Shown piece by piece: positions 1-64,000 of a stretch of 64,000 nucleotides of DNA (the first letter of the stretch is position 1; each line of letters begins with the position of its first letter). The stretch spans positions 284,039 through 348,038 of the forward strand of contig JANQPI010000020.1 in assembly GCA_028289585.1 (NCBI GenBank), written 5' to 3'. The stretch is from Candidatus Zixiibacteriota bacterium. Its GTDB lineage: Bacteria > Zixibacteria > MSB-5A5 > GN15 > FEB-12. The position numbers and the translations under genes were made by a program. The notes below the pieces were generated by a model that did no database searches, was not told the DNA's origin, and saw nothing but the letters and a program-made list of their open reading frames with translations.

Positions 1-1012
1 GATGCTCCATGCCGCCGCCCCATTCGAAATTCGCGTGACCGTATTTTTCGCGAAGGAACGGATACGGTCCCCAGTCCTCAGCAAGCAGATCAATCGCTTC
101 GGGGATGATCCCCCAGCGAGGAAGCGAGTAGGTGTAGCGGTCCGGATAGACAGCGTGGACGATCGGCATCGTATCCGCTCCGCTGTTGTACACGTACTCC
201 TGTGTCCAGACGGTGTAGTCGGAGATTGCCAGGGAGAAAAGATAGGTCGTCATCGGATACGTGACGCGATAATAGTACGTCGACACGTTCCCGGTGTTGA
301 CCGTGGAATCGAGGATACCATTCGACGCACAGTAGAATCCGGTGTCGACGGTAATCGCCATGTGCATTGAATCCGGCTTGTCATCCATTCGATCTTTGCA
401 CGGCCACCAGGAACGAGCGAAGTAGGGCTCTGATAGCGTCGAGATAACGTCGGTCCCCCCCCGCGTATCGAATGAAAAGCCCTGGAAGCCACCTTCGGTC
501 GGATGCCCGTGATAGTGGATCGTGGCCGCAAACGGTTGTCCGGACGAATAGGCGCTGGCAAAATCGACAACGACCAGGTCACCCGGTCGCGTGTAGCTGA
601 GGGCACCCCCACCCGATGAAGTAACCGAATCGACAACCATGTTGGCCAGAAGATCGAGTTCAATCGACGTGACCGTCCCGGCAACGGCGACCGCCTCCAC
701 GGTTACCGATCCATAGATTATTTCTGTTGTATCGTTGACCCTCAAATCGACACGATAACATGTCACGTCGTAATCTGTCTGCGCTGTGGCCTGCGATACG
801 CGTTCCCGCCGCTCCTCGGCCAGAGCAGCCGCGCGCAGACGCAACACTTTGTCATGCCACATCTTCTGGTGAATCATCGTCGGCGACGCCGCCTCCCAGT
901 TCACCGTATCGGGGTCAAAGGTCAGGAGTCCGTCCTCGGCAAAGGGTGTCGGGGTAAGGGTGAGTACCAGAAGAGTTCCGGCCAGGAGGGAGAAGAATCG
1001 CCCGCGACGCAT
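1..1012 (-). CDS. M1-family (gluzincin) aminopeptidase, secreted, C-terminus beyond window
   Basis: Open reading frame running off the left edge; 337 codons are visible. It starts at ATG 1010-1012 with AAGGAGG six bases upstream. Residues 1-25 form a signal peptide (MRRGRFF, hydrophobic core, TPFA). The body resembles the N-terminal beta-domain of M1 metallopeptidases, and the visible end carries GGGMEH, the counterpart of the GAMEN exopeptidase loop that precedes the HExxH zinc site. The zinc site itself lies outside the window, so catalytic competence cannot be checked. Probably a periplasmic or cell-surface aminopeptidase. It is preceded by a TGTGA-N6-TCACG palindrome. Confidence 0.85.
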   Translation of the reverse strand, partial: MRRGRFFSLLAGTLLVLTLTPTPFAEDGLLTFDPDTVNWEAASPTMIHQKMWHDKVLRLRAAALAEERRERVSQATAQTDYDVTCYRVDLRVNDTTEIIYGSVTVEAVAVAGTVTSIELDLLANMVVDSVTSSGGGALSYTRPGDLVVVDFASAYSSGQPFAATIHYHGHPTEGGFQGFSFDTRGGTDVISTLSEPYFARSWWPCKDRMDDKPDSMHMAITVDTGFYCASNGILDSTVNTGNVSTYYYRVTYPMTTYLFSLAISDYTVWTQEYVYNSGADTMPIVHAVYPDRYTYSLPRWGIIPEAIDLLAEDWGPYPFLREKYGHANFEWGGGMEH

Positions 1013-1110
1013 GTGCGCCTCCTTATCTCGATCCCGCTGACGGTCGTCCGGGATCTAGTGACCGGCTCGCCGAGGAGAGGACTGGCGAGTCCGTAGCGTT
1101 ACTGCAAGTT

Positions 1111-1126
1111 CGTGATAAAGATCACA
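1111..1126. promoter_or_regulatory. Rex/CRP-like palindrome upstream of the M1 peptidase
   Basis: On the minus strand the site reads TGTGATCTTTATCACG, with arms GTGAT and ATCAC perfectly inverted around AAAG. It lies about 100 bp upstream of the peptidase start and downstream of glyS. The half-sites match the TGTGA-N6-TCACA pattern shared by Rex and CRP/FNR-family regulators; a better copy is in front of rex at 20251-20266. Regulator identity is inferred only. Confidence 0.4.
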
Positions 1127-1285
1127 AATTTGGATGATATCGTCAAGACGTAAGCGACTGTAAGGCAAAGATTTGCTCAAAATCCTGACTTGTCCATAGA
1201 CGTTCTGTTGCAAAGATGAACAGAACCGAAGATTTGGTCAGCGTTTGTCTAGATTCGGTCGAAAGAGAGGGCGCCGGCGGTGATC

Positions 1286-2623
1286 TCAGACAGCGGTCCG
1301 CTCGGCGAGAAAGGCAACGACTTCGTCGACTGTCATCCGTGACTGCTCCATTGTGTCACGGTCACGAACTGTCATTGTGTTATCCTCAAGCGTCTGACCA
1401 TCAACCGTAATGCAGAAGGGGCAGCCTGCTTCATCCATCCGGGCATATCGTCGACCGACAGCGCCACTTTCGTCGTAGAAGACTTTGAAGCGCTTCTTGA
1501 GATCAGCATAGACGTTCTGCGCATACTCCGGCATGCCGTCCTTTTTCACCAGGGGGAAGATCGCCGCCTTGATCGGTGCAATTCGTGGAGAGATACGCAG
1601 GAAGACCCGCGTCTCTCCCTTGACTTCGACTTCATCGTACGCATCGACCAATACGGTCAGGAGTGTCCGATCGCAGCCGGCCGACGTTTCGATGATGTAG
1701 GGAATGAACTTCTCCTTGGTCGCTTCATCGAAATGTCGCAGGTCTTTTTTGGACGCCTCCATGTGGCGAGAGAGGTCGAAGTCGGTTCGGTTGTGGATGC
1801 CTTCAAGTTCCTGCCAGCCGAACGGGTACTCATACTCGATGTCGAACGCAGCTTTGGCATAGTGCGCCAGCTCGTCGTCTTTGTGTTCATGCCAGCGCAA
1901 TTTGGTCATCGTGATTCCCAGACGTTCATACCAGGACCAGCGCTGCTCTCGCCAGTATTCGAACCACGTTTCATCCTCTGCCGGCGGTACGAAATACTGC
2001 ATCTCCATCTGCTCAAATTCACGCGTGCGAAAGATGAAATTCCCCGGCGTGATCTCATTACGAAAGGCCTTACCGATCTGCGCGATACCAAAGGGCAATT
2101 TCTGGCGGGAGCTGTTCTTGACGTTGAGGAAATTGACATAGATCCCCTGGGCCGTTTCGGGGCGCATGAAGACAACTGCGGAATCATCTTCGATCGGCCC
2201 CATGAACGTCTTGAACATCAGGTTGAAATTCTTCGCCTCGGTCAACTCCGACTGTCCACACGTCTCCGGTGTCTTCGACGGTTTGTTGAGACAGTGTGCA
2301 TGTTCGAGCTGGTCAGCCCGGAACCGTCCCTTGCAGACCTTGCAGTCGACCATCGGATCGGTAAACTCGGCAACGTGTCCGGAGGTGTGCCAGACTTGCG
2401 GATGCATGAGGATCGCCGCATCGAGTCCCTCGATGTCGTCGCGACGGTTGGTCATCGCATCCCACCAAAACGTCTTGATGTTCCGCTTAAGCTCAGCGCC
2501 GAGCGGCCCGTAATCCCAGCAGGAGATAAGTCCGCCATAGATTTCGGAGCTTTGGAAGACATAGCCGCGCCGTTTGCAGAGCGAGACGAGCTTTTCCATC
2601 GTTTCGGAAGCGCTTGACATCAT
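1286..2623 (-). CDS. glyS: Glycyl-tRNA synthetase, alpha2 type
   Basis: Class II aminoacyl-tRNA synthetase of 445 aa charging tRNA-Gly in the cytoplasm. The single-chain length and sequence match the alpha2 (archaeal/eukaryotic-like) enzyme also found in many bacteria, not the alpha2beta2 glyQ/glyS form. Visible elements: zinc-type pair C94/C97, the ETAQG segment (156-160), motif 2 FRNE (187-190) followed by RTREFEQ, motif 3 GCDRT, and a C-terminal anticodon-binding domain ending in GCPFC and TVRDRDT. The start codon overlaps the recO stop (ATGA), so translation is probably coupled to recO. Confidence 0.96.
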   Translation of the reverse strand: MMSSASETMEKLVSLCKRRGYVFQSSEIYGGLISCWDYGPLGAELKRNIKTFWWDAMTNRRDDIEGLDAAILMHPQVWHTSGHVAEFTDPMVDCKVCKGRFRADQLEHAHCLNKPSKTPETCGQSELTEAKNFNLMFKTFMGPIEDDSAVVFMRPETAQGIYVNFLNVKNSSRQKLPFGIAQIGKAFRNEITPGNFIFRTREFEQMEMQYFVPPAEDETWFEYWREQRWSWYERLGITMTKLRWHEHKDDELAHYAKAAFDIEYEYPFGWQELEGIHNRTDFDLSRHMEASKKDLRHFDEATKEKFIPYIIETSAGCDRTLLTVLVDAYDEVEVKGETRVFLRISPRIAPIKAAIFPLVKKDGMPEYAQNVYADLKKRFKVFYDESGAVGRRYARMDEAGCPFCITVDGQTLEDNTMTVRDRDTMEQSRMTVDEVVAFLAERTAV

Positions 2624-3408
2624 GACGGTCCTGTTGGTTGTGCGGCCTTCAGTTTATCCAGCCAGCGAATCGATTGTAATTCAGTAGTGAGGTCGGCGTG
2701 AAACTGCAGAAAGCGCGTCAGACAATCAGTCAGACGGGTGATTTCGGCAAACGTCAACAACACCCCAACGGCATCCTCGAGTGAGGTCGATTGAAGGCGC
2801 ATCAGCGCCGCCGCCTCATTCGCAGTCAGGCGAATATATCGGTCCTGCGTGCCCTGGCAAGTCGCGTCAATCAGACCGCCGGCTGCCGGACCAAACCGAA
2901 GGCCGTCGACCGGACTCAACGGTGACTGGCAGGTGGCGCAGAACGTGAGCGACGCATGATAACCGAGCATTGACATAAACCGCAGGACGTAGGCGATGAA
3001 CAGTCCACCGAGACCGCTACGGGGCGCGGTGTCCAGGGCGCTCAAGTACCGACAGAGATAGGCGTACAACTCCTCGTGCGGCTCCTCTTCCGGCAACAAA
3101 GCAAGGCCGAGTTCGCAGGCGGCCGAGGCGAACGCCAGCCGCCCCATGTCCCCTTCGCCGGAAAACGACCAGGCTGCAATCGCATCGGCGGCTGAGAGTG
3201 AACCGCGAGTCTGTTTCTCGGAGTTGTAGAACGTCAACTCGGTGCGAGTAAAGGGAGCCAGTCGTCCGCGTTTGGATTTGAACGAGCGCCCCCCCCGATC
3301 GACCAGCGCCAGTTTGCCGAAACGGTCGGTAAAAAACACTACTGTCCGCGACGACTCCGACCAGGGAAACTGTTTGAGGAGTATCCCCTCGGCTTTGTAC
3401 AGGGCCAT
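2620..3408 (-). CDS. recO: DNA repair protein RecO
   Basis: 262 aa recombination mediator that helps load RecA on SSB-coated DNA in the RecF pathway. It has an N-terminal OB-fold (YKAEGILLKQFPWSESSRT) and a C-terminal helical domain with a cysteine cluster C157-x2-C160 and C184; the usual fourth cysteine is not evident. The start ATG 3406-3408 has no Shine-Dalgarno but is preceded by TACGTT and 5 nt, fitting a leaderless mRNA. It overlaps glyS by 4 nt. Confidence 0.92.
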   Translation of the reverse strand: MALYKAEGILLKQFPWSESSRTVVFFTDRFGKLALVDRGGRSFKSKRGRLAPFTRTELTFYNSEKQTRGSLSAADAIAAWSFSGEGDMGRLAFASAACELGLALLPEEEPHEELYAYLCRYLSALDTAPRSGLGGLFIAYVLRFMSMLGYHASLTFCATCQSPLSPVDGLRFGPAAGGLIDATCQGTQDRYIRLTANEAAALMRLQSTSLEDAVGVLLTFAEITRLTDCLTRFLQFHADLTTELQSIRWLDKLKAAQPTGPS

Positions 3409-3452
3409 GGCCGAACGTACGGCCGGGGACCAGCCCGGGCAAGCGGTGGTCG

Positions 3453-3821
3453 CTAGGGCTGAGGGCGCGCGTAGCGGTAGACGATCTCGCCCGGCTGCAC
3501 CATCTGGTACTGCGTTCGAGCAATGAACTCAATGTAGCCGGCGTCGGTGAGCAGCAGATCACGGCGACGTTCGGCATCGATCAATTCTGCCGTCTGCCGC
3601 ATATTGGCATCTATCAACGCCTGCTTCTCCATCGAAAGTCGCACGATATTCGGAATCGAGTAATCGCCTGAGATCAGTGACCAGGCGAAGGCGACCCCCA
3701 CTATCCAGCCGGTCCAGCGGAGCACACGCCGTCGCTGACGCGAATCCGTGGTCGCGATTTTCCGGAGCCAGTCTCCGGCGGGGGCGAGAATCGATGGGCG
3801 TTGGGTTCGGCGAATCGGCAT
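3453..3821 (-). CDS. FtsB/DivIC-like septum formation protein
   Basis: 122 aa small bitopic membrane protein: basic N-terminus, one transmembrane helix (WTGWIVGVAFAWSLISG, about residues 41-57), then a periplasmic coiled coil (EKQALIDANMRQTAELIDAE). The C-terminus GYIEFIARTQYQMVQPGEIV matches the conserved tail of FtsB/DivIC, which bridges FtsL and FtsQ in the divisome. The open frame extends upstream across the tRNA-Leu gene to 4028; that extension is rejected, and ATG 3819-3821 is chosen although no clear ribosome binding site is seen. Assignment to FtsB versus DivIC is not resolved. Confidence 0.75.
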   Translation of the reverse strand: MPIRRTQRPSILAPAGDWLRKIATTDSRQRRRVLRWTGWIVGVAFAWSLISGDYSIPNIVRLSMEKQALIDANMRQTAELIDAERRRDLLLTDAGYIEFIARTQYQMVQPGEIVYRYARPQP

Positions 3822-3943
3822 CGACAACAAATCGTCATCTTTTCTTTCGAGCCGCAAGCGTTTAACACGTTGCCGTCGCACGCTGCAACCGAATCCCAGC
3901 TTGCCCCGGAACCGTTCACGCTCTAGTTTGTACCGTCTATCAC

Positions 3944-4027
3944 GCGAAAGTGGCGAAATTGGCAGACGCGCTGGACTTAGGATCCAGTTCCTTAATCGGA
4001 GTGGGGGTTCGAGTCCCCCCTTTCGCA
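3944..4027 (+). tRNA. tRNA-Leu (anticodon TAG)
   Basis: Complete class II tRNA: acceptor GCGAAAG (3944-3950) pairs with CTTTCGC (4020-4026), discriminator A 4027. D arm GCG/CGC, anticodon stem CTGGA/TCCAG with loop CTTAGGA giving anticodon TAG at 3978-3980 (reads CTA/CTN). Long variable arm TCC-ttaatc-GGA and a T arm GGGGG-TTCGAGT-CCCCC follow. CCA is not encoded. It lies immediately upstream of tig. Confidence 0.96.
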
Positions 4028-4066
4028 TTTACAGGCACTGTTGCCGCTCTCGAAGCGGCATACCCC

Positions 4067-4079
4067 GGAGGCTCATCTG
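4067..4079 (+). promoter_or_regulatory. Ribosome binding site deciding a CTG start for tig
   Basis: GGAGG at 4067-4071, a 5-nt spacer, then CTG 4077-4079 in the tig frame. The first residues (M)KVEVTSVDELTRDLTIEV align position for position with E. coli trigger factor from its Met1. The only other candidate, TTG 4041, is 14 nt after the tRNA 3' end and has no ribosome binding site. Confidence 0.7.
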
Positions 4080-5339
4080 AAAGTCGAAGTTACCTCTGTC
4101 GATGAACTCACCCGCGACCTGACGATCGAAGTACCCAAAGATCGCGTCGACGGCGAAACCGAAAAGCGCTTCCTTGAACTCCAGAAGCATGCCGAAATTA
4201 AGGGCTTCCGGAAGGGAAAGGTGCCAATGCATATCATCAAGTCGACCTATGCCGGGGAGGTTCAGGCCGACGTTATCGATGCGCTCATCAAGGAAACCTA
4301 CCCCGCTGCGCTGAAGGAAAATCCGCTCAAAGTTGCGACACAGCCGGAGGTGACCGACCTGAAGATCACCGACGACGGCGGACTCGCCTACACTGCCCGC
4401 GTGCAACTCTGGCCGGAAATCGAAGCGGTCGAAACCGACGGCCTCAAAGTCTATACGATCGATTTGGAAACAACCGACGACGAGGTCGAACAGGCCGTTA
4501 CCAACCTGCAGGAGCGGTTCGCGGAGTATCGCGAACTGAGCCGCCCTGCAACCGAGACTGATACTGTCACTGCCGATATGACCAAGCTGTTCGACAGCAA
4601 GTCGGTAATCGACCAGACCGAGTTCCCCGGGTCGCGCATCGACCTCGCTAATCCGAATACGATCAAGGAACTCCGCGAAGAACTGGTTGGGATGTCGGCC
4701 GGGGATGACAAAGAGGTTACGGTCCGCTACGCCGATGACTACTCCGACCCCAAGTTCGCTGGCGCCGAATTGCGCTACCGGGTCGCGGTGACCAAGGTCG
4801 AAGAAAAGATCATTCCGGAGGTGAATGACGCGTTCGCGCGTCAGGTTCGTATTGGTGAGACCGCTCTGGAAATGAAGATGAAAATCCGCGAGGATATCAA
4901 GAATCACAAGGAAACCGACCTGCGGCGGGCACAAAAACGCCAGCTCGTCGGTCAGATAGTCGACAAGAACAAGATCGCGATTCCGGACAACCTGATCGAC
5001 CACTACCTCTCGTCACTGGTCGAAGATCAGATGAAGAACAATCCGGAGCTCGACGAGGGGGCCTTTCGGGCGGAACAGCGACCGATCGCGGAAGCGACGT
5101 TCCGCTGGGATTTGTTGTGGCGTGAACTCGCCGACCGCGAGAAACTTGAGGTAACGCCGCAGGATGTCGATAGGTGGTTACAGGAGTTCGCCGCTCGTCA
5201 GGGAATCACGCCGGAGCAGGCGACCGAGGCGTTGAAGCGCGACGGTCGACTGGAACGGCTCCGAGAGTCGATGGCTGAGGAGAAAGTCCTCGAATGGCTG
5301 CTCGACAAAGCGGCGACCGAACCGGCCCCGAAAGCATAA
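4077..5339 (+). CDS. tig: Trigger factor (ribosome-associated chaperone/PPIase)
   Basis: 420 aa from the preferred CTG start. Binds the ribosome exit tunnel through the N-terminal domain signature GFRKGKVP (about residues 46-53) and holds nascent chains. A middle FKBP-like domain follows (ADMTKLFDSK to YRVAVTKVEEK), then a long helical C-terminal chaperone domain. Length is typical (about 430 aa in relatives). It is the first gene of tig-clpP-clpX; the gap to clpP is 15 nt, so an operon is likely. If TTG 4041 were used the protein would be 12 residues longer with no homologous extension. Confidence 0.95.
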   Translation: MKVEVTSVDELTRDLTIEVPKDRVDGETEKRFLELQKHAEIKGFRKGKVPMHIIKSTYAGEVQADVIDALIKETYPAALKENPLKVATQPEVTDLKITDDGGLAYTARVQLWPEIEAVETDGLKVYTIDLETTDDEVEQAVTNLQERFAEYRELSRPATETDTVTADMTKLFDSKSVIDQTEFPGSRIDLANPNTIKELREELVGMSAGDDKEVTVRYADDYSDPKFAGAELRYRVAVTKVEEKIIPEVNDAFARQVRIGETALEMKMKIREDIKNHKETDLRRAQKRQLVGQIVDKNKIAIPDNLIDHYLSSLVEDQMKNNPELDEGAFRAEQRPIAEATFRWDLLWRELADREKLEVTPQDVDRWLQEFAARQGITPEQATEALKRDGRLERLRESMAEEKVLEWLLDKAATEPAPKA

Positions 5340-5354
5340 GGAATTGACAGATTC

Positions 5355-5984
5355 ATGGATCGTATCATTTACCCGCAGAACCACATGGTCCCGATGGTCG
5401 TCGAACAGACCGGCCGCAGCGAACGCGCCTACGATATCTTCTCGCGCCTGCTCAAGGACCGCATCATCTTCATCGGCACGCCAATCGACGATGTCGTCTC
5501 CAATCTCGTCATCGCCCAGATGCTGTTTCTCGAAGCTGAGGATCCGGAGAAAGATATCTTCGTCTACATCAATTCCCCGGGCGGTTCAGTAACCGCCGGC
5601 ATGGCGATCTACGACACGATGCAGTTCATTCGCCCCGATGTCACCACGACCTGTATGGGCCTGGCGGCATCGATGGGCGCGTTCCTGCTCGCCGCGGGTA
5701 CGGCCGGTAAGCGGGCCGCCCTGCCGAACTCCCGCATCATGATCCACCAGCCGAGTGCCGGCACGCAGGGGCAGGTGACTGATATGGAGATCATGATCAA
5801 GGAATTCTCGCGGACCAAAGAACGGCTGCTCGATCTACTGGCCAAGCATACCGGCCAGACGGTGGAGAAGATTCGTGAGGACAGCGAACGCGACTATTTC
5901 ATGGGTCCCGAAGAGGCACGTGACTATGGTCTCGTCGACAAAGTCTACGAGTACAAGCGCGAAGTGAAGAAAGAAGACAAGTAG
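5355..5984 (+). CDS. clpP: ATP-dependent Clp protease proteolytic subunit
   Basis: 209 aa serine protease subunit that forms tetradecameric barrels with ClpX. The catalytic triad is visible: Ser106 in GLAASMGAF, His131 in MIHQP, Asp180 in ERDYF. The oxyanion-region SPGGSV (74-79) and the N-terminal hydrophobic segment are typical. Full length for the family. AAGGA precedes the start at longer than usual spacing. It sits between tig and clpX, as in many bacteria. Confidence 0.98.
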
Positions 5985-5993
5985 ACTCCGACT

Positions 5994-7274
5994 ATGTCCA
6001 GCGACCAGACCCAACATCGCGTCCCCCAACGCTGCTCGTTCTGTGGGAAGCCGTACGGCCAGGTCAAACGGCTGTTCTCCGGCCACGATGCATTCATCTG
6101 CAATGAGTGCGTCGTCCTCTGCGCCGACCTCCTGCAGAATTCACCGGAGGAGGTCGAAAGCGATGAGCTGACAGCGCTCCCCTCACCGGCCGAGATCAAA
6201 GGGTTCCTCGACCAGTACGTGATCGGGCAAGAGGGTGCAAAGAAGACCGTCTCGGTCGCCGTCTACAATCACTACAAGCGAATCAACTACGCCCTCGCGC
6301 AGCAGAAAAAACAGCGGTTTGGTTCGGAACAGGAGGCTGATGTCGAGCTCGAGAAGGCGAACATTCTCCTGCTTGGCCCAACCGGTACCGGTAAAACGCT
6401 GATCGCGCGGTCGCTCGCCAAATTCCTCAAAGTCCCGTTCACAATCGCCGATGCGACCGTCCTGACCGAGGCCGGGTATGTCGGCGAAGATGTTGAAAAC
6501 ATCCTCGTACGCCTGTTCCAGGCAGCGAATTTCAATGTCGGCAAGACCGAACGCGGAATCATTTATGTCGACGAGATCGATAAGATCTCGCGCAAAGACG
6601 GTAACCCGTCGATCACGCGCGATGTCTCCGGTGAGGGCGTCCAGCAGGGGCTGCTCAAGATTCTTGAGGGGACCATCGCCAACGTTCCACCAAAAGGCGG
6701 CCGCAAGCATCCCGAACAGGCGTTCGTGCAAATCAACACGAGTAATATTCTGTTTGTCTGCGGGGGCGCATTCGACGGTCTCGATCGGATTATTGCCCGA
6801 CGTATGGGCTCGAAAGTTGTCGGCTTCGATTCCGAGAAGAAGCTGATCAAAGAGACCGACGCCGAGATCTTCTCACACGTTACGCCGTCCGATCTGATCG
6901 ACTACGGTCTGATTCCCGAACTGGTCGGTCGCCTTCCTGTCTCCGCTCCGCTTGAGCCGCTCGATCAGGCAGCGTTACTGTCGATTCTGACGGAGCCGAA
7001 GAATGCGCTGACCAAGCAGTATCAGCGGCTCTTCGAGATGGAGGATATCGCGCTGTCGTTTGAGCCGGGGGCGTTGAAAGCAGCGGTCGAAATTGCGCAG
7101 CAGCGCAAGACCGGTGCGCGGGCGTTGCGATCGATCTTCGAGCGCGCGATGCTGCCGATTATGTACGACGCACCGTCGCGCGATGACATCGCCGAGGTCG
7201 TAATCACCGCGAAATCGATTCGCGGCGAGGCCGACCCGAAGATCGTCAAGCGCTCCTCCAAACGCGCCTCCTAG
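5994..7274 (+). CDS. clpX: ATP-dependent Clp protease ATPase subunit
   Basis: 426 aa AAA+ unfoldase feeding ClpP. The N-terminal zinc finger is C14-x2-C17 ... C36-x2-C39, followed by Walker A GPTGTGKT (128-135), pore loop GYVG (161-164), Walker B IIYVDEID (189-196) and GRLPVS near the sensor region. The start is 9 nt after the clpP stop; its ribosome binding site is weak, suggesting dependence on upstream translation. A hairpin overlaps its stop codon. Confidence 0.98.
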
Positions 7275-7289
7275 CACACTTGGTGTGCT
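7273..7289 (+). terminator. Hairpin at the end of clpX
   Basis: AGCACAC-TTG-GTGTGCT, a perfect 7-bp stem that overlaps the clpX stop codon and is followed by TCCCTT. Probably a weak intrinsic terminator of tig-clpPX; the U-tract is poor. Confidence 0.5.
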
Positions 7290-7349
7290 TCCCTTAGCCC
7301 GCGCCGTCGCAAAGCGGTGGGTACGCGAGTCACTCCATAGCTCTCACTC

Positions 7350-7583
7350 GTCATCCCCCCGAAAACCGGAATTCAGACACTCGTCATCCCCGCGCAGGCG
7401 GGGATCCAGTCTCGTTCTTCGAATGGAGCAGGTGGGGCCTGTTCTGAGCCTGCCGAAGGGACACCTGCCGCCCACGAGAGTGTCCCTCGCCGTGTCCCCC
7501 CTCGACTCCGCTCGGGGTGACTTAGGTAGAAGCTTGGGATGACTTGGGTAGAAACTTGTGGTGACTTGGGTGGAGACTCGATA
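7350..7583. repeat. Mosaic block of palindromic repeats between clpX and umuD
   Basis: No gene is seen between 7275 and 7669. The stretch contains two copies of a GTCATCCC...GGATCCAG palindrome (7350-7376 and 7383-7409), a GCCTGCCG...CACGAG module (about 7439-7482), a palindrome with CTCGACTCCGCTCGGGG (7498-7521), and three 22-bp direct repeats beginning TGACTTRGGT (7518-7539, 7540-7561, 7562-7583). The first three module types recur elsewhere in the window. Confidence 0.8.
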
Positions 7584-7669
7584 TGAAGTGTGCTCGATCC
7601 CCCGCATGGCCCACCTTAATGTGATCACCACGTGATTGACCACCCCACCATATCTGCGTCTTTGCAGGT

Positions 7670-8080
7670 ATGGCAACGAAACCGCGAATCCGGCCTCTGG
7701 CACTCATCAGTAACCTCTCCGTCTCCGCGGGATTTCCCTCACCGGCCGGTGACTATCTCGAATCTCCGCTCGATCTCAATGAGCTGCTGATTCCTCACCC
7801 GGCCGCCACATTCTTCGTACGCGCTCAGGGGGAATCGATGTCAGGAGCCGGAATTCAGGACGGCGATCTCCTTGTTGTCGACCGTTCACTCGATGCCCAT
7901 TCCAATGATATCGTGATTGCCACCCTTGAAGGTGAGTTTACCGTCAAACGATTCGTGAAACGATCCGGAACAATCCAGCTTCTGCCCGCGAACAAAGCAT
8001 ATCCCCCGTTAACCATTGAACCTGATCGCGATTTCGCCATTTGGGGGGTGGTCACCTATGTCGTCCACAAAACCCGCTAA
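7670..8080 (+). CDS. umuD: UmuD-like SOS mutagenesis protein (LexA-type self-cleaving peptidase)
   Basis: 136 aa S24-family protein. An Ala20-Gly21 cleavage site is followed by the catalytic dyad Ser56 (GESMSGAG) and Lys93 (EFTVKRF). There is no N-terminal winged helix, so it is UmuD-like rather than LexA. RecA-stimulated cleavage would yield UmuD', which joins UmuC as Pol V. umuC starts inside its 3' end (23-nt overlap). A recognisable LexA box was not found upstream, though this phylum's box may differ. Confidence 0.92.
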   Translation: MATKPRIRPLALISNLSVSAGFPSPAGDYLESPLDLNELLIPHPAATFFVRAQGESMSGAGIQDGDLLVVDRSLDAHSNDIVIATLEGEFTVKRFVKRSGTIQLLPANKAYPPLTIEPDRDFAIWGVVTYVVHKTR

Positions 8081-9332
8081 GCTGTACGCCCTCGCCGATT
8101 GCGATAATTTCTACGTTTCCTGTGAACGTATCTTTCAGCCGAAGTATGCCACGGTACCCGCGGTCGTCTTGTCGAACAACGATGGTTGCGTGGTTGCCTG
8201 TTCACGCGAGGTCAAAGCACTCGGCGTTGGTATCGGCGAACCGTTTTACAAATTCCGGGAGCTGTTTGAAGAACATAACGTTAAGATCTTCTCCTCCAAC
8301 TATACGCTGTACGGGGATATCTCCCGGCGGGTTATGACAACCCTTCGAAAACTGGCCGCCGAAGTGGAAATCTATTCCATCGACGAAGCATTTCTGGTGC
8401 TCATGACCAACGAAGGTCAGGAACTCGGTCGGCGTATCCGTCGCACGATCCTCAAAGACATCGGTATTTCAGTGACCATCGGTATTGGTCCCACCCGAAC
8501 ACTGGCTAAAGCCGCCGGAACGTATGCCAAAAAATGGCACAATGGTGAGCCGGTCCTCGATCTCGCGAGCCATCCTGATCCCGATGCCATCCTGGCAACA
8601 CTTCCCGTCGGAAGTATCTGGGGAGTTGGTCCCCAGACGGCGAAATGGTTGCAGCAGCGCGGCATTCTCACCGCTCTCGATCTGAAGCGAAGCGATGACG
8701 CAACGATGCGAAAGAAAGCCGGAGTTACCGGTCTGCGCACCCTGCATGAACTGCGCGGCATTCCTTGTTTGGCATCCCGTCCCCCCGAAACGCCCCGAAA
8801 AAGTATCATCTCTTCCCGATCATTCGGACGCTATGTGACCGATCTCAAAGAACTGGAGGAATCAATCGCGACGCATGCGACAACCGCTGCGGAAAAATTG
8901 CGCCGAGATCGATCGGTCGCCGGCGAAATTTGCGCGTTCATCAGAACCAACGCGCACGCCAAAATGGAACAATATGACAACTCTCGATGGATCCCCGTCC
9001 ATCCACCATCTGCGGCAACCAGTGAGCTGGTGAAAGCGGCACTTATCGCCTTACGCGAAATCTACCAGCCCGGCTATCGCTACAACAAAGCTGGAGTCAC
9101 CCTGGGGCACATTACTCCCGCTGCACAGCGCCAAACCGATATCTTCGCTCCCCGCGACATGGTCAAAGAAGAACGGATTTATCGATCCGTCGATCGTATC
9201 AATACCAAATTTGGATCGGAAACGATCCGACCAGCTTCGTGCGGGATAAAACGTTTCTGGCGGATGCGACGAGAATTCAGTTCGCCCAATTTCACCACCA
9301 ACTGGTCAGACCTGCCGGTTGCGAAACTCTAG
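8058..9332 (+). CDS. umuC: Error-prone DNA polymerase V catalytic subunit UmuC
   Basis: 424 aa Y-family translesion polymerase. Start ATG 8058 has GGGGGTGG upstream and lies inside umuD. Metal ligands: Asp14 in LADCDNFYVSCE and Asp109-Glu110 in YSIDEAF. HhH motifs follow (LPVGSIWGVGPQTAKWL) and a little-finger domain completes the normal length. Translationally coupled to umuD; the pair forms a self-contained SOS mutagenesis cassette. Confidence 0.95.
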   Translation: MSSTKPAKLYALADCDNFYVSCERIFQPKYATVPAVVLSNNDGCVVACSREVKALGVGIGEPFYKFRELFEEHNVKIFSSNYTLYGDISRRVMTTLRKLAAEVEIYSIDEAFLVLMTNEGQELGRRIRRTILKDIGISVTIGIGPTRTLAKAAGTYAKKWHNGEPVLDLASHPDPDAILATLPVGSIWGVGPQTAKWLQQRGILTALDLKRSDDATMRKKAGVTGLRTLHELRGIPCLASRPPETPRKSIISSRSFGRYVTDLKELEESIATHATTAAEKLRRDRSVAGEICAFIRTNAHAKMEQYDNSRWIPVHPPSAATSELVKAALIALREIYQPGYRYNKAGVTLGHITPAAQRQTDIFAPRDMVKEERIYRSVDRINTKFGSETIRPASCGIKRFWRMRREFSSPNFTTNWSDLPVAKL

Positions 9333-9365
9333 CCTGTCGCCTCACCCCTTACCATCCATGCACAA

Positions 9366-9392
9366 GTCATTCCGGCGAAAGCCGGAAGCCAG
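9366..9392. repeat. Dispersed palindromic repeat, single copy
   Basis: GTCATTCCGGCGAAAGCCGG followed by AAGCCAG: a diverged copy of the GTCATCCC...GGATCCAG family, between umuC and arsR. Confidence 0.7.
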
Positions 9393-9434
9393 TCCCCGTT
9401 ACCTCCCGCCCCCACACGAGTACCGAATCAATAT

Positions 9435-9458
9435 TTCGTTGTTTTGCGAAATAACGAA
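9435..9458. promoter_or_regulatory. Probable ArsR operator
   Basis: Perfect inverted repeat TTCGTT-N12-AACGAA ending 14 nt before the arsR start. It directly precedes a TATCCT -10-like hexamer (9462-9467), the usual position for repression by ArsR. Confidence 0.6.
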
Positions 9459-9472
9459 GCGTATCCTGCCGT

Positions 9473-9889
9473 ATGTTACGTACCCAAGTCCACGCGACTA
9501 ACCATTCGCTCGAACAGATCGCCGATTTCGCCCAGGCGCTGGCCGACCCGACTCGCCTACGCATCCTCCTCGCTCTCAAGAGCCAACCCCTCTGTGCCTG
9601 CCAGATCGTAGCCCTCATCGGCCTCGCCAATTCGACTGTCTCGCGGCACCTTCAGGTACTCCGCCAGGCCGGATTGATTACGTCGGAGAAACGCGGCCGC
9701 TGGGTTTGGTTTCGGCTGGTCCGTTCGGCCGACCGCCGGACAAGCAACGCGTTGCTGGCTCTGGCGTCATCCACCCCAGAGGCGAACGCCGACGCATCGG
9801 CGCTTGAAGCGATCCTGGCAGTCGATCCCGAGGTCCTCTGCCAGCGCGGGGTATCCCCGCATCCACTGCGAAAGCGGGTGAGCGAATGA
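9473..9889 (+). CDS. arsR: ArsR-family arsenite-responsive repressor
   Basis: 138 aa winged-helix regulator. [11 protein letters not shown] is followed by the metal box LCAC (Cys41, Cys43), matching the ELCVC motif of arsenite-sensing ArsR, and the recognition helix region [23 protein letters not shown] lies 5 nt before the ATG and no Shine-Dalgarno is present, fitting a leaderless transcript controlled by the adjacent operator. It overlaps acr3 by 4 nt. The C-terminal 50 residues are poorly conserved. Confidence 0.92.
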
Positions 9890-10974
9890 AAGACGTGGGG
9901 GGCTCACCCAAGCGACTCAGCTTTCTCGATCGCTACCTGACAGTCTGGATCTTCCTGGCGATGGCGATCGGTGTCGCGATTGGACATTTCTCGCCCGATA
10001 TCGCGTCGTTCTGGAATTCACTTTCGGTCGGTACGACCAACATTCCGATCGCGTTCGGTCTGATTCTGATGATGTATCCCCCACTCGCTAAAGTCCGTTA
10101 CGAGCACCTCCCCCGGGTCTTTCGCGACTGGCGTATCCTGCTGTTATCACTCGTGCAGAACTGGGTGATCGGGCCGATCCTCATGTTTGCCCTCGCCGTC
10201 CTGTTCCTGGCCGATATGCCCGAGTACATGGTCGGATTGATTCTGATCGGACTCGCGCGGTGTATCGCGATGGTGATCGTGTGGAATGATCTTGCCGACG
10301 GTGACCCCGAGTATGCGGCCGGTCTCGTCGCCTTCAATTCGATCTTCCAGATTCTCTTCTACTCGGCGTTCGCGTGGATCTTCATCACGGTTTTGCCGCC
10401 GCTGCTCGGGCTGTCGGGTGCGGTCGTCGATATCTCGATTGCCGAAATCGCCAAGTCGGTCGCGATCTATCTGGGAATTCCGTTTGCTGCCGGTATGTTG
10501 ACCCGGTTTCTGCTCGTCCGCGCCAAGGGGAAGGCCTGGTATCACGACACATTTATCCCGATCATCTCACCGCTGACACTGATCGCATTGCTCTTCACGA
10601 TCATCGTCATGTTCTCGTTAAAGGGAGAGATGATCGTCACGATTCCACTCGATGTCCTCCGCATCGCCGTACCGCTCTTGATCTACTTCGTCGTGATGTT
10701 CCTTGTCTCATTCTGGCTGTCATATCGCTTCAAAGCCGATTATCCACGGGCGACAACGCTGTCGTTCACGGCAGCATCGAACAATTTCGAACTGGCCATC
10801 GCTGTCGCGGTGGCGGTCTTCGGAATTGAATCCGGGGTTGCCTTCGCCGCGGTTATTGGACCGCTCGTCGAGGTGCCGGTGCTGATCGGTTTGGTATCCG
10901 TTGCTCGCTATTTCCAACGCACCTGGTACAGGGGGAAAGCAGGAGGAGAGCATGTCCGCAATCAACCAGCGTAA
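9886..10974 (+). CDS. acr3: ACR3-family arsenite efflux permease
   Basis: 362 aa inner-membrane protein with about ten transmembrane helices that extrudes As(III). The essential cysteine of the family is Cys126 in [16 protein letters not shown], and the conserved glutamate of the late helix is in [14 protein letters not shown] overlap with arsR and a 23-nt overlap with arsC show a tight arsR-acr3-arsC operon. Confidence 0.95.
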
Positions 10975-11407
10975 GAAGGTACTGATCCTCTGCACGGGTA
11001 ACTCGTGCCGGTCGCAGATGGCCGAGGCGATCCTCCGTGACATCGCCGGCGCCGAATACGACGTCATGAGCGCCGGCACGCATCCGACCGAGGTCAACCC
11101 ACTCACCGTTCGGGCCCTGCAGGAAATCAACGTCGATACCTCGAACCTGCGAGCAAAATCGGTCAAAGCGTTCCTCGGACACCATCGCTATCACACCGTG
11201 ATGTTCGCGTGCGCCGAGGCCGAAAACGCCTGTCCGGCGATCTTTCCCTTCGCCAACACGCTCGTCAGCTGGGGATTCGACGATCCGGCTGAAGCAACGG
11301 GCTCTGACGAGGAGCGGATGGAGGTGTTCCGTCGGGTCCGCGACGAAATCCGCGGGACACTCGTCGCCTGGGTGAGCGAACAGACCCTGGCAGCCGACCC
11401 GGGCTGA
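10952..11407 (+). CDS. arsC: Arsenate reductase, LMW-phosphatase (thioredoxin-coupled) type
   Basis: 151 aa. P-loop C14-x5-R20 (CTGNSCR) and the redox pair Cys87/Cys94 (CAEAENACP) match the S. aureus-type ArsC that is re-reduced by thioredoxin; SWGFDDPA is the conserved C-terminal segment. It reduces As(V) to As(III) for export by Acr3. Start ATG 10952 has AGGAGGAG upstream and lies within the end of acr3. Confidence 0.94.
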
Positions 11408-11468
11408 TTTCGCCCTCTTCGACGCTGGAATCTGGACATCGGCGGAGTGACCTGTTTATATCGCGGTC

Positions 11469-12944
11469 ATGGCGTTTATCAAACCGCGTACCCGTCGGCG
11501 GGAGGGACGGCGTCCCGACTGGCTCGACGAAGCGACGCCTGCCAAGCAGCGCCAGACGATTCCGCAGCGGACGTTCATCGCGGCGTTTGGGATTACGATT
11601 CTTGTCACCACCGCCTGCCTGCTGCTTCCCGCCGCGACCCCGACTGGCGAACAGCTACCGTTTGTCGATGCGCTCTTCATGGCCACCTCGGCAGTCTGTG
11701 TTACTGGACTGGTCGTCGTCGATCCCGGAACTGACCTCTCCCGCTTCGGCCAGATCGTCGTCCTGATCGCATTTCAGATCGGCGGTCTTGGTATCATGAC
11801 CTACTCGACATTCTTCCTGTACATCTTTGGCCGGCGCTTATCACTGCGCGAGAACGATGCGATGGTGCAAACACTCGGCACCGGCCGGAGTCGTTCTCTC
11901 CGCGCTCTGATATGGACTGTTCTGATCGTGACCTTTTCCATCGAGGGTGTTGGTGCGCTCCTGCTCTACCCAGAGTTCGAACGCATACTCCCCACCGGCG
12001 ACGCGATCTTCGCGGCCATCTTCCATTCCGTTTCGGCATTCTGCAATTCGGGGTTCTCGCTCTGGTCGGATTCCCTCGTCCAGTTCAAGTTTGATCCGGT
12101 CGTGAACATAACCGCGATCCTCCTGATCATTTGCGGCAGTATTGGCTTCATGGTGTTTCTTGAGGCACTCGAAGGAATCCGAGCGCTCGTTCGGAGATTT
12201 CTGTACACGCGCAACAGAGAAGCGGGTGCGGTCACCCGACCACCGTTTCGCTTTTCAACGCACTCTCGAGTCGTCCTTATTTACTCATCCGTACTCATCG
12301 TGCTTGGAACTGTGGTTCTGTTGATCTTCGAATGGGATAGCACCCAGGCCGATATGACAATGCCCCAGCGGCTGCTGACGTCGTTCTTCATGGCGGTCAG
12401 TGGACGAACGGCAGGGCTGTCAACGCTCGAAGTGTCGGCGTTCACCAACGCGTCACTCTTCTTCATGATGCTCTTGATGTTTGTCGGTGGTGGTCCGGGA
12501 TCGTGTGCCGGTGGAATCAAAGTGAGTACATTCGCGGTGCTCGCCAAGACCGCCTGGTCGAAAGCCCGTGGGTATGCCGATGTCGTTTTCTACGGCCGAC
12601 GCATCCCCGGAAACGTTACCGGCGAGGCGCTGGCATTGGCGGCAATTGCGGCGTCAATGGTCGTCTTTGGGACACTCATCATGCAGATCACCGAACCGGT
12701 CGGTACACTGGACACGCTCGGTCGCGAGGAGTTTGTCGAACTGCTCTTCGAAGTAACGTCGGCCTTCGGTACGACCGGGTTGTCGATGGGGATCACGCCG
12801 AATTTGAGTACGGCCGGCAAACTCCTTATCATTTTGTTTATGTTTGTGGGGCGGCTGGGACCGCTAACTTTCGCGGTCGCGTTATCGCGACGCGGGCGTG
12901 CGGCCCAGTATCGCTACCCTGAGGGACGTCTTTCGATCGGATAA
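11469..12944 (+). CDS. TrkH/KtrB-type potassium uptake membrane subunit
   Basis: 491 aa channel-like K+ translocator with four pore repeats. Filter segments are TSAVCVTGL, SAFCNSGF, SGRTAGLST and SAFGTTGLS. A basic cytoplasmic N-tail of about 35 residues precedes the first helix. The single-RCK partner directly downstream favours a Ktr-like system over classical TrkH-TrkA. TATATC lies 6 nt before the ATG and no Shine-Dalgarno is seen, suggesting a leaderless mRNA. Confidence 0.92.
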   Translation: MAFIKPRTRRREGRRPDWLDEATPAKQRQTIPQRTFIAAFGITILVTTACLLLPAATPTGEQLPFVDALFMATSAVCVTGLVVVDPGTDLSRFGQIVVLIAFQIGGLGIMTYSTFFLYIFGRRLSLRENDAMVQTLGTGRSRSLRALIWTVLIVTFSIEGVGALLLYPEFERILPTGDAIFAAIFHSVSAFCNSGFSLWSDSLVQFKFDPVVNITAILLIICGSIGFMVFLEALEGIRALVRRFLYTRNREAGAVTRPPFRFSTHSRVVLIYSSVLIVLGTVVLLIFEWDSTQADMTMPQRLLTSFFMAVSGRTAGLSTLEVSAFTNASLFFMMLLMFVGGGPGSCAGGIKVSTFAVLAKTAWSKARGYADVVFYGRRIPGNVTGEALALAAIAASMVVFGTLIMQITEPVGTLDTLGREEFVELLFEVTSAFGTTGLSMGITPNLSTAGKLLIILFMFVGRLGPLTFAVALSRRGRAAQYRYPEGRLSIG

Positions 12945-12950
12945 CAACGT

Positions 12951-13616
12951 ATGGCAAAACGCACGTTCGGCATCATCGGCATGAGTTCATTCGGCTACTA
13001 TCTCGCGTTGGAACTGGCCCGTTCGAATCACGAAGTGATGGTGATCGACATCGATGAGGCAAAAGTCGACGATATCAAAGACTACGTTTCCAAAGCGCTG
13101 GTCGCCGATGCCGCCGATCGCGAGACCTTGCAGGAACTTGAATTTCACAAACTCGATGTAGTGGTCGTGTCCCTTGGCACGTCGGTCGAAACGTCGATCC
13201 TCGCCACGCTCTATCTCAGGGAACTCGGAGCGAAAGAGATCATGGTGAAATCGATCACCGAGGATCAGGGACGTATTGTCGACAAAATCGGTGCCGACCA
13301 TGTCATCTTCCCCGAGCGGGACATGGCGATGCGTACCGCGCTTTCGTTGCGCTATCCGAATGTGCTCGAGCAGATTTCAATCGGCGGTGATATGCAGATC
13401 GTTGAAATCGCGGTGCCAGATTCATTCATTGACAAGACCCTCGCCGATCTCGATCTGCGTAAGGATCTTGAGATCCAGGTATTGCTAATCAAAGCAAAGG
13501 CGCTTGACCGTCACGCGGTCATGCCGACTTCGACACGGCATTTCAAATCCGACGATATGATCGTGATTCTCGGCACGATGGACGCGATCGAGAGCTTCCA
13601 GAAGAAGTACTGCTAG
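12951..13616 (+). CDS. TrkA/KtrA-type RCK regulatory subunit
   Basis: 221 aa cytoplasmic gating subunit with RCK_N (Rossmann) and RCK_C domains, 6 nt after the potassium channel gene. The dinucleotide motif is GMSSFG instead of the usual GxGxxG: the middle glycine is serine, so nucleotide preference may differ. The acidic end of strand 2 (VIDIDEAK) and VVVVSLGTSVETS are family-typical. Together with the upstream gene it forms a K+ uptake system. Confidence 0.9.
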   Translation: MAKRTFGIIGMSSFGYYLALELARSNHEVMVIDIDEAKVDDIKDYVSKALVADAADRETLQELEFHKLDVVVVSLGTSVETSILATLYLRELGAKEIMVKSITEDQGRIVDKIGADHVIFPERDMAMRTALSLRYPNVLEQISIGGDMQIVEIAVPDSFIDKTLADLDLRKDLEIQVLLIKAKALDRHAVMPTSTRHFKSDDMIVILGTMDAIESFQKKYC

Positions 13617-13623
13617 GCACAGT

Positions 13624-14436
13624 GTGACCGAGTCTCCCGAGCCGATTCGGCGAACCTATACCGTCCCGGAACTCTACGATATAGCGTTCGACTATCGGGA
13701 TGTCGACGGTGAGTGTGACTTCATGCTTTCCGTTGCCGACCACCTCCGGCCCGAAAAGGTGCACAGCACCCTGGAACTCGCCTGCGGCCCGGCGTACCAC
13801 ACGCGGGTGCTGGCCAAGCGCGGTTTGACGGCCAACGGTCTTGATCTGATGCCTGAAATGTGCGCGTACACACGGATGCTGATCGCCGAGGAGATGCTGA
13901 CCGCTAACATCATTGAAGCGGATATGCGAAGCTTCACGACCGAGCGTAAGTACGACTTCGCGTTCAACCTTATTTGCTCGATCAACCATCTGCTGACCAA
14001 CGACGACATCGTTGCGCATCTGCACGCCGTTGCCGACGCTCTCACCAATGGCGGTATCTACCACATTCAAACGGCGCATCCGAAAGAGCTCTGGGCATCG
14101 TCCGACGACGACAACTATAGCAAACCGGAATGGACCGCCGAGCGCGATGGGCTGACCGTTACGTGCGAGTGGGGCAAAGAAGATCTTGGATTCGATCCAA
14201 TCAGTGAGGTCGATGAGTTTGTCGTGCGGTTCACCGTAACGTCGCAGGGAGAAACGCGGAGTTACAAGTCGGTCGAGCGGATGCGGCGATTGTCATATCA
14301 GACGTTTCGGGCGCTGGTTGCACAGAGCGGTCGTTTCGAGATCGCCGCGGAGTATGGCGATTATGCCGACGATGTCCCGTTTGATCTTAGCGATGCTTCG
14401 GGTCGGTATCTCTGTTTCCTGCGCAAGGTTAGATAA
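13624..14436 (+). CDS. Class I SAM-dependent methyltransferase
   Basis: 270 aa from GTG 13624, 7 nt after the ktrA-like gene. SAM-binding motif I is LELACGPAYHTRVLAKRG (about residues 56-73), followed by GLDLMPEM and the post-motif region DFAFNLICSINHLL. Substrate unknown; the fold only supports small-molecule or protein methylation. It probably shares the potassium operon transcript, without an obvious functional link. Confidence 0.8.
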   Translation: MTESPEPIRRTYTVPELYDIAFDYRDVDGECDFMLSVADHLRPEKVHSTLELACGPAYHTRVLAKRGLTANGLDLMPEMCAYTRMLIAEEMLTANIIEADMRSFTTERKYDFAFNLICSINHLLTNDDIVAHLHAVADALTNGGIYHIQTAHPKELWASSDDDNYSKPEWTAERDGLTVTCEWGKEDLGFDPISEVDEFVVRFTVTSQGETRSYKSVERMRRLSYQTFRALVAQSGRFEIAAEYGDYADDVPFDLSDASGRYLCFLRKVR

Positions 14437-14443
14437 CTCAGTG

Positions 14444-14486
14444 CCCCACCCTTCGGGTGGGGTAAGGGGCAGGCCGGAGGCCTGCC
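14444..14486. repeat. Two strong hairpins after the methyltransferase
   Basis: CCCCACCC-TTC-GGGTGGGG (14444-14462) and GGCAGGCC-GGA-GGCCTGCC (14468-14486). Both recur together at 44292-44334, so they belong to a dispersed repeat family. The first may also act as a terminator. Confidence 0.75.
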
Positions 14487-14517
14487 GCCCACTCTCACTG
14501 GAAGTCTCCGCGCTTGT

Positions 14518-14577
14518 GTCATCCCGGCGAAAGCCGGGATCCAGCTATCCGTCATCTCCGCGCAGGCGGGGATCCAG
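14518..14577. repeat. Two tandem palindromic repeats overlapping the hldD 3' end
   Basis: Copy 1 at 14518-14544 (arms TCCCGGC/GCCGGGA) and copy 2 at 14551-14577 (arms CCGC/GCGG), both of the GTCATC...GATCCAG family. Copy 2 contains the hldD stop codon and last seven sense codons. Confidence 0.8.
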
Positions 14578-15547
14578 CTTCCCGGCCTAGCCACGATTCA
14601 ACATACCGCTTCACGCCATCCTCAATCGATAGAAACGGCTCGTCGTAGCCCGCGGCGCGAAGTTTCGTCAGGTCCGCCTCGGTATGATATTGATACCGGT
14701 CGCGAATCGCCGCCGGCATATCCACATATTCAATAGACACCGGCCGGTCCATGGCAGCGAATAACGCCGCCGCGAGATCGTTCCATGTTCGCGCCTGGCC
14801 GGTGCCGCAATTGAACAACCCGTTGATCTCCGGATGGTCCATGAAAAAGAGCGACACTGCGACAGCATCGTCGATGTAAATGAAATCTCGATCCTGCTCA
14901 CCGTCGGCAAAATCAGGATGATGAGATCGGAACAGTTGTAGTTTCTCTGTCTCAAGCACCTGTCCATACGCCTTATTAACCATCGAGCGCATGGCACCTT
15001 TGTGGTCTTCACGGGGCCCGTAGACATTGAAGTACTTTAGACCAACAACCGAATCGAGCAGCCCATTCTTCAATGCCCACAGGTCGAACTTCTGCTTCGA
15101 TTGCCCATACGGATTGAGCGGCTGATACCCGGGCGTGTTGTCATCACTGTCTGAATAGCCGAGGGCTCCGTCGCCGTAGGTCGCGGCGCTCGATGCATAC
15201 ACAAACCGCGCCCCCGTCTCAAGCGCCCACGTGCAGAGATCGCGCGTATACTGATAGTTATTGTCGTTAAGATAAGCGAGGTCCATCTCGGTCGTTGAAC
15301 TGCACGCACCCATGTGCAGCACCGCCTTTGCGGCTGGTTCCTGTCCGGAGAGAACACGTTTGCGGAAGGTCATCTTGTCGACCAGTTCACGATAGCACAG
15401 ATCGACAATATTGCGTCGACGAGCCTCGCTATCGGCGTGATCAACGATAACGATATCGTCGACGCCGCGCGCATTCAACGCCGCAACGATATTGCTGCCG
15501 ATAAATCCGGCCCCACCTGTAACGATTGTCGACCGATTCTCGCTCAT
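14552..15547 (-). CDS. hldD: ADP-L-glycero-D-manno-heptose 6-epimerase
   Basis: 331 aa extended SDR enzyme making ADP-L-glycero-heptose for LPS inner core. NADP-binding TGGAGFIGS (10-18), catalytic Ser119/120 region SSAATYG, Tyr147 and Lys151 in NPYGQSKQ. The final residues GSPPARR and the stop are encoded by a dispersed palindromic repeat, so the native C-terminus was replaced or extended. TAGAGT lies 7 nt before the start and there is no Shine-Dalgarno, consistent with a leaderless mRNA. It implies an LPS-bearing outer membrane. Confidence 0.95.
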   Translation of the reverse strand: MSENRSTIVTGGAGFIGSNIVAALNARGVDDIVIVDHADSEARRRNIVDLCYRELVDKMTFRKRVLSGQEPAAKAVLHMGACSSTTEMDLAYLNDNNYQYTRDLCTWALETGARFVYASSAATYGDGALGYSDSDDNTPGYQPLNPYGQSKQKFDLWALKNGLLDSVVGLKYFNVYGPREDHKGAMRSMVNKAYGQVLETEKLQLFRSHHPDFADGEQDRDFIYIDDAVAVSLFFMDHPEINGLFNCGTGQARTWNDLAAALFAAMDRPVSIEYVDMPAAIRDRYQYHTEADLTKLRAAGYDEPFLSIEDGVKRYVESWLGREAGSPPARR

Positions 15548-15587
15548 CTGCTAAACTCTAGACCTCAGGAGGGAAAGACACTGCGTG

Positions 15588-16430
15588 TCAAACGTCCATC
15601 CGTTCGACGCAACCGGCGATCAGATCGCGGAGTTTGGGCTCCGTTTTCGATGCCGTCCCGATGACATCATCGAGCGAGCAGGGGTGCATGTTATCCGGCA
15701 GCCCCATATCGGTGATAATCGAAAACGCCAGGATGCGGTTCTTCTGATGATGCGCCGTGATCACCTCTGGTACCGTCGACATGCCGACCGCGTCGGCACC
15801 GAAGCCACGCAACATCCGATACTCGGCCGCGGTCTCGAGACACGGGCCGGTCAGACCGACGTAGACACCTTCCTGCATCCGCAGTCCCTGCTCGATCGCG
15901 ACCGCTTTCGCCATCGCGAGATACTTGCGGTTGTACACTTCATACATGTCCGGAAAACGATCACCCCAGCTGTCGTCGTTAGGACCGATCAGCGGGTTGC
16001 CCGGGAAGAAATTGATGTGGTCCTTGATCAGCATGATATCGCCGGCGACAAAATTCGGATTCATCCCCCCAGCGGCGTTGGAAACAACGAGCGTCTCCAT
16101 GCCGAGCTTCTTCATTACCCGAACCGGAAACGCAATCTGCTGGAATGAGTAGCCCTCGTAGAAGTGGAACCGCCCCTGCATTGCGACGACGTCTTTGCCG
16201 CGTAGCTTGCCAAACAGCAGTCGCCCGGCGTGCGACTCGACGGTCGAGACCGGAAAGTGCGGAATCGTCTCGTAGCCAACCGTCCCGGTCATTTCTATAC
16301 CGTCGACCAACGACCCCAGACCGGTACCGAGAATAATGCCGACTTTGGGGGTGCTGTCGATTGTCTTACGGATATGGGCAACCGCTTCGTCGAGCTGCTT
16401 GTGAATCTCATCCCATGTCTGAATCGCCAT
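15588..16430 (-). CDS. Purine nucleoside phosphorylase, trimeric (family 2) type
   Basis: 280 aa enzyme cleaving purine nucleosides with phosphate. Start ATG 16428-16430 is preceded by AAGGAG. Phosphate site GTGLGS (35-40), GRFHFYEGYS, purine site Glu199 (GPCLET), Met217 and Asp241 (SIITDMG). These align with human PNP E201, M219 and N243 at a constant offset of two, so the base-specificity Asn is Asp here. It lies after divIVA on the same strand, separated by a terminator. Confidence 0.92.
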   Translation of the reverse strand: MAIQTWDEIHKQLDEAVAHIRKTIDSTPKVGIILGTGLGSLVDGIEMTGTVGYETIPHFPVSTVESHAGRLLFGKLRGKDVVAMQGRFHFYEGYSFQQIAFPVRVMKKLGMETLVVSNAAGGMNPNFVAGDIMLIKDHINFFPGNPLIGPNDDSWGDRFPDMYEVYNRKYLAMAKAVAIEQGLRMQEGVYVGLTGPCLETAAEYRMLRGFGADAVGMSTVPEVITAHHQKNRILAFSIITDMGLPDNMHPCSLDDVIGTASKTEPKLRDLIAGCVERMDV

Positions 16431-16553
16431 GCCGGATAGCTCCTTGTCGCTCGCGGCCACATTCTGCCGCGCACCTGAGTCACATCGTACTTGGCGAAAG
16501 CATAGGGAGATATTAGGAGTGGCGAAAGCGGATTGACCTCCCAAAAAGAACAC

Positions 16554-16585
16554 GGCGGACTCCCGCAATAGGTGGGGAGCCCGCC
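16554..16585 (-). terminator. Intrinsic terminator after divIVA
   Basis: Stem GGCGG-A-CTCCC pairs with GGGAG-C-CCGCC across an 11-nt loop; on the minus strand it is followed by TTCTTTTT. It ends the yggS-divIVA transcript before the purine nucleoside phosphorylase gene. Confidence 0.8.
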
Positions 16586-16613
16586 GGAGAGTTCGGCAGG
16601 AGGCCGGAAGCCG

Positions 16614-17831
16614 TTAGTTCTTCTCGGCTTCGTCCATTGTCTCCTCGAAGCGTTTGACGACATCATCAAGCTCGTTGGTGATGTTCATCGAACCGTCGTT
16701 ACTCGGAGCGGCGGGCGGTGGGGTCGCCTCCTGGTTATTGCTAACGAACCCCTCAGGAGCCGGCATTGCCGGCTGCTCAGGCACTGCCTGGTCCTGTGAC
16801 GCTGCAGGCGCAGCCTGTTCCTGGGACGGCGCCGGTTCTTGAGGTGCCGGCGTTTCGGCAGAACCAGCCGCTTGCTGCTGCTGGTACTTGGCCAATGCGG
16901 CAGCCAACTCCGGATCGATCGCAGGCTTTGCCTGTTCCTCAGGCGCGGTCTGTTCTTCAGACGCAGCCTCTGTCTCAGGCGGGGCGGGCGCCGCCTCCTG
17001 AGGCGGCATGGTCTGCTGCGGTGCGGCGGGTGCCGGAGCACTATCGGTGACACCTTCGTCCTGGAGCGCCTGACGGAGCTGCTCGAAATTGTCAGTGTCA
17101 GCTTCGGCCGGAGTGTTCGGCGCCTCGTCCTCGACCGCCGGAGGAGCCGGCTGCGTTTCCGGCTGCGACTGATTGGCGAGCACCTCAGCGGCCGCCATCG
17201 CCTTCTTCAGCTTGTCGGTATCCTCGGCGTTCGCTTCCTCGGTCTTGATCGACTGCTGACTCGGTTTGGTCGCAATCGTCTCCCGCTTGGTCCGAGTAAC
17301 GTCGGTCGATTCGGTTACCTCAAGCTGATCCTCCGGCTGCTCTGGCGACTCCGTTTTGCGGGGTGCAGGCGTGGGGGCCGACGGTAACTGGACAACTTCG
17401 TCGACCATCTCCAGATGCGACTGAATGAGACCACGCAGTTTGTTGAGATACGAGCGCTTGGTCAGTTCAAGCTTGGTGATTTGGTTTTCGATCTCGGGGA
17501 TCTGCTTGTTCCGTTCCTCAAGATAGCGCTGCGAATCATTGCGGGCCTGTTCGAGAATTTTCTCCGCCTCGGCCTTCGCCTGATTCAGCGTCTGGTCGGC
17601 ATTACGACGGGCGTCAATGGCCGCGTTCTTAATCGTGTCCTCGAACTGCTTCAGACCCGCCAGCTGAGTCTTCAGTGAGTCATTTTCCATCTGCAGTTTG
17701 AGGATTTCCTGTTTCGACTGCTCCCACGAGTTGGCGACCTGTTCGATCAGGGTGTCGACCGCTTCGCGTGCGTAGCCACGCATCGAGCCGGGGAATTCAT
17801 AATTGCGAATATCGTTCGGCGTCAGGCTCAT
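16614..17831 (-). CDS. divIVA: DivIVA-domain cell division/polarity protein
   Basis: 405 aa. The N-terminus LTPNDIRNYEFPGSMRGYAREAVDTL is the DivIVA membrane-binding region (residues 3-28), followed by a coiled coil to about residue 140. A long Pro/Ala/Glu/Gln-rich low-complexity linker (about 150-380) leads to a short acidic amphipathic tail ITNELDDVVKRFEETM. The linker makes it much longer than Gram-positive DivIVA. ATG 17829-17831 with CAAGGATGG upstream is preferred over a 16-residue upstream extension. yggS next door is a common DivIVA neighbour. Confidence 0.88.
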   Translation of the reverse strand: MSLTPNDIRNYEFPGSMRGYAREAVDTLIEQVANSWEQSKQEILKLQMENDSLKTQLAGLKQFEDTIKNAAIDARRNADQTLNQAKAEAEKILEQARNDSQRYLEERNKQIPEIENQITKLELTKRSYLNKLRGLIQSHLEMVDEVVQLPSAPTPAPRKTESPEQPEDQLEVTESTDVTRTKRETIATKPSQQSIKTEEANAEDTDKLKKAMAAAEVLANQSQPETQPAPPAVEDEAPNTPAEADTDNFEQLRQALQDEGVTDSAPAPAAPQQTMPPQEAAPAPPETEAASEEQTAPEEQAKPAIDPELAAALAKYQQQQAAGSAETPAPQEPAPSQEQAAPAASQDQAVPEQPAMPAPEGFVSNNQEATPPPAAPSNDGSMNITNELDDVVKRFEETMDEAEKN

Positions 17832-17932
17832 CGGACCATCCTTGCAACCAAAGTGCGCATCATCGCGGTCCCCGGCCACTCTGCCGGGGGGCTACAGATG
17901 GTATCGGCGGAACCTGCTCAGACTTTACACAG

Positions 17933-17951
17933 GAGCGGGCATCGCCCGCTC
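17933..17951. repeat. Perfect hairpin between yggS and divIVA
   Basis: GAGCGGGC-ATC-GCCCGCTC, 8-bp stem without a T-run. Another GC-rich hairpin (GTCCCCGGC...GCCGGGG) lies at about 17869-17890. Both sit in the divIVA leader and may influence its mRNA. Confidence 0.55.
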
Positions 17952-18037
17952 GTCAAGACGGCAGGAGACATCCTGGAGCCATGTCCGAAATGTGGAATCC
18001 TGTCCTGACGGGAATGACAAAGTGAATCTGGCCGCGA

Positions 18038-18063
18038 GTCATCCCCGCGAAGCTGGGAATCAG
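18038..18063. repeat. Dispersed palindromic repeat copy
   Basis: Begins GTCATCCCCGCGAAGC and ends GGGAATCAG; a diverged member of the family, just downstream of yggS. A more decayed copy ending GGAATGAC precedes it at about 17992-18017. Confidence 0.65.
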
Positions 18064-18091
18064 GAGATTCGTACGCTCAGTTTGAGCAAAC

Positions 18092-18796
18092 TCATTTAGA
18101 AAGCGGCTGCGCCGCTCGGTCACCGAAGATCGCACTACCGATGCGGAGCATCGTCGTACCCTCGGCGATTGCGAGTGCAAAATCGTGGGTCATGCCCATT
18201 GAGAGCTCCTCGAACGAATCGCCCACGAGATCACGGCCGCGCTTGAACAGGTCGCGTGTCTCGCGAAATGCCGCGCGAACCGCGTCGGTGTCGTCGGTAT
18301 TCGGGCCGATCGTCATCAAGCCCATCAGGTAGAGATTGGGCAGTGCTTTGATCGTCGCGAGGGCATCGAGAACAGCCTCGGGAGCAAACCCGTACTTCTG
18401 TTCTTCGCCCGAGGAGTTAACCTGGACCAGAATGTCGATCTCGCGCTCGGCATCGACGGCATGCTTCGAGATTGCCTCGGCAATTTTCAGCGAGTCGACC
18501 GAATGGATAACGTCGAAAAGCTCGACGGCCTTCTTTGCCTTGTTCGACTGGAGATGGCCGATCAGATGCCAACGCGCTTTCCCCGCCAGCATCGTGATCT
18601 TCGGCTCCGCCTCCTGAATCCGTGATTCGCCGATATCGGTCACCCCGGCCGAAAGCACCGAACTGATCGCCTGAATACCGTGGGTCTTGGCGACTGCCAC
18701 CAGCGTGATATCATCGAAGCGACGGTCATGTTCCTCGCAGGCTTCCGCGATTCGACCGCGAACATCCATAAGATTGTCGAGGATAGCCTCTTTCAC
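18092..18796 (-). CDS. yggS: PLP-binding protein of the YggS/PLPBP family
   Basis: 234 aa single-domain type III fold protein involved in PLP homeostasis; not an active racemase. PLP lysine Lys37 in LVAVAKTHG, then IGESRIQEAEPK, HLIGHLQSNK, LSMGMTHDFALAI and RIGSAIFGDR, all family signatures. The start is GTG 18794-18796; no in-frame ATG is nearby. It is first in the yggS-divIVA order. Confidence 0.93.
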   Translation of the reverse strand: MKEAILDNLMDVRGRIAEACEEHDRRFDDITLVAVAKTHGIQAISSVLSAGVTDIGESRIQEAEPKITMLAGKARWHLIGHLQSNKAKKAVELFDVIHSVDSLKIAEAISKHAVDAEREIDILVQVNSSGEEQKYGFAPEAVLDALATIKALPNLYLMGLMTIGPNTDDTDAVRAAFRETRDLFKRGRDLVGDSFEELSMGMTHDFALAIAEGTTMLRIGSAIFGDRAAQPLSK

Positions 18797-18936
18797 GTGG
18801 TCATTGTCGTCTCCGCTTCCAGGGTGATCAAGCGTAAACCGGATCGGCTAAACTCCTCCCGGCAATGACCGATCCTGATGACAAGAGCCGGGCGCGGGTA
18901 CGTCTGGCTTTTTAGGAAACGGAACGTGGAGAGTAG

Positions 18937-19926
18937 ATGACGACCTCAGCCTTGCTGAATCTGCTGAGTGGTCGGGCCCTGCCCGGTCGACTCTTTACCG
19001 GAGCGAACAAATTCGCCTCCGGGGATCCTTCTGAGTTAACTCGGACACCTCATTCGAACGCGGCTCCCGACCGCTATCTACCGTCGTCTCCCTCTCGGGT
19101 GAGCCAGGCCGAACCGACTACCTACACCCGCTCAGCTCGACTTGACTATCAGCTCGACCTCCGCTTCGACCTTCGCGCCATTCAGCATACAGCGACGTCT
19201 CTTGCCGATGGCACCACGTCGAGTGCAGCGTTTGCCGCGGCCGGCTTTGGCCTGTCGGCCGCCTTTGCGCTGAACGGCTATCAGGTCCAATCGGAGTCGG
19301 GTGTGGAATCCGACGGCGTGGGCCGTCAGCTCGACCGCTCCGTTGATCGTGAGTCGAGTACACGCGCGACTGGTATTGCCGGTGAGGGTCTCTCGCTCGG
19401 CGGTTTTGAGCGACGAGCCAGCAGTGTGCAGCAATCGTTGCGTACTGATGTGCAGGATCAATTCCGGCAAGCGGTCACGCGCTTTTCGTCTCGTTTCTCC
19501 TATGACTCCGGCTTTACGCTGCAACTCGGCGAACGTTTTCTGAATCAAACCGAAGCTCTGGCGATCGCCGAACCCGGAGCCGTCGGCGGCTATGCCGACA
19601 CGTCGGGACATCTAGCTCAGACATCGAGCGGTAGCGCCCTCGGCGCCTTCTTCGATGCTGTCGACAGCTATCTCGATAGTGCCGAATCAGCGCTGAGCGC
19701 TGATGTGGTTCAGAAGTTCGACCAGGCAACGTCGGCACTTGGCTTTGGCGGTGCAATAACCTCGGCGGCCCGCGACCAATTGCTGGGATCGATCAGCGGC
19801 TTCTTCAGTCGCGTTGATGCCGCTCTTGACCAGATGGCACGCCAGTACGGGACCGCGTCGGGATCACAGATACGCGGTTACGAACCCGCTGCGACAACTA
19901 TTGACCGCCAACTCGCTGAGGCCTAG
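18937..19926 (+). CDS. Hypothetical protein, Ser/Ala-rich
   Basis: 329 aa with a good ribosome binding site (GGAGAG, 3 nt before the ATG). No signal peptide or transmembrane helix is clear. The sequence is rich in Ser, Ala, Gly and Gln, with two short helical segments near the C-terminus (SYLDSAESALSADVVQKFDQ and the FFSRVDAALDQMARQYG region). I do not recognise a family. The 82-aa gene 26 nt downstream looks co-transcribed. Confidence 0.65.
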   Translation: MTTSALLNLLSGRALPGRLFTGANKFASGDPSELTRTPHSNAAPDRYLPSSPSRVSQAEPTTYTRSARLDYQLDLRFDLRAIQHTATSLADGTTSSAAFAAAGFGLSAAFALNGYQVQSESGVESDGVGRQLDRSVDRESSTRATGIAGEGLSLGGFERRASSVQQSLRTDVQDQFRQAVTRFSSRFSYDSGFTLQLGERFLNQTEALAIAEPGAVGGYADTSGHLAQTSSGSALGAFFDAVDSYLDSAESALSADVVQKFDQATSALGFGGAITSAARDQLLGSISGFFSRVDAALDQMARQYGTASGSQIRGYEPAATTIDRQLAEA

Positions 19927-19952
19927 CGAACTGTGAGTGCGGGAGGCTACCT

Positions 19953-20201
19953 ATGAAAATCATCCAGACGACGACCAATCGACCAACCGATGACATCACG
20001 TTGGCATTATCTCCGTCCGAGGCGAGCGAACTCGCCGAGCGACTCTCCGAGATCGTTGCGCGCGGACATGAAACGATTGTCCGGGATAACGAGACGATGA
20101 CAACATTGCGGATCATTGTCGCTCGAACGCTTGATACCGATTCCGATGAGGCGTCGGACGAAATTGATCAGACGCAGGAACTGGTGATTATCAAGCCGTA
20201 A
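19953..20201 (+). CDS. Small hypothetical protein
   Basis: 82 aa, preceded by GGGAGG at good spacing. Acidic (TDSDEASDEIDQ), starting MKIIQTTTNRPTDDITLALS with a predicted amphipathic central helix (SEASELAERLSEIVARG). No family recognised. Probably in an operon with the upstream unknown gene; it ends about 50 bp before the Rex operator. Confidence 0.65.
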   Translation: MKIIQTTTNRPTDDITLALSPSEASELAERLSEIVARGHETIVRDNETMTTLRIIVARTLDTDSDEASDEIDQTQELVIIKP

Positions 20202-20250
20202 TCCGCGCCGAATTTGCACTTGACCGTTGCGCGCTCCCGACGGTAACCTA

Positions 20251-20266
20251 TGTGACGGGTTTCACA
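20251..20266. promoter_or_regulatory. Rex operator in front of rex
   Basis: TGTGACGGGTTTCACA, i.e. TGTGA-N6-TCACA, closely resembling known Rex operators such as TGTGAACGCGTTCACA of Streptomyces. Its position 44 bp before the chosen rex start suggests NADH/NAD-dependent autoregulation. Confidence 0.7.
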
Positions 20267-20309
20267 TGACTCGATGCCACACTCACTCACAACGATGACC
20301 GGATCATTC

Positions 20310-20966
20310 ATGGAGCGGAAACGAATCTCGGAATCGACAATTCACCGGTTGTCCCTCTACCTGCGGACGCTGGCTGAGTTGGATGCCGATGGTCAGGCGA
20401 CCGTATCCTCTAAGGAACTGGCCGACCGAGAAAAACTAACGCCGGCTCAAGTCCGCAAAGACCTCTCCTTCTTCGGATCATTCGGGACGCGCGGTCTCGG
20501 CTATCCGGTCATCGAACTCAAGGACAAGATCGCCCGCATCCTGGGTGTCAATCGGACCTGGAATGTCGCAGTTATCGGCGTGGGTAACATTGGCTCGGCT
20601 CTCGTTTCGTACAAGGAGTTCGCCCGGCAGGGATTTCGGATCGTTAAGATCTTTGACAACGATCAGCGCAAGATCGGCTCGAATCATAAGGGGATACAGG
20701 TCTCCGATTTCAAGGACTTCGCCGATGAGGCGCCCGAGGCCGGAGTCGAAATCGCCATCATCGCGGTCCCAGGTCCGATTGCTCAGTATGTAGTCGATGA
20801 CGTTGTTCGGGCCGGAATCAAAGCGATTCTCAACTTCGCTCCCGTCAACCTCCGTGTCCCTGCCGACGTTTACCTGCGCAATGAGAACATGTCAATGGAG
20901 CTTGAATATCTCTCCTTTGCCATGGTGAACAATCATGTCCAGAAGAAGACTCGCCGGACCGTCTGA
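20310..20966 (+). CDS. rex: Redox-sensing transcriptional repressor Rex
   Basis: 218 aa. N-terminal winged helix (MERKRISESTIHRLSLYLRT ... LTPAQVRKDLSFFGSFG), then a Rossmann domain with VIGVGNIG (88-95) that senses NADH/NAD+, and FDNDQRKIG. The C-terminal helix provides the domain-swapped dimer. ATG 20310 matches the usual family N-terminus; in-frame ATGs at 20274 and 20295 are alternatives. The adjacent TGTGA-N6-TCACA site supports autoregulation of respiratory or fermentative genes including itself. Confidence 0.94.
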   Translation: MERKRISESTIHRLSLYLRTLAELDADGQATVSSKELADREKLTPAQVRKDLSFFGSFGTRGLGYPVIELKDKIARILGVNRTWNVAVIGVGNIGSALVSYKEFARQGFRIVKIFDNDQRKIGSNHKGIQVSDFKDFADEAPEAGVEIAIIAVPGPIAQYVVDDVVRAGIKAILNFAPVNLRVPADVYLRNENMSMELEYLSFAMVNNHVQKKTRRTV

Positions 20967-21019
20967 CGACTGGTCAGTTTTTGACTCAACAAATCAACGC
21001 CACCGCGGTACAATTCGGT

Positions 21020-21991
21020 ATGACTACTCTACGACTATCTGTGCTCGGGCTGCTGCTGTTGATTGCCGGTCCGGACCTCGCAGCTCAGTTCGCCGGTGAT
21101 TCCCTGCTGATTATTCGTCAGGAGGCCGGACGGGCGATGCGGGACCTCGATTACGATCGCGCTCGACCACTCTACGAACAATTGCGGCAGTCCGACTCCA
21201 ACGACGTCGAGGTGCTACTCAATCTCGGTGTCATTGCCTCGGCTCAGGGTCGTATAGATGAGGCGCGGACATTGCTTGAGCGAGCCTATCTGCTCGAGCC
21301 AACCAACGCCAATGTGTCGAACAACCTCGGCGTGCTCTATTCTGAACAGGGGAATCGGGCCCGTGCCCTCAATCACTTCCGCACCGCTGTGACGACCGAA
21401 CCCGGCAATTCAAGTTTCCTCTATAACTACGGTCGGGAGCTGCAACTTGATCAGAAACCGGATACTGGACTCCGTGTTCTTTTAACCTCGGCGCGAATCG
21501 ATACGGTCAACGCTCAAATTCGCTTCTCGATCGGCAACTGCTACTCGATGCTCCGCAAACACGATTCGGCAGCGCTCTGGTATGATCGCGCGGTCGATCT
21601 CGGCGGTGAGACAGCCGACCTCTATTACTTCCGTGGCTTGGCCAAGAGTCGTCTTGGCGATCTCGACGGTGCCAAAGAGTCGCTCAACGCCGCTATTGAA
21701 CGCCGAACCAACTACTACGAAGCTCTCCAATCTCTGGGACTCGTGCACATGCAAGCGGGCGAGTATGTGGCAGCCCAGGTACAGTTCGAGCAGGCGCGTG
21801 TAATCGATTCAACGTCACTCCCCCTTTGGATTTCCCTCGGCGTGGCATACTACATGGGGGAACAGTTTGCCCGGGCCGATACGGTCTTCTACAATCTGTT
21901 GAAAACCGACAGTACCGCGGCGATGCAGATGATGTCGATGATCGAGACCGAGGTAGCCAAAGTTCGAGAACGCGCTGGCCAGTCGCGCTAG
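21020..21991 (+). CDS. Secreted TPR-repeat protein
   Basis: 323 aa: signal peptide (residues 1-22, TTLRLSVLGLLLLIAGP, ending LAAQ) followed by at least six tetratricopeptide repeats (for example ALNHFRTAVTTEPGNSSFLY and AALWYDRAVDLGGETADLYY). Likely a periplasmic scaffolding protein; partner unknown. TACAAT is 5 nt before ATG 21020 and no ribosome binding site is seen, so the mRNA is probably leaderless. It converges on the ICMT gene with a 3-bp gap. Confidence 0.8.
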   Translation: MTTLRLSVLGLLLLIAGPDLAAQFAGDSLLIIRQEAGRAMRDLDYDRARPLYEQLRQSDSNDVEVLLNLGVIASAQGRIDEARTLLERAYLLEPTNANVSNNLGVLYSEQGNRARALNHFRTAVTTEPGNSSFLYNYGRELQLDQKPDTGLRVLLTSARIDTVNAQIRFSIGNCYSMLRKHDSAALWYDRAVDLGGETADLYYFRGLAKSRLGDLDGAKESLNAAIERRTNYYEALQSLGLVHMQAGEYVAAQVQFEQARVIDSTSLPLWISLGVAYYMGEQFARADTVFYNLLKTDSTAAMQMMSMIETEVAKVRERAGQSR

Positions 21992-21994
21992 CGA

Positions 21995-22612
21995 CTACGC
22001 TCGAATCCGGGGAAACAGAAACGGAACGTCGTCCCGATAACGCGACCACTCCACACCGAACGTCGCCGCCAGCAACCGCTCTTCGGCGCGCGCTCGCAGT
22101 ATCCAGAGCGGCAGTGATACAGAGATCGGCCAAACCACCAGCGGCCAATACCCCAGTGCCAGACCCAACCCGCACTCAGCCAGCAGATGCCCGAGATAGA
22201 TCGGATGGCGGGAAAACTGGAAACTGCCACTCGTAATCAACCGGTGCTCAGCACGAACGAGGATTTCCCGCTCCAGGGAGTCGCCCATTCGCCGTATCGC
22301 GTCGATACGCAGCAAGTTTCCTGCGATCAGCAGAAACAGCCCGGGGGCAAAAACCTTGAGATCGATCTCGCGACCGAAGGCGAGGTCGGTCTGCGCCAAC
22401 CCGGACGCCGGATTAATCCCCGCGAGGACAAGCACGCCGAGCACCAGGTGGGCTAGCAATGCCAGGTGCGGTACCGATTGCAGCCATGATCGCGGTCGCT
22501 GGTGAACTTCCCGCTGGGGTCGCTGTAGCCAGGTCAGGACAGGCTTGACCAAAACGATCAGCGTCAGCCCGTAGACAACGGCGATGAGCAGGTGGGCAGC
22601 AACAGTCGGCAG
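21995..22612 (-). CDS. Isoprenylcysteine carboxyl methyltransferase-like membrane protein
   Basis: 205 aa integral membrane methyltransferase of the ICMT/PEMT superfamily. The SAM-site signature GSFQFSRHPIYLGHLLAECG and C-terminal EERLLAATFGVEWSRY ... VPFLFP are clear. The frame is open upstream of TTG 22552 and contains a further hydrophobic helix (VAAHLLIAVVYGLTLIVLV). CTG 22610-22612 with GGGAG eight bases upstream is therefore taken as start. Bacterial substrates are unknown; no prenylated substrate is implied. Confidence 0.78.
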   Translation of the reverse strand: MPTVAAHLLIAVVYGLTLIVLVKPVLTWLQRPQREVHQRPRSWLQSVPHLALLAHLVLGVLVLAGINPASGLAQTDLAFGREIDLKVFAPGLFLLIAGNLLRIDAIRRMGDSLEREILVRAEHRLITSGSFQFSRHPIYLGHLLAECGLGLALGYWPLVVWPISVSLPLWILRARAEERLLAATFGVEWSRYRDDVPFLFPRIRA

Positions 22613-22807
22613 AGGAAAGTCTCCCGTAGGTGTGGTTTCAGTCCATCAGTTAACAGCCTTTTCGGCACCCCGCCAAGTACCCCTTGAGACAATCTAACTC
22701 GATGTAAGACGGACAGTTGTCTGTTCCGGCAGACCCTTTGTTCTGATCCCGGCCGTTGCTAACTGTTTCACGCCCGGCCGCCGGGTGGAGGGAAAAGGGA
22801 CACTGCC

Positions 22808-23344
22808 ATGCGTTTGCGACTCGCTCTACTCTACGCGATTCTGCTGATTGCTCCGTCGGCCGCCACAGAGGTTCGACCGGTGGTGCCGATTCCTGATCCG
22901 ATCGGTGTCGGTGTCCCCGCAGAAATCGAGTTGCCGCTTACTGCACTCGCACTCCTCGAACCATCAATCGCCGCCTGGCACGAAGCGTCGGAATCGGGAC
23001 GGATCCCCGAATCGCGGCTGCTTGAAAACGATATCAATCGACAGATTGCTGACGACATCGACGCCCACCAGACGCGTCTTCGCGAGATGGCCCGGGAGCT
23101 TCTCAAGTTGGTCGACACGACTGCGCCGCCAACCGAACTGGACGCTGAGGCCGCCGCGCAGCGAGCCCTGTTTGAGACAACGTTGTCGATCCTGAGTCAG
23201 AAGCGCCTGATTGCTGAGAATTTGCGACGCACCCGCTCGCTCGAAAATCGATCGCGACTGCTGGGTGATTACGTCGATCTGCTGCGACGGGAGTTGCGGA
23301 TGTCGCGACCCAAACTAGCCGCCGCATCGATGGCTGAAGACTGA
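22808..23344 (+). CDS. Secreted hypothetical protein
   Basis: 178 aa with a signal peptide (MRLRLALLYAILLIAPSAAT). After a proline-rich segment the rest is helical and charged (ETTLSILSQKRLIAENLRRT, LLGDYVDLLRRELRMS). GGAGGG lies upstream at wide spacing. No known family. It is transcribed away from the ICMT gene; the 195-bp gap between them holds no recognisable element beyond GC-rich dyads. Confidence 0.65.
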   Translation: MRLRLALLYAILLIAPSAATEVRPVVPIPDPIGVGVPAEIELPLTALALLEPSIAAWHEASESGRIPESRLLENDINRQIADDIDAHQTRLREMARELLKLVDTTAPPTELDAEAAAQRALFETTLSILSQKRLIAENLRRTRSLENRSRLLGDYVDLLRRELRMSRPKLAAASMAED

Positions 23345-23435
23345 CGGTCGCATGACCTACCGGGGTTCTGCATCGGGACTGCCGATGCGACCCCGGGGAA
23401 GACCCCCCTCTTCTTGTGTGACCCTTCGCGGGGCG

Positions 23436-23462
23436 CCGCCCGAGTCCCTCCGGCTCGGGCGG
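23436..23462. repeat. GC-rich hairpin upstream of alr
   Basis: CCGCCCGAG - 9-nt loop - CTCGGGCGG, a perfect 9-bp stem between the preceding gene and alr. No T-run; either a terminator-like structure for the upstream gene or an alr leader element. Confidence 0.5.
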
Positions 23463-23519
23463 TTGCCTATTCCCCGACAAACGCTTGTCGCCGATCGGTC
23501 CGGCACCGATTCTTCCGGC

Positions 23520-24677
23520 ATGCCGCCCTCAGATAACCTGCTGTCCTGGATTGAGCTCTCTCGTTCCGCCCTTCACACCAACTGTGGTGCACTGAGTCGC
23601 ATCGCCGATGGAACACCATTGGCTCCGTCGGTCAAAGCGAATGCCTACGGCCACGGACTTCCGGAAGTTGTCACCTTGCTGGAACCGCTGACATCGGTCT
23701 CCTACCTGGCGGTTCACTCAATCGAAGAGGCCGAACGCTGCCGATTGGCCGGCTGGCAGCGCGCAATCATGGTGCTTGGCCCGATCAGTCCGGCTGATCT
23801 CGACGCCGTCTTCGACTACTGGCTCGAGCCGGTTATCTTCACGCACGAAACGCTCCGTGTTCTCGCACGGCAGGCAAAGAAAAACAAAGCCTCGGTCCGA
23901 ACGCATCTCAAGTTGGAAACGGGAACGCATCGGTTGGGCATTACGGCCGAAGATATCCCGCGATTCGCCGCAATCTATCGCAAGTCAGCAGAATTGAAAA
24001 AACCGTATGGTGCGTCGACCCACTTCGCGAATATCGAGGATACAATCAGTCATGACTATGCCGACCAGCAGCTGGCAGTGTTCCGTCAGCTTTTGGCCTT
24101 GATGAAGCGAGAGAACATTGCACCCAGGATTCGACATACGGCGGCATCGGCCGCGTTAATGCTATTCGCACGTACACACTTTGATCTGGTTCGACCAGGA
24201 ATTGGCGTTTACGGCCACTGGCCGTCGCGGGAGACGTATCTCTCCTATCGCCTCGGCGGCGGCGAAAATCATATTCTCACCCCGACGCTCAGTTGGCGCT
24301 GTCGTGTCGGACAGATCAAGACAGTCGCGGCCGATGAATACATCGGCTATGGCTGCACTTACCGGACGACTCATAAGACGCGAATCGCTGTTCTACCGGT
24401 TGGCTACTACGACGGTCTCCCGCGTGGGCTCTCGAATCAGGGTCACGTGGTTATCCACGGCAAACGAGCACCGATTCGAGGCCGCGTCTGCATGAACCTG
24501 CTCATGGTCGATATCACCGACATTCCCGGCGTGACGGTCGGAACGGTGGCCACCCTGCTTGGCTCTGATGACGGTGAAACGATCAGTGCGGAGGACTGGG
24601 CGGCGCTGACCGGGACGATCAACTACGAGATTCTCGCCCGTCTCTCCCCCGCTACCCCACGCCTGGTGATCGACTAG
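23520..24677 (+). CDS. alr: Alanine racemase
   Basis: 385 aa PLP enzyme producing D-Ala for peptidoglycan. PLP lysine Lys39 in PSVKANAYGHG; the catalytic tyrosine region is IGYGCTYRT; VRPGIGVYG and PVGYYDGLPRG are family signatures. The frame is open upstream, but ATG 23520 gives the standard N-terminus (WIELSRSALHTNC). The ribosome binding site is weak. Confidence 0.95.
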   Translation: MPPSDNLLSWIELSRSALHTNCGALSRIADGTPLAPSVKANAYGHGLPEVVTLLEPLTSVSYLAVHSIEEAERCRLAGWQRAIMVLGPISPADLDAVFDYWLEPVIFTHETLRVLARQAKKNKASVRTHLKLETGTHRLGITAEDIPRFAAIYRKSAELKKPYGASTHFANIEDTISHDYADQQLAVFRQLLALMKRENIAPRIRHTAASAALMLFARTHFDLVRPGIGVYGHWPSRETYLSYRLGGGENHILTPTLSWRCRVGQIKTVAADEYIGYGCTYRTTHKTRIAVLPVGYYDGLPRGLSNQGHVVIHGKRAPIRGRVCMNLLMVDITDIPGVTVGTVATLLGSDDGETISAEDWAALTGTINYEILARLSPATPRLVID

Positions 24678-24729
24678 TCGATTGTTCTGATGTGATAGCC
24701 TGAGGGTTGCCGAGCCACTATACTCCGAT

Positions 24730-24999
24730 GTGTCGAAACAACCGCTCACTCACCTCCGCTCAGTCGGACCGGCAATCGCCGACGATCTCGTCTTACTGGG
24801 TATCCGTTCCGTCCCGGATTTAGTCGGTCAGGACGCCGATCGCCTCTACGAAGAACTCTGCACCATGGTCGGTCAGCGGGTCGATATCTGTGTTCGCGAC
24901 GTCTTCGCCTGTGCCATCGCTCAGGCTGAAAACCCTGACCTGGAGGCGGAGCAACGGGACTGGTGGTACTGGAGCCGTAAACGAAAGGGACAACTATGA
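24730..24999 (+). CDS. Helix-hairpin-helix protein of the Cdd1 (pathogenicity locus) family
   Basis: 89 aa. An HhH motif (LRSVGPAIADDLVLLGIRSV) is followed by LVGQDADRLYEELC and the Cdd1-typical tail DWWYWSRKRKG. Possible DNA-binding accessory; the cellular role is not established. GTG 24730 is preceded by TATACT with a 5-nt spacer, a strong leaderless-type start. The stop overlaps the next start (ATGA). Confidence 0.82.
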   Translation: MSKQPLTHLRSVGPAIADDLVLLGIRSVPDLVGQDADRLYEELCTMVGQRVDICVRDVFACAIAQAENPDLEAEQRDWWYWSRKRKGQL

Positions 25000-25388
25000 C
25001 CAGCCAACCGTATCGTCGCCCCGACTGCCCCACGGTTATTCCTTATCTCCTCGTCAAAAATGCCCCGGCGATGATTGTGTTCTTGCGCGAGGTCTTCGGT
25101 GCCGAGCTCATGCTGGAGCATCACTACGACGATGGCGCAATCATGTACGCCGCGGTCCGTATCGACGAGTCGGTTATTGAGCTGTCAGAGGCCCGTCCCG
25201 AATGGCCGGAGCGGCCCGCAACGATCCATATCTACGTTCCGGACTGCGACGCGGTTCACGCTGCCGCTCTCGAACGCAAGGCCGTTGAGCAGCACCCACC
25301 AACTGACCAGGAATACGGTGAGCGGAGCTCCGCCTTTACCGATCCATTTGGGAACCAGTGGTTCCCGGCCACGATGCTCAGCACCTGA
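24996..25388 (+). CDS. VOC-superfamily (PhnB/glyoxalase-like) protein
   Basis: 130 aa, two beta-alpha-beta-beta-beta modules: TVIPYLLVKNAPAMIVFLRE at the N-terminus and TDPFGNQWFPAT at the C-terminus. Metal ligands are not certain, and many PhnB-like members lack known activity. It overlaps the Cdd1-like gene by 4 nt, so the two are co-translated. Confidence 0.82.
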   Translation: MTSQPYRRPDCPTVIPYLLVKNAPAMIVFLREVFGAELMLEHHYDDGAIMYAAVRIDESVIELSEARPEWPERPATIHIYVPDCDAVHAAALERKAVEQHPPTDQEYGERSSAFTDPFGNQWFPATMLST

Positions 25389-25531
25389 GTCACGATTCTC
25401 AGCACCCTCTTGGCCAAGAATCTCTCTGCGGGACTGGCGCGGCCACTCGCCTCATGCTACTTTTCACGTAATGAGGAGTGGGGGCGCGTCGCCGCTCCCG
25501 GATGTCAGATTCGCTGTGGGAGTCAAACACC

Positions 25532-26893
25532 ATGTCTGCTTTAGTTGATGATCTGCTCGCCGATGTCGAGGCGAAGAATCCACACCAACCCGAGTTTCTG
25601 CAGGCGGTCGAGGAAGTTGCCACCGCAATTGCCCCCGTTCTGGAGAAGAACGAGCGATACCGTCAGGAGAAAATCTTTCAGCGCATCGTAGAGCCGGAAC
25701 GTGTCATATCGTTTCGTGTCTGTTGGATGGATGACCGTGGTGACATTCAGGTCAATCGCGGTTATCGCGTTCAGATGAATTCGGCAATCGGTCCATACAA
25801 AGGCGGCCTCCGATTTCACCCGTCGGTCAACCTCGGGATTCTCAAGTTCCTTGCGTTTGAACAGGTGTTCAAAAACGCCCTGACGACGCTTCCTCTTGGC
25901 GCTGGCAAAGGCGGAGCGGATTTCGATCCGAAAGGGAAGTCTGACTACGAGGTCATGCGCTTCTGTCAGGCATTCATGAGTGAACTCTTCCGCCACATCG
26001 GCCCGGAGCGCGATGTGCCAGCTGGTGACATCGGTGTCGGTGGCCGTGAAATCGGTTACCTCTTCGGAACCTACCGCCGTCTCGACAATCACTTCGAGGG
26101 TGTCCTGACCGGTAAGGGACTGAACTGGGGTGGCTCGTTGATTCGACCCGAAGCAACCGGCTACGGCAATGTATACTTCGCTGCCGAGATGCTGAATACC
26201 CGCAACACAACCCTTGAGGGGAAGACCTGCCTGGTCTCCGGATCCGGAAACGTTGCGCAGTACACGATCGAGAAGCTGATCGAACTCGGCGCCAAGGTGG
26301 TCTCTTGTTCTGACTCCAACGGGTACGTCTATGACGAAGCTGGTATCGATCGTACCAAGCTCAGCTTCATCATGGATCTGAAGAATAAACGTCGGGGGCG
26401 AATCAAAGAGTTCGCCGACCAGTTTTCGTCAGCCGAATATGTCGCGACAAACGGCACCACCGACCACAACCCGCTCTGGAAACAGAAAGCCGACTGTGCG
26501 TTTCCGTCGGCAACCCAGAACGAAATCAATGCGACGGATGCCGCTAATCTTGTCGATAGCGGTGTAACGCTCGTTTCCGAGGGAGCGAACATGCCGGTTA
26601 CTGCCGAGGGTGCCCATCATTTCCTTGAGGCGAAACTTCTCTACGGTCCGGGTAAGGCCGCAAACGCCGGCGGAGTCGCTGTCTCCGGTTTGGAGATGGC
26701 GCAGAACTCGCAGCGACTTGGCTGGCGACGGGAAGACGTCGATGGGCACCTGCATCGGATCATGAAGTCGATTCATACCGTGTCGCGTGATGCGTCGGAA
26801 ACATACGGACAGCCGGGTAACTATGTCCTTGGCGCCAATGTTGCCGGTTTCACCAAAGTCGCCGATGCGATGTTGGAGCAGGGAATCGGCTAG
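25532..26893 (+). CDS. gdhA: Glutamate dehydrogenase (hexameric, NADP-type by similarity)
   Basis: 453 aa, the length of E. coli-type GdhA. Substrate lysines Lys90 (GPYKGGLRFH) and Lys126 (LPLGAGKGGADFDPKGKS), with PAGDIGVGGREIG preceding the catalytic Asp segment. The dinucleotide-binding GSGNVA is in the second domain. It interconverts 2-oxoglutarate plus ammonia and glutamate. ATG 25532 with GGGAG upstream is chosen over an 18-residue upstream extension. Confidence 0.95.
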   Translation: MSALVDDLLADVEAKNPHQPEFLQAVEEVATAIAPVLEKNERYRQEKIFQRIVEPERVISFRVCWMDDRGDIQVNRGYRVQMNSAIGPYKGGLRFHPSVNLGILKFLAFEQVFKNALTTLPLGAGKGGADFDPKGKSDYEVMRFCQAFMSELFRHIGPERDVPAGDIGVGGREIGYLFGTYRRLDNHFEGVLTGKGLNWGGSLIRPEATGYGNVYFAAEMLNTRNTTLEGKTCLVSGSGNVAQYTIEKLIELGAKVVSCSDSNGYVYDEAGIDRTKLSFIMDLKNKRRGRIKEFADQFSSAEYVATNGTTDHNPLWKQKADCAFPSATQNEINATDAANLVDSGVTLVSEGANMPVTAEGAHHFLEAKLLYGPGKAANAGGVAVSGLEMAQNSQRLGWRREDVDGHLHRIMKSIHTVSRDASETYGQPGNYVLGANVAGFTKVADAMLEQGIG

Positions 26894-26922
26894 CCGAACC
26901 GGCGGGCCGATCTCCGGCCGCC

Positions 26923-28173
26923 ATGGCCGAACAACCAGGCGTTGTCGTTTCGTACGGTGGTGGGGAACACCGAATCGTGTTCCCTGCCGGAATCGAACTG
27001 ACTGAACTTGGCGGTCGGATAGCAAACACCAGCACGACCCGCGCTGACAACGAACTTGAGTCACGCGCCGCACCGACGACTTCGTTACGTCAGGCCACGA
27101 AACCACTGCTCGTTGTCAACGACCATCATCGTGCGACGCCAACTGCACAAATCCTCTCGGTCTTCGACGCTGCTGATTCCGAACTGCTCGATCGCTGCTC
27201 GTATCTCGTCGCCACAGGCACGCACCGGGTCGAACATGATGATCATCTGAAAGCGGTGTTCGGACATCACCTCGATCGCATTCGTGATCGGATTACCGTC
27301 CATGATTGTCATGATCGGAGGCAGCTGGAAGACGTTGGAGTCGATCAGTTCGGGGAGCGGTTTTCGGTCAATCATCAGCTCTTCGATCACGATCTGGTGC
27401 AGATCATCAATTCAGTTGAACCGCACTACTTCGCCGGATACACCGGGGGACGAAAATCGCTCATTCCCGGCCTGGCCGATATCGATACGATCGCACGAAA
27501 CCACAACCTGGCCGTGTCGCTCGACTGTCAGCCGCTGCGCCTAGACGGAAATCCGGTCAATGAGCATCTCGAAGCGATGGTCGATCAGTTAGCACCGACT
27601 CTGCCCGTTGTGGACTCACTCCAGATGGTCGTCGGCGGCGATGGTGAGATCGCATCGGTCTATCAGGGAGATCTTAAGTCAAGCTGGTTGAAGGCGACCG
27701 CCGATGCTCACGATCACTTCGCAGAGACTGTAGGTCAGCAATTTGATGTCGTTCTGGCGATTCTCGATCCGCCACTCGATAACAGTCTCTATCAAGCCCA
27801 GAAAGGTCTTGAGAACTGTCAGATGGCCGTGGCAGACGGTGGCGCGATTGCCGTTCTCGCTGCCTGTCCCGATGGTATCGGCTCACCGTTCTTCTTCGAC
27901 CTGGCTTTGTCGTGGGATCGGGATGCAAATCGACCTGCCGATGGTCAACCGCGATTCGGCATGCACAAATTGGCGCGGGTCAATGCGCTGACACGGAGGA
28001 TCACGGTTGCTTTGCTCTCAAATGTGTCACCGGCCGATGCCCGCACGGTGTTCTATGAACCGATCACCGACCTTGAGTCTTGGATCGCGGACGTACTCGC
28101 GCGGCCACAGTCGCGCAACCGCGTGTTGGTGGTTCGCAATGCGGGACATACCGTCGTGTCGACCCGTCGCTAG
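26923..28173 (+). CDS. LarA-family nickel-pincer 2-hydroxyacid racemase
   Basis: 416 aa. Motifs DHHRATP (67-73), ATGTHR (97-102) and HYFAGYTGGRKSLIPG (168-183). His168, Lys178 and His194 align at a constant offset with LarA H174, K184 (cofactor lysine) and H200 (nickel ligand), and Lys294 is near the K298 position. Substrate could be lactate or another 2-hydroxyacid. The cofactor genes larB, larC and larE are not nearby. It starts 29 nt after gdhA. Confidence 0.85.
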   Translation: MAEQPGVVVSYGGGEHRIVFPAGIELTELGGRIANTSTTRADNELESRAAPTTSLRQATKPLLVVNDHHRATPTAQILSVFDAADSELLDRCSYLVATGTHRVEHDDHLKAVFGHHLDRIRDRITVHDCHDRRQLEDVGVDQFGERFSVNHQLFDHDLVQIINSVEPHYFAGYTGGRKSLIPGLADIDTIARNHNLAVSLDCQPLRLDGNPVNEHLEAMVDQLAPTLPVVDSLQMVVGGDGEIASVYQGDLKSSWLKATADAHDHFAETVGQQFDVVLAILDPPLDNSLYQAQKGLENCQMAVADGGAIAVLAACPDGIGSPFFFDLALSWDRDANRPADGQPRFGMHKLARVNALTRRITVALLSNVSPADARTVFYEPITDLESWIADVLARPQSRNRVLVVRNAGHTVVSTRR

Positions 28174-28183
28174 TCACCTCTTC

Positions 28184-28368
28184 GTGGGCGACAGGCCCCA
28201 CCTCCCCCTAGTCTCAATCGACTCGGCAGGTCAGAGTTCCTGCCGGGCACACTCGACGTCACCCTGAGCCTCTTTTCCAGGTCGCTCCGACCCTCCCTTC
28301 TCAAGTCACCCGAACCACCTCCCCTGGTCACCCCGACCCCCCTGGTCACCCCGAGCGGAGTCGAGGGG
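28184..28368. repeat. Repeat-derived intergenic block
   Basis: No gene between 28174 and 28508. The block holds a CGTGGGCGACAGGCCCC-like module (28184 onward), two imperfect CTGGTCACCCCGA units (28323-28353) and a copy of the GTCACCCCGAGCGGAGTCGA palindrome ending GGGG (28345-28368) also seen at 7498-7521 and 44365-44385. Confidence 0.7.
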
Positions 28369-28451
28369 AACACGTCGATGCGCCTCCCGACAGCCGAGGT
28401 CTGTCCTGAGTCTGCCCCTTTCGAACACGACGAACAATAGTCCACCACAAG

Positions 28452-28479
28452 AAAGGCCCGCCGATATCGGCGGGCCTTT
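28452..28479. terminator. Strong bidirectional terminator
   Basis: Perfect palindrome AAAGGCCCGCCG-ATAT-CGGCGGGCCTTT (12-bp arms) 30 bp downstream of the dockerin-protein stop codon and between convergent genes; A and T runs on both sides allow termination in either direction. Confidence 0.85.
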
Positions 28480-28508
28480 CCGTTAGGTGAAGTGAACTTC
28501 GCTGAAGC

Positions 28509-31082
28509 TTACTTCAGGAAGACCATCTTCTTGGTCGCAGAGAACTGACCGTCCACCGCAAGCTTGTAGAAGTAGACGCCCGAGGCGACCGAAGCCGCAT
28601 CCCAAACGATCTCTTCCGTGCCGGCGTTGGAGAAGCCCGAGAACTCGGTCACGACCTGGCCATTCACGTTGTAAATGGTCAGCGCCCAGTTGCCCGCTTT
28701 CGCGAGGTCAAAGGCGATCGTCGTGGTCGGGTTGAACGGGTTCGGGTAGTTCTGCTCGAGAGCAAACGTCGACGGCAGCCATTCCGGAGCGACCGGGGAA
28801 CCAGCAATCGTCGCGAGCGAGAAGTCGATGACCTCAGCGCCGTTCGTATTGATGATGTCGCCCGAGACACCGCTCAGGTCGGAAATGCCAACGCCCGTGA
28901 AGGCCGGGTAGACCAGGACGTTCGTGACGTTGTTCTCCATGTCATACGCGTAACCCATTTCGGCAGACGTCAGGTTGGTCGGCTCAACGTTGCCGGCGAG
29001 CACGAAGTGCGCAGCACCAACTTCAACGTCTTCAACCGAGAAGACCCCGTTATGATTCCGGTAGTTGGCCGCGACAACCGGGAGCGCCTTCGGCACACCA
29101 AGTTCGTCACCCAAGACGACACGGATCGTGGTAACAAGGTCAGCAACCGTCAGCGGATTGCCGTCAGCGTTGACATCCGAAGCCGCAATAGAGGCTTCAA
29201 TGTGATCCTGGAAGGCCGAGAGGCCGGTCAGGAAGTACTGCGTAAACATAACCGCGTCGGCGATTTCGTAGGCGAGGCCGTTGACGTTGATGTCGCCACG
29301 ATCGTCGATCGAGTCGGCACAAATGATGTCAACGTATCCGTTCACGAAGTCAACGCAGCGGTACGGAGCGCCCTTATCCGAAACATCACACTCGGGGCTC
29401 GGGGCACCATAGACACCCGGCAGCGAACCGGCTTCCGGCAGCAGATCGAGGCGGACACCGGTCCAATCGAACACGCGGCTGGAGATAAACAGCGTATCAC
29501 CAAACTCGTTCGAGAGGGCGTTGTCGCCGCAGTCGACCCAGCAGAAGCGAATCGGTACGGTCTGGCACTCAAGGGTGCGGTCATTCGTCACGAGGAACTG
29601 CATATTCGCGAGTTCCGACGAAATGGTCGGGGCGTCGTTGTTAAAGCAGTCAGCGTTGTTGGCACCGTTATTGGTCTCGGCGAGCCCAACAATGCGGACC
29701 TTACCGGACGGACAGGCGCCGTTCTGACAGGCGTTCGGTCCGAAGCGGTACTCAAAGTACTCCCAACCGCAATCAGCAATGAACTGACCCGGATCGACAT
29801 TGACCAGCGACAGCGCCGACGGGTCGTATTCAATCAGCAGGTCAAAACCGCCGAGATCCGAATTGTTGGACGGATAGTCGGCAATGTTGATCGAGACGTT
29901 GGTGTACTGACCCTGAAGCACGTCCTCAACCTGTTCGATCGAGACAACGTTATTCAGGACATTGATCGTGATCAGGCAGGTGTCGGCGTTCCGCGGCGAG
30001 CACGGATCACAAACGTTAGCCGAATCGGAGACCGTCACCGCCAGCGTGTACACGCCGGAAGCGCCCATCGGATCCCAGGTCACCTCACCCGTCGCCGGGT
30101 TGATAACCGGAGCACCCGGCAGGGTGGTCTGGGTAGCATCGATACCGAAGACAAGCGCGCGCGGTCCGTTGTCCGGATCGCTGGCATCAACCACGAAATT
30201 CAGCGTATCGCCACCGCAGATCTGCTCCTGCGAGGTGCAAGCCAGCACCGGAGCTTCATTGGTCACGCAGATTTCATAGGTGTACTGAACCGACTCGCCA
30301 CAGCTGTCGGTTACCGCGATAACGACCTCGTTAACACAAACGTCGTCACCATCGGTCTGCCAGGTAATCGAACCGGTGCTCGGATTGACATTGAAGTCAG
30401 CGGGACCGCTCACCAAGCTATACGTCAGCGCTTCACAGCTGTTCGCCAGATCGGCGTCGTCCGCGAGGATCGACGACGTATACAGCGAACCCCACGGCAG
30501 GGAGGTGTCAGCCGGCGTGGAGGTAAAGGTGGGAACAGCGTTCACCAACGTTACCGTACCTGCTGTCACCGCTACCGGGAGAAGGCCCGCGCCACCGGCA
30601 CCAACGAACTGGGTCGTAATCGTGCCAATCGTGCCGGTCGTGTCGTAGTTGAATACGACATTATCGACAACAATCGTTCCACCGCAGGCATCGGCAGTCG
30701 GGAACGTCAGACGGGCGATCGAGGTCGTACCCATCATTAGATCCGTATCAACCGAATCCGTGCGGAGCGCGGCAATGCGCACCGTGTCCGGGGAGACACC
30801 GTCGGCCTGAGACAAGTCGATGATACGAGTCGACGACAAGTCCGTAAATCCAGGCTGAAATGCCACCGTCGGAGCACCATCGATATCGCCGGTAATCTCC
30901 AGGACGATTTCCACCGCGCTGACCGCTGCTGCCGAAACAACAGCATCAATGTCAACGGTCGTTGAGTTACAACGTTCGGCGTTCTTCGACTGAACGATTA
31001 CTTCGTTAGCTGATACCGACGACGCAAAGACCGCTACGCAGGCCATCAGCAGCAAAGCGAATAGCGTTCTTTTTTGCATCAT
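28509..31082 (-). CDS. Large secreted protein with cohesin-like regions, dockerin-like repeats and a C-terminal sorting-type domain
   Basis: 857 aa. Signal peptide (MMQKRTLFALLLMACVAVFA), an N-terminal cohesin-like region (about 25-170), two Ig/cadherin-like repeats rich in cysteine (about 180-390), a second cohesin-like region (about 395-540), and two dockerin-like calcium loops (RGDINVNGLAYEIADAV and ASDVNADGNPLTVADLV). The C-terminal beta domain begins LEQNYPNPFNPTTTI and ends ATKKMVFLK, like FlgD-Ig/type IX-type sorting tails. AAAGGAG lies 7 nt before the ATG. Probably an abundant cell-surface or secreted structural protein. Function is inferred from domains only. Confidence 0.85.
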   Translation of the reverse strand: MMQKRTLFALLLMACVAVFASSVSANEVIVQSKNAERCNSTTVDIDAVVSAAAVSAVEIVLEITGDIDGAPTVAFQPGFTDLSSTRIIDLSQADGVSPDTVRIAALRTDSVDTDLMMGTTSIARLTFPTADACGGTIVVDNVVFNYDTTGTIGTITTQFVGAGGAGLLPVAVTAGTVTLVNAVPTFTSTPADTSLPWGSLYTSSILADDADLANSCEALTYSLVSGPADFNVNPSTGSITWQTDGDDVCVNEVVIAVTDSCGESVQYTYEICVTNEAPVLACTSQEQICGGDTLNFVVDASDPDNGPRALVFGIDATQTTLPGAPVINPATGEVTWDPMGASGVYTLAVTVSDSANVCDPCSPRNADTCLITINVLNNVVSIEQVEDVLQGQYTNVSINIADYPSNNSDLGGFDLLIEYDPSALSLVNVDPGQFIADCGWEYFEYRFGPNACQNGACPSGKVRIVGLAETNNGANNADCFNNDAPTISSELANMQFLVTNDRTLECQTVPIRFCWVDCGDNALSNEFGDTLFISSRVFDWTGVRLDLLPEAGSLPGVYGAPSPECDVSDKGAPYRCVDFVNGYVDIICADSIDDRGDINVNGLAYEIADAVMFTQYFLTGLSAFQDHIEASIAASDVNADGNPLTVADLVTTIRVVLGDELGVPKALPVVAANYRNHNGVFSVEDVEVGAAHFVLAGNVEPTNLTSAEMGYAYDMENNVTNVLVYPAFTGVGISDLSGVSGDIINTNGAEVIDFSLATIAGSPVAPEWLPSTFALEQNYPNPFNPTTTIAFDLAKAGNWALTIYNVNGQVVTEFSGFSNAGTEEIVWDAASVASGVYFYKLAVDGQFSATKKMVFLK

Positions 31083-31580
31083 TAAATGGCTCCTTTAATA
31101 CCTAAAGGTCATTCCACCAGAGCCTTCAACGAACCTTCAGGGGGTCCATCACCAACTCGGGCTTTCCGATATTCGCCGTGCGCCACCTCGAAAGGTGATC
31201 ACCCGGCCGGTCATCGGAACCGGTCAGAGTTCTTATCCATCCGCTGCCTCGTCGGAGCTCAACGACAGCACGCCAGTCGTCAGCGATATGGAGGATAAGG
31301 GGAATTTAACGGAGATTTTTATTATCAAGCTGTCAACCGGCTCGGGTACACGAAGCCCATGCGGTCTTGCTATGCTTGAAAAAACCGAAGAAAACGAGCT
31401 TTGGGGTACGTAACCACATATCGTGTATGCAATTACGAAAGGTGCGACAGGCTCAAAACAGAAGCGCGAAACTACACAACTGTTTCCCTAGACGCCGAGA
31501 AACTACACGATTACACGAAAAAGTCAAGACGATTATCAGTTATCCCCAGATCGCGAACTGAAACGTACGCCATTATCCAG
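31083..31580. other. Non-coding AT-richer gap upstream of the dockerin-protein gene
   Basis: Nearly 500 bp without a convincing gene on either strand. Composition is AT-richer than the surroundings, especially 31310-31560. It must contain the promoter of the dockerin-protein gene (minus strand); TTGACA and AT-rich hexamers occur near 31345-31300 but not at clean spacing. No repeat, tRNA or terminator recognised. Confidence 0.5.
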
Positions 31581-32864
31581 TTACAGCGAATAACTGAGAC
31601 CACCACTAATCAGATAGATACGGTTGTCATTAAGCTCTCGATCGGCCCATTCCCAGTCGGCCGAGGCGAGAAGCGAGAGGCGAACCCCCCCCCACAATGA
31701 GATATCGGCGAACCCATTCATCCGCAGATAGAGAAAGGGATCGAGGAAGTCAGATGCTTCCGACAGCGAGCGGCGCCCCAGACTTGTCTCCACGGAGAGC
31801 AGACTCCCCGCAGCATCAACATAATCGACAGTCAGCCGCCCACCCCACTCGGTGAAGTCCTCGGCCAGCGCCAGCTCCTTATCCTGCTCCGCCTGGGAGC
31901 GAAACTCGGGCCCGACCAGGAGTGTCCAGCGCCCCCCCGCCATTCCACCGACCAGAGCGGCCTCGATTGTCGTCAACGAAGCATTGAACGGGTCATCGAC
32001 GGCATAGGCATAGTGGATCGGTCGGGCCAGGACCCTCGCCTGCCAGCGGCGATCGGTGCTCCGCAACGTCGCTCGAAACTCCCCGTCGATCAGCGTGAAA
32101 TCATCGGTTCCATCGATCTGGTTGTAGTCCCGTCGCTCGACCCGAAGCCACCCGTCGAGATCATGATTGCCCACAAACCCAAACCAGCCGACCTCGGCCC
32201 CACCTGAGAAATAATCAAGACCGGAGCTGTCGGGTATATCGCGGCGGGTAAAGAATGTCTGAGCGGTAAAAGCAGAAAAGCCGCCCAACTCAAAGCTACC
32301 CCCCAACCGTCCTCGATACTGATTCGATGAGTAGACGAACTCGCCGGGATCATCAAATGCCACCAGGTAAACTTCGGCATCGGTCCAGAGCATGTTCCCG
32401 TCTCCAACGCCGGTCTGATACTTCAGTCGAGCGCGTCCGGTTGAGTAATCATCCCCAAAATCGAGAACCCCCTGATAGCGGGCACGACGCTCCAGACCCA
32501 AGTCGAAGCTCAGGCCGATGGGTGCACCACCGCTCCGGAGAGTCCACGAGAGATCGGCTCGCGCTCGGGCAAACGCATCGGTCGCCTCCACCCGCGCGGT
32601 CAGCCGATAGCGGCGTTCGTCGCGCGGTGACCGCAGAATCAAGCTGGTACGGAAATCGTCGAGGTACGACGTCTGTTGCTGCGAAACAATATCGAGAGTG
32701 TCGGTTCCCACGATTGAGTCGAGCCAGAATGCCTGCGCGACGGTTTCGTAGCCGAAGCCGAGCTCCAACTGCCACGACGTGCTCCCAGATTGTGCTCCCG
32801 ACGAAAGTGGGAGCATGAATAGTGGGAATGGGAGCACGAATAGGCACATCCAAACACGGCTCAT
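31581..32864 (-). CDS. Outer-membrane beta-barrel protein
   Basis: 427 aa with a signal peptide (VWMCLFVLPFPLFMLPLSSGAQ). The rest is alternating amphipathic strands with aromatic residues (LKYQTGVGDGNMLWTDAEVY, SLLASADWEWADR), ending in a strand YLISGGLSYSL, as expected for an outer-membrane barrel. No named family recognised. It lies 77 bp after the helical periplasmic gene on the same strand, probably in one sigma54-dependent operon. The signal-peptide coding region contains four copies of the heptamer GGGAGCA/TGCTCCC. Confidence 0.75.
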   Translation of the reverse strand: MSRVWMCLFVLPFPLFMLPLSSGAQSGSTSWQLELGFGYETVAQAFWLDSIVGTDTLDIVSQQQTSYLDDFRTSLILRSPRDERRYRLTARVEATDAFARARADLSWTLRSGGAPIGLSFDLGLERRARYQGVLDFGDDYSTGRARLKYQTGVGDGNMLWTDAEVYLVAFDDPGEFVYSSNQYRGRLGGSFELGGFSAFTAQTFFTRRDIPDSSGLDYFSGGAEVGWFGFVGNHDLDGWLRVERRDYNQIDGTDDFTLIDGEFRATLRSTDRRWQARVLARPIHYAYAVDDPFNASLTTIEAALVGGMAGGRWTLLVGPEFRSQAEQDKELALAEDFTEWGGRLTVDYVDAAGSLLSVETSLGRRSLSEASDFLDPFLYLRMNGFADISLWGGVRLSLLASADWEWADRELNDNRIYLISGGLSYSL

Positions 32865-32941
32865 GGATGCAACCTAGTATGGCTATCACCGACCAGCCAC
32901 CAGAACTCGACGGGCAACGAAAACGCGAAGGTGGCCAACCC

Positions 32942-33997
32942 TCAGGGCGCGCCGCGGAGCAGTTCGTTGGCCTGCCGGAGAGCGAGTTGGGCCGCCCGCA
33001 GCGAAATGGTGGCTTCGTCGACTCGACCCGAGGCAAGTTCATCAGCGGCTCGACGAAGCTGCTCCCCGGCTTGGTCAGCAAGCTTACGGGCGCCATCGGC
33101 AGCCGTACCGGTCACCTCTCCCAGCCGCTCCTCGAGCCGGGTGAGCTCCTGGCTGAGTTCGTCGTAGCGGCGTTGCAGGTTGTCTTCGCCGGCACAATCG
33201 CGGATCGCTCGGGACGCGGCGTTGCGGGCATCAGCCAGGGCTCCCAATGCCAGCAGGTACCGCCGCGCTCCGTGGAGCTCATCCGCAACGATCAACCGCC
33301 GCTCGGCCTCGGCCAGTAGCCGCTCGGCGTTCGGGGATTCGCAGTCTGCGACCGCGAGCCGAGCCTGGGCAATGAGATCCCCGACCCCGTTTCGGCGCTC
33401 ATCAAACTGACCGATGGCGCGTCGTCCCCCGGGGCCGCCCGGTCCGGTTAAGCGCCGAATCGTGCGATCGACCTGTTCGGCCAGCTTGAGCGCCGGACGA
33501 TAGTTGCCGGCGCGATAAAACTCCCACGCCCGATCAAGCGCCCGGCGGGCAGTCGTGTACAATGATTCAACCCCGCGCCCCGGATTGGGGGGCATGAACT
33601 CTCGAACCTGGCGGAGACGTTCTTCCACCTGCTCCAAGCGTGCGAGAACTTTCTCATCTGATGACTCCGAGTCGCGCAGACGTGCGAGCACGTCGAGGGT
33701 CGTACGACGCGACTGCTCACCCAAGCGACGGGCAACCTCGTACCCCTCCGGAGTGCGCTCATCGAACGCATCGAAGGCCTGCTGGAGCAGCTGCCCCGCG
33801 GTCTCCAGGAGCCGGGCGGCGATCGGGTCCTGACGGGCCTCGACCTGCTCCCGAGCTCGCTCAATCAGGCTGCGGTTCCGCTCGAGTTCTGATCGCAGGC
33901 GGAGCACATCACCCAGTTGGCCCGGCTGAGCCGACAGCTCGCCGATCGGGAGCATGAACAGGACGGCAAGCAGGGCTATGGTGAATCGGCGTAACAT
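32942..33997 (-). CDS. Secreted alpha-helical, arginine-rich protein
   Basis: 351 aa. Signal peptide (RRFTIALLAVLFMLPIGELSAQ), then almost entirely helical heptad-like sequence (LRSELERNRSLIERAREQVE; ELTRLEERLGEVTGTAADGA) with a short GPGGPGGRR hinge near residue 196. Likely periplasmic coiled-coil protein. GGAGG lies 8 nt before the ATG, immediately after a sigma54-type promoter. Paired with a beta-barrel gene, it may form an envelope-spanning assembly; this is inference. Confidence 0.75.
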   Translation of the reverse strand: MLRRFTIALLAVLFMLPIGELSAQPGQLGDVLRLRSELERNRSLIERAREQVEARQDPIAARLLETAGQLLQQAFDAFDERTPEGYEVARRLGEQSRRTTLDVLARLRDSESSDEKVLARLEQVEERLRQVREFMPPNPGRGVESLYTTARRALDRAWEFYRAGNYRPALKLAEQVDRTIRRLTGPGGPGGRRAIGQFDERRNGVGDLIAQARLAVADCESPNAERLLAEAERRLIVADELHGARRYLLALGALADARNAASRAIRDCAGEDNLQRRYDELSQELTRLEERLGEVTGTAADGARKLADQAGEQLRRAADELASGRVDEATISLRAAQLALRQANELLRGAP

Positions 33998-34020
33998 GTC
34001 ATGGTCCTCCGCTCAGGAAG

Positions 34021-34039
34021 AAAACAAGCCTGATGCCAA
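34021..34039 (-). promoter_or_regulatory. Sigma54-type promoter for the envelope operon
   Basis: On the minus strand TTGGCATCAGGCTTGTTTT: GG-N10-GT against the consensus TGGCAC-N5-TTGCA (GG-N10-GC). The expected transcription start is about 15 nt before ATG 33997, just upstream of its GGAGG. An NtrC-type activator gene lies directly upstream. Confidence 0.6.
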
Positions 34040-34118
34040 TTCATTAATGGGATGTAACTGACTGTTTTACAATTCATTAACATAAAAAATCGAAGGCGGT
34101 ACCACGCGATTGCCCGCC

Positions 34119-34141
34119 TTGGTACAGACACGTTGTACCAA
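34119..34141. promoter_or_regulatory. Probable enhancer/activator site
   Basis: TTGGTACA-N7-TGTACCAA, a perfect 8-bp inverted repeat centred about 118 bp upstream of the predicted sigma54 start, the normal distance for an NtrC-type activator. A further TGGTACC-like half-site is at 34098-34104. Confidence 0.6.
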
Positions 34142-34173
34142 CTTGGGCGAGCATGGCAGACCTACCCACTATC

Positions 34174-34212
34174 GGGAGCACAATTCTGTGATGCTCCCGT
34201 ATTTTGGGAGCA
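34174..34212 (-). terminator. Hairpins downstream of the response regulator
   Basis: Three GGGAGCA/TGCTCCC heptamers allow alternative stems: ATGCTCCC-AAAATAC-GGGAGCAT (minus strand) or GGGAGCA-N11-TGCTCCC. They start 3 bp past the regulator stop codon. There is no T-run, so this may be a terminator or a processing/attenuation structure. Confidence 0.5.
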
Positions 34213-34214
34213 TA

Positions 34215-35531
34215 TCACGGATCAATTCCATGGACTTTCATTCGGCTATACAGGCGCCGACGCGAGATGTGCAGCTTGCGGGCCGCCTCGGTTTTGTTGC
34301 CGTCGGTCGCTGCCAGGGCCGCGAGAATCATCTGCTTTTCGGTCTGCTCCAGCCCCCCGCCGCTACCAGGCGGTAGCGGAGCGGTATCGGTCTGCAGGTC
34401 AAATTCCTCCACCGTCAGCGGTTCCCCACCGGCCAGGATCATCGCTCGTTCGAGTAGATTGCGCAGCTCTCGGATATTACCCGGCCAATCGTATCTGACC
34501 AGCAATTCACGGACGTCGGCCGCCAGCGGCAGATGCGGCCAGCGGGCACGCGTCAGTAGATGCTCGGCAATCTCAATGACATCCCGATCCCGTTGTGCCA
34601 GCGGCGGCAGCTCGATCGGAAAGACATTGAGACGATAGAAGAGATCCTCGCGAAATGATCCCTTGCCGATCTCAGCTTTGAGATCGCGATTAGTGGCAGC
34701 AACGACTCGGACATCAACCGCGATCTGGTCAACGCCACCGACCCGCACGAGCGTCCGCTCTTCGAGCACGCGCAGCAGCTTCGTTTGCATCGGCGCCGGC
34801 ATTTCGCCAATCTCATCGAGGAAAATCGTTCCCGAGTCAGCCAGTTCGAACCGTCCCTGTTTACGGGCCACCGCGCCCGTAAACGCCCCCTTTTCGTGGC
34901 CGAAGAGCTCTGACTCAAGCAACGTTTCGGTCAGGGCGGCACAATTGATGGCGATAAACGGCTGGCGCGCCCGCGGCGAGAGATCGTGAATCAGCTTGGC
35001 GGCGAGCTCCTTGCCGGTCCCTGATTTTCCAGTCAGGAGAACTGTCGCCTCCGACTTGGCAACCTGCCCGATCATCTTGCGCAGGCGCTCGGCGGCCGAC
35101 GATCGACCGATTAGTTCAGTGTCGAGTTGGGACGCCGCCTCGCTCTCGAAGTGCGTCTTGAGAGCGGCTGTCTTCCGTTGTTTGACCAGCTTCGCAACGA
35201 GCATGGTCAATTCGTCGAGCGCAAACGGCTTGAGTAAATAATCAGCCGCACCGGCTTTCAACGCCTCAACTGCCGTTTCAACTGTTCCGTGGGCAGTCAT
35301 TATGATCACATCGGTCGCCCCGGTTTCAAGCGCCGCGTGCATGACATCCATCCCGGACACCCCAGGCATGGAAAGGTCGGTGATCACAACGTCGAACGCG
35401 TGGCGATGCACCAGATCGAGCGCGACCCGTGGATCGGTGGCTGTTTCAACCGTATGATCGGCCTCCTCTAACTCGGTGCAGACGAGCGCCGTCATCTTCG
35501 GTTCATCATCAACGACAAGTATGCGCGCCAT
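34215..35531 (-). CDS. NtrC-family sigma54-dependent response regulator
   Basis: 438 aa. Receiver domain with Asp8/Asp9, phospho-acceptor Asp52 and Lys101. The AAA+ domain has Walker A GKSGTGKE (168-175), sigma54-contacting GAFTGA (215-220) and Walker B GTIFLDE (234-240). A Fis-type helix-turn-helix ends the protein (KTEAARKLHISRRRLYSRMK). All elements for sigma54 activation are intact. It follows its kinase by 5 bp and precedes a sigma54-type promoter with an upstream palindrome, the likely target. Confidence 0.95.
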   Translation of the reverse strand: MARILVVDDEPKMTALVCTELEEADHTVETATDPRVALDLVHRHAFDVVITDLSMPGVSGMDVMHAALETGATDVIIMTAHGTVETAVEALKAGAADYLLKPFALDELTMLVAKLVKQRKTAALKTHFESEAASQLDTELIGRSSAAERLRKMIGQVAKSEATVLLTGKSGTGKELAAKLIHDLSPRARQPFIAINCAALTETLLESELFGHEKGAFTGAVARKQGRFELADSGTIFLDEIGEMPAPMQTKLLRVLEERTLVRVGGVDQIAVDVRVVAATNRDLKAEIGKGSFREDLFYRLNVFPIELPPLAQRDRDVIEIAEHLLTRARWPHLPLAADVRELLVRYDWPGNIRELRNLLERAMILAGGEPLTVEEFDLQTDTAPLPPGSGGGLEQTEKQMILAALAATDGNKTEAARKLHISRRRLYSRMKVHGIDP

Positions 35532-35536
35532 AGGTC

Positions 35537-36856
35537 CTATACTCTCGACGGGATCGTCACGGTCACCTCGGTGCCGCGTTGCGGTTGCGACGATAGATCA
35601 ATAGTCCCGCCGATCTCCTCAACGATTTTCTTGGTCAGGAAGAGACCCAGGCCGGAGCCGGTCGTTTTGGACGTAACAAACGGTTCGAACGCGTCCCGGA
35701 CCTGCTGTGGCGTCATACCGTGACCGTGGTCACGAATGCGGATAGCGACCCGGTCGCCTGTTCGTTCGCAATCCAGACCCAACACGATCGTCTTGCCCGA
35801 CGATGCCTCGGCCGCGTTGATCAGTAGATTGAGAATCACCTGACGTAGCGCGCGTCGATACCCCGCAACAACCATCGGTTGCTCGGGCAAGTCATTGGTC
35901 CAATCGACCGTGGTCGGCACGACACGCTCTGCGAGTCCGGTCCGAAGGGCGCGCAGCAGGTCGATGAGATCGAACTGCGACGGTGTCTCGCCGGCGAGAT
36001 ACGATCCCTCGGCCTTGGCGAACGAGAGATACCCGGACACCAGATCGTTGAGCCGATCGACCTCTTCGAGCAGATAGTCTGCTTCCGGTTGCTCGGTTTT
36101 GCGTTTTAGTCGTTCGGCCGACGCCCGCATGATCATGAGAGGGTTCTTCAGTTCGTGGGCCACAACTGCGACCATGCGCCCGAGGTAGGCGTGGGTTTCG
36201 CCGAGGAAGGCGACCTGTTCGGCGGCGTTGATACGACGTTGAAGCCAGAAAAAGATTAGCGCCAGGATCAGCCCGGCTACGACCGACAGGCCGGTCGCGG
36301 CGTAGAGATTGGTACGCAACCGACCGAGGTCGTCGAAATAGTCGACCGACGCCTCGACGCCAACGACCGCGGCGGTTAGTCCCACCGTATCGTAGACCGG
36401 TGCGAACGCCGAGCGAAGAATCACGCCTCCCGTTTCGTAGGATCGAGACACGATCACCGCATCATCGATCAAGCCAAACCAGAACGAATCGATCAGCGGT
36501 CGATGAATGTCGGCCAGGAAATAAACCGAATCGCCCGTAGTTAATGTCGTCAACAGATACGAGTAATCTTCAGCTAATAGAAAAAGCTCGCTGAGCGAGT
36601 CGGAGGCGCGCAGCCACTCGAGTTGGCCGTAGAGATCAAGATAGCTATCGAAGTCATCATTGGTGAGTGCGTCGAGATTACGTTCGGCGATCAACAACCG
36701 CGCCGCCTCGGTTGTCACGACCAATCGTCGTTCGAGTTGATCAGCCAGCATCTCGGCAGTGCGCTGGTAAAAGATCCACCAGGCGAGGTTGACCAACACG
36801 ATCACCAGGCCGGTGAAAAGGAGGATGAGAATCAGCCGTTGCGACCCACGCGCCAT
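35537..36856 (-). CDS. Membrane sensor histidine kinase
   Basis: 439 aa. First transmembrane helix at residues 8-28, a periplasmic sensor of about 155 residues, second helix at 186-205, HisKA with His234 (VAHELKNPL), N box VILNLLINAAEA, G1 RDHGHGM and G2 GSGLGLF. The periplasmic domain is Cache-like by size and strand pattern, but its ligand is unknown. Upstream partner of the NtrC-type regulator; divergent from the thioesterase gene. Confidence 0.93.
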   Translation of the reverse strand: MARGSQRLILILLFTGLVIVLVNLAWWIFYQRTAEMLADQLERRLVVTTEAARLLIAERNLDALTNDDFDSYLDLYGQLEWLRASDSLSELFLLAEDYSYLLTTLTTGDSVYFLADIHRPLIDSFWFGLIDDAVIVSRSYETGGVILRSAFAPVYDTVGLTAAVVGVEASVDYFDDLGRLRTNLYAATGLSVVAGLILALIFFWLQRRINAAEQVAFLGETHAYLGRMVAVVAHELKNPLMIMRASAERLKRKTEQPEADYLLEEVDRLNDLVSGYLSFAKAEGSYLAGETPSQFDLIDLLRALRTGLAERVVPTTVDWTNDLPEQPMVVAGYRRALRQVILNLLINAAEASSGKTIVLGLDCERTGDRVAIRIRDHGHGMTPQQVRDAFEPFVTSKTTGSGLGLFLTKKIVEEIGGTIDLSSQPQRGTEVTVTIPSRV

Positions 36857-36969
36857 GGTTCAAGTGTGTGTGGTCCAGGCAACCAGCGCAATTAACACTC
36901 TTCGCGTCTCATGCCAACCAGTCGCGATCACTCACTGGCGTCAGGCAAAGTCAGAACCTATCTAGTCGC

Positions 36970-37407
36970 ATGACATTGACCGCCCCCAACCCTGACTGGG
37001 AAGCCGCCGCGCGCGAATGGTTCGCCGCCTGTAGCTTCCAAACGTACCTCGGAATTGAAATCGCAACGCTTGAGGTCGGACACGCCACCGCCCACCTCCC
37101 CTTTAAACCCGAACTCGATCAACAACACGGCGCGTTCCACGCCGGCGCAATCTTCACGCTCCTCGACGCTACCGCCGGCCTGGTCGCCTTCTCACTCGCC
37201 CCACCGAACGCCAATCTCGTATCGTCGACCGCCTCGCTTCAACTTCTCCGCCGGGCCGAAACGACCACCCTGATCGGAGTCGGTCAGATCGTCAAACCCG
37301 GGCGGCAGCTCTACTACGTCGAATCAACCGCGTACGCCCACGACGATCCCCAGCGCAGCCGTCCGCTCGCCCGCGCGCAAATCACGATCGCGACGATTCT
37401 CAAATAG
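36970..37407 (+). CDS. PaaI-like hot-dog thioesterase
   Basis: 145 aa hot-dog fold protein. The signature HGAFHAGAIFTLLDATAGL (about residues 54-72) supplies the HGG-like loop and the catalytic acidic residue. Acyl-CoA substrate unknown. ATG 36970 is preceded by TATCTA and 5 nt and no ribosome binding site, consistent with leaderless translation. An upstream in-frame extension lacks family similarity. Confidence 0.82.
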   Translation: MTLTAPNPDWEAAAREWFAACSFQTYLGIEIATLEVGHATAHLPFKPELDQQHGAFHAGAIFTLLDATAGLVAFSLAPPNANLVSSTASLQLLRRAETTTLIGVGQIVKPGRQLYYVESTAYAHDDPQRSRPLARAQITIATILK

Positions 37408-37480
37408 CCGCTGGGCGGCTTTGCCCCCTTGACGGATCGGGAGGTAACGGGTATCCTTGCCGTTCTGCATTTTCCGAGCT

Positions 37481-37555
37481 GACCCCTTCGTCTAGCGGTT
37501 AGGACACCGCCCTTTCACGGCGGCAACACGGGTTCGATTCCCGTAGGGGTCACCA
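37481..37555 (+). tRNA. tRNA-Glu (anticodon TTC)
   Basis: Acceptor GACCCCT pairs with AGGGGTC (37545-37551), discriminator A, encoded CCA 37553-37555. Anticodon stem CCGCC/GGCGG with loop CTTTCAC; anticodon TTC at 37514-37516. The CCA is also the first three bases of a CCAAC-TTT-GTTGG hairpin that follows. Confidence 0.97.
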
Positions 37556-37969
37556 ACTTTGTTGGTCTCTGCTGCTTAATCCGATTCCCCTTGCCCACCG
37601 CTAGCAGTGCTCCCCCCAATCAACTTTGTTGGCTCCTACTGTTCTATCCGCTTCCAGACGTGCACAACAACCCTAAGTTTTGCCATCACAGATACGTCAG
37701 CGACGCCCTTGACACCTCAGCATTGAAAGACCACTTTGTGGTCCGATTGACCCCTTCGTCTAGCGGTTAGGACACCGGCCTCTCACGCCGGCAACACGGG
37801 TTCGAGTCCCGTAGGGGTCACCAACTTTGTTGGTCTCTACTGGCACTTTCGCTTCCATTCGCTCACCCCTAGCTTTGCTCCCGCCCAACCAACTTTGTTG
37901 GTCTCTACTGGTGATCTCGTTTCCCAGCGTCGACTCCCAGCCTTGCTCCCCACCAACCGACGGCGTCGG
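37553..37969 (+). repeat. Periodic hairpin array around the tRNA-Glu genes
   Basis: Short hairpins CCAAC-TTT-GTTGG at 37553-37565, 37821-37833 and 37889-37901, a reduced one at 37621-37631, GACCAC-TTT-GTGGTC at 37729-37743, and CCGAC-GGC-GTCGG at 37957-37969. Successive units are 67-68 bp apart and share flanks (TCTCTACTGG after the hairpin; CTAGC...GCTCCCC later in the unit). Two hairpins start exactly at the tRNA CCA ends. No gene lies in this stretch. Confidence 0.75.
37749..37823 (+). tRNA. tRNA-Glu (anticodon CTC)
   Basis: Nearly identical body to the TTC gene: acceptor GACCCCT/AGGGGTC, CCA encoded at 37821-37823, anticodon stem CCGGC/GCCGG with loop CTCTCAC and anticodon CTC at 37782-37784. 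A GACCAC-TTT-GTGGTC hairpin ends 5 nt before its 5' end. Confidence 0.97.
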
Positions 37970-38051
37970 CTTCTACTGGCAGATCCGTTTCTACCTGTTC
38001 ACCACTAGCAGTACTCCCCACGGCACGGTCGGTCTGTTGAGACGACGCTCG

Positions 38052-40343
38052 CTAAAGATCGAGGCTCAGACCAAACACCACCGCCCGCGGTGAGCCCGGC
38101 CCATAGATATACGCCGAGTCGCGTTCCGCTCCGGAGTCAAGATCACCTTGGAATTCATTCGCGATATTCCGGACACCGAACGTGAACTCCAACGGCATAC
38201 CCGATCGACCCATCGTGAAGCGATAGCGAGCGAGCAGATCGACCTCAACAAAACTCTCGACCCAGCGAAGTGTCTGATCCAGCTCTCGCGGTACTTCCAT
38301 CGGACCCGTGTACCTCCCGATGCCGGTAAGTGACACTGATTCAAAAAGTGACCAGCGAACCATCGCCTGCCCATAGACATCGGGCGTCCGAAGAAATCGA
38401 TTCGAGAACCGTCCCTCAAACACCTCGACCTCCTCAGCAAACTCGGCAGTCTGGATAGTCGCTCCGAGCTGCCCCAGAATCGGTCCGACAGAAAAACCAA
38501 TCTCTGACTCGATACCCTGCACGGTCGCATCGCCGGCATTGAACCGTTCGGTGAGCAACTGCCCGCCACCACCAACGCCGATGTCGCGCTGGGCAAACGC
38601 ATCGCTCAGATCGGTTCGGAAGGCAGTCGCCCCAATCGAGATCATGCCGCGGCGGATGTCGATCTCCTGCTGAAGCGAAAACGAATAGCTGTTGCTGCGC
38701 TCCTCTCGCAGACTCTCGGCATTGACAATGACGCGTTGGGCGCCGGCGACGTTCTCAATGTGCAGGTCCTCATCAAACACCTGGGGGGGGTTGAAACCGG
38801 CCGCGTACGACAGTCGAGCGGTCAGGGTCGGTGTCACATGCCAGCGAAATGCAATCCGCGGAGCAACCATCGGATCCGACAGCAGTGAGTGCGTCTCGAT
38901 CCGCGCCCCGGTGAGAAGCTCAAACTCGTTTCGAATACCAAACGATACCGACGCCTGAGCGTAGGCACCGACCGATGTATAGTTCTCATCGATGACACGC
39001 GTGTCGGATTCGCCAAAGGTCTCATCACGAATCCCCTCGACCTTCGATTCAACACCCGCGGTCACGGTCGTTCGACCCAATCGACGGTTCACCTGCCCGG
39101 AGAGAGTCCACAACGGGTTGGTCGTTGATCCGTAACCGGTCGATGATTCCAAAAAGTCGACGCTTTCCGGATCAGCACCCGCCAGACCACCATAGAATGA
39201 ACGTCGATCGGTATAGGCGACCGCCGACGTCAGCGAGTAGTCAAGATCACGATTCAGACGATGTTCCCAACGCACCTCACCCGAATAGCGCCAGTGCTCC
39301 AGCTCCTCCGCGATATCAACGGTATGAGCGGGATTGTCGAGCCGATCGCCACCCCTGCGATACTCGTGCGTGTAAGTCGCATTGAGCGATAGCACCTGCC
39401 CCGGCGACGGCCGAAACTGCCAGCTGCCACCAATCCCCTCGCCCCGGATGCGAACGAGATCGGAGAAGCCATCGCCATTGACATCGTGCGCGTCACGTCG
39501 ACGAATCGAACCATGGAGAAAGCCACCGGAGGTGCCGGTTTCGTTGAGGCGTTCGAGCGTGAATTCGAGCGTGTTATCACTGTCACCGTCAACAGCCGTC
39601 AACCCGTACTCGATTGTCGCCCGGTTGTCGGTGGCACGCCGTGGAATAATGTTTACAACACCGGCGACAGCCGCCCCACCATAGACCGCCGAGCCACCAC
39701 CCTTAACGACTTCGATGCGATCGATCAGCGCCTCGGGGATCTGTTCCAGACCGTAGACTCCCGCCAAACCGGAAAAACTCGCCTGGCCGTCGAACAGAAG
39801 CTGCGTGTACTTCCCCTCCATTCCCAGCAGACGCAACTGTGTGAAACCGCAATTCTGGCAGTTGTTCTCAACCCGGAGCCCGGTCTCCAGCTTGAGCGCT
39901 TCGGCAAGGTTCACCGCACCGGCCGATTCGATTGCCAGACGGTTCACTACCTCGGTCTTGACCGGAACATCTTTGTACAGCTGAGGTGTTCGTGTGCCGG
40001 TCACGACCATTGTGCCGCCGTCGACCATCATCGGTCGCAGCGCGAGAGTCACCCGCTCCGGACTTTCGCCGGCAGCAATGACAAGCGTGGTATCAAGCGT
40101 TTCGAAACCGATAGCGCTAACGCGGAGTCGAAACTCCTGCGTGTGATCGACCTTAAGTGAGAATCGACCGTCGTGATCCGCAATCACACCCATATCCGTA
40201 TCCGGCAGGGTGATAGTTGCCGCGGCGACTGGATCGCCATTGGAACCGTTGACAACCTTGCCGTTGACAGTAACGCCAGCGGTGAGTGGTGACGCCAGGG
40301 CCGCCAGAACGAGCCAGCCACAGACAATACGCCGAATGATCAT
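38052..40343 (-). CDS. TonB-dependent receptor with carboxypeptidase-regulatory-like N-domain
   Basis: 763 aa outer-membrane receptor. Signal peptide (1-22), a CarboxypepD-reg-like/SusC-type N-domain (VNGKVVNGSNGDPVAAATIT, about 25-105), plug (about 115-235), then a 22-strand-type barrel ending in YGPGSPRAVVFGLSLDL. The plug carries ENNCQNCGFTQLRL with Cys162/Cys165, a motif seen in some Bacteroidota receptors. Ligand unknown; metal chelate or metallophore is possible. AGGAG precedes the ATG, and two tandem palindromic operators lie 43-71 bp upstream. Confidence 0.88.
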   Translation of the reverse strand: MIIRRIVCGWLVLAALASPLTAGVTVNGKVVNGSNGDPVAAATITLPDTDMGVIADHDGRFSLKVDHTQEFRLRVSAIGFETLDTTLVIAAGESPERVTLALRPMMVDGGTMVVTGTRTPQLYKDVPVKTEVVNRLAIESAGAVNLAEALKLETGLRVENNCQNCGFTQLRLLGMEGKYTQLLFDGQASFSGLAGVYGLEQIPEALIDRIEVVKGGGSAVYGGAAVAGVVNIIPRRATDNRATIEYGLTAVDGDSDNTLEFTLERLNETGTSGGFLHGSIRRRDAHDVNGDGFSDLVRIRGEGIGGSWQFRPSPGQVLSLNATYTHEYRRGGDRLDNPAHTVDIAEELEHWRYSGEVRWEHRLNRDLDYSLTSAVAYTDRRSFYGGLAGADPESVDFLESSTGYGSTTNPLWTLSGQVNRRLGRTTVTAGVESKVEGIRDETFGESDTRVIDENYTSVGAYAQASVSFGIRNEFELLTGARIETHSLLSDPMVAPRIAFRWHVTPTLTARLSYAAGFNPPQVFDEDLHIENVAGAQRVIVNAESLREERSNSYSFSLQQEIDIRRGMISIGATAFRTDLSDAFAQRDIGVGGGGQLLTERFNAGDATVQGIESEIGFSVGPILGQLGATIQTAEFAEEVEVFEGRFSNRFLRTPDVYGQAMVRWSLFESVSLTGIGRYTGPMEVPRELDQTLRWVESFVEVDLLARYRFTMGRSGMPLEFTFGVRNIANEFQGDLDSGAERDSAYIYGPGSPRAVVFGLSLDL

Positions 40344-40385
40344 TGAGTCATCTCCTGCGCCGACACCTACTCCTACGGCCTCGAC

Positions 40386-40414
40386 TTACCTTTGAGTAAT
40401 TTACCTTTGGGTAA
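40386..40414. promoter_or_regulatory. Tandem palindromic operators upstream of the TonB receptor
   Basis: TTACCTTTGAGTAA (40386-40399) and TTACCTTTGGGTAA (40401-40414), the second a perfect TTACC-N4-GGTAA palindrome, spaced 15 bp centre to centre. The layout suggests two dimers of a repressor on one DNA face region; a metal-responsive regulator is plausible but not identified. Confidence 0.6.
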
Positions 40415-40537
40415 GTATCGACAACCGAAGACTCCTGCGCAAGCGAATCTTGATCACTGTTATCTGCTTGGGGGATGGCCCAATTCGCTCTTTCTGTCGA
40501 TGACTATTCATGAACTGAGTAGAGAAGGGCTCACCTC

Positions 40538-41350
40538 GTGAACGATTCCACCCTCGCCATCATCGGCTGTGGTAACCTCGGCCGTGCCATCGCTACCGGA
40601 CTGGTCGACGCCGGCGCTTTCGAACCGAAGCAGGTCACGCTGACCCGCCGCAAAACCGAACGTCTCGACGATCTCGCCGCCGAAGGCTTTGTGGTGACTG
40701 CGAACAACGCCACTGCGGTCCGCACAGCTGACCTGGTGATCCTCGCGGTTGAGCCGCATCAGGCCGACGACCTCGTGCGTGACCTTGCCGATTCGATTCA
40801 CGAGCGCAAACCGATTGTCATCTCGGTCGTCACCGGTCTAACCCGGGCCCATATCTCCGAACTCCTTGGCAACGGTCAACCGGTGGTGAGGGCGATGCCG
40901 AACACCGCCGTCGCGGTCCGTGAATCGATGACCTGTCTGTCGATCGATCCGGATCATCCAGACGCGACCGCGGCGGTTGAGTCGTTGTTTGCCAATCTCG
41001 GTCGCACAGCGATTATCGATGAAGACCAGATGATCTCCGCGACCGCCCTCGCCGCCTGCGGCACGGCGTTCTTCCTCCGCGCCATCCGCGCCGCCTCCCA
41101 GGGTGGAATCGAAATCGGATTCTCTGCCGCCGAGGCCCTCGCAATCGCGGCACAAACCGCACGCGGGGCGGCCACGCTTCTCATCGAACGCGAAAACCAT
41201 CCCGAGGATGAAATCGACCGGGTGACAACACCGATGGGCTGCACGATCGCCGGGTTGAATCTGATGGAGTACGAGGGGTTCAGTGCCGCGATGATCAAGG
41301 GGATCACGGTCTCAGCCGCCAAGGCCCGCGGACTCCACGACCCCGACTGA
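40538..41350 (+). CDS. proC: Pyrroline-5-carboxylate reductase
   Basis: 270 aa. NAD(P)-binding GCGNLGRAI (11-19), VVRAMPNTAVAV, and the C-terminal signature VTTPMGCTIAGLNLM (usually VTSPGGTTI). It reduces P5C to proline. The start is GTG 40538 with GAAGGG upstream. It lies 211 bp before a P5C dehydrogenase gene on the same strand. Confidence 0.93.
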   Translation: MNDSTLAIIGCGNLGRAIATGLVDAGAFEPKQVTLTRRKTERLDDLAAEGFVVTANNATAVRTADLVILAVEPHQADDLVRDLADSIHERKPIVISVVTGLTRAHISELLGNGQPVVRAMPNTAVAVRESMTCLSIDPDHPDATAAVESLFANLGRTAIIDEDQMISATALAACGTAFFLRAIRAASQGGIEIGFSAAEALAIAAQTARGAATLLIERENHPEDEIDRVTTPMGCTIAGLNLMEYEGFSAAMIKGITVSAAKARGLHDPD

Positions 41351-41561
41351 CGCGTCAGTGACTTGCCACCCACCTGATTCGTCAGCCTCGTGACACGTCA
41401 CTTTCCTAACTTGTCTGGCCTTTGACAGAACAGAGAACGGGTAACGCCCGCCTGCGGCCCACTTGCCCCCGCATGCGGCGCCACCTATCATCAGCGAAAC
41501 ACCGAGACTGTCGCCCGTTGCCAATCGCACGAGCCGGTCGTATCGCTATGAGGAGTGGGAA

Positions 41562-43187
41562 ATGTCAGCTTTCCGTGTGCCAACCCCGACCAATGAACCT
41601 GTTCGCTCCTACGCCCCCGGCACTGCCGACCGGCACGAGATTCTTGATGCGCTCGAAGAACTGAAAAGTAAACCGATCGACATTCCGCTGATCATCAACG
41701 GTAAAGCGGTCACGACCGCGAAGAAGTTCAAGATCACCGCACCGCATAATCATAAACTCCTGCTCGGTTCCTTCTGCTACGGTGGTGAGAAAGAGATCAA
41801 GGCGGCAATCGACGGTGCGGTTGCGGCGCAAGCCGAATGGGCCGCGATGCCCTGGGAACACCGTGCGGGGATCTTTCTGAAAGCAGCTGACCTGCTGGCG
41901 ACCAAGTACCGCTATATCATCAACGCCGCGGCAATGCTCGCGCACTCGAAGAATATCTTCCAGGCGGAGATCGACGCGGCCTGCGAGTTGATCGACTTCT
42001 GGCGCTACAACGTCTGGTACACCGAACAGCTCTACAGCATCCAGCCCGACAACCAACCGGGTATCTGGAATCGCACGGATCACCGACCGCTCGAAGGATT
42101 TATCGCGGCAATCGCACCGTTTAACTTCATCTCGATCAACGCCAACCTCCCCACCGCCCCGGCAATCGTTGGCAATGTCGCCGTCTGGAAACCGTCGGAC
42201 ACGGCGGCGTACACGTCGTATTGGCTGATGAAAATTCTGCAGGAAGCCGGGCTCCCGAATGGTGTCGTTAATCTCATCTTTGCCGATGGTCCCCAGTTCG
42301 GGAAGCTCGTCCTTGCCGATCCGCGGCTTGCGGGTGTGCATTTCACCGGATCGACCAAGACGTTCCAATACATCCAGAAGACGATTGGCACGAACATCGA
42401 GAAGTACAAATCGTACCCGCGCGTTGTTGGCGAAACCGGCGGTAAGGATTTCATCGTCGCGCACAAGTCGGCCGACCCGGAAGCACTGACGACGGCGATC
42501 GTTCGTGGGGCGTTCGAATATCAGGGCCAGAAGTGCTCAGCGGCGAGTCGGTGTTACATCCCGTCATCGGTCTGGAAGAAGATTGAGAAGAAACTCGTCG
42601 CTCAGGTGCGAGAACTTCAGGTTGGCGTGCCCGAGGAGTTCAGCAACTTCGTCAATGCCGTCATCGATCAACGGGCGTTCAAGAAGATCAGCGAGTATAT
42701 CGACTTCGCTAAGAAGTCGAAGGACGCGACAGTCATCGCTGGCGGCGAATACGACAAGTCCGAGGGGCTGTTCATTCAGCCGACGATTATCAAAACGACC
42801 AAACCGAATTTCAAGACGATGGAAGAAGAGATTTTCGGACCGGTTGTCACAATCTACGTCTATCCCGACCGCGAGTGGGCAAAGACACTCAAGCTGGTCG
42901 ATGAAACGTCACCGTACGCATTAACCGGCGCGGTGTTCGCGCAGGATCGCGCGGCGGTTGTCGAGGCAGAATCGTATCTCCGTCAGGCGGCGGGCAATTT
43001 CTATATCAACGACAAGCCGACCGGCGCGGTCGTTGGTCAGCAGCCCTTTGGGGGAGCGCGAGCGAGCGGCACGAACGATAAGGCGGGTGGGATTCAGAAT
43101 ATGATTCGCTGGATTTCGCCGCGGTCGATTAAGGAGACATTCAATCCCCCGACCGCCTACGAGTACCCGTTCATGCAGGACACGTAG
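41562..43187 (+). CDS. L-glutamate gamma-semialdehyde (P5C) dehydrogenase
   Basis: 541 aa aldehyde dehydrogenase oxidising P5C/glutamate semialdehyde to glutamate. Catalytic Cys in GQKCSAASRCY, general-base Glu in VGETGGKDF, IAPFNF near the substrate/NAD site, and EEIFGPV late in the chain. The single-domain length matches the stand-alone form, without a proline dehydrogenase fusion. AGGAG lies six bases before ATG 41562. No proline dehydrogenase gene is in the window. Confidence 0.93.
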   Translation: MSAFRVPTPTNEPVRSYAPGTADRHEILDALEELKSKPIDIPLIINGKAVTTAKKFKITAPHNHKLLLGSFCYGGEKEIKAAIDGAVAAQAEWAAMPWEHRAGIFLKAADLLATKYRYIINAAAMLAHSKNIFQAEIDAACELIDFWRYNVWYTEQLYSIQPDNQPGIWNRTDHRPLEGFIAAIAPFNFISINANLPTAPAIVGNVAVWKPSDTAAYTSYWLMKILQEAGLPNGVVNLIFADGPQFGKLVLADPRLAGVHFTGSTKTFQYIQKTIGTNIEKYKSYPRVVGETGGKDFIVAHKSADPEALTTAIVRGAFEYQGQKCSAASRCYIPSSVWKKIEKKLVAQVRELQVGVPEEFSNFVNAVIDQRAFKKISEYIDFAKKSKDATVIAGGEYDKSEGLFIQPTIIKTTKPNFKTMEEEIFGPVVTIYVYPDREWAKTLKLVDETSPYALTGAVFAQDRAAVVEAESYLRQAAGNFYINDKPTGAVVGQQPFGGARASGTNDKAGGIQNMIRWISPRSIKETFNPPTAYEYPFMQDT

Positions 43188-43230
43188 CAGGTGTTTGGTT
43201 TGCGGGAGATTCGTTGATGAGATTCTCTTG

Positions 43231-43259
43231 GTATGCGGTGGGTGTCCTCACCTGCCACG
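43231..43259 (+). repeat. Left flanking repeat of the orphan gene
   Basis: GTATGCGGTG followed by GGTGTCCTCACCTGCC, matching 44178-44210 in direct orientation with a 4-nt deletion (the 33-bp copy carries an extra GCAG-type insertion) and a few substitutions. Confidence 0.6.
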
Positions 43260-43333
43260 CTGCTTTCCCGCCGAGCACACAGAACAGATCGTAATGAGAG
43301 CGTGGTCAAGTAACGAATGCTGGGAGGAGACAA

Positions 43334-44164
43334 TTGACGTGGCTGGGTCGCCGCTTCCGTAATCTTCGAGCAAGAATCGAAGTATACTTGCAAGCTCGTC
43401 GTGAGAGATCGCAAAGCAGGCATTATGACGGACACGCTCTGTTTCCTAGCTTGGGTGTCTCACCGAATATCCCTGAGAAAGATGCTTGGTCGAGATTCCC
43501 TGAGAAGTCCTACCTGGACCTAACCTGGCACAACTGGGACGATTTTGACGACTGGCTTGACTTCTGGGATGAATCGCTGGTTGACAGTATTACAGCCGTC
43601 GTAAATCCGACTCACCTGCTAGTCGTCGCCGGAGTAATTCGCGATCCGTTGGCAGTTTCCGACGCGGAGCTCATGAAACTAGCATCAGGCTCTTGGGGAC
43701 TGAACGATGGAGTATTAGTTAGTACTCCTCGAGAGTACCGGTTTGATTCGATCTACAAGTTGTACTCATGCAATTCGAGGGAAATTCCGGATCTTCTTCT
43801 CTTGCCTCCCAGTTTCTATCCAAGTTTCGCCAGATGGAATGCAGGTGAAAACGATGATCCACGCGCAGTTGAAGTGGGCTATGTTGGGTGTCATATGCTC
43901 TACCTGGAAGAATCTGATCAGATTCACTCTACGAATGACCTGGTGACAATCTTGGAAACAACGGAGAACGAAGCCTTCGTTTTGGGCAATCGATTAATCA
44001 TGCACTTCGGTGTATGGCTGGAGGAACACGGTGGTAACTTCACGCTATATGATCTCTCGCTGAGCGACAAACTCTTCAGTCATCTAGCCACACACTTCGG
44101 GCCGAGGGAGAACGTCCACTGGAAGTTCGGCCCAATATCGAATGATGTTGGATGGTTTGAATAG
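43334..44164 (+). CDS. Hypothetical protein, probably horizontally acquired
   Basis: 276 aa from TTG 43334, chosen because GGGAGGAG lies 4-5 nt upstream and no ATG occurs before residue 114. Basic N-terminal 32 residues (RRFRNLRARIEVYLQARRER), then an acidic, Trp-rich soluble domain (LTWHNWDDFDDWLDFWDES). No transmembrane helix. Visibly lower GC and different codon use than its neighbours, and bracketed by copies of the same 29-33-bp repeat. I do not recognise the family; a cargo or defence/immunity gene is possible but unproven. Confidence 0.65.
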   Translation: MTWLGRRFRNLRARIEVYLQARRERSQSRHYDGHALFPSLGVSPNIPEKDAWSRFPEKSYLDLTWHNWDDFDDWLDFWDESLVDSITAVVNPTHLLVVAGVIRDPLAVSDAELMKLASGSWGLNDGVLVSTPREYRFDSIYKLYSCNSREIPDLLLLPPSFYPSFARWNAGENDDPRAVEVGYVGCHMLYLEESDQIHSTNDLVTILETTENEAFVLGNRLIMHFGVWLEEHGGNFTLYDLSLSDKLFSHLATHFGPRENVHWKFGPISNDVGWFE

Positions 44165-44177
44165 TGAGGAGAGTTGA

Positions 44178-44554
44178 GTATGTGGCCGGCAGGTGTCCTC
44201 ACCTGCCGCGTAGACAATACAGTGAACACTGGATCCCGGCTTTCGCCGGGATGACGATCGGTCGACGCTGTCACCGTGGCGTCTCGTGGGCGGCAGGCCC
44301 CCGGCCTGCCCCTAGCCCCACCCGAAGGGTGGGGTACAGACTTTGGGACCCTCGCTTACTCGAAGTCACCCCGAGCGGAGTCGAGATGCGACGGCACGTG
44401 CCTGTAACTTTGCGGTCATGTCTCGACCAGGCTCGACATGACAAGTAGCACCGTTTCTTGGGCGGCAGGTGTCCCTTCGACTGGCCCAAGACAGGTCCCA
44501 CCTGTCACTGAAACATTGCAATGAATACTGGATCTCCGCCTACGCGGGGATGAC
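44178..44554. repeat. Mosaic repeat island between the orphan gene and pcrA
   Basis: No gene between 44165 and 44565. Modules in order: GGCAGGTG-TCCT-CACCTGCC inside the right flanking repeat (44178-44210), a CTGGATCCC...GATGAC palindrome (44229-44255), GGCAGGCC-CCC-GGCCTGCC (44292-44310), CCCCACCC-GAA-GGGTGGGG (44316-44334), GTCACCCCGAGCGGAGTCGA (44365-44384), a GGGCGGCAGGTGTCCC module (44460 onward) and a second CTGGATC...GATGAC copy (44528-44554). It is the densest repeat cluster in the window. Confidence 0.8.
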
Positions 44555-44565
44555 GGACAACGCCG

Positions 44566-46773
44566 CTACCCAATCACTTTCAGGTTGGCGTAGCGGGCCA
44601 TCAGTTTCTTGACGCCCAACCCGGCGAAGTTGACCTCGATCCGCAACGAATCGCCGAACCCATCGACTGTCATGATCCGACCCTGCCCGAACGTCTTGTG
44701 CTGCACAATGCGACCCGGTTGTAGGACTTCGTCTTCTTCGTAGACGTAGGTCCTTCCCGACGCCGCCGCAGGTTGCGCTGCGCGCCGTCCGCCATTGCCA
44801 AACAGCGACGCCTGCGCTGGGCGCGACGATGCGTCGTACGAATAGACTTTGCGCGTGCGAAGCTCCAACCGATCGAGCAGTGCCTCGGGGATCTCTTTGA
44901 TAAACTGCGAAGGAATCGTTTCGACATCGGCGAACCGTCCGCGAACAGCAGCCGAGAAGAGGTGCAGGTTCTGCCGCGCGCGTGTCGCGGCGACATAGAA
45001 CAGCCGACGCTCCTCCTCAAGATTCATCGGATCATCGGTCTGCCGTTGCATCGGAAAGAGCCCCTGTTCTAGGCCCACGACATAGACCGTGTCGTATTCC
45101 AACCCCTTTGCCGAGTGGATTGTCATCATCGACAACCGTTCCTCTTTCTCCTTATCGAGATCATCGAGATCGGTGTAGAGCGCGATTTCGGAAAGGTAGT
45201 CGGGGAGGTGCGCGTCGGGATGCGCGGTCATGAACTCCGCTGCTCCATCGACGAGTGCTTCGAGGTTTTCGATTCGTGCTTCAGCGGTGTGCGGTTCCTT
45301 GTTCTGCCAGTAGTCGACGTACTTGAGGTCTTTGATCAGTTGCTCGACCATCAGATCGACCGGCTGCGTGTCGACCATCGCGCGATACGATTCGATCAAC
45401 TCGACAAACGCCGCAATCCGCTTGGCTTTGCCCGCCAGCGACGGATACGCTCCGGCGTTCGCACAGATACCGTAGTATGAGTTCTCTTCATCGACAGCGA
45501 GCGCATGGATTTCGTCGACGGTCGTCTTACCAATCCCGCGATTCGGTGTACCGATGATGCGGTCGAACGAAACGTCGTCGGCCGCATTGGCAATCAGTTG
45601 CAGATAGGCGAGAATGTCACGAATCTCCGCCCGGTCATAGAACGCGGTTCCGCCAACGACTTTGTAGGCAATGTTGCGGCGACGGAGTTCCTCCTCAAAC
45701 GGCCGTGACTGTGCGTTGGTGCGATAGAGGATGACCTGATTGCGAAGCGACGGTGCCCCCGCGGTCTGCACGCGATCGACAACCTCTTTCGCCTCCTCTT
45801 GCGCGTTATCGACCAGGATCAGGTCGATACGATCCCCCTCGCCAGCATTGGTCCACAGCTCTTTCGGTTTTCGCTGGGAGTTGTTGGCGATAACCGCCGA
45901 CGCCGCTCTGAGAATTGTGCCGGTCGATCGATAGTTCTGTTCTAGTTTGATGATCCTGGCGCCGGGGAAGTCGCGTTCGAATTCGAGAATGTTGCGGATG
46001 TCGGCACCGCGCCAGGCGTAGATCGACTGATCCTCATCTCCGACAACACAGATATTTTGATCCGGGTTGAGCAGATGTCGCAGCATGAGATACTGGACAT
46101 GGTTCGTATCCTGGTACTCATCGACCATCAGATAGCGAAAGCGTTGCTGCCAGCGCGAGGCAACATCGGGATGATCCCGCAGCAAATAGACCGTTTCGCA
46201 AATCAGGTCATCAAAGTCCATCGCACCGATCGATCGGAGCCGTCGCTGGTAGAGCGTATAGAGTTCGGCGCGGCGGGATTCAAAGTAGTTGTTCGCTTTC
46301 GACGCGTATGCCTCGGGCGTAATCAACTGGGTTTTGATATCGGATATCTTCCGCAGTTCCGCCTTGGGCGGGAATTGTCCTTCGGGATAGCCAAGACGCC
46401 GCACGCAGTCTTTGAGTAACGCCTGTGAACTTGATGTATCAAAGACCTGAAAACTTGACGAATACCCGATTGTCTTATGCTCACGCCGGAGCAGTTTGAG
46501 GCCAAGCGAGTGGAACGTGCTGATCCACAGATTGGGGAGTGCACCGAGGAGCGCGCCGACGCGTTCGCCCATTTCGTTGGCCGCTTTGTTGGTAAACGTG
46601 ACCGCCAAGAGTTCGTGCGGTGCCGCCTTGCGCGTGGCCAGGATATAGGCAAGCCGCTGGGTAAGCACGCGGGTCTTCCCCGACCCGGCACCGGCGATGA
46701 CAAGCAAGGGACCGTCGGTAGTCGTGACCGCTTCCGCCTGAGGCGGATTGAGATTCTTGATTAACGCTTCCAT
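44566..46773 (-). CDS. pcrA: PcrA/UvrD-family DNA helicase
   Basis: 735 aa SF1A 3'-5' helicase for nucleotide-excision and replication repair. Q motif LNPPQAEAV, Walker A GAGSGKT (28-34), DEYQDTN, GDEDQSIYAWRGAD, QNYRS, MTIHSAKGLEY and VAATRAR are all present. The C-terminal Tudor-like RNA-polymerase-contacting region (VQHKTFGQGRIMTVDG) is typical of PcrA/UvrD. ATG 46771-46773 is preferred over GTG 46785. Assignment of pcrA versus uvrD is a matter of naming. Confidence 0.95.
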   Translation of the reverse strand: MEALIKNLNPPQAEAVTTTDGPLLVIAGAGSGKTRVLTQRLAYILATRKAAPHELLAVTFTNKAANEMGERVGALLGALPNLWISTFHSLGLKLLRREHKTIGYSSSFQVFDTSSSQALLKDCVRRLGYPEGQFPPKAELRKISDIKTQLITPEAYASKANNYFESRRAELYTLYQRRLRSIGAMDFDDLICETVYLLRDHPDVASRWQQRFRYLMVDEYQDTNHVQYLMLRHLLNPDQNICVVGDEDQSIYAWRGADIRNILEFERDFPGARIIKLEQNYRSTGTILRAASAVIANNSQRKPKELWTNAGEGDRIDLILVDNAQEEAKEVVDRVQTAGAPSLRNQVILYRTNAQSRPFEEELRRRNIAYKVVGGTAFYDRAEIRDILAYLQLIANAADDVSFDRIIGTPNRGIGKTTVDEIHALAVDEENSYYGICANAGAYPSLAGKAKRIAAFVELIESYRAMVDTQPVDLMVEQLIKDLKYVDYWQNKEPHTAEARIENLEALVDGAAEFMTAHPDAHLPDYLSEIALYTDLDDLDKEKEERLSMMTIHSAKGLEYDTVYVVGLEQGLFPMQRQTDDPMNLEEERRLFYVAATRARQNLHLFSAAVRGRFADVETIPSQFIKEIPEALLDRLELRTRKVYSYDASSRPAQASLFGNGGRRAAQPAAASGRTYVYEEDEVLQPGRIVQHKTFGQGRIMTVDGFGDSLRIEVNFAGLGVKKLMARYANLKVIG

Positions 46774-46860
46774 GAGATACCGCACTATACGGCGACGTAC
46801 ACGGAGACGGCAACTAGTGTCCCGAGGACAAACTGAGAATGTGAAAAACGGTGGCTGCTA

Positions 46861-47493
46861 CTAACGAACGCGGACGAAGATATACGGACCGTGTTCGGAC
46901 CCCCACACCTGGTTACCGTCGTCGTCCCACCCCTGATCGAGCGTTTCCAGACGGTCGGCGTGGATCGTTACCTCCGAAGTTGCCCACGATGCTCCGCGCA
47001 ATGTCGACCCACACGTCTGTTTCCCGGTCGCACCGACAAACGCGCCATCGGTAAACGTCATGCGGATTTCACACCCGTCGCGCAACATGAGTGAATCAGG
47101 AGACAACGCATTGAGCGGCTTGGTGTCGGCATACGCTCCTGCGAATCGAAGCGGCTCGGAGATCGAGTAAACCGTGGAGACAAGCGAACCGTCGGAATCG
47201 GCAGTCAGGTGATAGACGCGCTGGCGATAGGGGCGATCCAGTGCGGCCGCCGATGCCTGTTCGACATACATCCAGAGTCCGTCGTTGCGGTCGGTCCAGA
47301 TCGGGACCATTTCGAGACGAATGTCGAAGAAGTTGCTGTCGGCCTCGGCTTGGGCGGTCGAGGTAAACGATCCGGTGAGCCAGGCGGCGAGGCGACGGAG
47401 ATCATCAACCTCCTCGCGGTCAACCGCGGATACGGAAGCTACCGACACCACAAGCAGCAGCCCAAAGAACGCTGCGACGATACACCGTTTCAT
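46861..47493 (-). CDS. CpeT/CpcT-family protein, secreted
   Basis: 210 aa. Signal peptide (MKRCIVAAFFGLLLVVSVASVSA), then the CpeT pattern: LAAWLTGSFTSTAQA, VPIWTDRNDGLWMYVEQA, YRQRVYHL, a GC...F..G...C core and DQGWDDDGNQVWGSEHGPY. In cyanobacteria CpeT/CpcT proteins attach bilins to phycobiliproteins; here there is no sign of phycobiliproteins and the protein is predicted to be exported, so the role is probably different. GGAGG lies before the ATG. Confidence 0.85.
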   Translation of the reverse strand: MKRCIVAAFFGLLLVVSVASVSAVDREEVDDLRRLAAWLTGSFTSTAQAEADSNFFDIRLEMVPIWTDRNDGLWMYVEQASAAALDRPYRQRVYHLTADSDGSLVSTVYSISEPLRFAGAYADTKPLNALSPDSLMLRDGCEIRMTFTDGAFVGATGKQTCGSTLRGASWATSEVTIHADRLETLDQGWDDDGNQVWGSEHGPYIFVRVR

Positions 47494-47561
47494 GCAACAC
47501 CTCCTGTCGACCCAAGGAGTGATCGAAGTAACTCGGGTGCAAGCACGATCTCACAACGAAA

Positions 47562-47584
47562 CGGCCCGGAGAATCTCCGGGCCG
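47562..47584 (-). terminator. Terminator after the 72-aa gene
   Basis: CGGCCCGGAGA-A-TCTCCGGGCCG, perfect 11-bp stem, followed on the minus strand by TTTCGTT. It lies between the 72-aa gene and the CpeT-like gene. Confidence 0.8.
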
Positions 47585-47610
47585 CGACGTGAATCCTATG
47601 AAAGCAATAG

Positions 47611-47829
47611 TTACGCGGCGGATTCGCGCACGTAGAGACGATGCGAGAGCGGGGCGACGCCCTCCTCGCGATAGAGAATCGTAAATGAGTCAGCCGACGG
47701 CTCAGTCATACCGTCCGAAAATCCTAAACCCAGGCTAAGCAGCGCCTGACGTTCCGCTTCCACACGGTTGGTCGGAACGTGGTACATTTCGTACGCGGTG
47801 TTGTTGCGATTGATCTTGATCAATGCCAT
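47611..47829 (-). CDS. Small hypothetical protein
   Basis: 72 aa, soluble, with GGAGG and a 6-nt spacer before the ATG and its own terminator. N-terminus MALIKINRNNTAYEMYHVPT, C-terminus HRLYVRESAA. No family recognised. The clean expression signals support a real gene. Confidence 0.7.
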   Translation of the reverse strand: MALIKINRNNTAYEMYHVPTNRVEAERQALLSLGLGFSDGMTEPSADSFTILYREEGVAPLSHRLYVRESAA

Positions 47830-48104
47830 CCGGTTCCTCCGTTCTGTGTCCGGGTGGTCCTAGAGCAATCAATTTGCCAACTTGTGGTAACCCTCCCCCT
47901 AGGTGACGCAGTCACCCTTCTTAGCCTATGTCTTTTAACGTGTTAGACGTTTGATTTTGAAGTCAGACAGAACCTTATACGGGCCGTCGGCCCAATTGAG
48001 AGCAAGTTAGCCCGGATTAGCGCTGCACCTGATTGCAGACAAACCGTCGATCTGTGCAGGCAGAGAACAGTCGGCCGACGCTCCCCTCCGCGGTCGGATC
48101 GACA

Positions 48105-48110
48105 TATATT
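48105..48110 (+). promoter_or_regulatory. -10 hexamer of a leaderless transcript
   Basis: TATATT six nt before ATG 48117, with no Shine-Dalgarno. The same TATATT plus 6-nt arrangement precedes the KARI gene at 60923-60928 (minus strand). Confidence 0.6.
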
Positions 48111-48116
48111 AGCCGC

Positions 48117-48656
48117 ATGGTCTGGCGCTCGAACAACCAAGCCAGCTCTGGAACCGAGGCTGCCGAACAGATGCGTCGGGAGATGATGCGGGAGCAGTTG
48201 CCCACCGATCAGAATCTCGCCGCCGGCATATTTGTCGGTACGGTTGCGTCGCTGGCCGGGGCAGCGGTCTGGGCGACGATCTCGGCGTTCTCCGGGTGGG
48301 ACGGGTTCATCCTCGCCCTCGGCTTGGGCTATCTGGTCGGACTGGCCGTTCGACTCGCCGGGAGAGGACGTGATTTTGTCTTTGGTATCGTCGCCGCGTT
48401 ACTGACAGCTTTTGGCTGTTTGATGCGGAATCTTTTCTACGAAACATGGCTGATTGCCGAGCGAACCGGTGAAGGATTTCTTGAAGTCCTCTGGTCGCTC
48501 GATTTTGTGACCGCGGGTGAACTGTTGGTTGCTCCGCTGCTCGACGCCGGCTTCTCGGCGGTCGTTTGGGGATCGTACGCTATCGGTGTCCTCAACGCGT
48601 TTCAAACCGGCCGGATTTCATCGTCGAAAGACAAGCCGGATTCACCGATTTCCTAA
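48117..48656 (+). CDS. Membrane protein, paralogue of the next gene
   Basis: 179 aa with about three or four transmembrane helices. A helical soluble N-terminus (residues 1-35) precedes the first membrane segment. The segment GYLVGLAVRLAGRGRDFVFG ... GCLMRNLF is shared with the protein at 48755-49330 (GWLVGLTMRTVGKGTDPIFG ... GCLLGNLM). No named family recognised. ATG 48117 fits a leaderless start; an upstream in-frame extension of 28 residues is rejected. Confidence 0.7.
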   Translation: MVWRSNNQASSGTEAAEQMRREMMREQLPTDQNLAAGIFVGTVASLAGAAVWATISAFSGWDGFILALGLGYLVGLAVRLAGRGRDFVFGIVAALLTAFGCLMRNLFYETWLIAERTGEGFLEVLWSLDFVTAGELLVAPLLDAGFSAVVWGSYAIGVLNAFQTGRISSSKDKPDSPIS

Positions 48657-48754
48657 GCGCGATAGGCGCGGCTGTCACAATTCTGCACAATCGTTTCGGG
48701 ACGCCCAAGTCCGTGTTCGTCATCGCCGATAGTGTGGGATGAGGAGGCTCCACC

Positions 48755-49330
48755 ATGATGACAGCACCAACCAAGACACCATCTCCCGAACCTATGCCCG
48801 ATAACTCGACGCCGACTCCCGACGTCGCACCAGTTATCGATGAGGCCAAGCTGCATCAGTTGCAGCTGCGCCTGAAAGACGAACAGCAACTCAGTCTGGG
48901 CATCGTCATGTCTCTTGGTGTCATGTTCGCGACGGCCGTTGCTTGGTCCGCCATCACCTATTTCACCGAATTTCAAATCGGCTGGATGGCGGTCGGCGTT
49001 GGTTGGCTCGTGGGTTTGACGATGCGAACCGTTGGCAAAGGCACCGACCCGATTTTCGGGTTTGCTGGTGGAGCAATTGCGTTGATGGGGTGTCTGCTCG
49101 GGAATCTAATGACGGTGGCGGCATTTGTCGCAGAGTACGAACAGGTCGGCGTAGTCGGTACATTCTTCAGCCTGCTGATGCAACCAGCGGTCATGATTGA
49201 CGCAATCGTCCAGACGTTCTCACCGATCGATCTGCTCTTCTACGGACTCGCTGTCTGGTTCGGCTACAAGTACTCGTTCCGTCAACTCACACCGGAGCAA
49301 CTTGCTGAGATTACGCGGCCGGCACGGTAA
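48755..49330 (+). CDS. Membrane protein, paralogue of the preceding gene
   Basis: 191 aa: proline-rich N-tail (about 30 residues), a short amphipathic helix, then three to four transmembrane segments. It shares the G-[WY]-LVGL-x2-R-x2-G-[RK]-G-x-D-x2-FG and GCL-x2-NL pattern with the gene 98 bp upstream. GAGGAGG lies upstream of two adjacent ATGs. Tandem duplication is likely; function unknown. Confidence 0.72.
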   Translation: MMTAPTKTPSPEPMPDNSTPTPDVAPVIDEAKLHQLQLRLKDEQQLSLGIVMSLGVMFATAVAWSAITYFTEFQIGWMAVGVGWLVGLTMRTVGKGTDPIFGFAGGAIALMGCLLGNLMTVAAFVAEYEQVGVVGTFFSLLMQPAVMIDAIVQTFSPIDLLFYGLAVWFGYKYSFRQLTPEQLAEITRPAR

Positions 49331-49342
49331 CCCCCGGCTACC

Positions 49343-50131
49343 CTAACAGGTGAGCGAACCAATGAGCGTCGTGACCGCCTGACCGCGCAGGATGACGCGG
49401 TCGCCATCGACCTCGGTCTCCACTCGACCGCCTCGAGCAGATGCCTGATAGCCGACGAGCGGGTCACGTGACAACCGCTCTTTCCAGTACGGCCCGAGAA
49501 TGCAATGGGCCGAGCCTGTCACCGGATCTTCGGGCACGCCGACCGCTGGGGCGAAAAAACGAGAAACGAAATCGAAATCGTCGGTCGAGGCCTCGGCAGT
49601 CAGAACGACCGCTCGTATCGGTAACCGCATCAGGGCGTGCATATCCGGTGTGGCTGCCCGAACGATCGATTCATTCGCAACCTCGATCAGATAGTCATCC
49701 TTGAATTGACCCGCGAATTCGGGCGTTACACCAAGAGCTGTCACGAGCGGTTCGTGGGCAGTCACTTCGGATACCGGACGAGCGGGAAAATCAAGCGCAA
49801 TGAGATCCTCGGTCCGCCTCGCGGTGAGTAGACCGGCATGGGTTTCGAAGCGAAGCGTATCTCCCGCGACTTCATGGTGTGTCCACAGAGTATGCGCCGA
49901 CGCCAGCGTGGCATGGCCACACAATGCGCTCTCACGAGTTGGCGTGAACCAACGCAAACGCCAGATACCGTCGGAGACGGGGTGGAGAAACGCCGTTTCG
50001 GAGTAGTTCATCTCCAAAGCCACGTTCTGCATCCACGCATCATCGGCCGGACGATCGAGAACACAGACGGCTGCGGGATTGCCGCGAAACGGCTCATTGG
50101 TAAACGCATCAACCTGGACGATTTCCAGCAT
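49343..50131 (-). CDS. PhzF-family isomerase/epimerase-like protein
   Basis: 262 aa two-domain PhzF fold. The catalytic glutamate is Glu45 in MNYSETAFL, with LCGHATLASAH and EDPVTGSAHC as the family's two conserved loops. Most PhzF homologues outside phenazine clusters have no known substrate, and no phenazine genes are nearby. GAAGGGG lies 5 nt before the ATG. Confidence 0.9.
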   Translation of the reverse strand: MLEIVQVDAFTNEPFRGNPAAVCVLDRPADDAWMQNVALEMNYSETAFLHPVSDGIWRLRWFTPTRESALCGHATLASAHTLWTHHEVAGDTLRFETHAGLLTARRTEDLIALDFPARPVSEVTAHEPLVTALGVTPEFAGQFKDDYLIEVANESIVRAATPDMHALMRLPIRAVVLTAEASTDDFDFVSRFFAPAVGVPEDPVTGSAHCILGPYWKERLSRDPLVGYQASARGGRVETEVDGDRVILRGQAVTTLIGSLTC

Positions 50132-50215
50132 GACGGCCCCTTCGGACGACTACTCCAGATGGTGACTCGTCACATCACGACGTGACAAGCGCAGTTGTGG
50201 AAACGAGGAGACTTG

Positions 50216-50554
50216 TTAGGTGGCGAACGACTTCATCGCTTCTTCGCGCGAATCAAAGCTCTCGAAGACCGTGATCAGTCGCGTGATCGTCAGAATTGAC
50301 TCGATCTTGGTGATATTGGCCAGGACCAGTCGACCGCCCGAGTTCTTCACCGTGGTCAATGCTGAGATGAGCATGCCGAGACCAACCGAGTTCATCCAAT
50401 CGACATTCCGCAGATCGACAACAAAGTGCTTCTTGTTCTTCTCGATGTACTCGTGAATCTTACCGTGGAAGAGCGTCGTTTCGTCGCCGCCCATGATCTT
50501 ACCGGAGACATCGAAGATGACGATATCGTTTTCGAGGTTGTCGTCGAATTTCAT
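50216..50554 (-). CDS. STAS-domain anti-sigma factor antagonist
   Basis: 112 aa single STAS domain. The phosphorylatable serine is Ser56 in VDWMNSVGLGML, matching SpoIIAA/RsbV. It would release a sigma factor or regulate a partner when dephosphorylated; no kinase/anti-sigma or phosphatase gene is adjacent. AAGGAA precedes the ATG. Confidence 0.9.
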   Translation of the reverse strand: MKFDDNLENDIVIFDVSGKIMGGDETTLFHGKIHEYIEKNKKHFVVDLRNVDWMNSVGLGMLISALTTVKNSGGRLVLANITKIESILTITRLITVFESFDSREEAMKSFAT

Positions 50555-50757
50555 CGAAACCAGATTCCTTGTTTGGGCGGAATGAGCCGCGGCATCGTGT
50601 CTGCCAACCGGTGATCTCCGGTGGCGTTCCTGTCAAGATCGAGAAAGTAGGCCGCCCCCCGGATGTCCGCAAGCCTCTTTTGGATTGCTGAAGCTTGCCA
50701 CACGACCGGTGCGGCCGTACTCTCGGGCAACCGATGGTCACCCCCCGAGTCGCATAG

Positions 50758-51645
50758 ATGGTTGAGTTTCCCATTTCGGGGGTCGAGACCTACGTCTGGC
50801 TACCACCTCTCGTCGCGTTTCTTGTCGCGGCATTAACGTCGCTGGGCGGGCTCTCCGGCGCCTTCCTGATCCTTCCGTTTCAGGTTTCGATCCTTGGCTA
50901 TACGGGTCCGGGCGTATCGGCAACTAATCTCATCTACAATGTTGTCGGGACCCCGGGCGGGATAATCCGCTACTGGCGGGAAGACCGACTGATCTGGCCT
51001 CTCGCCTGGGCGATCGTGGTTGGCAGCTTGCCGGGTGTCCTCGCCGGCGCCTACATCCGCATCGAGTATCTCCCCGACCCGCTCGCCTTCAAACTGTTTG
51101 TCGGCTGTGTGCTGCTGTTTCTCGCAATCAAGATGCTTGTTTCAGTCGCGCGCGGTAAGCGGAAGCGGCCTATGACGGGTGAATTCGATGTCGTGGTCGA
51201 ATCACGAGCTCCGGCGCGCCTGACCTACACTTTTCAGGGGCATCGTTACGACGTCGCACCCTGGCAGATCAGTGCTACGGCTCTCCTGATCGGCGTGGTC
51301 GCGGGAACCTACGGTATCGGCGGGGGGGCATTGATGGTCCCGCTGTTGGTATCGGTCTTTGGTCTGCCGATCCACACCGTCGCGGGTGCTGCGCTGTTCG
51401 GCAATTTCGTTACCTCGGCGGTGGGAGTGGGGTCCTATCTCCTGCTGGTGGGTATCGGGGTAGCCGATCGCTCCGCCCTCCCCGATTGGTGGCTTGGCCT
51501 TTCGTTCGGTGTGGGCGGTCTCCTGGGCACGTATGTGGGCGCCTGGATGCAGCGTTGGATACCCGCACGAATCATTGCGATGATCATCATTGCGGCATTA
51601 CTCTTCATTGCGACCCGTTACATCCTCGATTTCTTCGGAGCCTGA
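50758..51645 (+). CDS. TauE/SafE-family membrane permease
   Basis: 295 aa with seven to eight transmembrane helices and the duplicated TauE glycine motifs (SLGGLSGAFLILPFQVSILG and VAGTYGIGGGALMVPLLVSV). Family members are proposed exporters of sulfite or sulfonates; the substrate here is unknown. The stop is 4 nt before the KefB-type gene, so the two are probably co-transcribed. Confidence 0.88.
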   Translation: MVEFPISGVETYVWLPPLVAFLVAALTSLGGLSGAFLILPFQVSILGYTGPGVSATNLIYNVVGTPGGIIRYWREDRLIWPLAWAIVVGSLPGVLAGAYIRIEYLPDPLAFKLFVGCVLLFLAIKMLVSVARGKRKRPMTGEFDVVVESRAPARLTYTFQGHRYDVAPWQISATALLIGVVAGTYGIGGGALMVPLLVSVFGLPIHTVAGAALFGNFVTSAVGVGSYLLLVGIGVADRSALPDWWLGLSFGVGGLLGTYVGAWMQRWIPARIIAMIIIAALLFIATRYILDFFGA

Positions 51646-51649
51646 TCGC

Positions 51650-53692
51650 ATGCACGGACCAGAAACCGGCATACTGGCGGAAATTGTCATCATCTTTGGC
51701 CTCGCCGTCGTGGTCATGCTGCTCTTCGATCGCCTGCGGGTGCCGTCGGTTCTCGGACTCATCGCCACCGGTGCGCTCGTTGGTCCCGAGGGGCTCGGGA
51801 TTGTCGCAGCCGGCGGTCAGGTCGAATCACTCGCCGAAATCGGTGTCGTTCTCCTGCTCTTCACGATCGGAATGGAGTTCTCATTTCAGCAGCTGCTGAA
51901 GATTCGCGCGACCGTTCTTATCGCCGGACCAATTCAAGTCGGGCTCTCGATTCTCGCCGCTCTGGGACTGGCTATGATGGCCGGATTTTCGGTTAACGAG
52001 GGGGTCTTCTTCGGATTTTTGGTCTCCATGTCGTCTACCGCGATTGTACTCAAGGTCCTGCAGCAGCGCGCGGAGATGAACAAACAACATGGTCGCACCT
52101 CTCTCGGAATCCTGATCTTTCAGGATATCGTCGTGGTCCCCATGATGCTCATGCTGCCGCTGCTGGTCGTCGAACCGGGGGTCGGCCACTATGGCGGGGG
52201 GAATCTCTATCAGCTGACCATCGGCCTGGTGATCGTGACGCTCGTTTTGACGGCCTCACAGTTCATCGTGCCACGACTACTCTACCAAATCAGCCGCACG
52301 AAATCGCGCGAACTCTTCCTGCTGACGGTCCTGGTGATCTGTCTCTCGGTGGCATGGATAACGTCGATGGCCGGACTGTCGCTGGCCTTGGGAGCGTTTC
52401 TTGCGGGGCTTACGATCAGCCGATCGGAGTACTCGCATCACGCGTTAGGCTCTGTCCTCCCGTTTCGCGATGTCTTCACTGCGTTCTTCTTTGTCTCCGT
52501 CGGAATGCTTTTTGATTGGCGTCTTGTCGCCGAGTTTCCACTCCTGATCGCCGGGCTGGTCGTTGGTGTCATGGTGGCCAAGACACTCATTACGGCGATT
52601 GCGTCGCTGGCAATCGGACAGTCGCTGCGCGTGGCGCTGACTTCCGGTATTGCACTCGGTCAGGTTGGGGAGTTTTCGTTCATTCTCGCCCAGGCGGGTA
52701 TGGCGGTGGGGCTCTTCTCGGGTGATCAGTACCAGAAGGCGCTGGCGGTGATCATTCTGACCATGGCCGCAACCCCGTATTGTATCGCCTCTGCGGATCG
52801 GATCGCGTCGTTTGTCGATCGCTGCCCGCTCCCGCGTTGGTTGCGAACCGGGTGGAAACCAACCCAGATGGCGCTGGATCACGACGTCGATGATCACGTC
52901 GTCATCGTCGGGTTCGGACTCAATGGTCGCAATCTCGCCCGTTCCGCTCGCGCCGCACAGGTACCGTACGTCGTTATTGAATTCAATCCGGAGACGGTCC
53001 GGCGGGAACAGGAGAGTGGCGAACCGATTATCTTTGGCGATGCCTCTCACGACGCCGTCCTCGAATCAGCGGGGATTCATCGCGCTCGCGTCGTCGCCGT
53101 GCTAATTGACGATCCGGCCGCGACCCGACGGATTATCGAGGCCGCCCGCCGTCTGCGACCAACCGCGTACGTTATCGCCCGCACTCGCTACCTGCTGGAG
53201 ATGCAGCCGCTGCTTGATAACGGAGCGAACGACGTCATCCCCGAGGAATTCGAAACGTCGGTCGAAGTGTTTACACGCGTTCTGCGGCAGTACCTCGTGC
53301 CACGAAACGACATCGACAAGTTTGTTACCGAGATTCGCTCCGACCATTACCAGGTGCTGCGCGATCAACCGGAAAATCGACCGGGGATCTTCGCCAACCA
53401 ACCGGGGATCTCATTATCGAATCTGGAAATGGACTGGCTGCTGGTCGCACCCGACTCACCGCTGGTTGGTCAAACGCTGGCTGAGGCACGGATCCGCCAG
53501 GATCATCACCTGACCGTGCTGTTCATCCGCCGGGGCAAAACCGATATTCCCACCCCCCAGGCGGACACCAAACTGCAGGCCGGTGATATCGTGTTCGTAT
53601 TGGGCAAACCGGATGATATCTGTGACAAGATGGGCCTGTTCGCCGGGGCAGAGTACGAACAGTCAAGAGCGGCAGCGACTAAGACCGAATAG
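51650..53692 (+). CDS. KefB/CPA2-type cation:proton antiporter with RCK domains
   Basis: 680 aa. About 12 transmembrane helices (residues 5-385), an RCK_N domain starting VVIVGFGLNGRNLARSA, and a TrkA_C domain near the C-terminus (LVGQTLAEARIRQDHHLTVL). Likely K+/H+ efflux or pH homeostasis at the inner membrane. ATG 51650 immediately follows the TauE stop; an upstream in-frame ATG is inside the TauE gene and rejected. Convergent with the 48-aa gene. Confidence 0.93.
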   Translation: MHGPETGILAEIVIIFGLAVVVMLLFDRLRVPSVLGLIATGALVGPEGLGIVAAGGQVESLAEIGVVLLLFTIGMEFSFQQLLKIRATVLIAGPIQVGLSILAALGLAMMAGFSVNEGVFFGFLVSMSSTAIVLKVLQQRAEMNKQHGRTSLGILIFQDIVVVPMMLMLPLLVVEPGVGHYGGGNLYQLTIGLVIVTLVLTASQFIVPRLLYQISRTKSRELFLLTVLVICLSVAWITSMAGLSLALGAFLAGLTISRSEYSHHALGSVLPFRDVFTAFFFVSVGMLFDWRLVAEFPLLIAGLVVGVMVAKTLITAIASLAIGQSLRVALTSGIALGQVGEFSFILAQAGMAVGLFSGDQYQKALAVIILTMAATPYCIASADRIASFVDRCPLPRWLRTGWKPTQMALDHDVDDHVVIVGFGLNGRNLARSARAAQVPYVVIEFNPETVRREQESGEPIIFGDASHDAVLESAGIHRARVVAVLIDDPAATRRIIEAARRLRPTAYVIARTRYLLEMQPLLDNGANDVIPEEFETSVEVFTRVLRQYLVPRNDIDKFVTEIRSDHYQVLRDQPENRPGIFANQPGISLSNLEMDWLLVAPDSPLVGQTLAEARIRQDHHLTVLFIRRGKTDIPTPQADTKLQAGDIVFVLGKPDDICDKMGLFAGAEYEQSRAAATKTE

Positions 53693-53697
53693 CCCGA

Positions 53698-53844
53698 TTA
53701 CTTGAGATCGGTGTACTTCGTATCGATCGGCTCACCGCGACGGCGCTGGTCCTCGAGCGCCTTCTTCATGCCGCGGATGCGACCGAGAATGTAGCCGACC
53801 ATGAATCCCCCAAAGAAAATTACCAGAAGAACGAGAAACCGCAT
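53698..53844 (-). CDS. 48-aa single-pass membrane protein
   Basis: Short open frame with MRFLVLLVIFFGGFMVGYIL as one transmembrane helix (residues 2-20), then a basic cytoplasmic tail (GRIRGMKKALEDQRRRGEPI) and the end DTKYTDLK. Its N-in/C-in topology is not certain. No strong ribosome binding site. The membrane-plus-charged-tail layout and the otherwise empty gap support a real small gene upstream of the rpsD terminator. No family recognised. Confidence 0.6.
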   Translation of the reverse strand: MRFLVLLVIFFGGFMVGYILGRIRGMKKALEDQRRRGEPIDTKYTDLK

Positions 53845-53901
53845 AGCGCTTCAAACTAGCCGAGCGCAGGCATATCGGTCAAGCGGGATCGCACAACAGA
53901 A

Positions 53902-53931
53902 AACGCCGCGCTCCCCAGGGAACGCGGCGTT
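53902..53931 (-). terminator. rpsD terminator
   Basis: AACGCCGCG-N12-CGCGGCGTT followed on the minus strand by TTTTCTGTT; flanking bases extend the pairing (ATCGCACAA/TTGTGCGAT). Confidence 0.85.
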
Positions 53932-53954
53932 GTGCGATTCGCATCTGTGATCGG

Positions 53955-54596
53955 CTAACCGACCGCCGAGTAGTACTCGACGACGTACTGGCCGTTGAAG
54001 GCAAATGGTACGGCCGTCGAATCCGGTTCCTCGTTGAGTTTACCAACCCGTTCGCCCTGTTCGATTTCGATCGTCAGCCAATCGGGCGGATCGATCCGCG
54101 GATTCGAGCGAGCCTGCAGATACCCCTGGCTCTGGTAGCCTTTCTTCGTCAACGCGACTTTGTCGCCGGGACGAAGAATTGCCGCAGGGACATCGAGTTT
54201 CCGGCCGTTGACGAGAACGTGACCGTGGGCGACTAATTGCCGCGCAGCGGCCATCGACGGCGCGAAACCGAGGCGAAAGACAAGATTATCGAGGCGGCGC
54301 TCGATCAAGCCAACCAGGGCGTCGATTAGCGGTTTACCACGAACGCGACGCGCTCGCTTGACGTAATTACGCATCTGCTGCTCGCGCAGCCCGTAGTGGA
54401 AGAGCATTTTTTGCTTTTCGCGAAGTCGGATCGCAAACTCCGACAGCTTCTGACGGCGCCCGCCGGTGTTACCGTGTTGACCCGGTCCAAACGGACGTTT
54501 GTCGAGCGCGCCCGGACGGCCAAGGCCGGGGAGTTCGACGCCGAGACGGCGCTGGATTTTGAAGCGCGAACGCTTCCCCATCACCACTTTTGCCAT
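53955..54596 (-). CDS. rpsD: 30S ribosomal protein S4
   Basis: 213 aa. RPFGPGQHG near residue 35, then the S4 RNA-binding domain (RLDNLVFRLGFAPSMAAARQ, HGHVLVNG). The N-terminus lacks the zinc-binding cysteines, so it is a C-minus form. ATG 54594-54596 has AGGAGG at a 12-nt spacing. It stands alone, away from rpsM-rpsK-rpoA, with its own promoter and terminator. Confidence 0.97.
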   Translation of the reverse strand: MAKVVMGKRSRFKIQRRLGVELPGLGRPGALDKRPFGPGQHGNTGGRRQKLSEFAIRLREKQKMLFHYGLREQQMRNYVKRARRVRGKPLIDALVGLIERRLDNLVFRLGFAPSMAAARQLVAHGHVLVNGRKLDVPAAILRPGDKVALTKKGYQSQGYLQARSNPRIDPPDWLTIEIEQGERVGKLNEEPDSTAVPFAFNGQYVVEYYSAVG

Positions 54597-54767
54597 GGTG
54601 TCAGTTCCTCCTGGAGCTCGTCGCTCCGGTTTGATTCGGTTTCGCCTATCGATCTCGCTGACTGTCGAGATCAACCGGCTAGGGAGGGCCTGCTGCCCGA
54701 TCCCGCACGCCCGCAGCACCGGTGCCACGTCGCGTCTGCCATTCGAGCCTCACTCAAACGGCCTCAG

Positions 54768-54796
54768 AGGATAGCGCACGACCGGACGAATGGCAA
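54768..54796 (-). promoter_or_regulatory. Sigma70-type promoter of rpsD
   Basis: TTGCCA (54791-54796), 17-bp spacer, TATCCT (54768-54773) on the minus strand, giving a leader of about 165 nt. The leader has a GGAGC-GACGA-GCTCC hairpin just before the Shine-Dalgarno, a possible S4 autoregulation structure. Confidence 0.6.
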
Positions 54797-54810
54797 GGCC
54801 TCCCCCAAAA

Positions 54811-54841
54811 AGAATCGGCCCCGGTGATGGGAGCCGATTCT
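54811..54841 (-). terminator. Terminator of the HmuY-like operon
   Basis: AGAATCGGC-N13-GCCGATTCT, followed on the minus strand by TTTTTGG, 34 bp past the last lipoprotein gene. Confidence 0.85.
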
Positions 54842-54874
54842 GACAAAAGGAGGTCGAGCCCGGTGCTGGGCTAG

Positions 54875-56029
54875 TTACGGTAGCGGCAATCCTCTGGTGG
54901 AGATTGCCGATTCCGTCAGCGCCGAGAACAACATGGAGATGTTTCCACTCTGGCCGGTAACCGGGTGGTAGTAGCCAACCAGCTGGATCTTGTATAAGTC
55001 ATTTCCATCCTTGAGGATGTAGGTCCTGAATGTCGGCGTGAGGATGAAGTTCTCGTAATCAAACCAACTCTCCGAGCCCTCGTTCGGATCGGAGCCGATC
55101 ACCGATACGATGCCGTCCGGGAACGTCGGCGCATAGAACGGCGGAGCGCCCGGCGCGACCTGCGGGACCGAATTGATGTCGGTCGGATCGCCTAACTCCT
55201 GATACCATGGAAACGCGGAACAGAGGCCGGGACCAAACGGGCCAGTGTTTTGACGGATTTCGTAGGCAAAGAAACGGAGATCCCAGTCGGTCGAATTGGC
55301 AGGATCACTCGGGAAGACTTTGCCACCCGAGGAGAAATCAACATAGGCCGGGGCCGGGCCGATCGGCACAACCATCTGCTGGGTCGGGCCAATCAGACTA
55401 ACGTTGCCCGCCATCGTCTGATAGAAATACGTGATGTAAGCAGTACCCATGTCCGGCGGCATCCCGGCACCGACGAGAGAATCGACGCGGAATTTGACGC
55501 CATGCTCGCCCGACGCATCCCACATGCTGTACACGTTCTGGTTAATCGTCAGCTGGAACGTCTGGAAATCGTAGTCGAACCAGTTATCGATCTGTAGGTC
55601 ATACTCGTCTTCGACCCATTCATCATTCCCTTCAACGACACGTGCGTTGAGTGTCGAAGCGGCAGCAAAACTGAGCGAATCGGTGAAGTCATAGCCAACA
55701 ACACCGCCAGACCCTGTGACTCCTCCATTGAGGCTAACGTTGAAACGCTGGAACTGAATCTGCCAGTCACTATCGTTCGACAGACCAGTGGTCAGATTGA
55801 ATGTCCGTGGAGTGTCAAAGCTCGTTGCATCGACAACGACACGCCAAGCCTGGGCGGACTCGTCCCAGGTCGCCTCACCGAATGTCGCCGGTGCGACCGG
55901 CGGTTCATCAGTCAGGAACGTTGGGTCGACATCACCGGTTGTCGGCGACAGCGCACGGTCAGCGTTTTGGCATCCAACGACAAGCAGAGACGCGGCAATC
56001 AGAGACGGCAAAATTCCCTTTGTTACCAT
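54875..56029 (-). CDS. HmuY-like heme-binding lipoprotein (second copy)
   Basis: 384 aa. Lipobox LLVVGCQ with Cys20. Two HmuY-like lobes, each marked by a DW-x2-x2-F core plus a glycine motif: DWQIQFQRF...LNGGVTGSGG and DWDLRFFAY...TGPFGPG. HmuY of Porphyromonas binds heme at the cell surface and hands it to HmuR. Likely outer-membrane-anchored. It ends the operon and is followed by a terminator. Confidence 0.78.
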   Translation of the reverse strand: MVTKGILPSLIAASLLVVGCQNADRALSPTTGDVDPTFLTDEPPVAPATFGEATWDESAQAWRVVVDATSFDTPRTFNLTTGLSNDSDWQIQFQRFNVSLNGGVTGSGGVVGYDFTDSLSFAAASTLNARVVEGNDEWVEDEYDLQIDNWFDYDFQTFQLTINQNVYSMWDASGEHGVKFRVDSLVGAGMPPDMGTAYITYFYQTMAGNVSLIGPTQQMVVPIGPAPAYVDFSSGGKVFPSDPANSTDWDLRFFAYEIRQNTGPFGPGLCSAFPWYQELGDPTDINSVPQVAPGAPPFYAPTFPDGIVSVIGSDPNEGSESWFDYENFILTPTFRTYILKDGNDLYKIQLVGYYHPVTGQSGNISMLFSALTESAISTRGLPLP

Positions 56030-56221
56030 TGCGAGACTCCCGTTATCTTACGGGTACAGCCACGGTGTACCCGTTGGTTGGTTATGGTACCTCGGACCGC
56101 GCATGGACTGCGAAACCTGTCGGACCGATGGTGCTTTCTTTTTCTGGCCGCCGGTTGTCGCCGGCGGCCTTGATCTTAGTTTACCTCACCCGTTACTGAC
56201 GAATGTCATCACAGGTTAAGA

Positions 56222-57595
56222 TTACAGTTCGCGATACATGAGTGTGATCATCGCACTTGTCGGCTGACCACTCAGAATGCCGTAGTAGCCGGTCAATTCG
56301 ACCTTGTAATACGCTGATCCCATGTTGAGCAGGTAGACAAAGCCACGCGGTGTCAGCTGCTGATTACTGTACTCGTACCAGGAATCGGTCGCCGTTGGCG
56401 ACGACACGATCGCCGAGGCAATACCCTCACCAAACGTCGGCGCACCACCCGGGGGAACGATCGAGGTCACACTTTCGATGTCGGTTGGATCGGTTAGCTC
56501 GCGATGCCACGGAAACGCCGTGCAGCTACCCGGACCAAATGGACCCGAATTCATTCGAATCTCGTAATTCTCAATGCGAATGTCCCAATCGTATGACGTC
56601 ATCGGATCCGACGGAGTAACGATCGATCCGGTCGCGAAGTCAAAGTAGGCCGGACCCACGCCGACCGGAATCGCCAGTGTTTGCACGGCTCCGGTGAGCG
56701 ACGGCGATCCCGCGACATCCTGGCGCACATAGCTGATCCACATCGTCCCCATGTTCGGCGGCATGCCGCCACCAACGATTGAGTCGACACGGAATTTGAC
56801 CGCGTGGGCGTTCGCCGGATCGTCGGCCGCTTCCCACATCGAGTAGACGTAGCTCGTCATCGTCAGCTGATGCGTCACGAAATTGTAGATGAACCACTCA
56901 TTGATCTGGAGGTCATAGGAATCCTCGACCCATCCAGCACCAATGATCTCGGCATCGGCCATCGATACCTCGGCAAACGTCTTTACGTCGCGATTGTTGT
57001 AGCCGGTCACACCACCCGAGCCGGAAACACCACCGTTGAGCCCAATCTCGAAACGCCGGAAGCGCATGTCCCAGTCGGTTTCGGTGATCATGCCGGTGGC
57101 CAGATCAAGGTGAGCGTATTCGGCACTATTGCGGGCATCGACCGTAATCTCCCAAGCCCGGTTCGTCTCATCCCAGGTTGCGAGACCACGGGTCGATTCG
57201 ATCGCCTCCAAAATGAAGTCGTTCGTTTCCTGGACGGCTAAGGCTGCGCCGGGTCGCGATGATTCGGTCACCGACACGGTATAGCGGCCAGCCTGCCCAG
57301 CGGTCGGACTCCAGGTCAAATGCCATGTCACTGAATCGATTTCGTCAAACGACGCCCCCGATGGCAGCGAGGTAGCAGCAAGTTGATTACCCATCGTAGT
57401 GGTGACAGCGATAATCGTTGTATCGCCAATAACCGCTGCTTCCCAGCCGAGATCGGTGAAGGCGACGGTCACGTCGGCTGTCCCGGGATTCGGTTGTGGT
57501 CCCGGACCGATCGGGTTGTTGTCATCATCGGACGAGCAACCCACGAGCAACGCGAGAGCAACGACGACCGATGTGGCCAGTATCTGTTTACGCAT
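56222..57595 (-). CDS. HmuY-like heme-binding lipoprotein (first copy)
   Basis: 457 aa. Lipobox ALLVGC with Cys20 and an acidic post-Cys SSDDDNN typical of surface lipoproteins. An Ig-like domain (about 40-130) precedes two HmuY-like lobes: DWDMRFRRF...LNGGVSGSGG and DWDIRIENY...SGPFGPG. It resembles the downstream lipoprotein throughout the lobes, so the pair arose by duplication; the Ig-like insert is unique to this copy. It lies 69 bp after the TonB receptor. Confidence 0.78.
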   Translation of the reverse strand: MRKQILATSVVVALALLVGCSSDDDNNPIGPGPQPNPGTADVTVAFTDLGWEAAVIGDTTIIAVTTTMGNQLAATSLPSGASFDEIDSVTWHLTWSPTAGQAGRYTVSVTESSRPGAALAVQETNDFILEAIESTRGLATWDETNRAWEITVDARNSAEYAHLDLATGMITETDWDMRFRRFEIGLNGGVSGSGGVTGYNNRDVKTFAEVSMADAEIIGAGWVEDSYDLQINEWFIYNFVTHQLTMTSYVYSMWEAADDPANAHAVKFRVDSIVGGGMPPNMGTMWISYVRQDVAGSPSLTGAVQTLAIPVGVGPAYFDFATGSIVTPSDPMTSYDWDIRIENYEIRMNSGPFGPGSCTAFPWHRELTDPTDIESVTSIVPPGGAPTFGEGIASAIVSSPTATDSWYEYSNQQLTPRGFVYLLNMGSAYYKVELTGYYGILSGQPTSAMITLMYREL

Positions 57596-57664
57596 TTCAG
57601 TAAACTCCTATCGTACAGTCAACTGACACAGCCGAGTTAGACCATGTCGATTCATGTTGTATCT

Positions 57665-59872
57665 CTACCAATCGACACCGAGCCGTACGCCTCCGGTGAT
57701 CGTTGTTCGATCAAACCAGCGGTACTCCGGTTCCAAGTGCTCAATCAGGTTTTCACCACGAAGGTACAGGTCGACACCGTTCCCCAACCCCTGCGAGATC
57801 GAGGCATTAAGGAGGGTTCGCCCCGGAATCTTCCGACGAATGTCGACATCATTATCGCGTTGCGGATCGGCGACCTCACGCGAGGACTGATACTGGCCCC
57901 AGACCGTGAGTGTCAAATCGGTGCTCAACGGCCGGGCTTCGGCGCGCCACTTAAACGTGTTGTGTGACCGATTCGCCAGCGTGCGTCCGTCGGTCAGATC
58001 ACGTCCGTCGAGATATTCATACGACAACGCAATCGAATGTCGCTTCGCGACTCGTGTCCGCAACTCAACTTCAATACCCTGGGTCAACGCGGTCTGAACA
58101 TTCTGATAGGCGTAAATTCCATTCGGATAACCAGGCACGCCACCGTCGTCTATCCGTGGAAATTCGATCAGGTTGTCAATGTGGTTATAGAAGTACGTGA
58201 CACGACTTTGTAATCCGGCGGTCGGTGCATACTCGAACGAGATCGACGAATTGATCGATTTCTCAGCATCGAGACCCGGGAAGCCCATCTCCTCGGCGAG
58301 GGCACCACCGATTACCTGATACCCCTGGGCGGCATGATCAAAAATGAAGTAGAGCTGTTTCTGCGAAGGCGCCCGGAACCCGGCGCCAACATAGCCGCGC
58401 AGATTGATCGCATTGCTCAATTGATAGAGGAGATTGAGCGACGGATTAACTCGGCCCTTGTAATTCTTATGCTCTTCCCACCGGGCGCCGATGACCGATG
58501 TGAGTCGATCGGTAACCTCCCATTCCCAAAGACTGAAAAGATCGATCGATCGATCCGGACGCGCCGTTACGGCCAAATCATCGGCTGAAAAATCTTCATA
58601 CGATACTTCAATGCCATAGGTCAGAAGGTGACTCCGCGCGGGCGACCACGCCAACGTTGACGACGCTTCATAGTATTCATCGTCGGTTTCGATCAGCTGG
58701 ACCTGTTCGCCACCGTCAACATTGTACTTGGCAAACTCGTGATCATACGTCGTTCCGAAGAGTCGGGTCGTCAGGGTAACATCTCGGCCTAACGACTGCG
58801 TCAACTGAGCTGACAATTCGTATCGATCGTTCGCATCTACGGAGTTGTTGGGAATCGTATCGGGGGGCCGATTGGGGAGAATGACCGACTCGATCCAGCG
58901 GCGCTCCTCGCGCATAAAGCGGGCACCAATTTCGAGCTTTGCTCCACCGGTCGGTTGCCACCGATAGTTCGCACCGATATTCCAGCGATCGATCGCTTCC
59001 TCACCCTCGGTAGAGGGCGTCGCCGCGTTATAGTCGTAACCATTGGTCGAGCGAAAGGCACCATCGATGGCAAGTGCCTGTTTTCCGTTGCCGATGGCAA
59101 TGCGGCCGACGGGTTGGAACGTTCCGAAACTTCCGATATCACCCGACAGAGAAACTTCGGTCCGGTGCGCTTTCGGTTTACGGGTGATGATATTGATCAC
59201 ACCGCCGATCGCGTCCGACCCGTAAAGCGTCGAGCCAGTCCCTTTGACAATTTCGATCTGCTCAACATTGGCAAGAGAGAATTGCTCGAGATCGATACGA
59301 CCGTCGATTCGACCGACAGTCCGGTGACCATCGACCAAGATCAGGACGCGATCACCCTGGACACCCCGGACCGTAATTCCTGACTGCTGAAAATTGTCAT
59401 CAACCGACAGTCCGATCGACGCCGCAGCCGCTTCAAAGACCGACGTCTCCCCGGTCGCTTCGAGTTCTTCACGGGTGATGACCTGCGTTTCGACGGGAAC
59501 GTCTTTTAAAATGTGAGGTGACCGTGTGCCGGTGACGACAATCGAGCCGAGACGGTGCGTCGCCGGAATCAGCCGAAACGCTAACCCGTGACCCGACGCG
59601 ACATCGTTGACGCGAATGGTGTCAGTCGTCGCATACCCAACGTGTGTGACAAAGAGGTGGTAGGGCGGCTCGCCTTCGACGCGAATCGAGAATCGACCGG
59701 CAGCATCCGATTCCGCAAACACCGGCCCGGGCCACGCCGTTATCGTCGCCCCCGAAACCGGTTTGCCGGTTTCCCAGTCCGTTATTGATCCGGAGAGAAC
59801 GGCGGCATCCGCTGCTGCCACAATGATCAGTGAGAAGAGCACCCCAGCGACCGCATCCCACAAACGAGACAT
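57665..59872 (-). CDS. TonB-dependent receptor, heme/HmuR-like by context
   Basis: 735 aa. Signal peptide (to about residue 23), a carboxypeptidase-regulatory-like N-domain (LSGSITDWETGKPVSGATIT), plug (SIVVTGTRSP to TLYGSDAIGGVINIITRKP) and a barrel containing GAGFRAPSQKQLYF, the FRAP-type motif of heme receptors, ending in RLGVDW. Its operon with two HmuY-like lipoproteins is the argument for heme. ATG 59870-59872 is preferred; GTG 59878 is the alternative. Confidence 0.85.
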   Translation of the reverse strand: MSRLWDAVAGVLFSLIIVAAADAAVLSGSITDWETGKPVSGATITAWPGPVFAESDAAGRFSIRVEGEPPYHLFVTHVGYATTDTIRVNDVASGHGLAFRLIPATHRLGSIVVTGTRSPHILKDVPVETQVITREELEATGETSVFEAAAASIGLSVDDNFQQSGITVRGVQGDRVLILVDGHRTVGRIDGRIDLEQFSLANVEQIEIVKGTGSTLYGSDAIGGVINIITRKPKAHRTEVSLSGDIGSFGTFQPVGRIAIGNGKQALAIDGAFRSTNGYDYNAATPSTEGEEAIDRWNIGANYRWQPTGGAKLEIGARFMREERRWIESVILPNRPPDTIPNNSVDANDRYELSAQLTQSLGRDVTLTTRLFGTTYDHEFAKYNVDGGEQVQLIETDDEYYEASSTLAWSPARSHLLTYGIEVSYEDFSADDLAVTARPDRSIDLFSLWEWEVTDRLTSVIGARWEEHKNYKGRVNPSLNLLYQLSNAINLRGYVGAGFRAPSQKQLYFIFDHAAQGYQVIGGALAEEMGFPGLDAEKSINSSISFEYAPTAGLQSRVTYFYNHIDNLIEFPRIDDGGVPGYPNGIYAYQNVQTALTQGIEVELRTRVAKRHSIALSYEYLDGRDLTDGRTLANRSHNTFKWRAEARPLSTDLTLTVWGQYQSSREVADPQRDNDVDIRRKIPGRTLLNASISQGLGNGVDLYLRGENLIEHLEPEYRWFDRTTITGGVRLGVDW

Positions 59873-59953
59873 ACACACCCCATTTCCCTTCGACGGTAAG
59901 CTACGCCGGGGGTGGGGTGGGTTGTCACCTCTATGTCAGGATCAGATAATATC

Positions 59954-60916
59954 TTATGAAGATTTATCGGTATTCGCGAAGCGTCTTGCGGCTTGTTCAA
60001 AGTCTGCCGAAGTTACCCTTTGTCGAAGTTCAGACAGTTCCTGAACAGCACGTTCATCAAGTGATCGCAGCTCGTTGGCGAAGCGACCGTCAGCGATCCG
60101 ATCGTACAGTTTCTCCATGCGCAAGCGCACTTCCGGCCCGATCACCGTGCTGCCGTGGGTCAACGCTCCGTACTGCGCGGCAATCGAGATTCGCTCATAC
60201 ATTCCGGCAATGCCATGCTTCTTGATCAGCGCGATAATCAGATCGAGCTGGTAACACACTTCCAGGTAGGCATCGTCGGCCGGCAGGCCACGGCTAACGA
60301 GCGTGTCGAATCCATGTTTGATGAGCGCAGTCAGTCCACCGCAGAGTACCGCCTGTTCACCGAAGAGATCGCCCACGGCCTCCCGCGCGAACGTCGATTC
60401 AATACACCGCCTGCGATCGAATCCGCAGGCTGACGCAAACTGCCACAGCCTATCGCCGGCAGTGCCGGTTGCATCGTGACGGATCGCCCAGAAGGCGGAG
60501 ATCGATTGATCGCCTCGCTGATATGCTTCACGCACCATCACACCGGGGCCATGCGGAGCAAGCATGACTGTGTCACATTCAGTCGGTGGCACAATCATGC
60601 CAAAGTGAATGGCGGTCCCGTGCAAAGCGACAATCAACATTCCGGCGGAGACATGCGGAGCGATAGCTTCACGCCACACCGATTCCTGGACATGATCGGG
60701 AATTGCGAGAACGATTGTCTGTGCCTGCGCAACGACACGGTCGACGGCCTCCGCCGTCAGACCGTCGTCGCGTACTACCTGACGACGCGTGCTGGTGTCC
60801 CGCAGACCCACGAGTACTTCGACGCCCGAATCGTGGAGATTGAGAGCAAGCGCCCGTCCCTGGGAACCGTAGCCGATAACCGCGACAGGGGAAATTCGAT
60901 TGCGATCAGTCGTCAT
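59954..60916 (-). CDS. Divergent ketol-acid reductoisomerase (KARI/IlvC-like)
   Basis: 320 aa class I KARI fold. NADPH loop GYGSQG (15-20), His99 (LHGTAIHFG), Asp183 and Glu187 (GDLFGEQAVLCGG), Glu219 and Ser244 are conserved. Compared with class I enzymes at a constant offset, the catalytic lysine is His122 (LAPHGPG instead of APKGPG) and the second-domain glutamate is Gln223. Canonical BCAA activity is therefore doubtful. TATATT lies 6 nt before the ATG (leaderless type). Divergent from nadC; no ilvBN or ilvD nearby. Confidence 0.85.
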   Translation of the reverse strand: MTTDRNRISPVAVIGYGSQGRALALNLHDSGVEVLVGLRDTSTRRQVVRDDGLTAEAVDRVVAQAQTIVLAIPDHVQESVWREAIAPHVSAGMLIVALHGTAIHFGMIVPPTECDTVMLAPHGPGVMVREAYQRGDQSISAFWAIRHDATGTAGDRLWQFASACGFDRRRCIESTFAREAVGDLFGEQAVLCGGLTALIKHGFDTLVSRGLPADDAYLEVCYQLDLIIALIKKHGIAGMYERISIAAQYGALTHGSTVIGPEVRLRMEKLYDRIADGRFANELRSLDERAVQELSELRQRVTSADFEQAARRFANTDKSS

Positions 60917-60922
60917 CGCGCT

Positions 60923-60928
60923 AATATA
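60923..60928 (-). promoter_or_regulatory. -10 hexamer of the KARI gene
   Basis: TATATT followed by AGCGCG and ATG 60914-60916; no Shine-Dalgarno, so transcription probably begins at or next to the start codon. Confidence 0.6.
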
Positions 60929-60957
60929 GAGAGGCGCGTAGCCCGCGCCAGTATTGC

Positions 60958-61848
60958 ATGTCCACCCGTACGCCACCAACGCTCCGCGATATCGTCCAGC
61001 GGGCCCTCGACGAAGATATCGGCCGGGGCGATCTGACCTCACTCGGCTGCCTCGATCCGAATCCGATTCGTTGTGAAATAATCGCCAAACAGGCGGGTGT
61101 CCTGTCCGGGTCGCATCCGGCGACGCTCGCGTTCGACATTGTCGATTCCGCTAATACAGTCACCTGGGAGCGAGCCGATGGTGATCGCTTTACGGTCGGT
61201 GATCGCATCGCGACAATCGAAGGATTCAATCAAACTGTCTTCGCCACTGAGCGCGTCGCGCTGAATTTCCTTCAACAACTGTCGGGAGTCGCCACTGCAA
61301 CACGAGCCTTGGTCGACGCCATTGGTGATCATCGAGCCCGCATCCTCGACACGCGAAAGACAGCGCCGGGACTCCGATTGGTCCAGAAAGAAGCGGTTGT
61401 CCATGGTGGGGGCTTGAATCACAGATTCGGCCTGTACGACATGGTCTTGATCAAGGATAACCATATCGCTTCCGCTGGATCGATCACCGCCGCAATCTCG
61501 CTACAGCGCGAATTCATGTCGACATCGGACTTTCGTCTCCAATTCGGATATGACAACGGGACAATCGGCATTGAAGTCGAAGTCGAAACCGCGGAGCAGA
61601 TCACCGAGGCAATCGCGGCTAAGGCAGACCGTCTGCTCCTCGATAATCGCACGCCCGACGAATTGATCGACCTGGTCAACCACGCCCGCCGTCTTAATCC
61701 AGCCGTGGAGCTGGAAGCCTCCGGAAATGTATCGCTCAAAACCGTCGCGGCAATCGCCGCCTCGGGAGTCGACTACATATCGGTCGGCGCGGTCACCCAC
61801 TCCGCACCGGCAATTGATCTTTCGATGCTGGTCATCGCGGGCGAATGA
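60958..61848 (+). CDS. nadC: Nicotinate-nucleotide pyrophosphorylase (carboxylating)
   Basis: 296 aa quinolinate phosphoribosyltransferase of de novo NAD synthesis. DTRKTAPGLR (131-140), VHGGGLNHRFGLYDMVLIKDNH segment (ending 169) and SGVDYISVGAVTHS near the end are family signatures. Overlaps birA by 4 nt (ATGA). No nadA or nadB in the window. Confidence 0.96.
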   Translation: MSTRTPPTLRDIVQRALDEDIGRGDLTSLGCLDPNPIRCEIIAKQAGVLSGSHPATLAFDIVDSANTVTWERADGDRFTVGDRIATIEGFNQTVFATERVALNFLQQLSGVATATRALVDAIGDHRARILDTRKTAPGLRLVQKEAVVHGGGLNHRFGLYDMVLIKDNHIASAGSITAAISLQREFMSTSDFRLQFGYDNGTIGIEVEVETAEQITEAIAAKADRLLLDNRTPDELIDLVNHARRLNPAVELEASGNVSLKTVAAIAASGVDYISVGAVTHSAPAIDLSMLVIAGE

Positions 61849-62834
61849 ACAATCTCGATCAGCAGGCAGAGCAGCTGCTTGCCGTCATTCGTGCGTACCC
61901 CCATGAGTTGGTGTCATGGAAACGGCTTGAACGACGGCTCGATGCCAACCGAGACGATATCCTCGCGGCCGCCCAGACGCTGGCGAGCTGGGACTATAAG
62001 CTCGTGGTGCGAGCGCGAACGGGTATCACGTTTCGCACCGCTCCCGATCTGTTGACAGGGGTCGAGCTGACGCACGGTCTGCGTACGAAGACGATCGGTC
62101 AGACAGTTCACGCCTGGCAGTCGGTCGGCTCAACGAATGACAAAGCCAATGAACTCGCCCGGGCCGGAGCCCCCCATGGTACTGTCGTCATTGCCGAGGA
62201 GCAGACTGCTGGTCGCGGACGGCTCGGCCGACACTGGCACTCCCCCCGGGGAACCGGTGTCTATCAGTCGCTTATCCTCCGACCGCCATTCGAACCGGAT
62301 CGCGCGCCGGGTCTCTCCATCGTCGCAGCGCTGGCACTCGCGTCGGCAGTCGAGGAGCTCGTACCGGATCGCGTGCACATCAAGTGGCCGAACGATCTGC
62401 TGATTCGCGGCCGCAAAGTTGCGGGGGTGCTCACCGAGCTCACGGCAGACAGCAAAACAATCGAGCATGTGATCGTGGGAATCGGCTTCAACCTGAATCA
62501 ACAGACGAACGACTTCCCGGATCATCTCCGTGAGATTGCTACGTCGGTGCGACGTGAAATGAAACGCAAGGTCGCACGGGTGCCGTTCATTCAGCGGTTT
62601 TGGACCTACTTTGAGCGTGAATATTCCGAGTACGTGGCGCGTAGATTAACGCGACGGCGCGGCCGTTTACGGCGGCTGTCGTCACTTCTCGGCCGGGACA
62701 TCGTGGTTCGGTCAGGCTCGACCGCCCAACGAGGAACCGTGATCGATTTCGCTCCCGACGGGGAGTTGATTCTCGACAACGAGGGCGAACACATTGTGGT
62801 TCGTTCGGGCGAGGTAACAATCGATAAGGAGTAA
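61845..62834 (+). CDS. birA: Biotin--[acetyl-CoA-carboxylase] ligase
   Basis: 329 aa. An N-terminal winged helix is present (YPHELVSWKRLERRLD, residues 18-33), so it is a bifunctional-type BirA that could also repress transcription. GRGRLGRHW (123-131), KWPND (180-184) and Lys191 (GRKVAG) form the biotinyl-AMP site. A C-terminal SH3-like domain ends in VVRSGEVTIDKE. Coupled to nadC and 4 nt before the M23 peptidase gene. Confidence 0.95.
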   Translation: MNNLDQQAEQLLAVIRAYPHELVSWKRLERRLDANRDDILAAAQTLASWDYKLVVRARTGITFRTAPDLLTGVELTHGLRTKTIGQTVHAWQSVGSTNDKANELARAGAPHGTVVIAEEQTAGRGRLGRHWHSPRGTGVYQSLILRPPFEPDRAPGLSIVAALALASAVEELVPDRVHIKWPNDLLIRGRKVAGVLTELTADSKTIEHVIVGIGFNLNQQTNDFPDHLREIATSVRREMKRKVARVPFIQRFWTYFEREYSEYVARRLTRRRGRLRRLSSLLGRDIVVRSGSTAQRGTVIDFAPDGELILDNEGEHIVVRSGEVTIDKE

Positions 62835-62838
62835 TCGA

Positions 62839-63810
62839 ATGCGCTTGGTCTCCCCATTACTGGTAGGTTGCTGTATCCTGATGGCTGTGTCTGATCTCTA
62901 TGCCGATGAAAGCCGATTCCGCGCCGTCGCCGAACGCGTGGTCGCCGCCTACAATGCGGGCGACGCCGTCAGTATGCGGGCTGACTTCGCCCAGGTGATG
63001 CTTGACGCGCTCTCCGAAGAGCAAATCGGCCAGGTGATCACTGGGTTGACAGCGCAGTTCGGGGCAATCTCCGAACTCGGCGAGCTCAAATCCGAACAGG
63101 GACCGCAGGCGCTTTTCGCCATGACCATGGAGCGCGGTGTTCTTGATCTCCTGCTCGTTCTCGATGCGGCCGACCAGATCATCGGCCTGCGCTTCATGCC
63201 ACCAGCCCCCGAGGAAACCGCCCCCGAGCGGAATCGCACAACGATGCGGCTGCCGTTCGACGGCGCCTGGTATGTCTTCTGGGGTGGTGACACCGAGGAA
63301 CAGAATTACCACAACGCGTATCCCGGGCAGAAGTATGCGGTCGATTTCATTATCCGCGGCGACGATAACAACAGCTTCCGCACCAATGGCGCGACGAACG
63401 AGGATTACTACTGCTTTGGTGAGCCGATCCTCGCACCGGCCGATGGTCTCGTGATTGAGGCGGTCGACGGTCTGCGCGACAACGTCCCCGGGGTGATGAA
63501 CCCCCTGATGGCATTGGGCAATTACATCATGCTCCAGCATGGCGAGGAAGAGTATTCCGTGTTCGCCCATTTCCAGCAGGGAACGGTAGCCGTCAAAGCG
63601 GGTGATCGAGTTACGGCGGGGCAGCTGCTCGGTCGGTGTGGTAACTCGGGAAATTCATCGGAGCCGCATCTGCACTGGCATTTGCAGCACAAACCGGTGA
63701 TGGGGGGTGCCCTGGGTTACAAGGCGTTCTTCGCGAATGTGCTGGTGAATGGCGAACGGCTCGAGGAGCACGCTCCGGTGCGCGGCGAAACGGTCGCTCC
63801 GGCCGAGTAG
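62839..63810 (+). CDS. Secreted M23-family metallopeptidase with DUF3887-like N-domain
   Basis: 323 aa. Signal peptide (to about residue 22), an N-terminal domain like DUF3887 (YNAGDAVSMRADFAQVM, about 25-120), then a LytM/M23 domain: first ligand region His158...Asp169 (YHNAYPGQKYAVDF), His244 (FAHFQQG) and HxH His277/His279 (EPHLHWHLQ). It probably cleaves peptidoglycan cross-links in the periplasm. AGGAG precedes the ATG. Confidence 0.9.
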   Translation: MRLVSPLLVGCCILMAVSDLYADESRFRAVAERVVAAYNAGDAVSMRADFAQVMLDALSEEQIGQVITGLTAQFGAISELGELKSEQGPQALFAMTMERGVLDLLLVLDAADQIIGLRFMPPAPEETAPERNRTTMRLPFDGAWYVFWGGDTEEQNYHNAYPGQKYAVDFIIRGDDNNSFRTNGATNEDYYCFGEPILAPADGLVIEAVDGLRDNVPGVMNPLMALGNYIMLQHGEEEYSVFAHFQQGTVAVKAGDRVTAGQLLGRCGNSGNSSEPHLHWHLQHKPVMGGALGYKAFFANVLVNGERLEEHAPVRGETVAPAE

Positions 63811-64000
63811 CTACCGCTCCGGAGTCGAATCGATCACCCGCCAGACATCTCCCGGCTCGAACCAGAATTCACCGGAGAGATCGAGATCCGCAAGGTCAAC
63901 TGTGTCCTCCGGCTCGATCGGACCGTCCATGTCCGTCGCATCAAGCGTCACCAATCGCACCGGGGAACCATCGGCTTCCCTCACACAGGCGGCCAGATAA
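63811..64000 (-). CDS. C-terminal fragment of an unknown gene
   Basis: Last 62 codons of a minus-strand frame that runs off the right edge; TAG at 63811-63813. The visible residues are acidic (PIEPEDTVDLADLDL, SGEFWFEPGDVWRVID). No family can be assigned. It is convergent with the M23 gene and abuts its stop codon. Confidence 0.55.
   Translation of the reverse strand, partial: YLAACVREADGSPVRLVTLDATDMDGPIEPEDTVDLADLDLSGEFWFEPGDVWRVIDSTPER

Follow-up and report, generated by a model that had tools for sequence, protein, structure and literature searches.

The nearest described case to the repeats reported here is the RtT element of the Escherichia coli tyrT operon (RF00391), which is recognized by the stable RNA that is released during tRNA processing. 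RtT units recur with a period of about 178 bp, and each contains a copy of roughly the last 19 nt of the tRNA, starting from A58. Other known elements share some of these features. Intrinsic (Rho-independent) terminators consist of a G+C-rich stem followed by a run of T. Integrative elements and islands that target tRNA and tmRNA genes have 3' fragments of the gene repeated at the far end of the inserted DNA, and the T-loop is a usual integration point in tRNAs. Integrons are recognized by attC sites with a GTTRRRY/RYYYAAC core and by an IntI integrase, while REP elements, with their RAYT transposases, are small extragenic palindromes that follow a GTAG-type tetranucleotide rule. In the open-access literature, we found no paper on RtT repeats with tyrT, on hairpins at tRNA CCA ends, or on arrays of such hairpins.

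Here, an array of short hairpins at two tRNA-Glu genes of a Candidatus Zixiibacteriota genome was analyzed within a 64,000-nucleotide stretch of contig JANQPI010000020.1, positions 284,039 to 348,038 (referred to as the window). The layout is that of E. coli tyrT, with tandem units following duplicated tRNA genes, one group lying between the tRNAs and more after the second. Many units in related Zixibacteria, like those of E. coli, also repeat the tRNA end. However, the window units contain no tRNA sequence before nucleotide (nt) 73, and E. coli tyrT and tyrV lack a hairpin at nt 74 (0 to 1 of 5 pairs). Neither the sequence nor the covariance model of RtT matched; Rfam gave only tRNAs in the window and in the relatives' arrays, while giving four RtT matches in E. 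coli. The initial annotation had called the element undescribed; this holds for Rfam 15, but RtT is a close architectural parallel. The array thus appears to be a variant of tRNA-linked tandem repeats, whereas its CCA-anchored hairpin is apparently undescribed.

Hairpins open on the CCA of both tRNA-Glu genes

The features of the locus are collected in Table 1. Inspection of the sequence and a repeat search bore out what had been observed initially, namely, that hairpins follow both tRNA-Glu genes and continue downstream at 67- to 68-bp spacing, that two of them open exactly with the encoded CCA, that three share one sequence while a fourth is changed on both arms, and that a separate hairpin precedes the second tRNA. 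The hairpins proved more widespread than had been claimed, and a fifth, closed by a U-G pair, was found in the array. All five are 13 nt long, and the units are spaced by 67, 68, and 68 bp. Within the units, preservation is highest across the hairpin and the nine bases that follow it.

Table 1. Positions of tRNA genes, hairpins, repeat units, and the adjoining gene in the window
Feature	Position	Strand	Basis and remarks
tRNA-Glu(UUC)	37481..37555	+	ARAGORN; Rfam tRNA, 65.5 bits; encoded CCA at 37553-37555
tRNA-Glu(CUC)	37749..37823	+	ARAGORN, Rfam; encoded CCA at 37821-37823
Hairpin 1, CCAAC-TTT-GTTGG	37553..37565	+	Sequence and register test; 5' arm opens with CCA of tRNA-Glu(UUC)
Hairpin 2, TCAAC-TTT-GTTGG	37620..37632	+	Sequence; closing pair U-G
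Hairpin 3, CCAAC-TTT-GTTGG	37821..37833	+	Sequence; on CCA of tRNA-Glu(CUC)
Hairpin 4, CCAAC-TTT-GTTGG	37889..37901	+	Sequence
Hairpin 5, CCGAC-GGC-GTCGG	37957..37969	+	Sequence; both arms changed, A-U to G-C
Separate hairpin, GACCAC-TTT-GTGGTC	37729..37743	+	Sequence; 5 nt upstream of tRNA-Glu(CUC)
Array unit 1 (67 nt)	37552..37618	+	Repeat search, unit alignment
Array unit 2	37619..37686	+	Repeat search; most diverged (60% to reference)
Array unit 3 (68 nt)	37820..37887	+	Repeat search, TRF
Array unit 4 (68 nt)	37888..37955	+	Repeat search, TRF
Array unit 5	37956..38023	+	Repeat search
TonB-receptor gene, convergent to array	38052-40343	-	Pfam; array ends short of gene

The second tRNA-Glu gene and its first unit form an 86% copy of the first gene and its unit, and the five stacked units, with no gene between them, probably arose by tandem duplication. 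Besides the convergent TonB receptor, the neighbors include a thioesterase-like gene and a histidine kinase (Pfam). The units share with the tRNA only the sequence from nt 73 onward, unlike the units of relatives. A decay of duplicated tRNA genes, which had been named initially as an alternative origin, is ruled out, as the units start at about nt 73 without a tRNA body and Rfam has no match across the array other than the two tRNAs themselves.

The tyrT-like order of tRNA, unit, tRNA, and units could also mean that the array is the tail of the tRNA-Glu transcript, which would yield small RNAs or a Rho-dependent stop, with the hairpins protecting or cutting the tail. On the transcribed strand, the array spacers (37566-38023) are C-rich and G-poor (C, 0.35 to 0.44; G, 0.13 to 0.17), as is typical of Rho-loading sites. 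However, the spacers fold no better than shuffled sequences (z between -1.7 and +1.3), which speaks against a structured small RNA in the spacer; moreover, the RtT model is unmatched and the spacers of relatives' arrays are often AT rich. We consider such a transcribed spacer very unlikely.

The hairpin has a fixed register and loop size

The genome that contains the window has 47 tRNAs, and the T-loop served to place 45 of them. Four of these carry a perfect hairpin of five pairs and a 3-nt loop starting at nt 74, while any other offset up to 149 has at most one. The background for such hairpins in this genome is 0.0018 per position, corresponding to about 0.08 expected at nt 74. The four carriers are the two tRNA-Glu genes, tRNA-Val(UAC) (CACGC-TTT-GCGTG), and tRNA-Arg(UCU) (CAGGC-TTT-GCCTG), the latter two without an encoded CCA; tRNA-Lys(CUU) has the same kind of hairpin with one mismatch (CCAAC-TTT-ATTGG).

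The same register was seen in an unselected sample of four complete tRNA sets (this genome and three relatives; 173 tRNAs), picked regardless of hairpins. Hairpins with a 3-nt loop and a stem of 5 bp or more that begin precisely at nt 74 occurred in 9 of the 173 tRNAs, against 0.49 expected per other offset (Poisson, 3e-9), and loops of 2 nt or of 4 to 8 nt were absent at nt 74. In a separate search, when the gap between CCA and TGG was scanned from 4 to 11 nt, a peak appeared at 7, the gap of a 13-nt hairpin. A genome-wide scatter of hairpins is ruled out by the low background and by the lack of a pileup at other offsets. In the four complete tRNA sets (G000, which is the genome of the window, G045, G016, and G009), CCA is encoded in only 53 of the 173 genes, and in many of those without it a T-run directly follows nt 73.

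Three-nucleotide-loop hairpins also end at, or 5 nt before, the 5' ends of some tRNAs. These include ACATGC-AAC-GCATGT and ACAAGC-ACA-GCTTGT, with loci at the tRNA-Arg genes of two relatives (L121 in G015 and L127 in G062), and the GACCAC-TTT-GTGGTC hairpin of the window.

Pairing is kept while the sequence changes

Across the family, stems vary in sequence yet stay paired, as in CCAAC/GTTGG, CATGC/GCATG, and CAGGC/GCCTG. Even tRNA-Leu(UAG) in four species of a single genus carries CCAGC-CTG-GCTGG, CTAAC-ATT-GTTAG, CCAGC-ACG-GCTGG, and CATGC-TGT-GCATG. A pattern search over 54 family genomes that fixed only C74 and G86 returned at least about 150 matches. Among the matches listed, 24 of the 145 rows analyzed from relatives had perfect stems, while 5,000 reshuffles of the 3' arms gave a mean of 2.0 and a maximum of 8; none of 57 listed rows that were mostly chance matches outside tRNAs had one. 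Among 28 distinct hairpins, double changes occur at four of the five pairs, but this set was chosen for pairing and is illustrative only. A conservation test on it is biased by that choice, so the argument rests on the arm reshuffling and on the register and loop tests.

Since the same type of hairpin, with different sequences and matched arms, occurs on other tRNA genes of relatives, its structure seems to be under selection, judging from sequence comparison. Selection had initially been proposed from the A-U to G-C change in the window; that change is weak on its own, being reached by 103 of 500 shuffles within the array, and the proposal now rests on the family-wide constraint.

The distribution of the hairpin is patchy. 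Conservation of the tRNA-Glu hairpin in relatives was not found, as it is missing at the orthologous genes of 28 of them. Hairpins at nt 74 are also few among the 97 tRNA-Leu ends of 36 genomes, and most tRNAs of the family genomes lack one. At the order and class levels, a search limited to TTT loops gave no clear case. Outside Zixibacteria, a conserved CCA hairpin, G-CCAGC-TTT-GCTGG-C, is found at the tRNA-Asn end in five Bradyrhizobium species (L159, L161, L186, L191, and L196).

A T-tract follows the hairpin

In hairpin-bearing tRNAs, T reaches 0.79, 0.86, and 0.68 at nt 88 to 90, the second to fourth nucleotides after the hairpin, whereas hairpin-less tRNAs have their T peak at nt 77 to 81 (0.44 to 0.68). 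After 784 background hairpins of equal size, T is 0.27 (range, 0.24 to 0.29; Fisher, 3e-20 versus tRNA hairpins). The T-tract therefore moves together with the hairpin and sits right behind it, an arrangement that resembles terminators or U-rich sites of cleavage. This shift makes a role in 3'-end formation plausible and agrees with the effect on 3' processing that had been suggested initially.

In most relatives, the hairpin resembles an intrinsic terminator in having a T-rich stretch directly behind it. Nevertheless, the family hairpin has only five pairs, is often A/T rich, and is fused to the mature tRNA end. In the window, the stems are weak (about -3.7 kcal/mol) and the tails read TCTCT rather than a U-run; a terminator scan called none in the array.

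Tandem copies of the tRNA end occur downstream of hairpins

A tandem copy of the tRNA end and hairpin was found within about 350 nt downstream in 10 of 29 hairpin-bearing tRNAs, compared to 3 of 216 others (Fisher, 2.6e-8), and each of the latter three has either a near-hairpin or a hairpin that differs slightly in size. Besides the 67 to 68 bp of the window, short periods were found in G064 (43 to 52 bp), G012 (51 bp), and G062 (66 bp); the gene downstream of the G064 and G012 short-period arrays, named by eye from its sequence, we take to be that of trigger factor. A period of 89 to 93 bp recurs in G045 (two tRNAs), G016, G015, G066, G005, G012, G009, G058, and G013, and one tRNA-Ser locus of G015 has a period of 110 bp. 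The 89- to 93-bp class occurs at many nonhomologous loci (tRNA-Leu, -Arg, -Ser, and -Gln and tmRNA), and its spacers are 28% identical, the level of chance, and show no unusual folding. Several relatives' units repeat 13 to 28 nt of the tRNA 3' end. Some tandem copies keep the stem by double changes of CCAAC/GTTGG, to CCATT/AATGG in G016 and to CCAGC/GCTGG in G045, while other downstream copies have lost one pair.

Similar arrays exist in other phyla. Two Spartobacteria (tRNA-Glu; L163 and L187) and an actinobacterium (tRNA-Ser; L164) have a CCA hairpin with tandem tRNA-end repeats, with periods of 146 bp (L163) and 101 bp (L164), and one of the Spartobacterium arrays shows a compensatory change from CCAAC/GTTGG to CCAAT/ATTGG.

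In four genomes, the array hairpins at tRNA-Ser and tRNA-Gln are preceded by the motif GTTCKAYATGTATCCCAAGTNNCCCG (CCAG at tRNA-Gln; L334, L324-L328, and L149). The motif resembles a tRNA 3' end to which bases have been added and is absent from the viral contigs searched. A phage or plasmid origin was considered and set aside, as two array motifs were unmatched in viral contigs and the tRNA-Gln site was unmatched in plasmids.

These arrays could also have arisen without any selected function, if mutation by template switching, in which one arm is copied onto the other, created short inverted repeats at tRNA ends and kept their arms matched, and replication slippage multiplied them. Such an origin would account for the patchy presence of the hairpins and their fast turnover between sister species, for downstream copies that have lost pairs, for the similar cases in other phyla, and for the co-occurrence of arrays and hairpins, which is expected if hairpins stall replication. 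However, it does not account for why the hairpin begins precisely at nt 74 and keeps strictly to a 3-nt loop, for the T-tract right after the hairpin, or for the recurrent 89- to 93-bp spacing, and we regard it as improbable.

Relatives carry genes between copies of tRNA and tmRNA ends

In the window, there is no tRNA 3'-end copy with DNA in between; such copies were found in relatives at tRNA-Ser, tRNA-Gln, and tmRNA. In G015, past tRNA-Ser(UGA), an open reading frame (ORF) of 254 amino acids without an assigned family is flanked by hairpin units, and a 132-nt stretch recurs 1,050 bp apart. A 130-nt stretch of tRNA-Gln end and hairpin recurs with 98% identity 3,250 bp away in G012, around a 680-amino-acid ORF, and in G058, tRNA-Ser and a decayed copy of its own 3' end enclose a TIR/SEFIR gene (PADLOC bSEFIR, 2.6e-46). 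A displaced tRNA-Leu end at L124 was dropped as a mobile copy, since an assembly gap (a run of N) breaks the tRNA gene there.

Displaced tmRNA 3' ends number four in G009 and two in G016, at distances of 1.1 to 5.3 kb, with more in G049, G007, G057, and G066; most have GGTCACAATnnGGTCACAATAGGGTGTAAGTCC... upstream. Across the series at L340 (G009:C3), L341 (G016:C3), L353 (G049:C119), and L355 (G007:C2), the spacing is 1.1 to 6.3 kb. Between these ends lie ordinary genes (methyltransferase, dehydrogenase, beta-lactamase fold, and kinase), and the series form cassette-like islands. Of the displaced tmRNA ends with a fully preserved core, three have a perfect hairpin and most have none. As most of the copies that bracket genes lack it, the hairpin is not needed for bracketing at tmRNA.

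A search with PF00589 found no tyrosine recombinase on the G009, G016, G066, and G015 contigs that hold bracketed-gene sites; its matches lie on other contigs or beside hairpin-less tRNAs. A tblastn search with a long ORF from an integrase locus, which may not be the integrase itself, gave no match at these loci, so that the PF00589 search counts for more; no recombinase was found beside the arrays. Overall, such insertions do not require the hairpin, nor does the hairpin by itself bring them about. An ordinary tRNA-integrase attachment site is weakened as an explanation, as the integrases of the window's own genome flank hairpin-less tRNA-Met, tRNA-Ser, and tRNA-Gln.

The relatives' loci resemble tRNA- and tmRNA-targeting integrative elements in the repeated 3' fragments at the far end of inserted DNA. 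They differ in that units can be 51 to 93 bp long, gene-less, and stacked several deep, that the hairpin sits on the CCA, and that single genes are bracketed without a recombinase. In some relatives, short palindromic repeats between single genes of mostly the same direction recall integron cassette arrays, but such a series starts at a tRNA or tmRNA gene, no integron integrase adjoins, and the array units inspected by eye have no attC core motif. REP elements are likewise small extragenic palindromes; in contrast, the Zixibacterial hairpins are fixed on tRNA nt 74 and follow no GTAG-type tetranucleotide rule. A RAYT/REP origin was rejected, as Y1 transposase genes are scattered and not generally beside hairpins. 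At L127 (G062:C1:2787600-2788900), a short ORF with an HUH-like motif, GYVVMPEHVHLV, recognized by eye, adjoins a hairpin-bearing tRNA-Arg, and REP-like CCCACAGC..GCTGTGGG hairpins are also present; Pfam Y1_Tnp had no match in G062.

It is possible, although on balance unlikely, that the hairpin acts at the DNA level. Together with another copy of the tRNA end, some 91 bp further downstream, it would make up a composite attachment site, recognized either as a folded strand or through a protein complex bridging the two copies. The arrays would then be stacked sites, and the bracketed genes would be integron-like cassettes that are anchored on the tRNA gene and mobilized by a recombinase whose gene lies elsewhere. 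The recurrence of the 89- to 93-bp distance at nonhomologous loci with chance-level spacer identity argues for such a site, as do the genes between copies in several genomes, the strong tie of tandem copies to hairpins, and the frequent start of repeats near the T-loop. Against it stand the lack of a tyrosine recombinase on the contigs concerned, the location of own-genome integrases beside hairpin-less tRNAs, the absence of the hairpin from most preserved tmRNA-end copies and of a second copy at 19 of the 29 hairpin tRNAs, and the gene-less 67- to 68-bp units of the window.

A terminator-like trailer as a tentative explanation

We tentatively favor, at somewhat less than even confidence, a terminator-like 3'-trailer hairpin of tRNA and tmRNA genes that spread, and came to be stacked, as DNA was duplicated or inserted at the 3' ends of tRNA genes. 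Its basic part would be a stem of five (occasionally six) pairs with a 3-nt loop that starts at nt 74, takes the CCA, where encoded, as its 5' arm, and is followed by N-UUU. The hairpin most likely acts in the transcript, where a minimal structure of this kind, terminator-like or stopping processing, would set the 3' end of the precursor, with the loop, 3' arm, and tail presumably removed during tRNA maturation. Action at the RNA level is suggested by the T-tract shift, the exact nt-74 register, and the kept pairing. DNA traffic is suggested by the arrays, the 89- to 93-bp spacing, and the bracketed genes. From these we infer that the module may be gained and exchanged along with DNA duplicated or inserted at tRNA 3' ends, so that copies of the tRNA end and hairpin would pile up downstream as arrays. 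In relatives, incoming DNA would bring its own tRNA end and trailer, as if keeping the tRNA working. Several points count against the trailer reading, including the TCTCT tails and the negative terminator scan in the window, the weak stems, the many hairpin-less tRNAs, among them the relatives' orthologous tRNA-Glu, the absence of the hairpin from most gene-bracketing tmRNA-end copies, the start of the window units at nt 73, and the lack of a recombinase by the arrays. Overall, what was first observed at this locus is confirmed, and the interpretation then given to it is partly supported.

A further proposal, which is speculative and which we hold to be rather unlikely, is that Zixibacteria carry a tRNA-anchored, integron-like cassette system. 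The recombination site would consist of a tRNA or tmRNA 3' end bearing the CCA hairpin, plus another tRNA-end copy some 91 bp further on. Single genes without a recombinase of their own would stack between sites, and after every insertion the hairpin would preserve the function of the tRNA 3' end. The window array would be the empty, gene-less form.

In bacterial tRNA genes, one would not expect a precursor structure in which the CCA end is tied up and pairing is preserved through compensatory change. If the hairpin acts in 3'-end formation, it would represent a new, testable route by which tRNA transcripts are ended or matured in an uncultured phylum. Its link with tRNA-end arrays and bracketed genes bears on the origin of repeats like E. 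coli RtT and on how integrase-less islands build up at tRNA genes.

Follow-up and report, generated by a model that had tools for sequence, protein, structure and literature searches.

A 276-aa gene of no nameable family lies between two direct repeats in the window, the stretch of 64,000 nucleotides of a Candidatus Zixiibacteriota genome analysed here (G000:C21:284039-348038). A reading made from the sequence alone had likened this arrangement to a cargo gene inserted by recombination or mobilisation at the repeats. The question is what the repeats are, and whether they have anything to do with the presence of the gene. On the account that we consider likely, taken as a whole, the repeats on either side of the gene are REP elements headed by GTGG, of a family spread by RAYT transposases (Y1, IS200/IS605-related). 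The orphan would be specific to this lineage and probably acquired, and would occupy a convergent intergenic site that is variable and where the REPs were deposited independently.

Table 1. Features in and around the bracketed region (positions are those of the window)
Feature	Position	Strand	Remarks
Left neighbour, aldehyde dehydrogenase (Aldedh)	41463..43187	+	PF00171, E 3e-99
REP copy 1, degraded: GGTGGGTG-TCCT-CACCTGCC	43237..43256	+	two wobble positions in stem; head not GTGG
Ribosome-binding site, purine-rich GGGAGGAG	43322..43329	+	read directly from the sequence
Orphan ORF, 276 aa	43334..44164	+	TTG start; stop TAG at 44162-44164
REP copy 2, perfect palindrome GGCAGGTG-TCCT-CACCTGCC	44188..44207	+	GTGGCC directly before
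CGTC-type palindromic repeat	44228..44256	-	
Sister-type REP, GTGGGC + GGCAGGCC-CCC-GGCCTGCC	44292..44310	+	
Second CGTC-type palindromic repeat	44525..44555	-	
Right neighbour, UvrD/PcrA helicase, convergent	44566..46785	-	PF00580, PF13361, PF21196

The orphan gene and its product

The orphan is a real, AT-richer gene to which no biochemical function can be assigned. The description given by the sequence-only reading (a TTG start behind a strong ribosome site, lower GC, atypical codon use and an acidic, Trp-rich product of no nameable family) agrees with our measurements. The frame is intact over 276 codons, and the ORF is present as a single copy within its own genome. Against 348 ORFs with 120 codons or more from a 464-kb sample of the genome, its GC content of 0.495 is the seventh lowest (mean 0.571, sd 0.028), its GC3 the 13th lowest and its codon score the 32nd lowest. 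The codon score in its own frame (0.043) is clearly the best, with negative values in the other five frames. Since this signal is positive in the gene's own frame alone, though weak, the ORF looks both coding and atypical.

The protein contains 11 Trp residues, or 4.0% versus a mean of 1.4%, a share reached by 11 of the 348 ORFs, and its pI is 4.98. Averaged over 19 residues, hydropathy reaches 1.41 at most and hence there is no clear membrane segment; the product is predicted to be soluble and acidic. Single-sequence AlphaFold modelling gave an unusable result (pLDDT 33.8). Searches of Pfam, PADLOC, PHROGs, NCBIfam and PDB sequences at E up to 10 returned no match, and a 25-residue match to the first RAYT of the genome (E 0.09-0.17) was taken as chance. 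No promoter-like site was found in a promoter and terminator scan, which likewise gave nothing terminator-like at the REPs, and nothing matched in Rfam.

A dispersed hairpin family and its transposases

The repeats had been placed at 43231-43259 and 44178-44210. What stands of this is a 24-nt core that is common to both at 88% (43236-43259 versus 44187-44210). The 'GTATGYGG' stretch that was included with it is out of register between the copies, aligns only with a 4-nt gap, and does not accompany the family at its other genomic places. Beyond the earlier description, the repeat is palindromic (GGCAGGTG-TCCT-CACCTGCC, headed by GTGG) and belongs to a dispersed genomic family of 16. The two window copies are in direct orientation, both on the + strand and 951 bp apart, with copy 1 about 50 nt 3' of the dehydrogenase stop and copy 2 about 25 nt 3' of the ORF stop. 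When folded as DNA, the copy 2 palindrome has a z of -4.4, and copy 1 is weaker (z = -1.8). Elsewhere in the window, further CGTC-type palindromes lie at 7377-7409 and 14468-14577, and a sister REP at 14468-14486.

According to PMC6006769, a REP has GTAG or GTGG as its head, followed after 0-2 nt by a stem of 7-20 paired nt with a loop of 2-5. Copy 2 follows these rules with a GTGG+CC head, a stem of 8 and a loop of 4, and the GTGG+GC of the sister copy fits the head rule, which the head of copy 1 fails. Within the genome, the 16-nt core occurs 16 times at no more than one mismatch, as compared to 0 for a reversed-pattern control. Of these strict copies, 15 of 16 lie outside the ORFs called at 120 codons or more, and the lone exception overlaps a high-GC opposite-strand ORF judged to be spurious; REP positions tend to be downstream of genes according to PMC3733652. 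The family is thus repeated and extragenic, at an abundance of 16 that is below the usual one, put at more than 100 copies per genome in PMC2817692.

All 16 strict copies fall on two contigs (C16 and C21) that make up 36% of the assembly, with zero on the similarly large C20 and C23; sister stems (GGCAGGCC-CCC-GGCCTGCC and others) are also found on C18, C20 and C44. The REPs are accompanied by CGTC-type palindromes, of which there are 24 copies at up to two mismatches, and they are grouped as a triple 99-bp tandem, as inverted pairs and as direct pairs. REP pairs within 1 kb number 10, versus about 0.08 expected under uniform scatter (calculated by hand). Such clustering characterises the family in general and is not peculiar to the window gene. 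At G000:C21:475448-475666 (L021:3449-3667), a composite array consists of three head-to-tail units, 99 bp apart, each with a CGTC-type palindrome and a REP. On the same contig, at about 110454-111724, a 201-aa ORF that has no Pfam family is flanked on each side by a direct duplication of about 175 bp with REP and CGTC-type repeats (L019:2454-2630 and 3548-3724).

Three genes of this genome match PF01797, the Y1 transposase family. One of them, a RAYT gene at C16:218451-218984 whose product has an HIH of the HUH type and a tyrosine motif YIHENP, is located between inverted REP copies at 218411(+) and 218988(-), and these are the same repeat as in the window. A second RAYT gene is 44% identical to the first, and a sister REP follows 7 nt after its end. 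Upstream of the first RAYT, a degenerate REP (L020:1409-1428) and the RAYT-upstream REP enclose a 245-aa ORF at L020:1659-2396 (C16:217658-218395), which has a GC of 0.468 and no Pfam family.

With the first RAYT protein as query, matches at E up to 1e-15 were obtained in 72 of 132 phylum genomes. Among 30 fetched phylum RAYT loci, 16 have a GTG-headed hairpin of this design as an inverted pair (+ upstream and - downstream, within 200 nt), 4 have only the downstream copy, 1 has only the upstream copy, and 9 lack both under the strict pattern, which also misses the upstream RAYT copy of our own genome, whose stem begins with GACA. At least one correctly oriented copy is therefore present at 21 of the 30 loci, while any 8-bp hairpin occurs in 6 of 200 random 210-nt genome segments. 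The heads across these loci are gtgg (28), gtgc (12), gtga (5) and other (5). The REPtron descriptions in PMC3733652, PMC2817692, PMC6006769 and PMC8266576, including the GTGG head, match this RAYT/REP arrangement.

The RAYT/REP basis is evident from the hairpin design, the intergenic dispersal, the inverted pair of the same repeat around a RAYT gene and the same arrangement in relatives. Because the hairpin repeat is scattered between genes here and is of a known transposase-associated class, the bracket is mostly ordinary.

The origin of the gene and of its bracket

We looked for relatives of the orphan ORF in 131 other phylum genomes and, separately, in 97 other relatives, and found none in either set. 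Tblastn against plasmids and phages (E up to 1) found none, and peptide-pattern scans of the genome and viral contigs, which are sensitive to close relatives only, also yielded no relative. No donor was found in the searches made.

The site is framed by the dehydrogenase, which we take to be 1-pyrroline-5-carboxylate dehydrogenase-like, and uvrD. With E limited to 1e-100, 45 of the 54 genomes of the family have the former and 48 the latter (our own genome counted), and the two are convergent within a few kb in 1 of the 53 others, G008, in tables read by eye; since many family genomes are fragmented, synteny may be missed in this count. Among named sequences, the best matches of the dehydrogenase reach only about 60% identity and come from mixed groups (Acidobacteriota, Zixiibacteriota and others), and hence do not point to one phylum. 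Tblastn of 58 such named dehydrogenase loci gave no match for a uvrD beside the dehydrogenase. In G008, the gap is 2.0 kb long and contains one ORF of 272 aa and one of 153 aa, both on the opposite strand and unrelated to the orphan, and a REP of the same design. A clean empty site with one repeat copy was not seen, the sole syntenic relative being G008 with its other genes. Given that only G008 keeps the neighbours together, with different genes between them, the space behind uvrD is variable. In another genome, G036, the ORF immediately behind uvrD is Y1 transposase-like (C87; L142:2980-3474).

The low GC, the atypical codons, the lack of a family, the absence from 131 phylum genomes and the variable syntenic site together point to an acquired or lineage-specific gene, and horizontal acquisition is probable on this sequence evidence. 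That part of the sequence-only reading which saw an inserted gene is supported, whereas the part that saw the repeats as its limits is not: REPs occur at other intergenic places as well, the pair is direct and not inverted, and copy 1 is degraded.

We envisage that a RAYT nicks the single-stranded hairpin near its head, in a putative head-dependent cleavage, and transfers the REP to nearby intergenic sites. One REP would have been deposited behind the dehydrogenase gene and another, separately, behind the orphan gene. The latter would have landed in the variable convergent intergenic site. Its translation would start from a ribosome site of its own, and its mRNA would carry at the 3' end the hairpin that copy 2 forms. 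Several findings count against this account, namely the low REP number (16 versus the usual >100) and its confinement to two contigs, the 9 of 30 RAYT loci without a correctly oriented REP under the strict pattern, and the single-ORF REP pairs described below, four here and a fifth in G015, which mobilisation of cargo would also give.

Alternatively, the gene may be vertically inherited and fast-evolving, its low GC reflecting relaxed constraint. This is consistent with an intact gene that has a good ribosome site and, with one genome of the genus among those listed in the relative searches and no second one, a recent common history is not traceable. However, vertical descent has to be reconciled with the lack of any trace in the 97 and 131 genomes and with a syntenic site in G008 that holds other genes, and we regard it as unlikely.

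Less probable still is an entry of the gene by homologous recombination between REP copies or inside a REP cluster, in which case the repeats would be landing homology and not mobile ends. Repeats on the scale of recombination do occur here, as the REP pair at C21:110600 and 111694 lies inside the direct duplication of about 175 bp around the 201-aa ORF. In the window, however, all that the two copies share in register is 24 nt at 88%, which is short for homologous recombination.

A further possibility is that a RAYT excises and re-inserts the single-stranded stretch between two direct REPs, with the orphan gene as passenger. In four cases in the genome, a single ORF lies between two adjacent REPs; these ORFs are a RAYT gene, a DinB/DUF1572 gene and two that have no Pfam family, the 201-aa one and that of the window. 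In another genus, a direct REP pair 923 bp apart (G015:C327; L065:3021-3959) has a 223-aa ORF inside with a GC of 0.468 and, again, no Pfam family. Furthermore, genes with a GC of 0.50 or less are in excess among REP-flanking genes (3/20 versus 7/297 in the background, one-sided p = 0.019; loci L109-L111 left out of the count). This statistic includes the window gene, which prompted the question and without which the count is 2/19, and a rank test for a GC shift of REP-flanking genes is not significant (p = 0.13). The REP-bracketed gene products show no homology to one another beyond the two RAYTs, transposase units have inverted REPs while the window pair is direct with a headless copy 1, and REPtrons are unable to self-propagate according to PMC3733652. 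In the 400 kb of G056 covered, there are 5 REPs, 2 of them inside called ORFs, and no bracketed gene, the REPs being too few to weigh either way. We therefore hold it to be very improbable that the orphan is such a passenger, and equally so that direct REP pairs about 1 kb apart are the ends of RAYT-mobilisable single-gene cassettes, through which low-GC orphans would reach variable intergenic sites in this phylum. Were a REP pair to mobilise cargo, domesticated RAYT transposases would have a role in gene transfer beyond the REPtron descriptions cited here.

Finally, a chance open frame or decayed gene, as might be suspected from the missing homologues, the codon score of rank 32 among 348 and the single-sequence fold (pLDDT 34), is highly implausible against 276 open codons at a GC of 0.495 (a chance of the order of 1e-6 per start, by hand), a codon signal in its own frame only and a ribosome site.

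With independent REP deposition beside a probably acquired gene as the preferred reading, the striking bracket is accounted for by mobile hairpins of a known kind.

Comparison with known repeat and mobile systems

Integron cassettes are superficially alike, in that a single gene without a recognised promoter is followed by a palindrome in direct repeat. The attC core motif of integrons is GTTRRRY, however, and by eye there is no such core at either repeat site. IS200/IS605 elements have the Y1_Tnp transposase domain of the same superfamily; unlike them, the window gene has no such transposase adjoining it, and the inverted arrangement of the RAYT units, with REPs at both ends as expected of a mobile unit, is absent there.

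The GTCATCCCCGCG...CGGGGATCCAG palindromes of the window resemble CGTC-type repeats in their CGTC end, paired stem and CCA-like tail, but here they join REPs in composite arrays. CGTC-type palindromic repeats are not known to have a dedicated transposase.

GTAG/GTGG-headed REPs with their RAYT (REPtrons) share with the present system the head tetranucleotide, the 8-bp stem, the short loop, the intergenic position 3' of genes and the inverted REP pair around a PF01797 transposase gene. They differ in that the heads here are GTGG or GTGC/GTGA, the copy number is low, stems beginning with GGCAG are common to the phylum, and the direct pair of the window flanks a non-transposase gene. A GTG-headed REP/RAYT system thus occurs across this phylum.
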